Assembly (NCBI GenBank): GCA_030426605.1
Contig: JAUHXM010000013.1
Location: 1-46,723, forward strand
DNA: 46,723 nucleotides
Direction: 5' to 3'
Source of the DNA: Phycisphaerae bacterium
Lineage (GTDB): Bacteria; Planctomycetota; Phycisphaerae; Phycisphaerales; UBA1924
Made by a program: the position numbers and the translations under genes
The notes under the pieces: generated by a model
What the model was told of the DNA's origin: nothing
Seen by the model: only the letters and a program-made list of their open reading frames with translations
Database searches by the model: none
Shown here: piece after piece, positions 1-46,723 of the stretch
Layout of the letters: each line of letters begins with the position of its first letter
Position numbering within the stretch: the stretch's first letter is position 1

Positions 1-960
1 CGGGTCGAGATCCACACCGAACACGCAGCGATCGATGACGTCCCGGATCGCGTCACGCACCTCATGGTCTGAGGCGTGCGCGTGACGGCTGCGAAGGTGG
101 GCCAGATGAAGCCCGATCCGCCGTGCGGCACCGATGAGGAACCGCCCCGACCCAACCGCCGGGTCGCAGACTCGGATGCTCAGAACCGCGTCCGCATCGC
201 CGGTCGCGACGCGCTCGTCGATCAGGGGCTGGAGCGCGCTGTCGAGCAGATGCTCCACGAGCGGCTCGGGTGTGTAGTACGTCCCGCTCGTCTTCCGCCG
301 ATGCGACCCACCGTCGCGGTACGTGAGCGCTCTCAGGGACAGATCGACGTGCGGCATCAATCCGAGCAGCGACTCGTACGAATCGCCGATCGCGGTGGGC
401 GAGCCACCGCGGAACAGCCCGGGTTGGTGCGAGGCACCCCATGCAGCCCGGCCGAGGCGGCGGGCCGCTTCGATGATCGACCGGTCGTCGATGGACGCCG
501 CCGGGTCTTCCGATCGATCGGGCCCGAAGAGGTCCGGGGTCGCGTCGCATGCCCAGAGCGACGCGCCCAGTCCGGGCAACCCAAGTTCGGCGTCGCCGAC
601 GTCACACGCGAGCGCTCTGAACGCACGGATCAGGAACGCCCACCGCGTCATCGGGCGGAGCGCACGACCACCGATCGGCGCCGAGGAGTTGTCATCGCAC
701 GTGAGCATCGCCTCGATCGACACGCCCGGCCGCCCGGAAGGCAGCAAGCGACGCTGCTGCGCGGCGAACAGCGCAAGCATCCGGTACACGACCCAGTGCA
801 GCTGCCCGGTGAAGTCGGTGCCGCTGAGCCCCTTGGATCGGATCCGATCTCGCAGCCCGCCGTTGTCCGGGTGCGAGAGGAACCCCGTCCCGAGCACGAG
901 CACCGCTTCGGCGATCGGATCGGCATTCAAGACCCGCGAAGTGGCGTCGGATACGGGCAT
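1..960 (-). CDS. N-6 adenine DNA methylase, Eco57I-like (partial, C-terminus outside window)
   Basis: This reading frame stays open on the minus strand from about base 1038 to the window edge. The visible part reads as the helical region plus the first catalytic motifs of a large type IIG/Eco57I-like DNA methyltransferase that would transfer methyl groups to adenine in DNA. Near base 270 it has the family's TSGTYYTPEPLVEHLL segment, and near base 130 the SAM-binding motif DPAVGSGRFL, where most relatives have DPACGSGHFL. It then reaches CVFGVDLDP at the edge. Upstream, LGTGFLSHPDNGGLRDRI matches the helical region that in relatives lies several hundred residues into the protein. The start chosen is ATG at 960; ATG 972 and GTG 1020 are alternatives and none has a good ribosome site. 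The catalytic (N/D)PPY motif would lie outside the window. The protein may be truncated or decayed at its N-terminus. Confidence 0.75.
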   Translation of the reverse strand, partial: MPVSDATSRVLNADPIAEAVLVLGTGFLSHPDNGGLRDRIRSKGLSGTDFTGQLHWVVYRMLALFAAQQRRLLPSGRPGVSIEAMLTCDDNSSAPIGGRALRPMTRWAFLIRAFRALACDVGDAELGLPGLGASLWACDATPDLFGPDRSEDPAASIDDRSIIEAARRLGRAAWGASHQPGLFRGGSPTAIGDSYESLLGLMPHVDLSLRALTYRDGGSHRRKTSGTYYTPEPLVEHLLDSALQPLIDERVATGDADAVLSIRVCDPAVGSGRFLIGAARRIGLHLAHLRSRHAHASDHEVRDAIRDVIDRCVFGVDLDP

Positions 961-1381
961 CGGGGGCAGCATACCCACGCCTGTCACATCCGGATACGAA
1001 CCAACCGAAGCCGGCAACACGTGCCCGAGCAGCGGGCTTCACCGTTCTCGGAACGCTCGTGCTGCTGGCGCTTTCGCGCGTGCCGATGCGATCACGGTGA
1101 CGCGTTCGAGAAGATCGGATGGTATCAGATCGGAACGCGCGTGCCGCCGAACACCGCACGACCTTGGCACCAAGCCAAGGCCATTCGATTCTTGGAACGC
1201 TGTTTTTCTAGGGTGATGGGGCGCATGCGGTTCGCAATGCGGTTCGTGTTCTGTGCTGGGCACGATTGTCACAGCTTCAAGCGCGATCGCCCAAATCTTC
1301 CAGAACGGCCTGCCCGCCCGCGGCGCATTACGGAGCGTTCCATCCTCGCGGGGGCGTGGCTGGCAGCATCGGAGGACAGCA
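961..1381. other. region between the methylase and the DUF1800 gene
   Basis: This stretch of about 420 bases holds the putative methylase remnant, a hairpin with 7-base-pair arms CCTTGGC and GCCAAGG (1162-1180), and a TAGGGT hexamer at about 1210 that could be a -10 element for the downstream gene. No other gene is visible. Confidence 0.4.
1039..1170 (-). pseudogene. possible decayed N-terminus of the DNA methylase
   Basis: This is in the same frame as the methylase but separated from it by a TGA at 1041-1039. It encodes about 43 residues from a GTG at 1170, including SDLIPSDLLERV. That resembles the GLLPPDLLERI-type opening of full-length Planctomycetota methylases of this class. In such proteins about 250 residues separate this motif from the helical region seen downstream; here only about 60 codons do. 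I infer an internal deletion plus a nonsense codon, but the match is short and could be chance. Confidence 0.35.
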
Positions 1382-4138
1382 GTGCAAGCCCAACTTCTCC
1401 CGGCCCTAGGGGCGCTGGCCGCGTTGGTCGGCGCGCCGGCCGCGCTCGGTGCCCCGAATCAGACGGGTAGGGTTCTCGGCTTTGTTCACGACAACCCGGC
1501 GCCGCGAGCCGGATCGCCGGAGCTCGTGCGCGTTACCTCCCGCTCAGGCGCGCATTCGCTTGAACACACCATCGCCCTGCACGGCACGCACACGATCGAC
1601 CCGCGGCCCCTCGTGGACAGCGAGCTCGTGGTCCGGTTGCAGTTTGACCGCTCGATCACGGCCGTGCGTCGGGCGCTCGTTGAGGGCGCCGAGCTCCGCG
1701 AGATGCTCCACGACCCAGGCTCCGATGAGCTTTCGCTCGTGCTCGGGCAGGTCGCGGACGGCACGCCGATCGCCATCGGCCTTGTGGACGTGCTCGGCGA
1801 CGCCGGGCTGAACCCGTACGCCGAGGCCCGGCTCGGCATCCTCGCAGGCGACTTCTCCCAGGACGGCGAAGTCGGCCCCGACGACGTCACCGCGTTTGTC
1901 AACGCGTTCCATACGGGCGAGCCCGCCGTGGACCTGAACCACAGCGCCGCGTTCGACATCGACGACCTGAGCACCTTCGTCGAGATCCTCGACGCCGCGG
2001 ACGCGACGATCCCGAACGCACCGCCGACCGTTTCGATCGACGGCCCTCTGTTCGCCGACCCCGCTGGCCGACCGGGTCGGGCCGACGTGCTCCTGCACGA
2101 TGATTTCACTCACCCGTCCGCGCTGGATGTGTCCATCACGTCATCCGACCCGGCGGTCGTTGACCCCTCGGGAATCGAGCTCATCGACCATCCCCACGGG
2201 CATGTCCTCCGGGTGATCCCCAACGCGACCGTCGGCTCATCGCGCATCACGATCAGCGTGAACGACGGCGTCGCGACGAGCGAGGCGTCCGCCGTCGTGA
2301 ACGTCGGGCCCGCGTCCCCGCCGCACGCGATTATGGACTCGGACACGTACATGGGCGTCGCGCCCCTCACCGTCACGTTCGACGCGGGCGACTCGTTCGA
2401 CGATGACCACGACATCACGCGCTACACCTGGAACTTCGGCGGTGACGGCACCGCCGACGGCGTTCACGCGACGCACACCTTCGCGACGCCCGGGCAGTAC
2501 GTCGTCGAGCTCGAAACCCGCGACCGATCGCACTTCACCGATACTGCGACGCGCGTCATCACCGTCGTCGAAGCGCCGTATGACCCCGCGACGCCCGTCA
2601 CGGAAGCCGAAGCGCGCCGGTTCCTCTGGCAAGCCGCCTGGGGCCCGGGGCCCGACGACGTCGATTTCGTCATGAACTTCGGGTACGAAGCGTGGATCGA
2701 TCAGCAGATCGCGCTCCCGCCGAGCTATCTGAGCTCAGAGCTCACCGAGGCCCTCGACCAACTCGACGGTCGCTGGGCGAACCCCGCGGAGATCTGGGAG
2801 TCCTACTGCGTGCAGGGGCCCGACCAGCTCCGCCAGCGCCTCGCGTGGGCGCTCGTCCAGATCATCGCGATCCGCCCGGGCGGGTTCCGCGAGGAGCTGT
2901 ACAACACCTACATCAGAAACGCGCTGGGCGATCCGAGTCTGAACGCATCGGGCAACTACCGGGAGCTGCTGCATGACATCACGTACCACGCCGAGATGGG
3001 CGAATGGCTCACCTACGTCTACAACCGCAAGGAAGACCCCGTCATCGGCACCAAGCCCGACGAGAACTACGCCCGCGAGGTCATGCAGCTGTTCACCATC
3101 GGGCTGTGGCAACTGCAGCAAGACGGGCAGCGTGTCACCGACGTGTTCGGCGACCCGATCCCGACCTACGACCCCGAGTTTCACGTCGCCCAGTTCGCGC
3201 GCATCTTCACCGGGCTCTGGTGGGACTGGCCCAACTACGTGATGCGCGCCGAGCCCTACTTCCACGAGTTCGGTGACAAGCAACTCCTCGACTACCCCGG
3301 CGCGATCCCGCTCGACGGGTACGTCCCGCCCGCAACGAACGACGACGAGGCGGACGTCCACCTCGACATCGACCTTGCGCTCGACAACCTCTTCGAGCAC
3401 CCGTCCACCGCGCCCTTCATCTCAGAGTTGCTCATCAAGCGGATGGTGACGAGCAACCCGACGCCCGCGTACATCGAGCGCGTCTCGGCCGCCTTCGAGG
3501 GCACGGGTCCGTACGGCTCGGGCATCCGCGGCGACCTCCGCGCCACCGTCAAGGCGATCCTCCTCGACGACGAAGCCCGCAACCCCGCCTACCGCGCCAG
3601 CCCGTACTACGGCAAGCCAAAGGAGCCCGTCGTGATGCTGCTCGGCGGCGCCCGCACGCTGGGCATGGCCCAATACCGCGACGTGCCCTACCCGTTCCAG
3701 AGCGCGTACGGCCTGTGCTGCTCGTGGATCGGCGACCAGCTCGGGCAGCGATGGCTCGGCACGCCCTCCGTCTTCAATTTCTACCAGCCCGACTACGCGC
3801 CGCTGAACACGCAGCTCTCCGCCGCGGGGCTCGCGGCGCCCGAGCTGCAGATCCTCAACGACCGGACCGCCGTCTCGATGATCTCACGCTTCGGGGCGGA
3901 CATCGCCGAGCGCCAGGAGAACTGGGACGCGCAGGTCCTCGCCGATCTCATCGCGCTGGCCCCGACCCCGCCGGCGCTGATCGACGAGATCGACCTGAGG
4001 CTCAACGGCGGCGCCACGAGCGCCGAGACCAAAGCGATCATCGCGGCCGCCGTCGAGCAGATCGACCGCGATGAGTGGCGCCTCGGCGCCGCCGTCCAGT
4101 TGCTGATGGCGAGCCCCGACTTCCGCGTCCTCCGCTAA
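1382..4138 (+). CDS. DUF1800 family exported protein with EF-hand and PKD domains
   Basis: An exported protein of 918 residues. I chose GTG 1382 because GGAGGA lies six bases before it and an Ala/Leu-rich signal peptide of about 26 residues follows; a longer frame opens at GTG 1253. Residues about 155-205 form a dockerin-like pair (GDFSQDGEVGPDDV and a second, degenerate half). Residues about 310-397 are a PKD domain with the WNFGGDG core. From about residue 400 to the end it is a DUF1800 domain, starting with EAEARRFLWQAAWGP and containing NYAREVMQLFTIG. DUF1800 proteins are almost always encoded next to DUF1501 proteins, as here with 34 bases between the genes, so the two are probably co-transcribed. 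The biochemical role of the pair is not established. Confidence 0.9.
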   Translation: MQAQLLPALGALAALVGAPAALGAPNQTGRVLGFVHDNPAPRAGSPELVRVTSRSGAHSLEHTIALHGTHTIDPRPLVDSELVVRLQFDRSITAVRRALVEGAELREMLHDPGSDELSLVLGQVADGTPIAIGLVDVLGDAGLNPYAEARLGILAGDFSQDGEVGPDDVTAFVNAFHTGEPAVDLNHSAAFDIDDLSTFVEILDAADATIPNAPPTVSIDGPLFADPAGRPGRADVLLHDDFTHPSALDVSITSSDPAVVDPSGIELIDHPHGHVLRVIPNATVGSSRITISVNDGVATSEASAVVNVGPASPPHAIMDSDTYMGVAPLTVTFDAGDSFDDDHDITRYTWNFGGDGTADGVHATHTFATPGQYVVELETRDRSHFTDTATRVITVVEAPYDPATPVTEAEARRFLWQAAWGPGPDDVDFVMNFGYEAWIDQQIALPPSYLSSELTEALDQLDGRWANPAEIWESYCVQGPDQLRQRLAWALVQIIAIRPGGFREELYNTYIRNALGDPSLNASGNYRELLHDITYHAEMGEWLTYVYNRKEDPVIGTKPDENYAREVMQLFTIGLWQLQQDGQRVTDVFGDPIPTYDPEFHVAQFARIFTGLWWDWPNYVMRAEPYFHEFGDKQLLDYPGAIPLDGYVPPATNDDEADVHLDIDLALDNLFEHPSTAPFISELLIKRMVTSNPTPAYIERVSAAFEGTGPYGSGIRGDLRATVKAILLDDEARNPAYRASPYYGKPKEPVVMLLGGARTLGMAQYRDVPYPFQSAYGLCCSWIGDQLGQRWLGTPSVFNFYQPDYAPLNTQLSAAGLAAPELQILNDRTAVSMISRFGADIAERQENWDAQVLADLIALAPTPPALIDEIDLRLNGGATSAETKAIIAAAVEQIDRDEWRLGAAVQLLMASPDFRVLR

Positions 4139-4172
4139 TCACACACCCATCGCGACCCCGGAGTCCGACGAC

Positions 4173-5639
4173 ATGAACGACAACCTCGATTCCATCATCT
4201 CGCGCCGGTCCTTCCTGCGCAAGGGCTCGTGCGCCGCGATCGGTCTCGCCGGGCTCACCTCGCAGATGCTCACGCTGCGCTCCGTTCAGGCCGCCCTCGA
4301 CGGCGGGTTCTTCCCAGACTACAAGGCCCTCGTCTGCATCTTCCTCTTCGGCGGGAACGACTCGGGCAACACCCTCATCCCGTACGACGGTGGCAACCAG
4401 AATCTGGTTGAGTACCAACTGCAGCGTGGAGCGCTCGCGCTGAACGCCTCCGACCTCGCCAGCAGCATCATCGCCCCGACGAACACCGCCGGGCGGCGCT
4501 TCGCGCTGCACCCGTCGCTGTCCGGCTTGAAGAGCCTCTTCGACCAGGGCAACCTCGCGATCGCGTCGAACGTCGGCACGCTGCTCTACCCCATCTCGCG
4601 CGAGCAGTACCGCAACCGCCTCGTGCCCGTCCCGCCGCAGCTCTTTGCGCACAACTGGCAGCAAGAGCAGTGGCAGCTCTCGCGCCCGAACACGAACGAC
4701 GGGCTCGGGTGGGGCGGCCGCCTCGCGGACATGCTCCAGGCGAACGGCGCAAACGCCGGCTCGAACGTCTCGATGAACATCTCCATCTCGGGCACGAGCC
4801 GCTTCCTCGCGGGACGCGAGGTCACGCCCTACACCGTGGGCACGAACGGGCCCGAGACCCTCAACATGAACGCCGCCGGGTGGAGCGGCGGGCGCGAGGT
4901 GGCGCGCGAGGCGCTCCTCGACATGATCGCCGTGCAGGACGACCCGACGCACCCCGCGTCCGGCGCGATGGGCAAAGCGGTTAAGGACATCACCGGGCGC
5001 GCCATCAACACCTCCGAGCTCCTCGACTCGCTCCTCGACGCGGGCACCTCGATCAGCGTGCCCCTGCCCCCCAACAACCGGCTCGCCGAGCAACTGCTCA
5101 TGGTCGCCAAGCTCATCGAGATCGCCGAGACGGGCATCGGGCACCAACGCCAGGTCTTCTTCTGCTCCATCGGCGGGTTCGACAACCACTCCGGGCTCAT
5201 CGGCGCCACCGCGACAGACGGCCCGCACGCCGACAACCTCCGCCAGGTCAACGACGCGATGGCATGGTTCTGGGAAGCGCTCGGGCAACTGAACAAACGC
5301 AACAATGTCACGACGTTCACGGCGTCCGATTTCGGGCGCACCTTCGAGTCCAACGGCGACGGCTCCGACCACGGGTGGGGCGGGCACCACTTCGTCATGG
5401 GCGGATCGCAGGTGAATGGCGGCCGCCTCTACGGCGACTTCCCCAACATCAACATCGAGGGCCCCGACGACTCGGGCTCACGCGGCACCTTCATCCCGAC
5501 CACCAGTGTGGACGCCTACGGCTTCGAGTTCGCACGATGGATGGGCGTGCCCGACTCGGAGATGCCCACCGTCTTCCCGCACATCTCACGCTTCCTTGAT
5601 GTCAACGACCCCGAGACGCACCTGAACTTCCTCACCTGA
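4173..5639 (+). CDS. DUF1501 family protein, Tat-exported
   Basis: A protein of 488 residues starting at ATG 4173. Residues 11-16 are RRSFLR followed by a hydrophobic stretch, a twin-arginine (Tat) signal, so it is probably exported folded. The body has family landmarks such as ALVCIFLFGGNDSGN near the N-terminus, FDNHSG in the middle and FGRTFESNGDGSDHGWGG followed by HHFVMGG near the end. DUF1501 proteins belong to the alkaline-phosphatase/sulfatase-like fold group, with metal-binding Asp/His residues in these motifs, but substrates are unknown. It follows the DUF1800 gene and faces the next gene tail to tail with 25 bases between them. Confidence 0.92.
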   Translation: MNDNLDSIISRRSFLRKGSCAAIGLAGLTSQMLTLRSVQAALDGGFFPDYKALVCIFLFGGNDSGNTLIPYDGGNQNLVEYQLQRGALALNASDLASSIIAPTNTAGRRFALHPSLSGLKSLFDQGNLAIASNVGTLLYPISREQYRNRLVPVPPQLFAHNWQQEQWQLSRPNTNDGLGWGGRLADMLQANGANAGSNVSMNISISGTSRFLAGREVTPYTVGTNGPETLNMNAAGWSGGREVAREALLDMIAVQDDPTHPASGAMGKAVKDITGRAINTSELLDSLLDAGTSISVPLPPNNRLAEQLLMVAKLIEIAETGIGHQRQVFFCSIGGFDNHSGLIGATATDGPHADNLRQVNDAMAWFWEALGQLNKRNNVTTFTASDFGRTFESNGDGSDHGWGGHHFVMGGSQVNGGRLYGDFPNINIEGPDDSGSRGTFIPTTSVDAYGFEFARWMGVPDSEMPTVFPHISRFLDVNDPETHLNFLT

Positions 5640-5664
5640 CGGCGCCGGCCGCGCGATTCCCGGC

Positions 5665-6831
5665 TCAGTCCAGCCCGAGGAGCCGGAGCCGCACGAACAC
5701 GGTCGGCCCTTCCACGCCGTGGTCGTTGTCTGAGCAGACGAGCAGCGTGCCGTCGGGGAGCAGCGTCATGCCCTCGAAGTTCATCGGGCGCCCGCCGGGC
5801 AACCGGTCCGCGATGGTGTCGAAGTCGAACAGCAGCGACTTCCGCATCGGTGCTGGGATCGCTTCGGCATCCACCTCAGAGAGCCGGGCGTCGTCTGGCA
5901 CCCCAGCCGCACCGTGGATCTCCGTGAGGTACAGGCGGACGTTGTAATGGGGGACACTCTCAATCATGCGTTCGGCGCGCTCGAGCGCAAGCAACCGCCC
6001 GCCACCGAGGCTCACCAACTCCGTCAGCCCGTTCTGCACGCCGATCCACTCGCCCGGAGCGGGCCCGAGCGGGTAGAGGAGCACGCCCGCCCGCTGGGCG
6101 TCCAGGTTCGATGCACGCGGGCCGTCGTTCGTGAGGTCGTACCGGATCACGCGGCAGTGCGTGTGGCGTTCCGATTCGTCCTGCGTCAGCGGTTCCTCGA
6201 TGCCCGCGTACAGCACGCCGCGAGCACCGCCCTCGCCGGGCTCGAACGCCAACGCCTCGAACCCGCGGTTGTTCCGGACGCCCTTCGTCTGCACCCTTTT
6301 GTCCCCGTGGTCAGCCACGAACGCCCCGGGCAGCGGAAGACGCACGGTCGCCCCGTCCGAGTCGCGGGCGAACACCGCTGGCGGCACGCCCTCCCTCGTA
6401 CGCCCCTCGCTCGACCAGAACACGAGCCCCTCGCCCGGCCACACGCGGACGCCCTCCGGGTCAACGTGGTCCGTCTCGAACGATGCGCCGGTCTCGTCGC
6501 TGAGCTCGTCCAAGACGAGCGGGATCGCGCCGGGGGCGCTCGGATCCGAGTTGTTCGGGATCAGGATCCTCGCCGTGCGCGCTGGCGCGAACTCGGCACG
6601 ATCGTCCGAGACCGCTCGCAGCACGATCATCCCGCCCTCATGCCCGACGCAGTCGATCCCCGAGATCCCGCCGAACGGCCAATCGGGACCCCGCACGATC
6701 CGAGGCTCGTTCATCGTGAACGCGGAGACGAACGCGACTTCGGGTTCGATGCCGTCGCCCGCCCGCCCGACCGCGGAGACGGCCGCCGCGGCGAACCCCA
6801 TCACAGCCAATCCGTATCTCATCGCCGGCAT
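5665..6831 (-). CDS. secreted esterase-like / phytase-like beta-propeller protein
   Basis: An exported protein of 388 residues. I chose ATG 6831 because GAGGAG lies upstream at a good distance and a signal peptide of about 24 residues (ending SAVGRAG) follows. The sequence fits the esterase-like domain related to phytase propellers: FGGISGIDC near the start, VDPEGVRVW, NRGFEALAFEPG, and NFEGMTLLPDGTLLVCSDND at the C-terminus. Known members are exported phosphatases or esterases, but most are uncharacterised. It is a single gene, divergent from the lamin-tail gene and convergent with the DUF1501 gene. The fold assignment is fairly sure; the substrate is not known. Confidence 0.75.
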   Translation of the reverse strand: MPAMRYGLAVMGFAAAAVSAVGRAGDGIEPEVAFVSAFTMNEPRIVRGPDWPFGGISGIDCVGHEGGMIVLRAVSDDRAEFAPARTARILIPNNSDPSAPGAIPLVLDELSDETGASFETDHVDPEGVRVWPGEGLVFWSSEGRTREGVPPAVFARDSDGATVRLPLPGAFVADHGDKRVQTKGVRNNRGFEALAFEPGEGGARGVLYAGIEEPLTQDESERHTHCRVIRYDLTNDGPRASNLDAQRAGVLLYPLGPAPGEWIGVQNGLTELVSLGGGRLLALERAERMIESVPHYNVRLYLTEIHGAAGVPDDARLSEVDAEAIPAPMRKSLLFDFDTIADRLPGGRPMNFEGMTLLPDGTLLVCSDNDHGVEGPTVFVRLRLLGLD

Positions 6832-7177
6832 CGCGTCGCTCCTCGATCCATGGTCGGTGAGCGCCCGGTCCGGACACCCCGGTCCGAGCGTAGCGACACG
6901 CCGCGCGTAAGCGTACCGGATCAGCAACCGGCTCGTGGGCGATCCGGACAACGCCGCTTTACAAACTCTTAGCGCCGCGAAGTAGCCGGAAAAACAAGGA
7001 TTAAGTGCCATCAAGAGGACCGCCGACGCTATGCAGAATCTTAGCGCCGTTGCGCATCGTTGCGGGCGCACGTGTTCGCGGTTCCCGTCTACGCTCCGGC
7101 GCGTTTGCGCACCTCGGCGCGCAAGCAGCACCGTGCAAGCAGAGAGATCACACCGTTTTGCATTGGGGAGAATGAAC
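6832..7177. promoter_or_regulatory. divergent intergenic region with an 11-base direct repeat
   Basis: This 346-base region separates two divergently transcribed exported-protein genes and should carry both promoters. TCTTAGCGCCG occurs twice in the same orientation, at 6967-6977 and 7039-7049, 72 bases apart. The middle is less GC-rich than the flanks (GGAAAAACAAGGATTAAG). I see no gene or RNA here. Confidence 0.4.
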
Positions 7178-7837
7178 ATGCGCACCGCACTGATGTCCCT
7201 CGCGCTCACCGCCGGCACCGCGTCCGCCGCGTACGACCTCCAGATCACCGAGATGTGGATGGGCAACGAGCCCGGCTCCAACCTCACCGAAGACTGGATC
7301 GAGATCACCAACTTCGGCGACACGGCCTTCACGTTCGGTGTCGACGGCGATCTCTACTTCGACGACGACTCCTTCAACTGGGAGAACGCCGACATCCTGG
7401 CCGGCATCGCCTCCATCGGCGCGGGCGAGTCGGTCGTCTTCGTCAACGGCGACGCCCCGATCGCCATCATCGAGTGGACCACGGTCTGGGGCACCATCCC
7501 CGGGCTGCAGATCGGCGTCCACGACGGTTCGGGCCTCGGCCAAGGCGGCGACGGCGTCGCGATCTTCCTCGACGCCGGCCTCGACGGCATCGATGAGTTC
7601 GACGCCATGCTCGACTCTGAGTCGTACCCCGACGCCTCCGCCAACGGCGGGCAGTCGTGGGATTCGGTCCTCGGTGCCTTCAGCACCGTCGGCAACGCCT
7701 CGGGCGCGTTCGGGAGTCTCGTCGGAAACGATGAGGGCCAGTTCGCGATCGCCTCGCCCGGCTTGGTGCCGGCCCCCGGCGCCGCGCTCGCCCTCGGCCT
7801 GGGCGGGCTCGGGCTCGTCGCACGCCGCCGCCGCTGA
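7178..7837 (+). CDS. exported lamin-tail-domain protein with C-terminal sorting tail
   Basis: A protein of 219 residues. Of two adjacent start codons (7172 and 7178), I prefer 7178 because GGGGAG at 7165-7170 is then correctly spaced. A signal peptide ends near TASAA, followed by a lamin-tail-like domain ([31 protein letters not shown]). The last 25 residues read [11 protein letters not shown], a hydrophobic helix, and a terminal RRRR. This is the VPA-type relative of the PEP-CTERM signal that in related bacteria directs proteins to a sorting enzyme at the envelope. A hairpin terminator follows at 7863. Confidence 0.8.
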
Positions 7838-7862
7838 TCCGACCGCACTCGACATGCGAGCC

Positions 7863-7893
7863 GCCCCGCCCACCGGCGGGGCACGCTCTTTCT
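7863..7893 (+). terminator. hairpin terminator after the lamin-tail gene
   Basis: GCCCCGCC and GGCGGGGC form a perfect 8-base-pair stem with a CACC loop, followed by the T-rich run CTCTTTCTTC. This is 25 bases after the stop codon. Confidence 0.65.
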
Positions 7894-7965
7894 TCATGCA
7901 CCCCACGGACCAGGGAAACACAACCCGGGAGTTCCCGGACCGGTCCGCATAAGGAGCGACCCGCC

Positions 7966-8958
7966 GTGCAGAGACGCGCGTTCACGCTCATCGAACTGCT
8001 CGTGGTCATCGCGATCATCGCGCTGCTCATCGGCATCCTGCTACCGGCGCTGGGCAAGGCCCGCGACACCGCCCAGCAGGTTAAGTGCGCCTCGAACCTT
8101 CGCCAGATGGGCATCGGGTTCACGGCGTACGCCGGGAACAACGACGGCTACTACTGCTCCGGCCCATTCGACAACCGCCGCCGCTGGCACACGGACGGCG
8201 ATACAGCCAGGTTCGACGACATCGAAGGCATCGAGGGCATCGGGTGGGTCGCCGACATGATCAACGGCGCGTACTACCGCCCCGGCGACTTCATGTGCCC
8301 GACGAGCCCGGCGCGCTTCCAGCAGAACCTGAGACTCGAACGCCTCAACGACGGCGGCTTCAAAACCTACTCCGAGGAGGACCGCGACATCCTCATCGAG
8401 CAGGGGTACAACACCAACTACACCCAGTCCTGGTACATGGCGTTCACGGAACTCAAGAACCCACGCGTGCTGATCCCCGGGCAGTGGGGCGCCTCGACCG
8501 TGGGCCCGCTCCGCGACCGGCACACCTCGCTCGTCAGCCCGACCAAGATCCCGCTCTTTGCCGATGGGCACGTGAACGACGGCGGTCAAGGCTACGACCC
8601 AGGCAACGACGCGGTCGATTACAAGGGCGACGATCTGCCCGCCGTCAAGAGCCTCACCGACGGACCCGCGCTGTGGGTGCAGGACCCCTCGCGCCTCCGC
8701 GGCTATCAGGACTTCACCGACTTCGGCGCCGCCCACGGTCGGGCCGGGCGGTCGCGCAACCAGCACGGGCACGACCGGACCACAGGCAACATGCTCTTCG
8801 CCGATGCGCACGTCGGGACGTTCAGCCCGCAGAACCCGGCGCGCACCATCATCGGCACTCCGGTGCCCGACGAGTCAACCGCCAAGCGATTCGTCTACGA
8901 CGGATTCAAGCCCGGCGACATCTTCGGCGGCTGGCTGACGTCCGGCCGCTTCCATTGA
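7966..8958 (+). CDS. type II secretion-type pseudopilin (DUF1559-like)
   Basis: A protein of 330 residues starting at GTG 7966, with AAGGAG about nine bases upstream. It opens with [22 protein letters not shown], a type III prepilin leader: cleavage would fall between Ala and Phe (Ala replaces the usual Gly, as is frequent in Planctomycetota), Glu5 of the mature protein is present and a hydrophobic helix follows. The remainder resembles the large planctomycete pseudopilin family, with [10 protein letters not shown] just after the helix and two FADGHV/FADAHV motifs in the C-terminal half. It would be assembled in the periplasm by a type II secretion-like machine whose other parts are not in this window. 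An exported-protein gene starts 35 bases downstream and may be co-transcribed. Confidence 0.88.
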
Positions 8959-8993
8959 GTCATCACCCAGCCCGCTTTCAGGAGACGAGAGAT

Positions 8994-10412
8994 ATGACGC
9001 ACCGGACCATCGCTTCGCTCTTCGTGTGCGCCGGCATCGCGATGCCGGCATCGGCCCAGCTGTTCATCAACGAGATCTCGGAGAACCCCGACGGGCCCGC
9101 CGCCTCGTCGGATGCCTTCGCCGAATACATCGAGTTCTACGGCCCCCCCGGCATGTCCCTCGACGGCTACGCCATCGGGCTCTTCAAGGGCGGGCGCGAC
9201 ATCAACGGCGACGACACCCCCGAGGCATACGCCGAAATCGACGAGGCCTTCTCGCTCGACGGGCTCTCCCTCGACGCCCGAGGGTTCCTCGTCCTCTACA
9301 ACGGCACCGATGTCAGCTCGTTCGTCCCACTCTTCATGCCCCCCGGCGCCGCCGGCGACAGCTTCTTCGACACCCACATCCCCTCGTCGGACGTCAACGG
9401 CAACCTCTCCAACGACGACTCGTCCACCTACCTCCTCGTCCGCCGCCGCCCCATGACCGGCGGCACCTACGGCACCGAGTTCCGCAAGGAGCCCAACCCC
9501 GACGTTGACTTCGACGGCAAGCTCGATTTCGGCATCGAGCCCTCCGTCCTCGGCGCCGAGCCCGCCAACATGATCGACCCCCTCCAGATCATCGACGAAG
9601 TCGCCTGGTCGCACAACGGCGGCAAGGAGTACGTCCGCTCGTCCGAGCAGGAGATCTCCGACACGACCGGCTTCAACCCGGACGCCGTCTCCCGCCTCGC
9701 CTACTACGGCACCAACCCCATGCTGGGCATGCGCCTGAACGCCGATTCCCAGGTCGTCCCCACACGCATGGCGGACGAGGAGTTCATCTACGGCGAGACA
9801 CTCGTCGTCTCCGGCGGCTTCTTCGAGTATGACGGCACCGTCTCTGGCGCCCCGACCGACCCCGCAGGCGACGGCTTCATGGACATCGACGTTGACGGGT
9901 TCGACCTGACCCCGGGCGATTTCAACGACGACCTGGGAATCAGCCAGTTCCGCATCATCTCGGGCGACCTGAACTTCGACGGGTGCGTCAACACCGCCGA
10001 CCTCGTGCTCGCGGCCGAGCTCGTCAACGCCGACTTCGACGCGACCGAGGACTTCATCGACGACGATACCGGGCTCCCCGTCGCGGACCCCGCGAACCCG
10101 GGCTCGAACTTCCAGTCCTACGTCTACCAGGGCCGCGCCGCACAGGCCTTCCTCGCGGCCCGCGAGCTCGACACCGCCGACGGCGCGGGCGGCGCGAACG
10201 AGGAATTCCCGACCAGCGCCGACTTCGATGCCCTGGACACCATCGTCTGCCGGGCGGACATCGACTGCTCGGGCACGCTGAACATCGACGACATCGACGC
10301 GTTCGTCGCCGGGTTCCTGTCGGGCGACACCGCCGCGGACTGCGATCTGAGCGGCTCGCTGAACATCGACGACATCGACTGCTTCGTCGCCGCGTTCCTC
10401 TCGGGCTGCTGA
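8994..10412 (+). CDS. exported protein with lamin-tail-like domain and GC-type dockerin
   Basis: A protein of 472 residues starting at ATG 8994 with AGGAGA upstream and a signal peptide ending PASAQ. The N-terminal region (FINEISENPDG, AEYIEFYGPPG) looks like a lamin-tail domain. A middle EF-hand-like stretch (GDLNFDGCVNTADLV) follows. The C-terminus carries two calcium-loop repeats, CSGTLNIDDIDAFVAGFLSG and LSGSLNIDDIDCFVAAFLSG, and ends in Gly-Cys. That pattern fits the GC-type dockerin module known from this phylum. Dockerins normally bind cohesins; no cohesin is visible here. A strong terminator follows. Confidence 0.82.
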   Translation: MTHRTIASLFVCAGIAMPASAQLFINEISENPDGPAASSDAFAEYIEFYGPPGMSLDGYAIGLFKGGRDINGDDTPEAYAEIDEAFSLDGLSLDARGFLVLYNGTDVSSFVPLFMPPGAAGDSFFDTHIPSSDVNGNLSNDDSSTYLLVRRRPMTGGTYGTEFRKEPNPDVDFDGKLDFGIEPSVLGAEPANMIDPLQIIDEVAWSHNGGKEYVRSSEQEISDTTGFNPDAVSRLAYYGTNPMLGMRLNADSQVVPTRMADEEFIYGETLVVSGGFFEYDGTVSGAPTDPAGDGFMDIDVDGFDLTPGDFNDDLGISQFRIISGDLNFDGCVNTADLVLAAELVNADFDATEDFIDDDTGLPVADPANPGSNFQSYVYQGRAAQAFLAARELDTADGAGGANEEFPTSADFDALDTIVCRADIDCSGTLNIDDIDAFVAGFLSGDTAADCDLSGSLNIDDIDCFVAAFLSGC

Positions 10413-10441
10413 GCCCCAACAACCCACGCACACCCTCGCAC

Positions 10442-10467
10442 CCGGCCCGCACCGCGGGCCGGTTTTC
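10442..10467 (+). terminator. rho-independent terminator
   Basis: CCGGCCCGC and GCGGGCCGG form a perfect 9-base-pair stem with an ACC loop, followed by TTTTC. It lies 29 bases after the dockerin protein stop codon. Confidence 0.85.
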
Positions 10468-10511
10468 ATGCGCAGACCGATCGTGTTGTTGGTGCACGGT
10501 GTGTTCTGGTG

Positions 10512-10517
10512 TAGGGT
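10512..10517 (+). promoter_or_regulatory. TAGGGT -10 element of a probable leaderless gene
   Basis: TAGGGT ends six bases before the ATG at 10524, and there is no Shine-Dalgarno sequence. Transcription would then start at or next to the start codon. GGTGCACGG occurs twice around it, once before and once after the hexamer. Confidence 0.45.
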
Positions 10518-10523
10518 GCACGG

Positions 10524-11195
10524 ATGCTGACACGCGTGATCCCGGTCGTCGCCCTCGCCCTCGTCACGCCCGCTGCGCTCTCGGCGGACTACCTCTACGA
10601 CGACGGCGTCTCGAGCGTCCTGCTCGGACCGCCCGACTCGTTCGAAGAGTTCGGCGACATCGACATGCTCTGGGGCAACTACTTCTTCACCGACGACCCG
10701 ACCGAGCAGGTCACGACGGTCTCCTTCGGGCTCGGCTCGCTGTCAGCCGACCCGACCGTCAGCATCTGGATCTTCGACGACCCCGACAACGACGCGGACC
10801 CGACGAACGCCGTCCCCGTCTTCTCGACGACGACCACGGGCGTGAACCTCGGGTTCGACTTCAACGTCCTCGATGTCGGCTCGGTGGACGTCTCGGGCGG
10901 GTTTTTCGTCGCGATCGGGCACCTCGCCGAGCTGTCCTACCCCGGGGGTTCGCCCGACTACCCCGCCCCCGCTCGGTTCGACCCCGACGCCCGCCCGGAC
11001 CGATCCTGGTTCTTCTACGACGACGACATCCCGGAGCACGACCTCGCCTCATCCGGGTTTGCCTCGCGGATGGACGGCCCGTTCGTCCCCATCCAGGGGG
11101 CCTTCGCGATCAGGGCGACGACCGTCCCCGCCCCCGCGACCGCGGGGGCCCTCGCCGGGCTCGCCGCGTTGCGTCGGCGTCGCCGATCGGGCTGA
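10524..11195 (+). CDS. exported protein with VPA-type C-terminal sorting tail
   Basis: A protein of 223 residues starting at ATG 10524 with a signal peptide ending ALSAD. The body is acidic, rich in Asp and aromatic residues, and predicted to be all-beta (DYLYDDGVSS, TVSIWIFDDPDND), but I recognise no named domain. The C-terminus reads VPAPATAGALAGLAAL followed by RRRRRSG, the sorting tail also seen in two other proteins of this window. There is no ribosome site before the start and a TAGGGT hexamer lies six bases upstream, so the mRNA may be leaderless. It is a single gene isolated by a terminator on its left. Confidence 0.75.
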   Translation: MLTRVIPVVALALVTPAALSADYLYDDGVSSVLLGPPDSFEEFGDIDMLWGNYFFTDDPTEQVTTVSFGLGSLSADPTVSIWIFDDPDNDADPTNAVPVFSTTTTGVNLGFDFNVLDVGSVDVSGGFFVAIGHLAELSYPGGSPDYPAPARFDPDARPDRSWFFYDDDIPEHDLASSGFASRMDGPFVPIQGAFAIRATTVPAPATAGALAGLAALRRRRRSG

Positions 11196-11331
11196 AACCG
11201 ACCCCCGACCGTCACGATAAACGCCCTGTCGGCCCACACGGCGGCTCATCGTCTGCGCCGATGGCGCCGGGGCCACCCGATGACCGACCCTACGATGGAC
11301 CCGGCGCGACCCACGGACGAACCCGCCCCCC

Positions 11332-12225
11332 ATGCCCAGACACACCTTCACATCCGACTTCAAGCGATTCTTCGGGCGCGGACTCGCCATCCTGTTGCCG
11401 TCCATCGTCACCCTCTGGCTGCTTTGGCAAGCCTTCGCGTTCGTCTTCACGAACGTCGCGGTGCCCATGAACCGGGCGATCCGCCTCACGGTGATCGAGG
11501 TCGTGGAATTCCTGCCAGAGCCCCAGCGACCCGGGTGGTACGACGTCACCCCCGAGAAGGTCTCCGCGCGTGCCGCTCAGCGCGCCCAAAACGCGCAGCC
11601 CGAGCTCCTGCCCGAGCAGATCGAACGCCGGCTTCGTCGCGAGCAGTTTCGTGATTTCTGGGAGCGTCATTGGTACCTCGAAGGCACCGGGCTCTTCATC
11701 GCGATCCTGCTCATCTACCTCGCGGGGCTGCTGCTCTCGAACTTCGTCGGACGCCAGATCTACGTGCGCCTGGAGCGGCTCATCGCGCGCATCCCGGGGT
11801 TCAAACAGGTCTACCCGCACGTCAAGCAGGTCGTGGACCTGATCATGGGCGACCGGAAGATGGCCTTCTCTGAGGTCGTTCTCGTCGAGTACCCCTCCAA
11901 GGACATCTGGACCATCGGGTTCCTCACGGGCGAGTCCATCCGCGCCATCGATGAGCCGGCGGGCGAGAAGGTGCAGAGCGTCTTCATCCCCACCAGCCCG
12001 ACCCCCTTCACCGGGTTCACCATCAACGTCCCCAAGACAAAGATCCGCCAGCTGGACATGTCCGTCGAGGAGGCGCTGCGGTTCGTCATCACCGCGGGCG
12101 TGCTGACGCCCGGCACGGCGAACCCGGCGACTTTGCCCACCGATTCGGCCGCCGTGATCGCCCCCGAGGCGGCTTCTGCCCCCGATCCGGGCGATTCCGA
12201 CCAGGACCGACGCGAAACCGCGTAA
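11332..12225 (+). CDS. DUF502 family membrane protein
   Basis: A protein of 297 residues. It has a first membrane segment at about residues 16-40 (GLAILLPSIVTLWLLW) and a second at about 120-140 (LFIAILLIYLAGLLL), followed by a conserved soluble domain with PGFKQVYPHVKQVVDLI, FSEVVLVEYPSKDIWTIGF and VFIPTSPTPFTGF. These are hallmarks of DUF502, a widespread bacterial envelope family without a proven function. Between the membrane segments is a charged insert of about 80 residues, longer than usual. The ATG at 11332 lacks a clear ribosome site; TACGAT about 38 bases upstream may be a -10 element. The gene lies 75 bases before hpf. Confidence 0.88.
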   Translation: MPRHTFTSDFKRFFGRGLAILLPSIVTLWLLWQAFAFVFTNVAVPMNRAIRLTVIEVVEFLPEPQRPGWYDVTPEKVSARAAQRAQNAQPELLPEQIERRLRREQFRDFWERHWYLEGTGLFIAILLIYLAGLLLSNFVGRQIYVRLERLIARIPGFKQVYPHVKQVVDLIMGDRKMAFSEVVLVEYPSKDIWTIGFLTGESIRAIDEPAGEKVQSVFIPTSPTPFTGFTINVPKTKIRQLDMSVEEALRFVITAGVLTPGTANPATLPTDSAAVIAPEAASAPDPGDSDQDRRETA

Positions 12226-12240
12226 GATGGTGCGTCCGGC

Positions 12241-12279
12241 CGGGCACGCCCGGGCGTTCAATCGGCGCGTGCCCGTTGT
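12241..12279 (+). terminator. weak hairpin between the DUF502 gene and hpf
   Basis: CGGGCACGC (12241-12249) and GCGTGCCCG (12267-12275) form a perfect 9-base-pair stem with a 17-base loop, followed by TTGTTG. It may terminate the DUF502 transcript or act in the hpf leader. Confidence 0.4.
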
Positions 12280-12300
12280 TGCCGGGTGTCAGGAGGACTC

Positions 12301-12606
12301 ATGCGCATCGAGGTCGTCGGTCGGAACATCGAGGTCACGGACCCCATCCGGGAGTACGCCGAGAAAAAATCCGGGAAGCTCGAACGCTACCTCGACATGA
12401 TCCAGCTCATCACATACACGATCGAGAAGGAGAGCGCCTCCAAGGAGGTGTTCAAGGCCGAACTCGTCGTGGACGTCGAGCACCACGCGAACTTCGTCTC
12501 CCAGGACCACGGCAACGACATGTACGCCCTCATCGACTCGGTCACGGACAAGACCGCACGCCAGCTCACGGACTTCAAGGAGCGTCTCAAGCTCAACAAC
12601 CGCTAA
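12301..12606 (+). CDS. hpf: ribosome hibernation promoting factor (short form)
   Basis: A protein of 101 residues starting at ATG 12301, four bases after a strong AGGAGG. It begins MRIEVVGRNIEVTDPIREYAEKK and continues through the beta-alpha-beta-beta-beta-alpha fold of the HPF/RaiA/YfiA family (FKAELVVDVEHHANFVS, MYALIDSVTDKTARQL). It has only the N-terminal ribosome-binding domain, so it is of the short type, which in other bacteria binds the 30S decoding region and supports formation of inactive 100S ribosomes in stationary phase. The EIIA gene follows after 13 bases; hpf, ptsN-like and ptsH probably form one operon, as in the rpoN cluster of Proteobacteria. Confidence 0.92.
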   Translation: MRIEVVGRNIEVTDPIREYAEKKSGKLERYLDMIQLITYTIEKESASKEVFKAELVVDVEHHANFVSQDHGNDMYALIDSVTDKTARQLTDFKERLKLNNR

Positions 12607-12619
12607 GAGGCCCGCCCGC

Positions 12620-13096
12620 ATGAACCTCAGAGAAATCGTGGTCGAGCAAGCGATCGTCCCCCGGCTCAGCGCCCTCGATCGCGACGGCGTCATCAACGAG
12701 CTCGTCGGCGCGCTCATCGACGCCGACGCCGCCGAGGCGTCCGCACGCGACGCGCTGGTCAAAAAGTTCCTCGACCGAGAGGCGAAGGGATCGACCGGCT
12801 TCGGCAAGGGCGTCGCCGTCCCGCACGTCAAGCACGACTCGATCCCGAAGATGGCCGCCGCGATCGGGCTCAGCGCCGAGGGCGTGGACTTCAACGCCTA
12901 CGACCGCCAGCCCGTTTACACCGTCTTCCTGCTGCTCAGCCCCGCCGACAAGCCCGAAGAACACCTCCAGGCGATGGAGGTCATCTTCAAGAACCTGTCG
13001 AAGGACACCTTCCGCCGGTTCCTGCGCCAGTCGGGGTCGGTCGACGAGATCACCGAGCTGCTGACCGACGCGGACGAGCAGCGCATCGGCGGGTGA
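12620..13096 (+). CDS. ptsN: PTS EIIA component of the fructose/nitrogen type (PtsN-like)
   Basis: A protein of 158 residues that reads as a complete single EIIA(Fru/Ntr) domain. The phosphorylated histidine is His69 in GFGKGVAVPHVKH. LLLSPADKPEEHLQAM and the C-terminal LRQSGSVDEITELL are also typical of the family. It would accept phosphate from HPr, encoded immediately downstream with overlapping or closely spaced codons. No sugar-specific EIIB or EIIC domain is fused to it or nearby, which favours a regulatory PtsN role over sugar transport. The start ATG lies 13 bases after hpf; AGAGGCCCG just upstream is a weak ribosome site. Confidence 0.88.
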   Translation: MNLREIVVEQAIVPRLSALDRDGVINELVGALIDADAAEASARDALVKKFLDREAKGSTGFGKGVAVPHVKHDSIPKMAAAIGLSAEGVDFNAYDRQPVYTVFLLLSPADKPEEHLQAMEVIFKNLSKDTFRRFLRQSGSVDEITELLTDADEQRIGG

Positions 13097-13128
13097 TCCC
13101 GCTTGCGAACCCACGGGGGGACCCGCGC

Positions 13129-13404
13129 GTGCCGGACCGCCAAGCGGCCAAGCTGATCATCCGCAACAAGCTCGGGCTGCACGCGCGCCCGGCGACCGCG
13201 TTCGCCGACGTCGCCAACGCCTACGCCTGCGTGGTCACGGTGCGCAAGGGCGATGAGACGTTCGACGGCAAGTCGATCATGGAGCTCATGATGCTCGCCG
13301 CGACGCAGGGCACCGAGATCGACGTGGAAGCGGTGGGGGACGACGCCGCCGACTGCCTCGCCTCACTCACCGACCTCGTCAACCGCGGCTTCGACGAGGA
13401 GTGA
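13129..13404 (+). CDS. ptsH: phosphocarrier protein HPr
   Basis: A protein of 91 residues if it starts at GTG 13129, which has a G-rich sequence eight bases upstream. A longer version from GTG 13093 overlaps the EIIA stop codon and would add 12 residues. KLGLHARPAT contains the phosphorylated His (His18) and GKSIMELMMLAA contains the regulatory Ser (Ser49) with its conserved surroundings, as in HPr proteins controlled by HPr kinase. It would pass phosphate from enzyme I to the EIIA encoded upstream. Its stop codon is only three bases from the end of murA on the other strand. Confidence 0.9.
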   Translation: MPDRQAAKLIIRNKLGLHARPATAFADVANAYACVVTVRKGDETFDGKSIMELMMLAATQGTEIDVEAVGDDAADCLASLTDLVNRGFDEE

Positions 13405-13407
13405 CGA

Positions 13408-14787
13408 TCAGACCTTGGCGCCGGCTCGGCGCGGGATGACCGTGATCTCCGGCACCTCGTCCGTCTTCGCGACGCGCGCGGCGATCGTGTCGTCCCGACG
13501 CTCGATCTTGGCGCCCACGCCCGCCAGCCGCTGCTCGAGCTGCTCGTACCCCCGGTCGAGGTGATACACGCGGTTGATCACCGTCTGCCCGCTCGCCGCC
13601 AGCCCCGCGAGCACGAGCCCCGCGCTCGCGCGCAGATCGGACGCCATCACCGGCGCCCCAGACAGCCCCTTCACCCCCGAGATCACAACCGTCGCGCCCT
13701 GCCGGTGCAGGCTCGCGCCCATCCGACCGAGCTCGGCAACGTGCATGAACCGCTCGGGGAAGATCTTCTCGGTCACCACCGAGTTCCCCTCCGCCAGGCA
13801 CAGCAGCGCCATGAACTGGGCCTGCAGGTCCGTCGGGAACCCCGGGTGCGGCTGGGTCGTGAGCTCGGCGGGCAACAGCCGGTCCGTCCCCTCAACAACG
13901 CACGTCGCCCGCAGCGGATCCCCGCCCGGCTCCTCTGCGATCGTCACGCCGCAGTCACGGAGAACCTCCGTCGCCGCCATCAGGCAATCGAGCGGGCAGT
14001 TCTCCAACCGCAGCCGCCCGCGCGTGATCGCCGCGGCGACCATGAACGTCCCCGCCTCGATCCGGTCGGCGATCACCCGGTGGTCCGCGCCCTGGAGCGA
14101 TTCCACGCCCTCGATCGTCACCCGCGGCGACCCGGCGCCCCGGATGCGCGCGCCCATCGAGTTCAGCAGATTCGCGAGGTCCACGATCTCTGGCTCGCAC
14201 GCGGCGGACTCGATGACCGTCTCGCCCTCCGCCAGCGTCGCCGCGCTCATCACATTCGCCGTGCCGAGCACCGTCGATCCGAACGACCCGCCCAGGAAGA
14301 CCCGCGCCCCGCGCAGGCGTCCGCCCGGTGCCGTCGCGACGATGTCGCCCGATTCCAGCTCGATCGTCGCCCCGAGCGCGCGCATGCCCTTGAGGTGCAG
14401 GTTGACGGGCCGGTCCCCGATCGCGCACCCGCCGGGGAGCGAGACCCGCGCCCGCCCGCGCCGCGCCAGCATCGGACCCAGCGTGCAGATGCCCGCCCGC
14501 ATCGTCCGCATGATCTCGTAGGGGGCGTGCGAGCGTGACTCGTCCGCCGAGCGCAGCGACGCGGACCGCGTCCCCGTCGCGTCCTCCGAGAGATCAATCT
14601 CCACGCCCAGCGTCCGCAGCAGCTTCATCATGCTGCGGATGTCCGACAGGTCGGGCATGTCGCGAAGCAGGACCGGTTGGTCCGTGAGCAGCGCCGTCGC
14701 CAGCTCGGGCAACGCCGCGTTCTTGGACCCGTTCACCCGCAGCGTGCCCTCGAGCGACGCCCCTCCCTGAATCCGAAAAACGTCCAT
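13408..14787 (-). CDS. murA: UDP-N-acetylglucosamine 1-carboxyvinyltransferase MurA
   Basis: A protein of 459 residues starting at ATG 14787 with GGAGG upstream. It catalyses the first committed step of peptidoglycan synthesis in the cytoplasm, adding enolpyruvate from phosphoenolpyruvate to UDP-GlcNAc. Landmarks are GSKNAALP near residue 22, the catalytic Cys121 in SLPGGCAIGDRP (Cys here, not the Asp of fosfomycin-resistant relatives), GATIELESGD, DRIEAGTFMVAAA and the PHPGFPTDLQAQ substrate loop. It is somewhat longer than the usual 420 residues because of inserts and a C-terminal tail. An intact murA fits the newer view that Planctomycetota make peptidoglycan. It converges on the ptsH gene. 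Confidence 0.95.
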   Translation of the reverse strand: MDVFRIQGGASLEGTLRVNGSKNAALPELATALLTDQPVLLRDMPDLSDIRSMMKLLRTLGVEIDLSEDATGTRSASLRSADESRSHAPYEIMRTMRAGICTLGPMLARRGRARVSLPGGCAIGDRPVNLHLKGMRALGATIELESGDIVATAPGGRLRGARVFLGGSFGSTVLGTANVMSAATLAEGETVIESAACEPEIVDLANLLNSMGARIRGAGSPRVTIEGVESLQGADHRVIADRIEAGTFMVAAAITRGRLRLENCPLDCLMAATEVLRDCGVTIAEEPGGDPLRATCVVEGTDRLLPAELTTQPHPGFPTDLQAQFMALLCLAEGNSVVTEKIFPERFMHVAELGRMGASLHRQGATVVISGVKGLSGAPVMASDLRASAGLVLAGLAASGQTVINRVYHLDRGYEQLEQRLAGVGAKIERRDDTIAARVAKTDEVPEITVIPRRAGAKV

Positions 14788-15005
14788 GCGGCCCTCCGTG
14801 GTGGGCGGATGGTACCGCCCCGGGCCCGCGACGCGGATCGCCCCGATCCGCACGCACAAGCCCTCCACACCCCATCGGCGACCCAGCCTGCACAGCCCGA
14901 ACTCCGGGCGAAGTCCTCCCGCGCATCGGGTGGTCTTCCGACGCCGGAAATCGACGGTTCACGTGGGCCGCGGGACTCGGCCCACTGGGATGAAAGGGGT
15001 CCGCC

Positions 15006-15128
15006 ATGTCAGAGCACGCCGTCGAACCGAACACGGGGAACACCCGGGTTGTGAACGCGATGTTCGCCCTCGCCGCCGCCGCGGGGTCGATCGCGATCGT
15101 CATCTCCCTCGTGGTCGCCGCAATCTGA
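15006..15128 (+). CDS. 40-residue single-pass membrane microprotein
   Basis: A short frame starting at ATG 15006 with AAAGGGG about seven bases upstream. It encodes a hydrophilic N-terminus (MSEHAVEPNTGNTRVV) and then one strongly hydrophobic segment, AAAAGSIAIVISLVVAAI, that runs to the stop codon. It lies 33 bases before the fibro-slime gene and is probably co-transcribed with it. I know of no family for it. The good ribosome site, correct codon bias and coherent membrane segment support it as a real gene. Confidence 0.6.
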   Translation: MSEHAVEPNTGNTRVVNAMFALAAAAGSIAIVISLVVAAI

Positions 15129-15161
15129 ACCACCACGCCCCACTCCGAGGAGGCACCGAAG

Positions 15162-16217
15162 ATGAGCACCGAGACGAACGGATCACACCGTGACAAGCTG
15201 AATCACCTGGCGACGCGGGTCCCCGCGGGCCCGCTCGACGGCCCGTTCCCGCAGCCCGAGCACAAACCCCCGCAGGACGACGGCTCGGTGCTCTCACGCA
15301 CGAGCCCGCTCGCCTTGCTCGCGGTGCTCGCCGCGGGCGGGTTGTTCATCGGCTCGGCGCACATCCTCCAGCCGCAGACCTCATCGGCACAACCCGTCGC
15401 GGACCCGTTCGCGATGCTGCCCGACACCTTCGAGCTCGACGCGATCATCCGCGACTTCAAGCCCGCCGAGGCCGAGGGCGGGCACCCGGACTTCCAGGCG
15501 TTCAGCGGCTCGACGACCGTCGGGCTCGTCGAGGAGTACCTCGACGCGGATGGCAAGCCCGTCGCCGCGGACCTGCGCGGGCAGAAGATCGAATCGGAGT
15601 ACCGCGATTCGACGGGCAACCCGATCTCGCCGTGGCTGTTCAACGCCGACCTGGGCGACACCGAGGGCACGCTGACTTCGGGCCCTTCGAGCAACGGGCT
15701 GACCTCCGCCGCCCGGTTCGCCCAGTGGTACCGCGACACCCCCGGCGTGAACGCGAGCACCCGCGTGCCGATCACGCTCAACCGCGTGCCGGGCACGGAC
15801 CGCTACGTCTTCGACTCCGCGACCGACGCGCCCTACGCCGACCGCGGCGGGTTCTTCCCCATCGACGGGACGCTCTACGGCAACTACGGGAGCTGGAACA
15901 AGAACTTCCACTTCACCACCGAGATCTCGCTCGACTTCACATACCTCGACGCCGAGGACCAGCTCTTCATGTTCACGGGCGACGACGACGTCTGGGTCTT
16001 CATCGACGGGCGCCTGGTGCTCGACCTGGGCGGCCTGCACGCCAAGCGTGAGCAATACCTGGACCTGTCACGGCTCGACTGGCTCGTCCCGGGCGAGGAC
16101 TACACGATGAAGATCTTCCACGCCGAGCGGCGCACCAGCCAGTCGAACTTCCGAGTGGAGACGACGCTGCGGATGCGCAAGTCGAACATCCCGCCCGTGT
16201 CCGGGCTGCACGACTGA
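15162..16217 (+). CDS. fibro-slime domain protein, membrane-anchored
   Basis: A protein of 351 residues starting at ATG 15162 with GGAGG upstream. Residues 1-47 are hydrophilic, 48-68 form a single hydrophobic segment ([16 protein letters not shown]), and the rest is predicted outside. There is no normal signal peptide; the layout is that of a type II membrane anchor. The outer part matches the fibro-slime domain: [27 protein letters not shown], and [23 protein letters not shown], which is the PA14-like carbohydrate-binding core. Fibro-slime domains occur in adhesive or slime-associated surface proteins. It may form an operon with the preceding microprotein. Confidence 0.85.
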
Positions 16218-16247
16218 TCTCGGATCAACAGGTACACACCGCATCGG

Positions 16248-16280
16248 GCCGACGCGCTGCTGGTTCACCGGCGCGTCGGC
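16248..16280. terminator. hairpin between convergent genes
   Basis: GCCGACGCGC (16248-16257) and GCGCGTCGGC (16271-16280) form a perfect 10-base-pair stem with a 13-base loop. It overlaps the end of the lipoprotein gene and could serve both directions, but it has no T run. Confidence 0.45.
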
Positions 16281-16720
16281 TCGATGTCGTAGTAGATGAA
16301 CGTCCGGTCGGACGCCGTCCGCGTCCGCAGGATGCGCTGCTCGTCGAGCGACGGACGCGGCTGCGTCGGCCACTCGCTCTCGATCGCGGTGATGGGGGCG
16401 GGGTCGAAGATCGCCAGCTCCCGGTCACGCCGGCGGAGTTCTTCGAGCACCTCGGGCTTGATCGCGATGTAGTAGTTCGAGACGCGGGGGTTGGGGAAAA
16501 CGACGTCCGACGCCGCGCCCTGGTTGCCGCCATCGAGCCCGCCCAGGTCGAGGCTCGGGGCCTTGACGTCGGCGGCGGCGTTCGTGGTGTACGACGACCC
16601 CGCCGTGCGCTTCGCGCCAGCGGAATCGCACCCCGCCAGGCCCGTGCCCAGAAGCCCGGCCGCCGCCATGACCACCACGCCCCGGGGGGCCCATCGCACG
16701 ATCGGTGTGGTTTGCATCAT
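16265..16720 (-). CDS. small putative lipoprotein of unknown function
   Basis: A protein of 151 residues from ATG 16720 (16717 is an equal alternative). The N-terminus has positive charge, a hydrophobic stretch (GVVVMAAAGLLGTG) and the lipobox LAGC, so it is probably lipid-anchored in the inner or outer membrane. The mature part is hydrophilic, with VFPNPRVSNYYIAIKPEVLEEL and ERTFIYY-like ending ASDRTFIYYDIEPTRR. I do not recognise a domain. No ribosome site is clear. It is transcribed away from the tRNA and protease genes and converges on the fibro-slime gene. Confidence 0.65.
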   Translation of the reverse strand: MMQTTPIVRWAPRGVVVMAAAGLLGTGLAGCDSAGAKRTAGSSYTTNAAADVKAPSLDLGGLDGGNQGAASDVVFPNPRVSNYYIAIKPEVLEELRRRDRELAIFDPAPITAIESEWPTQPRPSLDEQRILRTRTASDRTFIYYDIEPTRR

Positions 16721-16903
16721 CGGCACGACTGATACGACTCCCGTGCCAACCGGCACAACCCGCATTCCCGGTACGTCCGCGGGGGTCGTGGGTTCGCCGT
16801 GATGCCTCAACGCAACACCCACCGTACCCACGAAACCACAATACGGCACGTTCTCGGACCTCGCCAGCCGATCGGGCCCGCCGCGACGAGAACACCCCCC
16901 GAA

Positions 16904-16977
16904 CGCGCCCGGCAGGACTCGAACCTGCGACCTGCGGTTTAGGAAACCGCCGCTCTATCCGGCTGAGCTACGAGCGC
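16904..16977 (-). tRNA. tRNA-Arg (anticodon CCU)
   Basis: The minus strand folds into a complete 74-base cloverleaf. The acceptor stem is GCGCTCG with CGGGCGC (one G-T pair), the D stem GCTC/GAGC, the anticodon stem GCGGT/ACCGC around the loop TTCCTAA, giving anticodon CCT, and the T arm GCAGG-TTCGAGT-CCTGC. The discriminator base is G and CCA is not encoded. It reads AGG codons, which are rare in the neighbouring genes. Confidence 0.95.
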
Positions 16978-17103
16978 CAATCTCTTCTGGGACGAAGACG
17001 CCCCGTCCGATACACTCGCGCCGCCGAGCCCGGCGTGCGAGCACCCGAGTGTAGCGGTGCCGTCCCGGCGATCACCGCATCCGAGACCCCTGGAGAGATC
17101 CCA

Positions 17104-19257
17104 ATGCCCCGAGCCCTTCACACCGCCGTGCCCGCGCTCATCCTCTGCGCCGGCACGGCCTTCGCCTCCGACGAGACCGTCACCACCAGCGCCCTGCTCC
17201 CCCAGATCGATCAGTACCGCATCCCGGTCGTCGTTGAGTCCGGGCTCGTCGCCGCCCCGGCGGTCAGCGCCCTCGAACGCGCCGACCTGGGTCACCAGGT
17301 GATCTTCGCCGGCGAGGTGGACGTCCCCGGCGCCTCCGCCGTGCGCGTGATCTTCGACACCGCCGTCATCGATGCCAACGCGGACAGCTATATCCGCATC
17401 ACCTCACAGCTCGACGGGCACGCCCAGATCCTCCGGGCCAGGAACCTCGCCGAGTGGAAGTACACCTCCGCCTACTTCAACGGCGACGTCGTCACCGTCG
17501 AGATCCTCGCCGTCCCGGGCTCGCAGCCCGCCGAGGTCGCGATCTCCGAGGTCATCGCCGAGTTCCCGCAGAACCCGGACCGCTCGATCTGCGGCACCAC
17601 CGACGACCGCGTGCTCTCGAACGACAACCGCTCGGGCCGCATCTGGCCCATCGGATGCACCGCGTGGCTCTTCGACGGGCGTACCAACTGTCTGAACACC
17701 GCCGGCCACTGCGGCCCGGTCGGGTCGGACGTCATCCAGTTCAACGTCCCGCTCTCCAGCGCAGGCGGCACGCCCCAGCACCCCGGCCCGGAAGACCAGT
17801 ACGCCGTCGATCCGGTCTCGATCCAGTCCAACGGCGGGCTCGGCGTGGGCAACGACTGGGCCACCTTCGGCGTGTTCGACAACGCCAACACCGGGCTCAG
17901 CCCCCTCGCCGCCAACGGCGGCCTCTCCTACACCCTCGCCGCCGCGGCCCCCGCCGGAGGAACCAACACCATCCGCATCACCGGGTTCGGCTCGACCACC
18001 TCGCCCGTCTCCCCGACCTGGTATCTGGTCAACAAGACCCACACCGGCCCGTACGCCGGGCTCTTCTCCGGGACCAACGTCACCTACACGACCGACACCA
18101 CGGGCGGCAACTCCGGGTCGGCGGTTGAAGACGAAACCCTCGGGCTCACCATCGGCGTCCACACGCACGCCGGGTGCAACTCGACGGGCGGCGCGAACAA
18201 CGGCACCGCCGTCCAGCACGCCGACTGGCAGAACGCCCTCAACAACCCCCTCGGCATCTGCGACTTCGGGCTCAACTTCGACTTCCTCTCCACGCCCGAC
18301 TCGATCGACCCCGACGGCGGCACCACCGTCTCGGTCAACGTCACCGCCGACGACGGCGTCCTCCTCGACGGCAGCTCCGTCGTCCTCAACTACGACAACG
18401 GCGCCTCGACCGTCCAGATCCCCATGACCAACACCGTCGGCGACACCTACGTCGGCACCTTCACCTCGGGCCCCTGCGGCAACACGGGCGTCTACTTCGT
18501 CTCCGCCGACTCGCAGTCCAGCGAGTCCTTCCAGACCACCACGCAGCAGGCGCCCATCGCAGACGCCCTCGTCACCTTCGCCAGCTACGACTTCGAGTCC
18601 AACCCCGGGTTCACCGTCGCGGACACCGCTGTCTCGACGGGCACCTGGGAGATCGCGATCCCCCGCGCCGAAGGCCGCGGCGACCCGCTCGCCGACTACG
18701 ACGGCTCGGGCCGGTGCTGGGTCACCGACAACGGACTCTCCGCCGATGTGGACGGCGGGCCCACCGTCCTGACGACCAACGTCATCGACCTGTCCGCCTC
18801 GGCCGACCCCGTCGTCTCCTACGCCCGCTGGCACGACACGAACGACCCGGGCGTGGACAACCTCACCGTCCAATTCTCCGACAACGCCGGCGCCAGCTGG
18901 ACGACGGTCGAGACGATCACGGCGACCACGGGCTGGGTCCTCGCGTCGCACCGCGTGTCGGACCACGTCGCCCTGACCAGCCAGTTCCAGGTCCGCTGGA
19001 GCGTGCTCGACAACCCGAACGGGTCCGTCACCGAGTCCGCCGTGGACGCGTTCAAGGTCATCGATGTCATCTGCGGCAACGCCTGCTCGTTCGCTGACTG
19101 CGATGCCAGTGGGGCCCTGAACGTGGACGACATCGACTGCTTCGTCGCGGCCTACCTCGCGGGCGATCTCGCCGGTGCGGACTGCGACGCCAACGGCAGC
19201 TTGAACGTGGACGACATCGATTGCTTCGTTGCGGCCTACCTCGCGGGCTGCCCCTGA
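17104..19257 (+). CDS. exported trypsin-like serine protease with GC-type dockerin
   Basis: A protein of 717 residues starting at ATG 17104 with GGAGAG upstream and a signal peptide ending TAFAS. The protease domain (about residues 160-390) has the catalytic His202 in NTAGHCG, a candidate Asp251 in GNDWATF and Ser337 in TTGGNSGSAV. Several Cys pairs in this part suggest disulfide bonds. After it come a beta-rich segment and a jelly-roll-like stretch (YDFESNPGFTV, VVSYARWHD) that may bind carbohydrate or other proteins. The last 55 residues are two EF-hand repeats (SGALNVDDIDCFVAAYLAG and a near copy) ending Gly-Cys-Pro, a GC-type dockerin. It probably acts outside the cytoplasm as part of an assembled complex. 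Its substrate is unknown. Confidence 0.85.
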   Translation: MPRALHTAVPALILCAGTAFASDETVTTSALLPQIDQYRIPVVVESGLVAAPAVSALERADLGHQVIFAGEVDVPGASAVRVIFDTAVIDANADSYIRITSQLDGHAQILRARNLAEWKYTSAYFNGDVVTVEILAVPGSQPAEVAISEVIAEFPQNPDRSICGTTDDRVLSNDNRSGRIWPIGCTAWLFDGRTNCLNTAGHCGPVGSDVIQFNVPLSSAGGTPQHPGPEDQYAVDPVSIQSNGGLGVGNDWATFGVFDNANTGLSPLAANGGLSYTLAAAAPAGGTNTIRITGFGSTTSPVSPTWYLVNKTHTGPYAGLFSGTNVTYTTDTTGGNSGSAVEDETLGLTIGVHTHAGCNSTGGANNGTAVQHADWQNALNNPLGICDFGLNFDFLSTPDSIDPDGGTTVSVNVTADDGVLLDGSSVVLNYDNGASTVQIPMTNTVGDTYVGTFTSGPCGNTGVYFVSADSQSSESFQTTTQQAPIADALVTFASYDFESNPGFTVADTAVSTGTWEIAIPRAEGRGDPLADYDGSGRCWVTDNGLSADVDGGPTVLTTNVIDLSASADPVVSYARWHDTNDPGVDNLTVQFSDNAGASWTTVETITATTGWVLASHRVSDHVALTSQFQVRWSVLDNPNGSVTESAVDAFKVIDVICGNACSFADCDASGALNVDDIDCFVAAYLAGDLAGADCDANGSLNVDDIDCFVAAYLAGCP

Positions 19258-19263
19258 TCATGG

Positions 19264-19298
19264 GGGAGAATTTCCCTTGAACGAGGGGAACAATTTCC
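19264..19298. repeat. two adjacent imperfect dyads in the protease 3' region
   Basis: GGGAGAATTTCCC (19264-19276) and GGAACAATTTCC (19287-19298) are similar dyads 23 bases apart, in an AT-richer patch just before the terminator. They could be protein-binding or processing sites. Confidence 0.35.
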
Positions 19299-19308
19299 GA
19301 TAATCTAG

Positions 19309-19337
19309 AGCCCCACGGCTTCGCCGTGGGGCTTTTT
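19309..19337 (+). terminator. rho-independent terminator
   Basis: AGCCCCACGGC and GCCGTGGGGCT form a perfect 11-base-pair stem with a C(TTC)G loop, followed by TTTT. It lies about 50 bases after the protease stop codon. Confidence 0.92.
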
Positions 19338-19426
19338 CACACGCCTTTTTTCTGGATTGACCGTGAGCCACGCCCCCCGATGACGCTCATAGAAGGTCGG
19401 GGACGCTCCAGCAGATGGGAGATGAG

Positions 19427-20338
19427 ATGCGTTCGACTTCCGCCGCCATGCTCGTCATTCCGATGCTGACCACCATCGCCGTCGCGGACACCCCGCCCCC
19501 GCCCAGCGGGTCCTCCTGGGGCATCATCCTCAACGACTACTCGGGCGATGGACAAGTAGACGCCGCCGATTTCGAGATCTGGCACGAGTCCCTGGGCGAT
19601 CTCAACCGCGACGGTTCCTTCGACGCCGCGGACTTCGCCCTCTGGCACGCCAACTTCCTGTCCGACGCGGGCCTGCCCGTCAACGGGTTCAACGGCGGCG
19701 CGGATTACGTCCGCGAGGTCGAACTCGCCTGGCGCGGCGTCGCGTTGCGTGCCATGTTCCCCTCGTCCTCGGCCTACAGCGCTTGGGTCGCGCCCCTCGC
19801 GGGCGGGTTCGCCACGGCGGGCGACTACAACGCCGACGGCGTCGTGGATCACGCCGATTACACCGTCTGGCGCTTCTCCCTCATCACCGCGACGGACAAC
19901 GCCCCCGCGTTCATGTTCGCCGCGGGAGACTTCGACGACTCGGGCACCGTTGACCAGGAAGACCTCGACATCTGGCGCGCCAACTTCGGCGCGCACGATG
20001 CCCACAACACCCCCTACGGGATCCCGACGGGCGACTTCAACGAGGACTACGTCATCGACGTCAAGGACTACACCGTCTGGCGCGACAACCTCGGCGCGAC
20101 CGCCCTGCCCGGCCCAAGCCGCGCTGGCAACGACTGGTGGTGGGCGATCGACCTCGACGCGTCCGCACCCTGCTTCGCCGACCAGACCGGCGACGCAACG
20201 CTCAACGCCGACGATATCGACGCGTTCGTCGCCCGATTCCTCTCGGGTGACCTCGCCGCGGACGCCACGGACGACGAGCTGCTCAACCTCGATGACGTCG
20301 ATGCCTTCGTCGGGGGCTTCCTCGCCGGCTGCCCCTGA
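19427..20338 (+). CDS. exported protein made of seven EF-hand/dockerin repeats
   Basis: A protein of 303 residues. I chose ATG 19427 because GGAG lies just before it; an in-frame ATG at 19415 would add four residues. A signal peptide ends IAVAD. The rest is almost wholly calcium-loop repeats in a 2+3+2 layout: two near the N-terminus (GDGQVDAADFEIWHESLGD and its partner), three in the middle (ADGVVDHADYTVWR type) and a GC-type pair at the C-terminus (LNADDIDAFVARFL, LNLDDVDAFVGGFL) ending AGCP. A non-repeat spacer, VNGFNGGADYV, lies between the first and second group. No catalytic domain is present, so it may be a connector or calcium-dependent structural protein. The next gene is a paralogue. 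Confidence 0.8.
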   Translation: MRSTSAAMLVIPMLTTIAVADTPPPPSGSSWGIILNDYSGDGQVDAADFEIWHESLGDLNRDGSFDAADFALWHANFLSDAGLPVNGFNGGADYVREVELAWRGVALRAMFPSSSAYSAWVAPLAGGFATAGDYNADGVVDHADYTVWRFSLITATDNAPAFMFAAGDFDDSGTVDQEDLDIWRANFGAHDAHNTPYGIPTGDFNEDYVIDVKDYTVWRDNLGATALPGPSRAGNDWWWAIDLDASAPCFADQTGDATLNADDIDAFVARFLSGDLAADATDDELLNLDDVDAFVGGFLAGCP

Positions 20339-20434
20339 GACCGGGCGTCCACATTTCCTGCAATCTCGCGTGACCGGGCGTGCCCGGCCCCGCTCCTCAC
20401 GTGCCGGGCACCCGCCCCGCCAAGGAGCCCCACG

Positions 20435-21352
20435 ATGAGATTCGCCGCACCGCTGCTCGCCGCGGCCTGCCTGCTGAGCACACCCGCCCTCGCCGACAGC
20501 CCCATCCCGCCCGCGACCAGCTCGTGGGCCGTGATCCTCGGCGACGCCAACGGCGACGGAGCAGTGGACATCCTCGATCTCGACATCCTGGCGGGCAACT
20601 TCGGCGACTTCAACCGCGACGGCGTGGTGGACGCAGACGACTACGCGATCTGGCGCGGGAACTTCGGCGCCGCGGGCAGCCACGCAGCCCCTCCCGCCCT
20701 CAACGGATTCAACGGGGCCGCGACCCCGGGCCCGCTCGATTCGGGCGCCAGCCTCGCCTGGTCCTCCGTCCCGATGCGCCCCCTCTTCCCCACACCCCAC
20801 GCCTATGACGCCTGGCTCGCCCCGATCGTCGATCACGCCGGAGACTACAACGCCGACGGCGTCGTGGATGGGCAGGACTTCGCCGTCTGGCGCGACACCG
20901 CCGTCGCCGCGATGGACCTCGACCGCTACCTCTGCGCCGTCGGCGACTTCAACGAGGACGGCCTCGTCGGCGCCTCCGACTACCTCACCTGGCAGCAGAA
21001 CTTCGGCGCTTCCGGCAACATCAACACGGACTCGGGATGGGCCTCGGGCGACTTCAACGCCGACGGCACGGTGGACGCCGCGGACTACGCCGTCTGGCGT
21101 GACAGCTACGGGACTTCGCTCCCGAGCGGGCACGCCACCGCGGGCAACGACGGATGGTGGTCCATGGACCGGGTCGTGGACCGCTGCTTCGCCGACCAGA
21201 ACGACGACCGTGTCCTCAACCTGGACGACATCGACACGTTCGTCGCAAACTTCCTCGCCGCCCACCCGCTCGCCGACGCGGACAGCGACGGCGCGCATGA
21301 CCTCGACGACATCGGGGCCTTCGTGGACGCGTTCCTCGACGACTGCCGCTGA
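20435..21352 (+). CDS. paralogue of the preceding EF-hand/dockerin repeat protein
   Basis: A protein of 305 residues starting at ATG 20435 with AAGGAG nine bases upstream and a signal peptide ending PALAD. It has the same 2+3+2 arrangement of EF-hand repeats as the gene before it, the same opening (SSWAVILGD against SSWGIILND), the same spacer (LNGFNGAATPG) and the same late Gly-Asn-Asp-aromatic segment before the last pair. It ends DDCR instead of AGCP. The two genes are 96 bases apart in the same direction and clearly come from a tandem duplication, although the sequences have diverged well beyond recent copies. Function is unknown; a structural or adaptor role is an inference. Confidence 0.8.
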   Translation: MRFAAPLLAAACLLSTPALADSPIPPATSSWAVILGDANGDGAVDILDLDILAGNFGDFNRDGVVDADDYAIWRGNFGAAGSHAAPPALNGFNGAATPGPLDSGASLAWSSVPMRPLFPTPHAYDAWLAPIVDHAGDYNADGVVDGQDFAVWRDTAVAAMDLDRYLCAVGDFNEDGLVGASDYLTWQQNFGASGNINTDSGWASGDFNADGTVDAADYAVWRDSYGTSLPSGHATAGNDGWWSMDRVVDRCFADQNDDRVLNLDDIDTFVANFLAAHPLADADSDGAHDLDDIGAFVDAFLDDCR

Positions 21353-21379
21353 TGGTTCGTCCGGGCGTTCCGATCACGC

Positions 21380-22732
21380 TCAGGGCACGATCGTGAAGTC
21401 CGCGACCAGCATCAGGTGATCCGAGGCCGCTGAATCGCTCGCCTGAAGCCCGAGCGTGCCCAGCGCCGCCGCGGGCAACTCGCGTGAATCGAGCACGAAC
21501 CCGTTGCGCACCCCAAGCCCCGCCGCGTCGTAGGTCAGCAGGTCCAGGCGCCCGGGCGAGAAGCCGAACCCGCCCGGACTCTCCCACGTCGTCGCACGCC
21601 CCGACACGACCCGACCCATCGGCAGCTCGGTCAGCGCCGGGCCCGACGGATCCAGCATCACCTCCAGCGGCATGTCCGAGCCGACCAGGTTCCAGTCACC
21701 CACCACGACCACGGGCGCCGCGGCGTACGGTGCCAACTCGGGCTCGAGCGACCCCGCTCTCAAGCCCGCGATCGTGCCGGCCAGGTCCATCATCTGGAAT
21801 GTCCGAATCAGGTCGTCCGTGTTGCCCGCGTGCCCGCAGCACTTCGGATGCACGCTCGCGACGAAGACCGGCCCGGCAGGCGTCTCCACCACCGCCGCCG
21901 CCCACCCATCCCCGCCGGCGTGCCCGATCACCGGGTGGGGCGAGGCGATCATGTTGTCGTTCCACTTCCAGACGTTCCACGCCGCGCCATCTTCGAGCGG
22001 GTCGATCTCGTTCAGGCGCGCCGCCGCCTCCGCCGCCGAGGTCGAATACTCCTCCTGCAGGCACACGATCTCCGCGTCCACCGAGTCAATCAGCCGGCCG
22101 ATCGCGTCGCGTCGCGGCGGGTTGGTCAGCCCGCTCGTGAGCGTGTTCAGGCTGGCGATCCGCACGTCCGTCCCGGCGGGCCGCACGAGCGTCCCGTGCG
22201 GGTCCCGCGCCCGATGTCGGTTCGTGCGCAGCGTCACGGGCCCGCCGTCGAGCGAGTCAGAACCCCCAAAGTCCAGCGTGAACGTGTCGCCGGGCCCAGT
22301 CACGTACGAGCTCAGGTCCACACGAGTCTCGTACCGCGGCGCCGCGAACGTCGGCATCGTCTCGTACCGGATCACCGGCCACGGCACGGGCCCCACGCCG
22401 TTGTGCGCCACTCGGGCGCGGAGGTCGATCGTCAGCGTGTCGCCATCGGAGAACCCGAACTCGAGCAGCACCGTGCCATCGAGAAAGCTCCCGGCCTGCA
22501 GGTTGACGCCCGCGTTCGTGTCCCACGTCAGGAAAAGGTCACTTCCGAACACCGCCGCGTAGACGGACGTCACGTCGAACGCCCCGGCCGCGTCGCCGAA
22601 CGAGTCGAGCGCGACCGGCAGCCTCCCCGCCCACTCGTCGAAGGCCCCATCCACGACGAACGGCGTCCTCGGGTCGAGCGGACCCGGCGCCAACGACATC
22701 ACGGCGGCCCCGACCGGTACCCACAGCGGCAT
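21380..22732 (-). CDS. endonuclease/exonuclease/phosphatase family protein
   Basis: A protein of 450 residues starting at ATG 22732 with GGAGGG upstream. The N-terminal 170 residues (FVVDGAFDEWAG, LFLTWDTNAG) resemble the beta-sandwich seen in carbohydrate-binding DOMON/CBM9-like domains. The C-terminal 250 residues are an EEP domain: IASLNTLTSG at its start, IVCLQEEY with the metal-binding Glu, ASVHPKCCGH, VVVVGDWNLVG with Asp and Asn, and ASDHLMLVADF with the final Asp-His. Such enzymes cut phosphodiester bonds in nucleic acids, lipids or phosphoinositides. A weak N-terminal hydrophobic stretch suggests export. The gene converges on the EF-hand repeat gene with 27 bases between. Confidence 0.8.
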   Translation of the reverse strand: MPLWVPVGAAVMSLAPGPLDPRTPFVVDGAFDEWAGRLPVALDSFGDAAGAFDVTSVYAAVFGSDLFLTWDTNAGVNLQAGSFLDGTVLLEFGFSDGDTLTIDLRARVAHNGVGPVPWPVIRYETMPTFAAPRYETRVDLSSYVTGPGDTFTLDFGGSDSLDGGPVTLRTNRHRARDPHGTLVRPAGTDVRIASLNTLTSGLTNPPRRDAIGRLIDSVDAEIVCLQEEYSTSAAEAAARLNEIDPLEDGAAWNVWKWNDNMIASPHPVIGHAGGDGWAAAVVETPAGPVFVASVHPKCCGHAGNTDDLIRTFQMMDLAGTIAGLRAGSLEPELAPYAAAPVVVVGDWNLVGSDMPLEVMLDPSGPALTELPMGRVVSGRATTWESPGGFGFSPGRLDLLTYDAAGLGVRNGFVLDSRELPAAALGTLGLQASDSAASDHLMLVADFTIVP

Positions 22733-22832
22733 GTCACGCCCCTCCCATCAGCGGAGCGTACCCGCGCCGGCCCGCCCCTCCAAGCCCCAGGCCCGGCACG
22801 ACTAGACTTGCCGCCCTGCAAGGAGCGAACCC

Positions 22833-23936
22833 ATGGAAGCCGGCATCGTCGGGCTGCCCAACGTCGGCAAGTCCACCCTGTTCAACGCCCTCACCGCCGC
22901 CGGCGCCCTCGCCGCGAACTACCCCTTCGCCACCATCGAGCCCAACGTCGGTGTCGTGCCCCTGCCCGACCCCAACCTCGAGACCATCCGCGCCAAGATC
23001 GAGTCGCAGAAGATCGTCCCCGCGATGCTCCGGCTCGTCGATATCGCCGGGCTCGTGCGCGGCGCGTCCAAGGGCGAGGGCAAGGGCAACGCCTTCCTCG
23101 GGCACATCCGCGACGTGGACGCCATCGTCCAGGTCGTCCGCTGCTTCGAGAAAGCGCCCGGCGGCGAAGAGATCACCCACGTGGACGGATCCGTCGATCC
23201 CATCCGAGACATCAAGACCATCGAGGCCGAGCTCATCCTCGCCGACCTGCAGACCGTCGAGAACGCGCGCCCCAAGGCCGAGCGCGCCGTGAAAGGCAAG
23301 GACCGCGACGCGATCGCCCGCCTCGCGGCGATCAACGCCGTCCAGCCCGTCCTCGAAGCCGAGCAGCCCGCGCGCAACGCCGAGGTCTCCGACCCCGAGA
23401 CCCGCCGGGGGATGGGCATGCTCGGGCTCGTGACGACCAAGCCCGTGCTCTACGTCGCGAACGTCGCCGACGACGACGTGAACGGCGAGGGCCCGCTGTG
23501 CGCCGCCGTCCGCGAGCACGCCGCGTCCGTTGGATCAGAGGTCGTCCCCGTGTGCGCGCGCATCGAGTCCGAGCTGTCCGAGCTCGACGAAGCCGACAAG
23601 CTCGAGATGCTCGCCGACATGGGCATGGACGAGCCCGCGCTCAACAAGCTCGCCCGCGCGGCCTACCACCACCTGGGTCTGCAGAGCTTCTACACCGCCG
23701 GACCCAAGGAGATCCGCGCCTGGACCATCAAGCGCGGCACCAAGGCCCCCCAGGCCGCCGGCACGATCCATACCGACTTCGAACGCGGTTTCATCCGCGT
23801 CGAGTGCTACTCGGTCGCGGACCTCAACGAGCTGGGCAGCGAGAAGGCGATCAAGGAAGCGGGCCGCATGCGCGTCGAGGGCAAGGACTACGTCATGCGA
23901 GACGCGGACGTCTGCCACTTTCTGTTCAACGTCTGA
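22833..23936 (+). CDS. ychF: redox-regulated ribosome-associated ATPase/GTPase YchF
   Basis: A protein of 367 residues starting at ATG 22833 with AAGGAG upstream. G1 is GLPNVGKS (residues 7-14), G3 is [17 protein letters not shown], and the nucleotide-specificity position reads VANVADDD, the variant that makes YchF/OLA1 proteins prefer ATP. The C-terminal TGS domain follows ([25 protein letters not shown]) and the protein ends [11 protein letters not shown], as in the family. YchF is a near-universal translation-associated protein that binds ribosomes and affects stress responses. Length and all motifs are intact. It is a single gene, divergent from the EEP gene. Confidence 0.96.
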
Positions 23937-23957
23937 CTCATCACGGGCGGGTCGGGT

Positions 23958-24782
23958 TCAGTCGTTGCCGCGGAGCTTCGCCAGCAGGCGCAGCACCTCG
24001 ATGTACAGCCACACGAGCGTCGTCAGCAGCCCGAACGCCGCGATCCACTCCATGTGCTTGGGCAGGCGGCGCTGCACGCCGTCCTCCACGAACTGGAAAT
24101 CGAGCACGAGGTTTAGCGACGCGAGCGCTACGACAAATAGGCTGAACCCGATGCCGATCGGGCCCGCGTCCCAACCCAGCCGCGGGATGACCGGGCCGGC
24201 GATCATGTTGATGACGAACGCGCCGACGTAGTACAGCATCACGCCCGCGGTCATCACGATCACAATCTTGCCCACGACCCCGCGCAGGCGGATGATGTTG
24301 AACACGTACAGCGTCAGCATCGCCAGCGCGATCGAGAGTGTGAGCCCCGCCGCCTGCCCGACCATGGCGAGAGCGGCCTGTTCCGCCGCCGCGGGCTCCA
24401 TCCCCCCGAACACCTTGTCGGCGAGCGGCGAGTATTTGACGACCGCGACCGAGATCGCGGCCAGGAAGACGCCCTCGCCGCACGCGAAGATCGGCACCAC
24501 GTACGACGCGAACCGCGCCATCTTCAAAATCACAAACCCCGCGGCCAACGACGTGATGAGCGCCCCGATGCAGGCCCACATAATCGCGCCCGGGTTGTTG
24601 ACGAACGTGTTCCAGCTCGCCGCGGCCATCACGATCGCGATGACAACCAGGTACAGCGTTTTCCACGCCGTGCCCTGAACGGACATGGTCGCGGGCTTGC
24701 TCGCCGCGAGATCCTCACCGAACACGCCCGGCGTTTCGGCGTACACCCCTGAGTTGAAGACGGGGTTGCCGGACTGCAGCAT
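23958..24782 (-). CDS. Bax inhibitor-1 / YccA family membrane protein
   Basis: A protein of 274 residues with seven hydrophobic segments from about residue 40 to the end. A hydrophilic N-terminus (NPVFNSGVY) is typical of the bacterial YetJ/YccA-like branch, where NP-F/AF motifs precede the first helix. The last helices contain the semi-conserved LNLVLDFQFVEDG and a C-terminal charged tail. BI-1 proteins are calcium-leak channels or protease modulators in the cytoplasmic membrane. It starts at ATG 24782 with AAGGAG about 8 bases upstream. It lies 104 bases downstream of guaB on the same strand and may be read through from it. Confidence 0.9.
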   Translation of the reverse strand: MLQSGNPVFNSGVYAETPGVFGEDLAASKPATMSVQGTAWKTLYLVVIAIVMAAASWNTFVNNPGAIMWACIGALITSLAAGFVILKMARFASYVVPIFACGEGVFLAAISVAVVKYSPLADKVFGGMEPAAAEQAALAMVGQAAGLTLSIALAMLTLYVFNIIRLRGVVGKIVIVMTAGVMLYYVGAFVINMIAGPVIPRLGWDAGPIGIGFSLFVVALASLNLVLDFQFVEDGVQRRLPKHMEWIAAFGLLTTLVWLYIEVLRLLAKLRGND

Positions 24783-24886
24783 CGTCGGTCTCCTTGGATT
24801 CGCGGAGGCGGCCTGATCCGCTCGCGATTCCCTGGTCTATCGGCTTGGGGGCTCGGTCCCAAGCGAAATCGGCCGTCCGGGACGGC

Positions 24887-26479
<1,593 letters not shown>

Positions 26480-26569
26480 GACTATTTATCCCCCCCCTCC
26501 CGCGCCCGTCAAGACGCACCCGCCCAAGCACACCAAACTTGCACTCACCAACAACGCCCCGCGCGCGGG

Positions 26570-26575
26570 TACGCT
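26570..26575 (+). promoter_or_regulatory. TACGCT -10 element of a probable leaderless gene
   Basis: TACGCT ends six bases before ATG 26582 and no Shine-Dalgarno sequence is present. No convincing -35 element is seen. Confidence 0.4.
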
Positions 26576-26581
26576 CCCCGT

Positions 26582-28699
26582 ATGCCCGACCCCCTCCCGA
26601 TCGACGCCCTGGGCGGTGACCGCCTCGCGCTGCCCCACGCCGCGGACACCGAGTGGGTGCTCACCAACGCCCTCGGCGGGTTCGCGATGGGCACCGCGAC
26701 CGGGCTGCCCACACGCCGATACCACGGGCATCTCATCGCGGCGATGTCCCCCCCGGTCCGCCGCGTGCTCGCGCTGGGCCCGATCGCCGAGACCGTCATC
26801 CTCGATCCCGACGACCCGGACCCCGACGCACGTGCCGTGCACGTCCAGCCCTTCCACTTCGCCGGTCAGCCCGAGCCGTCCGAAGCCCCCCGCCCGGTCC
26901 GGTTCGAGCGCTCCGCCGAGGGGTGGTGTCGGTGGACGTACGAGTTCGACGCGACTCGGGCGGCCGGCGAGACCCTCCGCGTCCGCCTCGTCCGCACGCA
27001 CACGCTCGCGGATGGGCACAACGCCGCGTCCGTCCGGTACGAGCTGACCGCCCACGCGCCGGTGCGGCTCGAACTGCGACCGATCACGCCGCTGCGCGAT
27101 ATGCATGACCTGGTCGCGCCGGACGACCCCGGGCCCGAGCTCGAACGATCGTGGGCCGATGCGCAGGGGAACCCATTGGTGCTCGTCGCGCGCGACGGCG
27201 TCGGGCTCACCCTCCGAGTGACCGCCGAAGTTGGAAGCGCGTCCTTCCGCGCCGAAACGCACACCTGGCACGGGCTGAGCTACGCGTGGGAAGCAGCCCG
27301 CGGCCTGGACGACGCGGAGGACGCCCCCTCGCCCGGCGTCTTCGAGATCGTGGGGGACGGCACGCTCGATGCGCGCCTGGACGCCTCCGCCAACGCCCGC
27401 ACAGCCCCGCGCGAGCCGGAGCCAGCCGGCACGGCCCCGCGCGCCGACCGCCGCCGGTCGATGATCGCGCACCTGCGCGACGCCTGCCCGACCGAGGACC
27501 TCTACCGCGCGCAGACAATTGCGCGTCTCGCGTGCGCCGCGGACGACTTCGTCGTCCACTCCGCCGCGCTAGGAGCGGACGGCCGGTCCATCATCGCCGG
27601 CTACCCATGGTTCGCCGACTGGGGACGCGACTCGATGATCGCCCTGCCCGGGCTCTTGCTGCTCACGGGTCGGCACGACGAGGCGTTCGGCGTCCTCGAC
27701 ACGTTCGGGCGGGCGCGCAAGAACGGGCTCATCCCCAACCGCTTCGACGACGACGCCGGCCCGGCGCACTACAACACCGCCGACGCCTCCCTCTGGTTCG
27801 TCCACGCCTGCACGCAGTACCTGCACGCGTCGAACGACACCGAGCGCTACCTCGACGCGCTCGCCCCCGCGTGCGCCGAAATCATCGAGGCCCACACCGA
27901 GGGGACGGACTACAAGATCGGGATGGACCCCGCCGACTGGCTCGTCCGCGCGGGCGACGAGCGGACGCAGCTCACCTGGATGGACGCGAAACGCGACGGC
28001 GTCTGCTTCACGCCGCGCCACGGCAAGCCCGTCGAGATCAACGCGCTGTGGCACAACGCCCTCGGCTCGTTCGCCGACGGGCTCGAACGCGCCGACCCCG
28101 CGTGCGCCGCGTCGCTGCGCCAGACCGCCGAGCGGGTCGCCGCGTCGTTCCGCGACGCCTTCGCGAACGGGCCCGAGGGCGGGCTCGTCGATTGCCTCAC
28201 ACCGGAGGGCCGCCGGTGGCGGGCGTCCACGGAAGTCCGCCCGAACCAGGTGTTCGCGGTGTCGCTGCCGCACTCCCCGCTGGGCGCCGATACCCAGCGT
28301 CGCGTGGTCGGCGTCGTCCGCGAGCACCTGCTCACGCCCGTCGGGCTCCGCACACTCGCGCCCGATGACCCCGGATACCAAGCGCGGTTCGAGGGCTCGA
28401 TCTTCGAGCGTGACGCGGCATACCACAACGGCACCGTCTGGCCCTGGCTCATGGGCCCGTACGTCGAGGCCCTGCTGCGCTCCGAGTCGTTCTCGACCGA
28501 TTCACGCGCGCACGCGAAGCGGCTGCTCGACGGGCTCGCCCGCGAGCTCGATCACAACGGCATGGGCCAGGTGTGGGAGATCTACGACGCCGACGAGCCA
28601 CGCACTCCCGACGGGTGCATCGCCCAGGCGTGGTCGGTCTCGGAGCTGATCCGCGGCTACGCGCTCAGCAGTGCTGGTTGTCCTTCGGGCGTGCCTTGA
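26582..28699 (+). CDS. glycogen debranching enzyme-type amylo-alpha-1,6-glucosidase
   Basis: A protein of 705 residues from ATG 26582. The N-terminal domain (about 1-290) begins EWVLTNALGGFAMGT and contains TRRYHGHLIA, as in the archaeal/bacterial GDE family. The C-terminal (alpha/alpha)6 barrel has GYPWFADWGRDSMIALPGL (about residues 340-358), the catalytic-region TWMDAK, GKPVEINALWHNAL and HNGTVWPWLMGPY. Such enzymes hydrolyse alpha-1,6 branch points in glycogen or similar glucans in the cytoplasm. The C-terminal 30 bases overlap the end of the convergent small membrane-protein gene. The start lacks a ribosome site and has a TACGCT hexamer six bases upstream. Confidence 0.92.
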   Translation: MPDPLPIDALGGDRLALPHAADTEWVLTNALGGFAMGTATGLPTRRYHGHLIAAMSPPVRRVLALGPIAETVILDPDDPDPDARAVHVQPFHFAGQPEPSEAPRPVRFERSAEGWCRWTYEFDATRAAGETLRVRLVRTHTLADGHNAASVRYELTAHAPVRLELRPITPLRDMHDLVAPDDPGPELERSWADAQGNPLVLVARDGVGLTLRVTAEVGSASFRAETHTWHGLSYAWEAARGLDDAEDAPSPGVFEIVGDGTLDARLDASANARTAPREPEPAGTAPRADRRRSMIAHLRDACPTEDLYRAQTIARLACAADDFVVHSAALGADGRSIIAGYPWFADWGRDSMIALPGLLLLTGRHDEAFGVLDTFGRARKNGLIPNRFDDDAGPAHYNTADASLWFVHACTQYLHASNDTERYLDALAPACAEIIEAHTEGTDYKIGMDPADWLVRAGDERTQLTWMDAKRDGVCFTPRHGKPVEINALWHNALGSFADGLERADPACAASLRQTAERVAASFRDAFANGPEGGLVDCLTPEGRRWRASTEVRPNQVFAVSLPHSPLGADTQRRVVGVVREHLLTPVGLRTLAPDDPGYQARFEGSIFERDAAYHNGTVWPWLMGPYVEALLRSESFSTDSRAHAKRLLDGLARELDHNGMGQVWEIYDADEPRTPDGCIAQAWSVSELIRGYALSSAGCPSGVP

Positions 28700-28928
28700 T
28701 GATCCGCTCGCCCTCGGCAGGCGTCATGGACCCCTCGGCGATGTACGCCGCAACGTCACGCTTCGTGCGCTCGATCGCGCGGTCTTTCACGATCGCGTGA
28801 ACGGTCGCGCACAGCACCCACACGAACGCCACGATGCACCCGAACGTGATCGCCGCCAGCGGGACGATGTTGCGGAGCACCTCTTGCGGCATATCGGACG
28901 ACGCGAGCGTCTCGGCGCATGCAGACAT
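28665..28928 (-). CDS. small membrane protein with AAY(I/V)AEGSMTP motif, copy C
   Basis: A protein of 87 residues starting at ATG 28928 with GGGGGG upstream. It has an outer N-terminus with one Cys, one membrane helix at about residues 21-44 (IVPLAAITFGCIVAFVWVL), a basic linker and the shared C-terminal motif DVAAYIAEGSMTPAEGERII, ending KDNQHC. It is the last of three tandem paralogues on the minus strand, 15 bases after copy B. The motif resembles the short helical SHOCT-type tails of oligomerising membrane proteins, but I would not equate them. Its end overlaps the debranching gene by 35 bases. Confidence 0.8.
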   Translation of the reverse strand: MSACAETLASSDMPQEVLRNIVPLAAITFGCIVAFVWVLCATVHAIVKDRAIERTKRDVAAYIAEGSMTPAEGERIIKARPKDNQHC

Positions 28929-28943
28929 ATGTGAACCCCCCGG

Positions 28944-29198
28944 TTAGTCGTCGTTGCCGGCCGTCAGCAGACGCTCAGCGTCCTCGGGCGTCATGGACCC
29001 CTCGGCGACATACGCCGCCACCTCGCGGCGCGTCTCCTCGCGCTGCTTCGTCTTCTTCGTGCTCGCGACGGTGCCCGCGAGGATCGCAACGATCGCGACC
29101 AGCAGCCCGCCCGCGACCGCGATGATCGGGATCAGGTTCTCGTTGCCGTGCCCGAAGTCCATCTGGGCAACGTCGGCGAGTGTCAGCACACAGTCCAT
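28944..29198 (-). CDS. small membrane protein with AAY(I/V)AEGSMTP motif, copy B
   Basis: A protein of 84 residues starting at ATG 29198 with GAGGAG about 7 bases upstream. It has a short N-terminus, a membrane helix at about residues 22-43 (LIPIIAVAGGLLVAIVAILAG), a strongly basic segment (KKTKQREETRRE) and the shared motif EVAAYVAEGSMTPEDAERLL, ending AGNDD. Unlike its two neighbours it has no C-terminal Cys. It lies 22 bases after copy A and 15 bases before copy C, so all three are probably one transcript. The motif would face the cytoplasm if the basic linker is inside. Confidence 0.82.
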   Translation of the reverse strand: MDCVLTLADVAQMDFGHGNENLIPIIAVAGGLLVAIVAILAGTVASTKKTKQREETRREVAAYVAEGSMTPEDAERLLTAGNDD

Positions 29199-29220
29199 CG
29201 TTCAGGCTCCTCTCGTGTGC

Positions 29221-29460
29221 TCAGCAGCACCGGTTCTTGCGGGTGCCCGCCGCGAGGACACGCTCGCCGTGCTCGGGCGTCATCGAGCCCTCGGCGATGT
29301 ACGCCGCGATCTCACGCTTCGTCCGCTCCTGGCTGATGCCGGTCACCACCCGCGTCACGGTCTTGAAGAACAGCCCGACCAGGATCGCCCCGGCGATCAA
29401 CGCCGGGATGAACATGTCCTCGTCCGACGTGATCCGCATCAAGATCTCATTGATATCCAC
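29221..29460 (-). CDS. small membrane protein with AAY(I/V)AEGSMTP motif, copy A
   Basis: A protein of 79 residues. I chose GTG 29460 because GGGAGG lies seven bases upstream; an in-frame ATG at 29493 has no ribosome site. It has an acidic N-terminus, a membrane helix at about residues 18-37 (FIPALIAGAILVGLFF), a linker (VTGISQERTKR) and the shared motif EIAAYIAEGSMTPEHGERVL, ending KNRCC. The three copies are close to identical in DNA over the motif but differ elsewhere. It lies 123 bases downstream of the unknown 268-residue gene on the same strand. Confidence 0.82.
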   Translation of the reverse strand: MDINEILMRITSDEDMFIPALIAGAILVGLFFKTVTRVVTGISQERTKREIAAYIAEGSMTPEHGERVLAAGTRKNRCC

Positions 29461-29583
29461 GGCAGAGCCTCCCAGCCCGCGACCGGCGAGCATCCCTTCG
29501 TTGGGAGTCGGGCCCGATCGATTTCGCGCATGCCCGACCCGCCGATTCTACCACAACCCGCCCGGATTCAACGGTTTAGCCCC

Positions 29584-30390
29584 TCAGAGCCGCCCCAGGG
29601 CCCTCCCCACGGCCAGGCACCAGGCGGAGTAGAAATCGAACGTCAGCGTCCTGGGCGACCACCCGGGCGGCTTGACCATCCCGCCCCGCAGCCCAAACCG
29701 CTCGAATCCCACGTCCACCGGCGCGTCGGACGCGAGCGACGCGAGCAGCGTCGTGAGCTTGCCCATGTTCACCCGGTCGGACGCCCCGCGCGCCTCGCCC
29801 AGCACGTCGAAGCTCATCTTGTCCGCATCGACGCGCAGCGTCCGCCCGCCCGCGAGGTGCAGGTCCAGCAGTTCGACCATGCTGCGGATGCTCGTGGGCA
29901 CGGGCGCGTCCGGGCGGAGGTCCGCGTGCAATCGGCGCGCGAGCGGCGCCATCGTCATCTCGATGTCAAGCGGGTTGTCGTCCAGGGCCGCGGCGGACCG
30001 GCGCTCGCTCGGCTTGATCGTGCCACGCACGAGCTGGCGGATGTCCGACGTCTGGAACACCTCCGAATCGGCGCGCCAGAACTCGACCGCGACCGACCCG
30101 CCGCCCTCGAACAGGTGAAACCGCTTGACGCCCTCGGGCTTGGGCGCGGCGCGGATATCCGACTCCGTCGGCGCGAGCGCGAGCACGCCCTCGCCCTGCA
30201 GCATCATGACGACGTCCGGCGCGATCGACGCGTCGATCAGCTGAAACACCTGTGGCAGCCCCCGCGCCACCGCGAGCCGCGCCTGCCCCGGGTCAATCCC
30301 CGCGGCACCGACCACCGCCTCGACGCACGCGTCGGGCGTCCACCCCGCGGGCCAGCTGACGACGGAGAGATAGGCACGCTCGGCGCTCAC
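29584..30390 (-). CDS. uncharacterised 268-residue protein
   Basis: A soluble-looking protein from GTG 30390. It has no signal peptide or membrane segment. The N-terminus (LSVVSWPAGWTPDACVEAVV) and DVVMMLQGEGVLALAPTESD read as a mixed alpha/beta domain; the middle (GEARGASDRVNMGKLTTLLASL) and the C-terminus (TLTFDFYSAWCLAVGRALGRL) are hydrophobic and well ordered. I do not recognise a family. The start has no ribosome site; TACGCT lies six bases upstream on the minus strand. It is divergent from the zinc-ribbon gene 60 bases away and upstream of the three small membrane genes, with which it may share a transcript. Confidence 0.65.
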   Translation of the reverse strand: MSAERAYLSVVSWPAGWTPDACVEAVVGAAGIDPGQARLAVARGLPQVFQLIDASIAPDVVMMLQGEGVLALAPTESDIRAAPKPEGVKRFHLFEGGGSVAVEFWRADSEVFQTSDIRQLVRGTIKPSERRSAAALDDNPLDIEMTMAPLARRLHADLRPDAPVPTSIRSMVELLDLHLAGGRTLRVDADKMSFDVLGEARGASDRVNMGKLTTLLASLASDAPVDVGFERFGLRGGMVKPPGWSPRTLTFDFYSAWCLAVGRALGRL

Positions 30391-30396
30391 GCGTGC

Positions 30397-30402
30397 AGCG
30401 TA
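30397..30402 (-). promoter_or_regulatory. TACGCT -10 element of a probable leaderless gene
   Basis: On the minus strand TACGCT ends six bases before GTG 30390. It is the same hexamer, at the same distance, as before the debranching-enzyme gene. Confidence 0.42.
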
Positions 30403-30436
30403 CCGCGAGCGGTCTGGGGTTCGATGAATGGTCGTG

Positions 30437-30442
30437 TAGAAT
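30437..30442 (+). promoter_or_regulatory. TAGAAT -10 element of a probable leaderless gene
   Basis: TAGAAT, close to the TATAAT consensus, ends eight bases before ATG 30451; there is no Shine-Dalgarno sequence. Confidence 0.48.
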
Positions 30443-30450
30443 CGTGCACA

Positions 30451-31386
30451 ATGCCAGCGGTGCTGATGATTCTGGCGATCCCGTTCCTGGGGCTGTGCGT
30501 GGTGTTCGTCTGGCGCGCGGTTCGCCGGCCCCGGGTCATGCGCGGCGGGTGCTGCGGGAAGTGCCGGTACGAGCTCGCGACGCTCGCCGGCGGCGCCTAC
30601 CCCGAGTGCGGCTCGGACCTGCTCCGCGTCGGGGTGACGGGCGAGCGTCCCGAGCAGGGGGTCGGTTCCTTCATCGCGGGCGTCATCGGGTGGTCGATGC
30701 TCGTGTTCGTGGCTGCCGCGTGGTTGCAGCCCATCGCGGACAATCTGTGCCATGGCACGCCCCTCGGCCCCATCGTGCGCATGAGCGAGTCCTTCACGAT
30801 CAGCCCGGCGGTCGCGTTCTCGGCCGACCGCGGCCCAATCATCGATCGACCGTACGAGATCGATCTGAGCACCGAGTTCACGGGCGTGTACGGCGCCGCC
30901 GTTCGATCGGGAACGGTCGAGGCGGAGATCACCAGCCCGGACGGCATCGCCGATGTCGTGATCGAGATTCCGGGCGTGGAGTGGGCCCTCACGAAGAGCG
31001 ACGGCTCGATCGAACAAGGCACCGGCATCGACCGCGCGCTCGTCGCGCGGATGTACGAGGACGTCGGGCTCGACGTCGATGACGCGCGGCGGTCGTTCGA
31101 GATCGATCAGTTCGCGCACGTGCTGACGACAAGGGCCACCAGTACTCGGGTTCCGATGGGTACCGGCTCGCTCGGCTTGCAGCGCGGATCGCCCGAGAAC
31201 CCGGGCCTGGAGCAGAACGCGGGCTCATCGACAAGCGGCGGCACAGTCCGCGACGGGCTCGGGGCCGTGATCGTTGGCAACACGGCGGTTGTGGCGTGGG
31301 GGATCGGGATCGCGCTGATGATCTGGCGTCAGCGTCAGCTCAACCGCTGGCTGGCCAGCGTGTCGTCCGCGGAGGGCTCGATGTGA
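30451..31386 (+). CDS. membrane protein with a degenerate zinc ribbon
   Basis: A protein of 311 residues from ATG 30451. A first membrane helix (VLMILAIPFLGLCVVFVW) is followed at about residues 35-50 by CCGKCRYELATLAGGAYPECG. This is the short zinc ribbon seen in many Planctomycetota membrane proteins, but the third Cys is Tyr, so only three of the four usual ligands are left (a spare Cys stands next to the first). A second helix (FIAGVIGWSMLVFVAAAWL), a large extracytoplasmic domain and a last helix (AVVAWGIGIALMIW) follow. I do not recognise the large domain. The stop codon overlaps the start of the Kelch lipoprotein gene, so the two are translationally coupled. Confidence 0.75.
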   Translation: MPAVLMILAIPFLGLCVVFVWRAVRRPRVMRGGCCGKCRYELATLAGGAYPECGSDLLRVGVTGERPEQGVGSFIAGVIGWSMLVFVAAAWLQPIADNLCHGTPLGPIVRMSESFTISPAVAFSADRGPIIDRPYEIDLSTEFTGVYGAAVRSGTVEAEITSPDGIADVVIEIPGVEWALTKSDGSIEQGTGIDRALVARMYEDVGLDVDDARRSFEIDQFAHVLTTRATSTRVPMGTGSLGLQRGSPENPGLEQNAGSSTSGGTVRDGLGAVIVGNTAVVAWGIGIALMIWRQRQLNRWLASVSSAEGSM

Positions 31387-32423
31387 CCGCAAGAATCGCG
31401 CTGATATCCGCGGCGACGGGCGTGATCGCGGGCTGTGCGCATCATGCGCCGCCGCGATTGCCCCGACCCGTCAGCAACAACGCCGTGACCAGCGTCACGC
31501 ACGCGGGCGGCTCGGTCACGCTCTACTCGTTCATGGGCATCGAGGACCCGGCGGTCACGGCGACGATCACGCCCAGGGCGTACGCGCTGGACTGGCCGAC
31601 CGACACCGATTGGCGCCGTATCGCGGATGTCCCGCTGGATGAGGGGCGTGCGCGGATCGCGGCGTCCGCGGTCACCATCCGCGGGCGCGTGTTTGTCGTC
31701 GGGGGATACTCCGTCCTCGACGACGGCACCGAGCGAACCGACCCGAGATTGCTCGAATACGTGATCGAAGAGGGCCGGTGGGTCGAGCGGTCCCCGCCGC
31801 CGGTGGAGGTGGACGACACGCTCGCGGTGGTGCGCGCCAATCGATGGTTGTACCTCATCTCGGGCTGGCACGGCCCGGCGCACGACAACGTGCTCGACGT
31901 GCAGGTATGGGACATTGAGACGGATCAGTGGCGCGCCTGCACGCCGATGCCCGGGCCGAGCTCGGGTGTGTTTGGGCACGCGGGCGGGATCGTGGGCGAC
32001 ACGATCCTGGTGATCGATGGCGTGAAGCGCGACCCGGAGACACGGAAGTTCGTGATCTCGGACGCTGTCTTTGAAGGCGCGATCGACCCGGACGACCCGA
32101 CATCCATCACCTGGCGAGAGCGCCCCGCGCACCCGGGCGTGCCGACGTACCGCGCCGCGAACGCGTCCGACGGGCGCGCGGTGCGTGTCGTTGGGGGCAC
32201 GAGCACGCCGTACAACATCGACGGCGTCGGGTACGACGGCACGCCCGCCGAGCCGCTCGACCAGATGCTGGTCTGGTCGCCCGATGATGGCTGGACGATC
32301 ACCACGACAGGGCGCGCGACGATGGATCACCGCGGGCTCGTCCCCGTCGGCGATGCGTGGGCGACGGTGGGGGGCATGGTCGGGCCGCGACAGGCGACCG
32401 CGGACACCACGGTGCACGACTAG
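31383..32423 (+). CDS. Kelch-repeat lipoprotein
   Basis: A protein of 346 residues from GTG 31383, which overlaps the preceding stop codon as GTGA and has GGAGGG nine bases upstream. A short signal ends at the lipobox VIAGCAHH, so it is probably lipid-anchored. The mature part is a beta-propeller with Kelch-type repeats: GRVFVVGGYSVLDDGTER, RWLYLISGWHG, VWDIETDQWRACTPMPG, GDTILVIDG, AVRVVGGTST and DAWATVGGMVG, about six blades. Kelch propellers bind proteins or sugars. It may act with the membrane protein encoded upstream. The next small zinc-ribbon gene starts 29 bases later. Confidence 0.8.
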   Translation: MTARIALISAATGVIAGCAHHAPPRLPRPVSNNAVTSVTHAGGSVTLYSFMGIEDPAVTATITPRAYALDWPTDTDWRRIADVPLDEGRARIAASAVTIRGRVFVVGGYSVLDDGTERTDPRLLEYVIEEGRWVERSPPPVEVDDTLAVVRANRWLYLISGWHGPAHDNVLDVQVWDIETDQWRACTPMPGPSSGVFGHAGGIVGDTILVIDGVKRDPETRKFVISDAVFEGAIDPDDPTSITWRERPAHPGVPTYRAANASDGRAVRVVGGTSTPYNIDGVGYDGTPAEPLDQMLVWSPDDGWTITTTGRATMDHRGLVPVGDAWATVGGMVGPRQATADTTVHD

Positions 32424-32452
32424 GGGCGGCGATGTAGCAGGTCTGGAACTGG

Positions 32453-32689
32453 GTGACGAACAATGTGCAGCTCGTGGTCTTCGCGGCGTTCATCGTGTTC
32501 TCGGTCGGGGCGGCGGTCATCAAGGCGCGGGCGAACCGGAACTACGAGCGGAGCATCCGGCGGAACGGGCGGACCCGGTGCGGCGGGTGCGGGTACGAGC
32601 TCGGCACGCTGCAGGGCGGGCGGTGCCCCGAGTGCGGCGCGGACCTGATGGACGTGGGTGTCGTCGGGGCGGGCCGATCGCGGCGGTGA
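32453..32689 (+). CDS. small membrane protein with intact zinc ribbon
   Basis: A protein of 78 residues from GTG 32453. It has a membrane helix at about residues 6-24 (LVVFAAFIVFSVGAAVI), a basic segment and a complete C-X2-C...C-X2-C ribbon, TRCGGCGYELGTLQGGRCPECG, of the kind common in Planctomycetota. The ribbon would sit in the cytoplasm and bind one zinc ion. It is a short relative of the ribbon in the membrane protein two genes upstream, and keeps the Cys that the other has lost. No clear ribosome site is seen. It may belong to the operon starting at 30451. Confidence 0.7.
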   Translation: MTNNVQLVVFAAFIVFSVGAAVIKARANRNYERSIRRNGRTRCGGCGYELGTLQGGRCPECGADLMDVGVVGAGRSRR

Positions 32690-32729
32690 CTCTGGAATCG
32701 GATGCTCAGCCGGCGGGCGATCGGGCCGA

Positions 32730-32735
32730 TACCGT
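32730..32735 (+). promoter_or_regulatory. TACCGT -10 element of a probable leaderless thrC
   Basis: TACCGT (in GATACCGT) ends five bases before ATG 32741; no Shine-Dalgarno sequence is present. Confidence 0.42.
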
Positions 32736-32740
32736 TGGGC

Positions 32741-34165
32741 ATGACGGAGATCGCCCGCCAACGCTGCATCGATCCTGATTGTGCCGCCGAGTTCGGCGTG
32801 GACCGCGTGCTGACCGCGTGCCCCGATTGCGGGTCGATGCTGGACGTTGTGTACGACTGGGACGCCGCGTGGCCGAGCCGTGAACGCTCGTTCGGGGTCT
32901 TCGAGCGGCGCGGATCGACGTTCGGCGAGCGCAACGCCGCGGGCGGGCGCGCGACGGAGGCGATGCTCGATTTCTCGGGGGTCTGGCGGTTCCGCGAGCT
33001 GCTGCCCTTCTGGACGCACGCGCCGAACGGCGCGGCGGACATCGTCACCGTCGGCGAGGGACGCACGAACCTGCAACGCGCCGACGCCCTCGCCCGCGAG
33101 GTGGGGATGGACGTGGACGCCGGCGGGCGTGTGTACCTCGAGTACGAGGGGTACAACCCGTCGGGGAGCTTCAAGGACAACGGCATGACCGCAGCGTTCA
33201 CGCACGCGCGGATGGTCGGTGCGAAGCGCGTCGCGTGCGCCTCGACGGGCAACACGAGCGCGAGTCTGGCGTTGTATGCGTCGCTGACGGGTACGCCCGC
33301 GTACGTGTTCGTTGGCGAGGGGAAGATCGCGTTCGGCAAGCTGAGTCAGGCGCTGGATTACGGCGCGCGGACGCTGCAGGTCGCGGGAGACTTCGACGCG
33401 TGCCTTGCGCGCGTGCGCGAGATCGCGGACACCCGCCCGGACGTGGGCGTCTACCTGATGAACTCGGTCAACCCGTTCCGGCTCGAGGGTCAGAAGACGA
33501 TCATGCTCCGGATTCTTGAGGGGCTGAACTGGGAAGTGCCCGACTGGATCGTGGTGCCCGGCGGGAACCTGGGGAACTCGTCCGCGTTCGGCAAGGCGTT
33601 CGGCGAGCTGCGCGAGCTCGGGCTGATCGACCGGGTGCCGCGCCTGGCGATCATCAACGCCCACGGCGCGCGCACCCTCGACCGCGTCGTGAACGAGCTG
33701 GGCATCACGTGGGAGGGTGGGCGCTACGACAAACGGGCGGTCGCCGAGGAGTTCGCCCGGATGGACCGCGAGCACGAGCGGGCAAAGACCGTGGCGAGCG
33801 CGATCGAGATCAACCGCCCGGTGAACCTGCCCAAGGCGCTGCGGGCGCTCGACCTGATGGATGGCGTTGTGCGGAGTGTGCTCGACGACACCATCGTCGA
33901 GCACAAGGCGCTGGTGGGTCGGTATGGGTTCGGGTGCGAGCCCGCGAGCGGGGCGTCCGTCGCGGGGGTGCGTCTGCTGCGCGCCGAGGGCGTGATCAAG
34001 CCAACGGAGACCGTCGCGTGCGTGCTCACTGGGCACCAGCTCAAGGACCCGGACGTGACCGTCGGCTACCACCGCGGCGAGCGGTCCGGGCCAAACACCC
34101 ACGCGAACGCGCCGGTGCCCGTCGCGGACGACCTGGACGCGATCATCGCGGCGATGCTGGCGTAG
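32741..34165 (+). CDS. thrC: threonine synthase
   Basis: A protein of 474 residues from ATG 32741; an ATG at 32702 would add 13 poorly conserved residues. It makes threonine from O-phosphohomoserine with pyridoxal phosphate. The N-terminus is a zinc ribbon ([23 protein letters not shown]). The PLP-binding Lys is Lys145 in [20 protein letters not shown] and [17 protein letters not shown] bind substrate and cofactor phosphate; [12 protein letters not shown] lies near the C-terminus. The order of motifs is that of class I threonine synthases. No other threonine gene is nearby. The start seems to be leaderless. Confidence 0.93.
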
Positions 34166-34169
34166 GAAT

Positions 34170-34199
34170 CGCCCGGGTTCCCCCACGGAAACCCGGGCG
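34170..34199 (+). terminator. hairpin after thrC
   Basis: CGCCCGGGTT and AACCCGGGCG form a perfect 10-base-pair stem with a 10-base loop, starting five bases after the thrC stop. There is no T run, so it may act with Rho or as an RNA-stabilising element. Confidence 0.5.
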
Positions 34200-34240
34200 G
34201 CGTGTGCATCCGCGACCCACCCCGCGGCGCACGGCTTGAA

Positions 34241-34471
34241 GTGGACCGGCAGCGGGTATCGCTGCCGGCCCGAGGAACGACCGAAGGTCCACAACATGGC
34301 GGGGGACAGACGCCGGACCCACGGTCAATGCTTGCGCGGCGTGGGTGCACGCCGACAGGCGGTCGGCGCGCACGCTGGGCGCCGAGGAACCGTTCGCTTG
34401 AGTGAATGGCGGTGGTGCGCCGCGGAAGGCGGGCGCTGGGATGGCGGCGCTACGGAGATCGCGGCGCGCAC
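34241..34471. ncRNA. candidate structured RNA: nested inverted repeats
   Basis: No convincing gene is seen here, but four strong pairings follow each other. GTGGACC (34241-34247) pairs with GGTCCAC (34286-34292), enclosing CCGGCAGCG/CGCTGCCGG (34246-34268). GTGCACGCCGAC (34345-34356) pairs with GTCGGCGCGCAC (34362-34373) at 11 of 12 positions. GTGCGCCGCG (34415-34424) can pair with CGCGGCGCGCAC (34460-34471) with a two-base bulge. I looked for RNase P, tmRNA, SRP and 6S signatures and found none. High GC makes chance pairings common, so this is a candidate only; the strand is not determined. Confidence 0.35.
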
Positions 34472-34882
34472 AATCGGGTTGATTGCAACATGGGGGAGCC
34501 TCCTGGTTGTGTGGAAAAGAAATGAATCAAGCCACGGGATCGACGGGAGGGGTGTGCGTCGCCGCTGAGAACTCAGCAGGAATGAGGCGGTGCACGCCGA
34601 ATGGTTGTCGATCCAGATTTCGAGTTGTCAGGTTGTCGGCCCGCGCGGAGCAACATGCCACGAGCGGCCGAACCCACATACGACAGGGGTTCGCGCTCGG
34701 TTTCGTGGTGATGCGTTGATTCCGCGAAGAAAGTGCGTGTGGACACGTGGACATGAACGCACGTGCCGTGCGTGGGCCGAGCGTCCGGTGTTGCGACATC
34801 CGGGGTTCTGTGCAGGATTCGGCCTGATCCGGTAGGGTCGCGATCCCGCACGATCGGTATCGAGACGGACCCGGAGGTCGGC
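34472..34882. other. intergenic stretch before the symporter gene
   Basis: About 410 bases with no gene I can support. Codon bias typical of this genome is absent in all frames and the composition is more AT-rich than the genes around it. A TAGGGT hexamer at about 34831 may be the -10 element of the symporter gene, which has its own ribosome site further down. Confidence 0.4.
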
Positions 34883-36505
34883 ATGAACGCAGATGCGATG
34901 TGGAAGTTGGTGGCGGTGGCCCTCTACGCGGCGGTGCTGCTGCTGATCGGGTGGGCGGCGTCGCGCGGGATGAAGAACATCCGCGACTACTTCGCCGCGG
35001 GGAAGAACCTTGGGTTCATCAACGCCGCGTTCAGCGCCCGGGCGACGGGCGAGAGCGCGTGGCTGCTTCTGGGGCTCACGGGCACCGGGTTCGCCGTGGG
35101 GGCCCAGGGGTTCTGGATCGTGCTGGGCGAGTTGATCGGCGTGGGCGGCGCGTGGCTGTTCATGGCCAAGCGGTTCAAGCGGCTCGCCGACAAGTACGAC
35201 GCGATCACGATGCCGGACTATCTGGAGGGGCGGCTGCGCGACTCGGGGCACGCCCTCCGGCTGATCGCGGCGGGGGCGTTGTTCGTCTTTGTGCCGATCT
35301 ACGCGGGCTCACAGATCTTCGCGACGGGCGGGGCATTCCACGACTTCCTGGGGTGGAACCACTATGTGGGGGCGACGGTCGGGTTCCTCGTCGTGCTGTT
35401 CTACATCACCCGGGGCGGGTTCGTCGCGGTGGTCTGGTCGGACGTCTTCCAGGGCACGTTGATGGCGATCGGGCTCGTGGCGTTGCCGATCGTCGGGCTG
35501 CTCGAGCTTGGCGGCGTGACGAACATGATGGACGCGCTGCGCAGCGCGGACCCGCACCTGCTGTCGCTGCACGGGCCCGGGCCCGCGCCTGATGTGGCGG
35601 AGGGCGCGAGCTACGCCGAGCCCGTGGCGAGCACGGGCGGGTGGACGCCCCTGACGATCACGACGATCATCGGGTTCGTGGCGATCGGGATCGGGTTCCT
35701 CGGGTCGCCGCAGGTGTTTGTGCGGTTTATTGCGCTGCGTTCGGAGAAGGAGATCAAGAAGGGGGCGGCGGTCGCGATCGGGTGGACAATCCTCGCGGAC
35801 TCTGGGGCGGTGCTCGTCGGTATGGTGGGGCGTGCGATCTACGAGTGGTCCACGATCGCGGCGGACCCCGGGCTGATCGTCGCGGGCGATAAGGAGCGGA
35901 TCCTGCCCTTCATGGCCGAGGACCTGCTGCCCAGCTTCTTCACGGGGGCGTTCATCGCGATGGTGCTCAGCGCGATCATGTCCACGATCGACTCGCTGCT
36001 GGTGGTGGCGTCCAGCGCGGGCGTGCGGGACTATTGGCAGAAGACGCGCCATCCGGACATGCCCGACGAGCGGCTTGTGAAACTCAGCGAGCTGGTCACG
36101 ATGGGGCTCGCGTTCGTCGCGTTCGCGATCGGGACGGGCCTGCTCATCAAGAACAAGGACAAGCAGGTGTTCTGGATCATCATCTTCGGGTGGTCCGGCA
36201 TCGCGGCGACGTTCTGCCCGACGGTGATCCTGAGTCTGTATTGGTCCAAGCTCACCGCGGCGGGGGCGAAGGCGGCGATGTTCGCCGGGTTCCTGAGCGT
36301 GCCGTTCTTCGCGTTCGCGGCCAAGCCCATCCTCGCCGGCATCGGGCATGACGGGTTGTCCGACCATCTCGCGGCGCTGGACGTGCTCTTCCCGGCGTTC
36401 GTGGTCTCGTTCGTTGTGGCGATCGGGGTGAGCCTCGCCGACCGGCGCGGGCGCGAGCGGCTCGCGGGCATCGAGGACGAGCTCGCCGAGGCGCGCCGTC
36501 GCTAG
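34883..36505 (+). CDS. sodium:solute symporter family protein
   Basis: A protein of 540 residues from ATG 34883 with GGAGG five bases upstream. It has about 13 hydrophobic segments, the LeuT-fold layout of the SSS (PutP/PanF) family. Landmarks are the N-terminal DYFAAGKNLGFINAAFSARATGESAWLL over helix 1, FYITRGGFVAVVWSDVFQG, GFLGSPQVFVRFIALRS, and MVLSAIMSTIDSLLVVASSAGVRDYW, where the Ser/Thr-rich helix-8 region gives the second sodium site. It imports a small organic solute with sodium; proline or a related amino acid is likely from similarity to PutP, but the substrate cannot be read from sequence. Confidence 0.9.
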   Translation: MNADAMWKLVAVALYAAVLLLIGWAASRGMKNIRDYFAAGKNLGFINAAFSARATGESAWLLLGLTGTGFAVGAQGFWIVLGELIGVGGAWLFMAKRFKRLADKYDAITMPDYLEGRLRDSGHALRLIAAGALFVFVPIYAGSQIFATGGAFHDFLGWNHYVGATVGFLVVLFYITRGGFVAVVWSDVFQGTLMAIGLVALPIVGLLELGGVTNMMDALRSADPHLLSLHGPGPAPDVAEGASYAEPVASTGGWTPLTITTIIGFVAIGIGFLGSPQVFVRFIALRSEKEIKKGAAVAIGWTILADSGAVLVGMVGRAIYEWSTIAADPGLIVAGDKERILPFMAEDLLPSFFTGAFIAMVLSAIMSTIDSLLVVASSAGVRDYWQKTRHPDMPDERLVKLSELVTMGLAFVAFAIGTGLLIKNKDKQVFWIIIFGWSGIAATFCPTVILSLYWSKLTAAGAKAAMFAGFLSVPFFAFAAKPILAGIGHDGLSDHLAALDVLFPAFVVSFVVAIGVSLADRRGRERLAGIEDELAEARRR

Positions 36506-36529
36506 GCCCTGTTTGGGGGACCGCTTACT

Positions 36530-36561
36530 GTGCCACTGACCCGAAGACGGGTCAGTGGCAC
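36530..36561. terminator. perfect 14-base-pair hairpin between convergent genes
   Basis: GTGCCACTGACCCG (36530-36543) and CGGGTCAGTGGCAC (36548-36561) pair completely around an AAGA loop. It lies 24 bases after the symporter stop and 49 bases from the end of the esterase gene, so it could terminate both. Its GTGCCACTG arm looks like a recurring planctomycete intergenic repeat, an impression from memory only. Confidence 0.65.
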
Positions 36562-36610
36562 GAACCTGGCAGTATCCGCCGAACAGCACCCTCGCGGGGG
36601 CGTGTGGTGC

Positions 36611-37909
36611 TCAGGGGCACCCGGCGGTGAACGCGGCAACGAAGCAATCGATGTCGTCCAGGTTGATCACGCCCGAGCCGTCGCAGTCGGCGCGCGACGC
36701 GTCCATCGCGAGGAACGCGCTCACAAAGCAGTCGATGTCGTCGATGTTCACCGCGCCCGAGGCGTTGCAGTCCGCGAAGCAGGCGGGAGCGCCGACGAGG
36801 AACCGCAGGGCGTCGGGCAACCGTGCGGACCAGGCGGCCTCGTTGTGGCCCTGCCCGACGCCGATGACGGAGCGGAAATCCGTGCCCTCGACGTAGCCCG
36901 CGTTGACCGCGATGTCGCGCATGGCGTTGAGGTTGTCGATGCCCGACTCGGCGGTGCCGTGGTCCTGATACCAGCGCTCGACGGGGAACGGGCGGCCGAT
37001 GGTCGTGACGTAGTCGAGCATGTGCCCGTCGTCCCACCAGTAGGAGGAGCTGAGGCAGGCAGCGCGCGTCCAGGTGAGGTACTCGGTGTGGAGCGCGTAG
37101 CAGGAGACGAGCCCGCCGAGCGAGCTGCCGGCCATGAACCGTGATTGGCGCTCGGGGATGGTGCGGTAGCGTGCGTCGATCTCGGGGACGAGGACGTCGC
37201 GGAGTGCGGCGAGGTAGTCGTCCGCGCCGCCGCCGCCGAACGAGCCGTCGGGCCAGGGGGTGTACTCGTTGATGCGCGCGCCGCCGCCGTTGTCGATGCC
37301 GACGACGATGATGGGCTGGATGTCGCCCGAGGCGATGAGGGACTCGCAGGTCTCGTCCACGTGCCACTCGCCGGCGAAGCTGGTCGCGTCGTCGAAGAGG
37401 TTTTGCCCGTCGTGCATGTAGAGGACGGGGTAGCGTGCCGTCGAGTCGTGGTACCCGGGCGGGAGGTAGACCCAGACGCGCCGGCCGCCGAGGAACGGGG
37501 CGTGGGTGAAGGTGGTGACGTCGCCCGTGATGGAGGACGACCCGCCGTCGGCCCAGCGGGCGACGGTGAGGTCGAGGGTCTGGGTGCCCGAGGGGGTGTG
37601 GGTGCGGTTGGGGATCTCTTCGCCGTTGGGACCCTTCTCGACGGTGGCCCAGTCGCCGCGCGTGAACTTGAACTGGATGGGCGAGCCGTCGGGCAGGGCG
37701 AGGGTGATGTGCCACGTGCCGTCGGGCTGCTCGTTCAACGCGTGCGCGGGCGAGCCCGGGTTCCAGCCTTGGAAGCTGCCCGCGATGTGCACGGGCCCGG
37801 CGGTGCCGGCGGGGACGGTGACGCGGAACGTCACATCCGCGGCGGGCGCGAGCGAGGCGATGAATGAGACCACCGCGATCGCGGCGAATCGATGGGCGAG
37901 CTTGATCAT
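36611..37909 (-). CDS. exported esterase with CBM20-like and GC-type dockerin domains
   Basis: A protein of 432 residues from ATG 37909 with a signal peptide ending LAPAAD. Residues about 25-120 are a starch-binding-like (CBM20) domain: VTFRVTVPAGT, GSFQGWNPGSPAHAL, FKFTRGDWATVEKG. Residues about 130-370 are an alpha/beta-hydrolase of the esterase D/Fes type, with YPVLYMHDGQNLF, IVVGIDNGG, the nucleophile Ser263 in GSSLGGL, and GQGHNEAAW with the likely catalytic His. The last 50 residues are two GC-type dockerin repeats (VNIDDIDCFVSAFL, INLDDIDCFVAAF) ending AGCP. It probably removes acyl groups from a polysaccharide or siderophore-like compound outside the cell. Confidence 0.88.
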   Translation of the reverse strand: MIKLAHRFAAIAVVSFIASLAPAADVTFRVTVPAGTAGPVHIAGSFQGWNPGSPAHALNEQPDGTWHITLALPDGSPIQFKFTRGDWATVEKGPNGEEIPNRTHTPSGTQTLDLTVARWADGGSSSITGDVTTFTHAPFLGGRRVWVYLPPGYHDSTARYPVLYMHDGQNLFDDATSFAGEWHVDETCESLIASGDIQPIIVVGIDNGGGARINEYTPWPDGSFGGGGADDYLAALRDVLVPEIDARYRTIPERQSRFMAGSSLGGLVSCYALHTEYLTWTRAACLSSSYWWDDGHMLDYVTTIGRPFPVERWYQDHGTAESGIDNLNAMRDIAVNAGYVEGTDFRSVIGVGQGHNEAAWSARLPDALRFLVGAPACFADCNASGAVNIDDIDCFVSAFLAMDASRADCDGSGVINLDDIDCFVAAFTAGCP

Positions 37910-37974
37910 GCCGTCAGTATCGGTGGATCGACATCGCCGGGCAAGGGTCAGCACGGATACGGCCGCGGGGGCGT

Positions 37975-39990
37975 TCAGTTCGGCGGTGTCAGCGTTGCAT
38001 TGCCCACGAGTTTCGCGGTGATGCCCGACCCGGACTGGTCGATAAGCCAACGCCCGAGGCGGCCGTCCATGTTGTAGAGGGCCGCGGTGTCGGCGTCGGA
38101 TTCGAGCCGGCGCGCGGGCTCGAACCGGTCGCCCGAGTAGACCGCCCGGCGGGTGATGCGGACGGCGTCGATCTGGCCGTCGAAGTGGCTCGTGCCGACG
38201 CCGGAGCCGGTGACGTCTGCGCCGACGAGGAAGGGCAGCGTGTTCGTCCGGCGCTCGCCCGAGGCGGGGGCGTGGGCGATGATCTCGCCGTCGAGATAAA
38301 GACGGACTTCGGTGCCGTCGAAGACGCCCGCGATGTGGTGCCATTCATGGAGCGAGACACGGACGCTGTCGTCGGCGTCGGCGTCGCGGTAGCGCCCGTC
38401 CAGGAAGACGGAGAACTCGGGGCGTCCGCTCCAGAGGAAGATGCCGTAGTCCGAGCCCTCGGTTTTCGTGATGAGGCCCACACGGCTCGTGTGCGCTTCG
38501 GCCTTGAACCAGCACTCGACGGTCAGCGGGCCGTCGGGGACGTCGAGCGCCGCGTCGGGGATCGCGAGGTATCCGGTGCGTCCATCGAGCGAGAGGACGC
38601 GCTCGCCCGCCGGGCGCGGCGGGGCGTGCAGGCGCAGGTCGGCGGGCACGGGCGTCCGCGGTGCGGGGATGGGGTAGCGCGAGGCGCTGGTCAGCAGGTC
38701 CATGCCGGCGACGATCGAGAGGTCGTCGTACGCCGACCCGAGGGGGCCCGCCTGGCGGCCGACGACGAACTCGACGGAGCGCGACGCGCCGGGCGCGAGG
38801 GTGCCGTGCACGTGGTCGGGGAGGGTGTACCAGCGGGCGTCACCGCTCTCAGGCGTGAGGGCGTACTCGACATCGAACCGGGTCGGGTTCGCGAGGGTCG
38901 CCCGGATGCTGCCCATCGCGGACCCGTCGGCCGCGACGGGGACGCTGCCCTCGACAATTGGCGATGAACGGGCGAGGGCGACGGCGCCCTCGGTGAGCTC
39001 GTCGGTGAGCTCGCGCGGGTCCATCGCGGCGCCGACGGGGATCGCCGTCGTTGCGATCTGGTTCTTGCGGACGGTCACGATGTTGTAGTGGTGGAGCTGC
39101 CCGGCGGAGGGGACGGCGCCGCCCTGGTGACCGCCGACGGTCGCGAGCGCGAAGTACTCGATGCCGTCGTCCTCCTGGTACTTCATCTGGTGGATGTGCC
39201 CGGCGAAGACGGCGGACACATTGCCGGCGTCCACAAGGACCTTGTGCACCTTGTCCCAGTCGTCGCCGTAGTTGCCCTTACGCCAGCGCGGGTGGTGGAT
39301 GAAGACGAACACGTGGTCGGCGTCTTGGGCTTTGTCGAGCGTGCCCTCGAGCCACGCGAGCTGCTCGGGGCTCATGGTCTGGGTGTCCGGGCGCGAGATG
39401 GACTTTGCGCCGGTCTCGGGGTTGCCCTCGTCCGAGTAGAGCGCAATGAACCAGCAGTTCTTGTGCTCGAAGGCGTACCACAGCGGGCCGAAGTGCATCT
39501 CGTACTTGTCCTCGTGCTGGAACGAGGGCATGTCCGGATCGGTCAGCGGGCGCCAGTAGGTGTCGTGGTTGCCCGCGACGGGGAACCAGGGGCAGATGAG
39601 CCCGTTCATGATCTCTTTGAACTCGGTCATCTGCGTCATCCAGACGTCCGTCGAGTTCGTGTACCCCTCGATCATGTCGCCGACGGTCATGACGAGGTCG
39701 GGCTCGAGGAGGTTCGTGTCGCGGACGGCGTCCTTGAGGACGGCCACGCCCTCGGCGGGCCCGCCCGTGCGGTCGCCGTAGACGACGAAGAAAAACGCGT
39801 CCTCCTCCTCGGGCAGAGAGAGCTTGATCGGGCTTGCTCGATTGGTGGTGTAGCGCGAGGCGTCGTGGTGCGCGGGGTGCTTGTCGTTGTGCGGGTGCTC
39901 GTGGCGGGTGTGGTGCCGGTCCTCCCAGTGGGGGGGCTCGGCGGATGCGGCACCCAGCAGCGCCGCCACGACGATCGGGATGGCAATCAT
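37975..39990 (-). CDS. exported metallophosphoesterase with LamG-like domain
   Basis: A protein of 671 residues from ATG 39990 with GAGGAG upstream and a signal peptide ending GAASAE. A His-rich stretch (HHTRHEHPHNDKH) follows, which may bind metal. The phosphoesterase core has VVYGDRTGG, TVGDMIEG, GNHD (residues 140-143), FIHHPRW and FAGHIHQ, giving the full set of metal ligands of the calcineurin-like family. A linker and an Ig-like part come next, then a LamG/concanavalin-like domain from about residue 465 (RTGYLAIPDAALDVPDG, VECWFKAEAHTSRVG, EWHHIAGVFDG), which usually binds glycans. The target phosphoester is unknown. It lies 65 bases upstream of the esterase gene on the same strand. Confidence 0.9.
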   Translation of the reverse strand: MIAIPIVVAALLGAASAEPPHWEDRHHTRHEHPHNDKHPAHHDASRYTTNRASPIKLSLPEEEDAFFFVVYGDRTGGPAEGVAVLKDAVRDTNLLEPDLVMTVGDMIEGYTNSTDVWMTQMTEFKEIMNGLICPWFPVAGNHDTYWRPLTDPDMPSFQHEDKYEMHFGPLWYAFEHKNCWFIALYSDEGNPETGAKSISRPDTQTMSPEQLAWLEGTLDKAQDADHVFVFIHHPRWRKGNYGDDWDKVHKVLVDAGNVSAVFAGHIHQMKYQEDDGIEYFALATVGGHQGGAVPSAGQLHHYNIVTVRKNQIATTAIPVGAAMDPRELTDELTEGAVALARSSPIVEGSVPVAADGSAMGSIRATLANPTRFDVEYALTPESGDARWYTLPDHVHGTLAPGASRSVEFVVGRQAGPLGSAYDDLSIVAGMDLLTSASRYPIPAPRTPVPADLRLHAPPRPAGERVLSLDGRTGYLAIPDAALDVPDGPLTVECWFKAEAHTSRVGLITKTEGSDYGIFLWSGRPEFSVFLDGRYRDADADDSVRVSLHEWHHIAGVFDGTEVRLYLDGEIIAHAPASGERRTNTLPFLVGADVTGSGVGTSHFDGQIDAVRITRRAVYSGDRFEPARRLESDADTAALYNMDGRLGRWLIDQSGSGITAKLVGNATLTPPN

Positions 39991-40412
39991 GAACGACTCC
40001 TCGCGCGCGATCGCGCACGCGCGAGTCTATCGGACGGGACGGGCGACGAGAACGCGATCCGGTCCGCATCGCGGAGTCTTCACAACCGGCTCCAGGCGCT
40101 CAGGGACCCGGATCGATCTCTATCAGCCTGGCGTGCATCGCCCGCTGCTTCCGACTCCGTCCTCGAGTCGGAGCACGTCGGCGAACCGGCCGATCACCTC
40201 GATCGGATCGGCCACGGGCCCGCGTGATGCCCGCGCCCTCGCCTGATGGAACGCGGCGCCCGAAAGGCGGCGCGACCGGCGCGAGACTCACGCGGGGTGT
40301 CGGAGCGATGAGGGATGCCTCATGCGTGCAGTCAACGCGATCTGATTCATGCCCGTCTCAACCGATCCCGCGGGTCGAGATCCCGGCTGTCGTTTGGCGA
40401 TATCGTTCCGGC
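39991..40412. other. intergenic region with two inverted repeats
   Basis: No gene is seen in this 420-base divergent region. TCCGACTC (40150-40157) pairs with GAGTCGGA (40165-40172), and GGCCGATC (40188-40195) with GATCGGCC (40206-40213). They may be operators or RNA hairpins. Confidence 0.4.
40401..40406 (+). promoter_or_regulatory. TATCGT -10 element of a probable leaderless gene
   Basis: TATCGT (in GATATCGT) ends six bases before GTG 40413; no Shine-Dalgarno sequence is present. Compare GATACCGT before thrC. Confidence 0.42.
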
Positions 40413-40859
40413 GTGACTCAAGGACCAAGTCTCCCCGAGCATCCGATCGTGCTGTTCGATGGGGTGTGCAACCTGTGCAACGGCACGGTGTCGTTCATTC
40501 TCAGGCACGAGCGTGCGCCGACGCTGCGGTTCGCATCGCTCCAGTCGGACGCCGCGCGGGCCTTGCTCACCCGGGCCGGACTGGACCCAGGGACGATCCA
40601 CACAATCGTGCTGATCGAGGGCGGCGAGGCGTGGGTGCGGTCAGACGCGGCGCTGCGGATCGCAGGGCACCTGCGCGCCCCCTGGCGATGGGGGCGGGTC
40701 CTGCGCGTCGTGCCGCGGGCGATCCGCGACGCGTGCTACCGGGTGATCGCAACGCACCGGTACCGCCTCTTCGGCAGGCGTGACACGTGCACGGTGCCCG
40801 CCCCCGAGGCGGCCGCGCGGTTCGTTGATCGCGGGCCCGCGGAGCGCACCCCGGTGTGA
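40413..40859 (+). CDS. DCC-family thiol-disulfide oxidoreductase-like protein
   Basis: A protein of 148 residues from GTG 40413. It begins with IVLFDGVCNLCNGTVSFILRHE, the DxxCxxC signature (Cys19 and Cys22) of the DUF393/DCC family. RFASLQSDAARALL, TIVLIEGGEAWVRSDAALRIA and RAIRDACYRVIATHRYRLFGRRDTC follow in the family order, with a third Cys at the end. Members look like thioredoxin-fold oxidoreductases but their substrates are unknown. The start was placed at GTG 40413 because family similarity begins about ten residues later; an ATG at 40224 opens the same frame but its extra residues look non-coding. Confidence 0.9.
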   Translation: MTQGPSLPEHPIVLFDGVCNLCNGTVSFILRHERAPTLRFASLQSDAARALLTRAGLDPGTIHTIVLIEGGEAWVRSDAALRIAGHLRAPWRWGRVLRVVPRAIRDACYRVIATHRYRLFGRRDTCTVPAPEAAARFVDRGPAERTPV

Positions 40860-40867
40860 ACGCAAGA

Positions 40868-40894
40868 GGCCCGCGGGGGAGATCCCCGCGGGCC
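40868..40894. terminator. hairpin between convergent genes
   Basis: GGCCCGCGGGG and CCCCGCGGGCC form a perfect 11-base-pair stem with a GAGAT loop. It starts nine bases after the DCC gene and could stop transcription from both sides; no T run follows. Confidence 0.6.
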
Positions 40895-40956
40895 CTGCTG
40901 AGCGCGTGACGAAGGCAGGACTCGGATGATGCTTGCCGGCGATGGGCCGGATGGGG

Positions 40957-42231
40957 TCAACGCACCATCCTTCTTCCGATGCGGGCACGGCGCGTGCGCA
41001 CCGCCCGCCCGACGGAAGGCCCGCGAGCGGGTGCCGGTTCGGCACGCCGCTCGCGTCGCCAGTCGGCCTTCATGATCCGGTTGATGAGCACCGCCGCGGT
41101 CGGCTTGCTGGTGTTCATCACCTCGTCCACCAGGTCGTGCCGCTCGGGCACGTGGGGGAAGAGCCGGTCGACGTAGTCCACCGCCGCCTCCCGTGCGAGC
41201 AGCGGCACTTCGAGCCTGAGATCGACGCGCCCGGGTCGGATGAGCGCCGGGTCGAGCCGGTCGATGTGGTTCGTGGACATGATGAGGACCCGCCCGTTGT
41301 GGGGCGCGACCACGCCGTCGATGCAGTTGAGGAACCCGGAGAACGTCACGCCCTCAGCGTCCTCGCTCTTGCGCTGTCGAAAGGCACAGTCCACGTCCTC
41401 GATGAGCACCACCGACCCGTCGCGGACGGACTCGAACGACGACACGAGATCCTCGTCCGAACGGAGGTCCGCCAGCGGGATGACGGCGAGGCGGAGGCCG
41501 CGCGCCGACGCGATCGCGTGCGCGAGCGACGTCTTGCCCGTGCCGGGCTCGCCGTGCAGCAGCACGCCGAAGCGCCAGGGCACCCCGATCCGCTCGTAAT
41601 CCTCCCGGCTCGCCTGGAACTCGGCGACGCGTGACTCGAACGACTCGAAGAACCCGCGCGGCAGGCACAGCGTGTCCCGGGCGCGCTTGGGCAGCGACAT
41701 CGTGTGCTTCGACCCGTACTTGTCGCACAGGTCCACGAGCTGGCGGTCCTCGACGACGTTCGCGCGGTCCTTGGCGGCGCGGAGCATCCGCGTCAGGTCC
41801 TCGCTGGTCCCGAAGAGCACCTCGACGGTGATCACGAACCGGCGGACGAGGTCGTGCGGGGACCCCGCCGCGTCGTCGCGGTGGACCCACACGCGGCACC
41901 AGCGCCCGCAGACGCGCGCCCAGAACGAGGCGGTGCCCGCGGCGAACGCCGAGCTCGCGGCGCGGTCCTCCCACTCGTCGGTGGTGGCACGCACCTCGAG
42001 CGTCCGCGGGCCGCCGGGGCGCACGGCGCCCTCGGTCAGCATGCCGAGCCAGGCGTCGTAGAGCGGGTGGTTCTCGCGCACCTCGATCACGCGGGTGAAG
42101 ATGCCGCGCGCGGCACCGTACGCACGCCCGGGCATCGCGCGGAGCTGGTAGCCCAGCCACCCGGCGATCATCAGGGTGAGCCCGCCCTGCACGAAGGGGG
42201 AGCCGGTCAGGATGTTCTCGATCATGGTCAT
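40957..42231 (-). CDS. BCS1-like AAA ATPase with N-terminal membrane segment
   Basis: A protein of 424 residues from ATG 42231; GTG 42258 is an alternative. A hydrophobic segment (GGLTLMIAGWLGYQL) near the N-terminus is followed by a BCS1-type N-terminal domain, with YGAARGIFTRVIEV and TLCLPRGFFESFESRVAEF just before the AAA core, the bacterial form of the mitochondrial Bcs1 layout. The AAA core has Walker A GEPGTGKTS with Lys233, Walker B VVLIEDVDCAF, MSTNHIDRLDPALIRPGRVD with sensor and arginine finger. The tail is Arg-rich. Mitochondrial Bcs1 moves folded Rieske protein across the membrane; bacterial relatives are hardly studied. No cytochrome bc1 genes are near, so a different client is likely. 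Confidence 0.85.
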   Translation of the reverse strand: MTMIENILTGSPFVQGGLTLMIAGWLGYQLRAMPGRAYGAARGIFTRVIEVRENHPLYDAWLGMLTEGAVRPGGPRTLEVRATTDEWEDRAASSAFAAGTASFWARVCGRWCRVWVHRDDAAGSPHDLVRRFVITVEVLFGTSEDLTRMLRAAKDRANVVEDRQLVDLCDKYGSKHTMSLPKRARDTLCLPRGFFESFESRVAEFQASREDYERIGVPWRFGVLLHGEPGTGKTSLAHAIASARGLRLAVIPLADLRSDEDLVSSFESVRDGSVVLIEDVDCAFRQRKSEDAEGVTFSGFLNCIDGVVAPHNGRVLIMSTNHIDRLDPALIRPGRVDLRLEVPLLAREAAVDYVDRLFPHVPERHDLVDEVMNTSKPTAAVLINRIMKADWRRERRAEPAPARGPSVGRAVRTRRARIGRRMVR

Positions 42232-43123
42232 CAGTTGTCCATACGTGCCCGGGCGCACGGATCGCGCCGAGGCGGCGCGCGGCGTGCGCGCGATGCCTGC
42301 GATGTGTCAGCCCGTGGAGCGGAACCGCCGCGTGCGCGGCGATGCCCGTTCGCGAGCGTCAACGTCTCGGATGTCTGACGGGGTGCACCCGCCGGCTGTC
42401 GCCGGGGTGCGGCGACAGGTCAAAGAGGGATGTGGTTCCAGTGACTCAAAGGGAAACCTCCTGTCGGAACCGCCAGTATTGCTCGTTACGCCTGCCGGTC
42501 AAGCGTTGAGTTTGAAAGAAACACAACATTGTTTCAATACTGCAATCACCGGACGTGTCCCTGTCTTCGGTGACGAAGCTCGCATCGAGCCGAGCGATTT
42601 CGCCTGCGATCCCGCGAGATCGGCTGCTCGGATGACCACGTCGCTGGCCTTGGACGCCGCGGGCGCCACGTCGATCGTGCCGATGCGGCGGTCGGTCATC
42701 ATGTCGCGATCATGAAGCGAGTTGTTGACCTGCTTCTGATCGAGGGGGCGACGCGGCCTTACGCCCATGGCACGCCCTCGCCATGCTGTGCGACACCCAG
42801 GTAGAAAGCGCACCGCCCGCGGACGGCGCGCGTGCGGTCGGTGGCTTTCGGTTTCATCAGGCTGTCGGTCTGGTCGGAACGATCACCCCAGCCGAGCGCG
42901 AATGCGACGTCGGTGCCTGGCAGGATCTCCCGCGGGCTTCGAATCTCTCCGTGCGGTGAGCACGATCAATTGTTTGAGGAGCTCGGGTGTGCTCATCCGG
43001 CTGCTCGCCAACGCGCCAGAAGATGGGGCGTCCCAGAGCCGACTACGGAGGGCCAGGTCGCCGCGCGAGCCCCCCGAGTGCCGTTCCGCCGCCGGCGCGG
43101 CCCGGTCCTTTGTTCGGCGCGAC
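42232..43123. other. 892-base region without a supported gene
   Basis: Frames open here lack domain similarity, ribosome sites and the normal third-position bias. A patch at about 42490-42545 is much more AT-rich than the surroundings and carries TTGAAA and AATACT 18 bases apart, a fair sigma-70-like promoter on the plus strand, overlapping a TTGAAA...TTTCAA dyad. No gene follows it. The stretch could be a decayed gene. Confidence 0.4.
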
Positions 43124-44317
43124 TCAGGGCCGTTCAGGAAGATCAAACCGCAGCACGGCGCTCGACCCGATCGGCATATAGGGCAGTGAATATCGAATCC
43201 CGCGGAACTCATCCGCCGACCAGCCGAGCTGATCGTGCACGTACTGGTGCAACTCGGGGTAGCGGGGGACGAGCGGCGTCGCGACCGCCGGGGGCGAGCC
43301 GGCGATCTCGACGGGCTCATTGCGGATCGGCAGCCGGGACGCTTCGTCCCAGTCGCCTTCGCGCTGGCCCGACGCGAAGAAGAACGCGTACACGATCGCT
43401 TCGGCATCGAGCGCGAACGCGAGGTCTCGGTGCACCACCAGATCGAACACCAGGTTTCTTGTGGGCACGGTGAGCGTCAGCCCGAACTCGCCGGTCTTGT
43501 CGTCCGGCGTCGAGTATCGGCTCGCCCCGGCGCGGAGCATGTCGCAGTAGAACAGATCGACCGCGCCCCGGTTCCCGATGGGCCCAGGCACGAGCACGTA
43601 GTCCACGCCGTCGTCGGCGTGGACCGCCTCGATCTCGGGCAGGTTGGGCCGGTTGAACTCGGTCAAAAACGGATCAGACGCCCCGGGCTCGATGGGGCTC
43701 CACGTCGATGACCCGATCTTCTGCCCGTCCTTCGACCACTGGCGCAACCGGAAGATCGGGATCCGCACGGTCGGGCGCAGGCGGCGCAAGCCCACGATGC
43801 CGCGGAGCATGACCATGTCGATCTGTTCCGGATCATCCGGGTTCGGCGCAAGGAAGACGGACATCATGCTCGACTTGGCTTGCACGCCGTAGATCCCGCT
43901 GTTCCCGAGGAACGCTCGCTTGCGGCTCTGCTCGAGCCCGAGCGAGCCGTTCGGGCCCATCCCGTCGATGATCAGGTCGAGCGTCGCGCGGTCGCCCACG
44001 TGAACCTCGATCATGCGCTCGAAGTCTCGCGCCGCCTCACGGACCTGGGTCTGCAGCTTGCTGCTGGCGCCCTGGGCCCCCGTGGCCTGAATGATCTTCT
44101 CGATCGAAGCGCCGCCCGGCACATGGGGAACGGCCGCGAGCCCGTCGGAGGCCTCGAGCAGTTTGGCGATGTTCCAGGTGAGGGTCTTGTTGATCCGGAA
44201 CTTTCGAGAGACGTCCTGCGGGCTCGCCGGATCGGCCCCCACACTGTCGTACAGGTCGATCAGGGCCGCCCGCAGGCGGCTGACATGTTCCTGACATTCC
44301 TGCTCGAGCGTTGCCAT
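43124..44317 (-). CDS. uncharacterised protein with putative N-terminal helix-turn-helix
   Basis: A protein of 397 residues from ATG 44317 with AAGGAA upstream. Residues about 30-60 (SPQDVSRKFRINKTLTWNIAKLLEA) read as a helix-turn-helix, followed by a linker (GLAAVPHVPGGASIEKII) that may be the wing. The remaining 300 residues are a mixed alpha/beta domain with DRATLDLIIDGM, RIPIFRLRQWS and FDLVVHRDLAFALDAEAIVYAFFFASG. I do not recognise a family name. It is divergent from the sorting-tail protein gene across a 286-base region with a perfect palindrome, so it may be a regulator of that gene, of itself, or both. The DNA-binding assignment is an inference from the sequence pattern alone. Confidence 0.65.
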   Translation of the reverse strand: MATLEQECQEHVSRLRAALIDLYDSVGADPASPQDVSRKFRINKTLTWNIAKLLEASDGLAAVPHVPGGASIEKIIQATGAQGASSKLQTQVREAARDFERMIEVHVGDRATLDLIIDGMGPNGSLGLEQSRKRAFLGNSGIYGVQAKSSMMSVFLAPNPDDPEQIDMVMLRGIVGLRRLRPTVRIPIFRLRQWSKDGQKIGSSTWSPIEPGASDPFLTEFNRPNLPEIEAVHADDGVDYVLVPGPIGNRGAVDLFYCDMLRAGASRYSTPDDKTGEFGLTLTVPTRNLVFDLVVHRDLAFALDAEAIVYAFFFASGQREGDWDEASRLPIRNEPVEIAGSPPAVATPLVPRYPELHQYVHDQLGWSADEFRGIRYSLPYMPIGSSAVLRFDLPERP

Positions 44318-44420
44318 TGACCGGGTTCCTTGGGCCGCCAGGGCGTTCGGGGCCTCGTCTGTGGGGGATTCTACCCGCTTCGGGCTCGGCTCGATAGTGC
44401 CGTGTAGAAATTCAATTCAA

Positions 44421-44434
44421 TTTCCAGCTGGAAA
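44421..44434. promoter_or_regulatory. perfect 14-base palindrome, candidate operator
   Basis: TTTCCAGCTGGAAA is fully self-complementary and lies in an AT-rich patch between two divergent genes. A GATAAT hexamer (44443-44448) follows on the plus strand, and TTGAAT lies nearby for the minus strand. A binding site for a dimeric regulator is the simplest reading. Confidence 0.5.
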
Positions 44435-44603
44435 CTTGACGGGATAATTCTGGTCCGGTAGCGTGGGCGGATCGGATGCTCACGGGCAACCCCGGGGCGG
44501 CCGACCGCCTGGCGAGCAGGCGGAGTGGGGGCCCGCGAAGCCCCGTTCCCATCCACCTCGGTCGAGGCGGAGCAGAGATCGAAATGCGAGAAGGAGAACG
44601 AAC

Positions 44604-45236
44604 ATGACAACGAGCGCACGAATGCTGGCGGCGGCGGGAGCCGTGTTCACCGGCGCCCCGGCGATCGCCGGGTACACCGTGGTCCAGGGCACGTCCGCGC
44701 CGGCGTATGCCGCCGGGATCAACTTCGATGAGGTCGGCGCGCCCACCGGTGTCGGGCTCTCGCCCGACTCGTGGACCGCCTGGGGAGTCACCGAACTGCT
44801 GGCCGGCGACGGCAACCAGGTCGTGGGCGACTTCAGCACGGCTCCGGGCCAGTCCTGGCTCGGCACGGGCAATTCCTTCTACGGGAATTTCGGCGTGTTC
44901 ATGAAGCTGGACACCGACGTCGATGCGATGTCGCTCCAGGCGTGGGACCCGTCCGGCCCGCCCAGCCCCTTTGGCGGCGGCATGGCGGTGGTCATCTTCG
45001 ATGACGGCGTCGAGGTCGCGTCGGCGTTTGTCGAGCCCGCATGGGGTGGCATCGGCCAGGAGTGGTTCAACATCACCGCGGATGGCGGCATGGTCTTCGA
45101 TGAGATCCGCGTGCTCGGGTTCGGGTTCGGCCCGACGACCTACGTGGACAACATCACCTGGAACGCGGTGCCCGCGCCCGCGTCGGCTTCGCTTCTCGGG
45201 TTGTGTGCCCTCGCGGCGCGTCGCCGTCGATTCTGA
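44604..45236 (+). CDS. exported protein with VPA-type C-terminal sorting tail
   Basis: A protein of 210 residues from ATG 44604 with AAGGAG eight bases upstream and a signal peptide ending PAIAG. The body is a beta-rich domain of about 150 residues (TVVQGTSAPAYA, INFDEVGAPTG, WLGTGNSFYGNFGVFMKLD, DNITWNAV), in the style of planctomycete PEP-CTERM proteins, without a named fold. The end is VPAPASASLLGLCALA followed by ARRRRF. It is probably moved to the envelope surface and handled by a sorting enzyme not present in this window. It may be controlled through the palindrome at 44421. Confidence 0.78.
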   Translation: MTTSARMLAAAGAVFTGAPAIAGYTVVQGTSAPAYAAGINFDEVGAPTGVGLSPDSWTAWGVTELLAGDGNQVVGDFSTAPGQSWLGTGNSFYGNFGVFMKLDTDVDAMSLQAWDPSGPPSPFGGGMAVVIFDDGVEVASAFVEPAWGGIGQEWFNITADGGMVFDEIRVLGFGFGPTTYVDNITWNAVPAPASASLLGLCALAARRRRF

Positions 45237-45348
45237 CTTCTCTCCAGGGTCTCCGGCGCCCACCCCCAGATTGAAGGCCGGATATCGGGAGGATCACCTG
45301 CCGGCGATTCTCTCGGATTGCGAGACACCCTCGTACGGAGCGCACACC

Positions 45349-46632
45349 ATGAATCTGGCGATCGCATCTGTCATCATCTCTGTCGCCGCGGTGCCCCATC
45401 GGGCGACGGCCCAGCCGGTCGAGGTGGAATTCATCGGGTTCGGGGCCGCGGGTACGAGCATCTCGGCGGACGGATCGGTCGTCGCCGGCAACATGATCAA
45501 CGACACCTCGTACGAGACGTTCCGGTGGACCGAATCGACCGGCGTGGTCCGGCTGGGTCGCGCGACGGTGCCGGTGCTCGGGAGGGGCGCCGGGACGCCG
45601 GACGTGTCCTACGACGGCACGCGTGTGTCGGCGACGGTGCTTTCCTCTGACAACACGCAGCTGACGTTCGGACTCTGGACCGATGGCATCGGGTGGCAAG
45701 TCGAGGACGCGATCCCGATGGGCCCGGAGGCGGCGTCGGTCGATCAATCGATCGCATCGACGTGGGGGCTTTCGGGCGACGGCACGACCGTCACGGGTTT
45801 CTACTGGACGAACAACGCCCGCGCGTACCCGGCGACGTGGTCACCCGCGGGCGGCGCGGTCCCGCTCGAGCGCCCCGGGCCCCTCGACAGCTGCCGGGTG
45901 AACGACTCGAACTACGACGGCACGGTTGTCGGCGGCTGGAGCGAGCACGCCGACGGATCGTGGCTGCCCACCGTCTGGAACAACGGCGTCATGACCGTCC
46001 TCGACCCGACGCCCGCCGGCGTCAATATGGTCAACGCCGTGAGCGCCGACGGCGAGACGCTCGTTGGTTCAACCTACAGCGCCGAACGCGGGCACCAGGT
46101 CTCCACGATCTGGAACTGGGACGGCGCGGCCTGGAACGCGACGCAGCTCGACGTCCTTCCCGGCACGGCCTTCCTCACGGGTCTGTGCGAAGCGTCGGGC
46201 GTCTCGGACGACGGCGACCTCGTGGTCGGGTACAACCGGTTCCAGTTCGGGCCGAACTCGGACGGGTTCGTCTGGACGCCCGGCGGCGGCGTCCGCAACG
46301 TCTACGACGTGCTCTCCGATGGCGGGTACGAGCTGCCGCCCTCGTGGGACATCCTCGACGCGACGGCCGTCTCCGCGGACGGGTCCTCGTTCCTCTTCCT
46401 CGCATTCAACTCGGTGGACGGCTTCGGGACGTTCCGCGTCACGTTCGTGGATCCGTGCCCGGCGGATCTGGACGGGAACGGCGTCCTGAACCTTGACGAC
46501 ATCGACGCGTTCGTCGCGGGGTTCCTCGCGGGCGACCTCGCGGTTGACCTCGACGGCAACGGAACCCTCAACGTCGATGACATCGACGCCTTTGTCTCGG
46601 CGTTTGTCGCCGGGTGCTCAGAATCCGAATAA
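45349..46632 (+). CDS. exported HAF-repeat protein with GC-type dockerin
   Basis: A protein of 427 residues from ATG 45349 with GGAG ten bases upstream and a signal peptide ending ATAQ. The body has about eight HAF-type repeats, in which a Ser-x-Asp-Gly-x-x-Val-x-Gly segment is followed by a Trp-Thr/Trp-x strand: SISADGSVVAGN, GLSGDGTTVTGFYW, DSNYDGTVVGGW, AVSADGETLVGSTY, GVSDDGDLVVGY. These form a beta-propeller-like surface protein. The last 60 residues are a GC-type dockerin pair (LNLDDIDAFVAGFLAG, LNVDDIDAFVSAFVAG) ending Gly-Cys-Ser-Glu-Ser-Glu. It probably takes part in the same extracellular assembly as the other dockerin proteins. Confidence 0.82.
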   Translation: MNLAIASVIISVAAVPHRATAQPVEVEFIGFGAAGTSISADGSVVAGNMINDTSYETFRWTESTGVVRLGRATVPVLGRGAGTPDVSYDGTRVSATVLSSDNTQLTFGLWTDGIGWQVEDAIPMGPEAASVDQSIASTWGLSGDGTTVTGFYWTNNARAYPATWSPAGGAVPLERPGPLDSCRVNDSNYDGTVVGGWSEHADGSWLPTVWNNGVMTVLDPTPAGVNMVNAVSADGETLVGSTYSAERGHQVSTIWNWDGAAWNATQLDVLPGTAFLTGLCEASGVSDDGDLVVGYNRFQFGPNSDGFVWTPGGGVRNVYDVLSDGGYELPPSWDILDATAVSADGSSFLFLAFNSVDGFGTFRVTFVDPCPADLDGNGVLNLDDIDAFVAGFLAGDLAVDLDGNGTLNVDDIDAFVSAFVAGCSESE

Positions 46633-46674
46633 CCGACGCCCCGAGCGAGACCGCTCGAGCACAAGGACCATGAC

Positions 46675-46723
46675 ATGCGGAGCACGAACATGATGATCCA
46701 GAACAGCGCGTGGCTCTCGCCCA
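46675..46723 (+). CDS. start of a further gene (partial)
   Basis: A frame opens at ATG 46675, seven bases after AAGGA, and reads MRSTNMMIQNSAWLSP to the window edge. It follows the HAF protein by 42 bases. Too little is visible to name it; the hydrophilic start could precede a signal helix. Confidence 0.4.
   Translation, partial: MRSTNMMIQNSAWLSP

Follow-up and report, generated by a model that had tools for sequence, protein, structure and literature searches.

The window analysed here, the whole stretch of 46,723 nucleotides, carries three tandem genes of an unnamed family of single-pass membrane proteins, which profile searches trace across Phycisphaerales as self-contained arrays of one to four non-equivalent copies. 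By profile comparison, the near-invariant tail of these proteins is a divergent SHOCT-like two-helix hairpin. The relationships among the copies indicate that they are ancient and fall into two classes by position across genomes. Since sets of two to four copies have been kept across the order while sharing one hairpin, the arrays probably assemble into a complex at the inner membrane or bring one there.

All three genes lie on the minus strand and were called coding by a gene caller that had learned codon usage from the loci. Copy A (79 aa; 29221-29460) belongs to class 1 ('first copy') by tree and diagnostic residues. It is followed by copies B (84 aa; 28944-29198) and C (87 aa; 28665-28928), both of class 2 ('other'), with gaps of 22 nt between A and B and 15 nt between B and C. 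These were the only copies found in a search of the whole genome. Each protein has an acidic N-terminus, a single membrane helix, a basic helix and then the tail (KREIAAYIAEGSMTPEH, RREVAAYVAEGSMTPED and KRDVAAYIAEGSMTPAE in A, B and C, respectively), whose near-invariant form reads REIAAYxAEGSMTPE. In copy A, an acidic N-terminal segment (..SDEDMF..) precedes the membrane helix, the tail QERTKREIAAYIAEGSMTPEHGERVL and a C-terminal CC. The original prediction of three tandem small membrane genes of these sizes is borne out, as is its observation that A and C end in cysteine and B does not (...NRCC, ...NQHC and ...GNDD). The gene caller proposed alternative starts at an upstream ATG for A (90 aa) and at a downstream ATG for C (75 aa). 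We prefer the GTG start of A because GGAGG stands 7 nt ahead of it and its L062 homologue shares the start position, and the 87-aa form of C because it retains the ETLAS N-terminus found in relatives.

The array is not a chance arrangement, because the family is present in 42 of 61 related genomes. A profile check across relatives showed tandem copies to be the rule in the window's family, at least two lying side by side in 33 of the 42 genomes with a match, as counted from the table of matches. All 110 neighbouring copy pairs share one strand, with a median gap of 25 nt. A single copy is present at 15 of the 81 loci examined, some of them near contig ends, and a mixed oligomer would therefore not be obligatory. 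The array is missing from four of the 37 genomes in the window's family; hence, either the cell can do without it or these four assemblies have gaps. Two further loci, L128 and L129, gave weak phylum-level partial matches in long frames (to the membrane helix and to the tail, respectively) and were not counted as members, and L155 (genome G040) may be related, but distantly at most.

The original suggestion that the tail is under strong selection is supported: E, R, E, AA, Y and AEG are 97-100% identical in 190 members, and the Gly of the hairpin is present in 100% of them. For one copy per locus the method of collection itself contributes to this invariance, because the DNA patterns that gathered the relatives (80 of 126 listed) required parts of the motif. 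Further copies at the listed loci escaped this pattern selection, although the profile used to recognise them covers the tail as well. The membrane helix and the N-terminus are variable. The companion suggestion, that the motif had been copied recently, does not hold. Motif DNA is 78-87% identical among A, B and C over 45 nt, which is not above the expectation from the protein and a codon usage with 92% GC3 (P 0.16-0.30), so codon bias on a shared protein suffices. Moreover, first and later copies are separated by 3 label changes in 96 non-redundant rows, from which single-copy loci and rows more than 60% identical had been dropped; the shuffled mean is about 22. One comparison of the copies took in all 191 called members, and in the tree the nearest neighbour came from the row's own locus in 2 of 176 cases. 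Gln is found eight residues after AEG in 93% of first copies, and Asp or Glu takes its place in 82% of later copies. Recent copying is therefore wrong, and we rejected it, together with gene conversion, on the classes shared across genomes, the tree neighbours and the codon-bias expectation.

With regard to the tail, PF22746 (SHOCT-like_DUF2089-C) matched more members than any other Pfam family, 65 of 105 non-redundant members at E ≤ 1. In a six-frame search, no other sequence of the genome matched PF22746 better than copy B, which itself stayed below cut-off. Copy B scored 15.0 bits (hmmscan) and copy C 12.3 bits (six-frame search), the Pfam curated cut-off, which the window copies miss, being 27 bits; no match was reported for copy A. 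The hairpin DNA, all on the minus strand, covers approximately 29248-29319 in A (KREIAAYIAEG to ERVLAA, with limits from the PF22746-type domain alignment), 28956-29030 in B (PF22746 match 28956-29009) and 28692-28763 in C (PF22746 match 28692-28742). When profiles were compared with hhalign, the family and planctomycete PF22746 domains aligned over 25 columns with a probability of 96.6% and a score of 37.9. None of 200 column permutations did as well (18.3 at most), and the reversed profile gave 0.3%. In the reciprocal direction, the family profile found a bona fide PF22746 protein in genome G041 (E 0.003). In copy 4 of L037, the AAYIAEGSMTP hairpin is succeeded by a further one, whose score of 27.0 bits equals the Pfam cut-off, and this copy holds the best PF22746 E-value over all 105 members. 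It is the sole relative seen at the cut-off among the singly scanned members, for which bit scores were seen; copy 2 of L102 reached 25.2 bits. The SHOCT-like resemblance noted in the original prediction is thus supported by the profile-profile comparison, the reciprocal match and L037 copy 4. As for the SHOCT profiles, the resemblance stands for PF22746 at the profile-profile level and fails for canonical SHOCT (PF09851), whose profile matched none of the window genes and had its sole genome hit on another contig.

The likeness to PF22746 lies in two short helices around an invariant Gly, over about 25 aligned residues that share the pattern I..(M/Y).A.EG.(I/M)(S/T)..(E/D)(A/G)..LL, as in DUF2089 and in planctomycete 'RRILDMLAEGKISADDAERLL' proteins (L164-L173). 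In the PF22746 proteins fetched, the domain starts a soluble-looking protein or ends a zinc-ribbon/HTH-like one, whereas in the window family the hairpin ends a single-pass membrane protein, and AAY, the Ser after Gly and the upstream E...RE are family-specific. The available text on SHOCT (PMC3581485) likewise describes a short two-helix domain, mostly C-terminal. Convergence could also account for the likeness, because helical hairpins are short and simple. A search of NCBIfam returned nothing above chance, and a sequence search of solved structures gave one chance-level match, to a membrane helix. None of the papers listed on SHOCT domains, DUF2089 and small tandem membrane proteins of planctomycetes describes the family in its title or in the opening of its abstract.

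An AlphaFold2 model of copy B, built from 105 sequences (alignment A2, comprising 102 locus rows and the three window genes; L053 copy 4 and L078 copy 2 were omitted from the 104 non-redundant), places a helix at residues 22-66 (45 residues), a turn at 67-70 and a helix at 71-80, with block-mean pLDDT of 96-98 from residue 31 to 80. The hairpin is accordingly predicted to be two helices joined by a Gly-containing turn. A second run on six long-tailed relatives, L037 copy 4 first, gave two consecutive hairpins at low confidence (pLDDT 65.8), and Foldseek against the PDB returned nothing below E 3.8. A hydrophobic stretch of 19 residues is found in 187 of 190 members, and in all 190 the C-terminal side of the membrane segment is richer in Lys and Arg than the N-terminal side. 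This anatomy predicts a single membrane helix, an external N-terminus and a cytoplasmic hairpin. Along the helix, small residues reappear at helical spacing (P about 0.04), a weak hint of packing between membrane helices.

No conserved partner gene was found beside the array in the neighbourhoods of 81 loci. The flanking genes vary between lineages, and because the recurrent neighbours are differing housekeeping genes no partner follows from them; gene neighbourhood was therefore rejected as a route to one. At many loci the array lies near aat (divergent), the 268-residue gene, the glycogen debranching enzyme and guaB, and at others near queA, Mur ligases and PTS-EIIA genes. In the window, copy C shares its last 35 nt with the 3' end of a convergent gene for the glycogen debranching enzyme (GDE; 26582-28699, plus strand; homologue L062), and the next gene on the array strand is guaB, for IMP dehydrogenase (24887-26479, minus strand; homologue L097). 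The 268-residue gene that had been noted upstream does exist on the array strand (29584-30390, minus strand), 123 nt away. It has no assigned function and no Pfam match, is conserved near part of the arrays (its cluster has 20 entries within four genes of the array, 81 loci examined) and is not a consistent partner. Unlinked extra copies showed no shared neighbour in 14 regions of 13 genomes, some of these regions being the main array. A promoter scan found no sigma-70-like site; it also gave three terminator-like matches on mixed strands.

We tentatively read the arrays as a scaffold in the membrane, built from non-equivalent subunits that all offer the same docking hairpin. The membrane helix would continue as one rod into the cytoplasm, holding the hairpin just below the membrane, and contacts between the membrane helices would unite the two copy classes in a mixed oligomer. 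The near-invariant AAYxAEGS hairpins, gathered into a patch by this assembly, would then dock one common cytoplasmic partner, or self-pack, and a docked partner would thereby be held at the inner membrane. The conserved non-equivalent classes fit a hetero-oligomer of this kind. In the available text of Eberhardt et al. (PMC3581485), an isolated SHOCT domain is reported not to have multimerised its carrier. A rather doubtful, though serious, alternative is that the copies are independent membrane tethers, each with its own membrane helix or outer tail, and hence its own location or signal, whose common hairpin recruits one and the same cytoplasmic partner to the membrane. The constancy of the tail against a varying N-terminus and membrane helix would suit such tethers, as would the existence of single-copy lineages, 12 of 15 single-copy rows being nearest to first copies; SHOCT-like domains have moreover been proposed, in the available text of an mSystems 2024 study (PMC11237479), to anchor disparate domains to the membrane. 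However, a tight array kept in most genomes with a match (33 of 42) fits a fixed stoichiometry better, and class-specific residues occur also within the tail and the linker.

An envelope-stress sensor or regulator of the phage-shock kind is unlikely. The outline of a small membrane helix followed by cytoplasmic helices resembles PspB as the available text of PMC11237479 describes it, and in that text SHOCT-like domains recur beside Psp components. In contrast, no PspB figures among the Pfam matches listed, PspA occurs in 1 of 61 relatives (G022, which lacks the array) and PspC in five of 61, four with the array and one without. Neither was identified among the recurrent neighbours, where no regulator or sigma factor was recognised either, and phage-shock linkage was rejected. 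It is quite improbable that the C-terminal cysteines serve a redox- or metal-linked assembly, even though 72 of 190 members, against 41 of 739 other genes from these loci, have a Cys among their four final residues. The very last residue is Cys in 32 of 190 members and in 6 of 739 other genes, and of the 66 multi-copy loci 54 have at least one tail with Cys, where 48.9 would be expected (P 0.02). A majority of members (104 of 191), however, carry no Cys beyond the motif, and the predicted location of the tail is the reducing cytoplasm. The chance survival of small ORFs that arose by recent duplication or have no function is close to negligible as an explanation: the tandem arrangement and the lack of a known function would allow it, but order-wide conservation, ancient classes, coding-like codon use, the near-invariant motif and motif DNA no more similar than codon bias gives all speak against it.

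Returning to the scaffold of mixed subunits, a bolder and highly speculative extension is that Phycisphaerales, nearly all without PspA, use mixed hairpin arrays as their own sub-membrane scaffold doing the job of PspA and its partners, with two ancient, non-interchangeable classes assembling in the inner membrane and presenting a shared docking surface. To our knowledge, no job has yet been assigned to SHOCT-like hairpins, common as they are. The array would present such a hairpin in its simplest form, a membrane helix plus the hairpin. The copies have retained separate identities across an order, and they therefore offer a clean test case for what the hairpin binds and whether the copies assemble. 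Altogether, these results name a conserved, previously unannotated gene family in poorly studied planctomycetes.

The three small membrane-protein genes form a tight tandem on the minus strand of the window, which is one entire contig of a 3.29 Mb genome. Copy A (29221-29460; 79 aa, GTG start), copy B (28944-29198; 84 aa) and copy C (28665-28928; 87 aa) are separated by gaps of 22 and 15 nt, as stated in the original prediction, and no additional family copy turned up when the genome was searched. In each protein, a short acidic N-terminus leads into a single hydrophobic helix, and a basic stretch then connects to the tail (K/R)RE(I/V)AAY(I/V)AEGSMTPE..ER(L/V/I)(L/I), from which C deviates by RD in place of RE and A in place of the last E. 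Downstream of C, a convergent glycogen debranching gene overlaps its end. The 268-residue gene announced upstream of the array is also present (29584-30390, minus strand); it has no match in Pfam and represents an unnamed family of its own.

A profile of the A, B and C proteins matched 42 of 61 related genomes, and in the 19 others a deeper profile gave nothing strong. In the taxonomic family of the window, 33 of 37 genomes match, and 31 of these 33 carry at least two adjacent copies; thus, tandem copies are the rule there. In the rest of the order, 9 of 24 genomes match, two with adjacent copies; one of the nine (G040) is weak and at best distant. This genome encodes a small membrane protein (L155:5738-6001) whose tail, KREMVAKGYHADEIERVV, may mark it as a remote variant of this architecture. 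A phylum-wide search of 392 genomes gave 17 with a match; three are weak, and every strong one belongs to the window's order. Nearly all of the best 80 of 126 public loci are titled Phycisphaerales, Phycisphaeraceae, Phycisphaerae, Phycisphaera or Planctomycetota. Two array-bearing loci are titled Cyanobacteria (L071) and Vicinamibacteraceae (L079); they are probably misnamed bins, since their arrays and neighbourhoods resemble those of Phycisphaerales-titled loci. Altogether, this is a real, conserved and unnamed family.

Gene calling at 81 loci (the best 80 of 126 plus the window, hereafter the 81 loci) yielded 191 members, with one copy in 15 loci, two in 31, three in 26 and four in 9. In each of the 110 neighbouring pairs the two genes share a strand, and the median intergenic distance is 25 nt. 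At a distance of up to four genes from the arrays at the 81 loci, the clusters, each named from one Pfam-identified member, contribute 35 entries for guaB, 33 for the glycogen debranching enzyme, 32 for aat, 16 for queA, 14 for a PLP-dependent enzyme and 13 for Mur ligases; the 268-residue family contributes 20. Because these flanks vary by lineage, the array is a unit of its own whose function is not readable from its neighbours. No common neighbour was seen for the unlinked extra copies of other genomes.

In a tree built from the 191 members at the 81 loci, first and later copies separate into two classes with 6 label changes, branch supports being low because the proteins are short. With 96 non-redundant rows there are 3 changes, versus a shuffled mean of 22 and a minimum of 18; the membrane part alone gives 6 and the tail alone 15. 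The nearest neighbour came from the same locus in only 2 of 176 rows, and for 12 of 15 single-copy rows the five nearest are mostly first copies. Among the sites that mark first copies are Glu-Asp immediately ahead of the membrane helix, Arg ten residues before AEG and Gln eight residues after AEG; in later copies the helix starts rich in Pro and Gly, and the residue eight positions past AEG is Asp/Glu. Nearest neighbours place A among the first copies and B and C among the later ones. Judged from these sequences, the copies are old and non-equivalent.

The proposal that the motif was copied recently did not hold. Its 45 nt are 78-87% identical between A, B and C; when the same amino acids are given random codons at the frequencies of the window (GC3 0.92), identity averages 74-81%, and 16-30% of such draws equal or exceed what was observed. 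Hence, the resemblance is one of protein sequence, and there is no sign of a recent copying event.

Concerning the tail, the SHOCT-like domain PF22746 was matched at E<=1 by 65 of 105 non-redundant members from the 81 loci; the next family reached 10. In a six-frame search of the genome with PF22746, B ranks first and C fourth among five matches, none of which attains the cut-off. Conversely, the family's own profile matches a true PF22746 protein of G041 (E 0.003; 43.4 bits with PF22746). The family consensus is RREIAAYVAEGSMTPEDGERLL, and a planctomycete PF22746 domain reads RRILDMLAEGKISADDAERLL. Profile-profile comparison of the two groups gave 96.6% (score 37.9), versus at most 18.3 in 200 column permutations and 0.3% for the reversed profile. 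A simple pattern finds a second hairpin in 6 of 190 members at the 81 loci, and that of L037 copy 4 hits the Pfam cut-off of PF22746 exactly. The suggested SHOCT-like kinship is therefore supported: by sequence comparison, A, B and C are related to and built like these domains, but they are not formal PF22746 members, as their scores miss the cut-off, and the canonical SHOCT profile does not match them. The further label of oligomerisation helices finds no ground in the name, because a representative SHOCT domain, in the available text of PMC3581485, did not multimerise its carrier protein. As far as the consulted portion of a Psp survey goes (PMC11237479), SHOCT-like variants include the C-terminal part of DUF2089 and are proposed as membrane anchors for disparate domains; no word beginning "planctomycet" occurs in its main text as searched. 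At L164-L173, planctomycete proteins carry a PF22746 hairpin at the N-terminus and a common domain after it, and many of them end in IFCE; a hairpin-ended, zinc-ribbon/HTH-like protein adjoins one of them at L167, and L169 has a similar one.

The AlphaFold2 model of B with the family alignment predicts helices at 22-66 and 71-80 joined by a turn, with block means of pLDDT of 96-98 from residue 31 to 80. In 190 of 190 members at the 81 loci, Lys and Arg are more numerous on the C-terminal side of the membrane stretch than on its N-terminal side. The Lys/Arg-rich flank of a membrane helix faces the cytoplasm (the positive-inside rule), so the hairpin would lie inside the cell. Small residues along the membrane helix recur at helical periods of 3.5 and 3.6 (P 0.035-0.045, column shuffles), the two other periods tried being non-significant, which is a weak hint of helix packing. 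Enrichment of C-terminal Cys is real and strong: 72 of the 190 members have one within the last four residues, versus 41 of 739 other called genes at the 81 loci, and 54 of the 66 multi-copy loci hold at least one such tail (expected 48.9; P 0.02). A short ..TLA.. or ..TLG.. segment at the start of the protein, ahead of the membrane helix, occurs in 40 of the 190 members and in none of 99 other small genes called there.

The family, its arrays, its classes, the homology of the tail and the constraint on it are shown by the sequence comparisons. A phage-shock role has little support among the 61 relatives: PspC occurs in five and PspA in one, a single case (G022) that carries no array. PspA/IM30 is thus nearly absent from these relatives; 9 of 14 control genomes match. 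An alternative in which each copy works on its own, all with one and the same partner, is almost as likely as the model we favour. In the favoured model, the membrane helix with its rod-like continuation would keep the hairpin at the face of the inner membrane, the non-equivalent copies would assemble side by side, and their near-invariant surface may dock a common partner.
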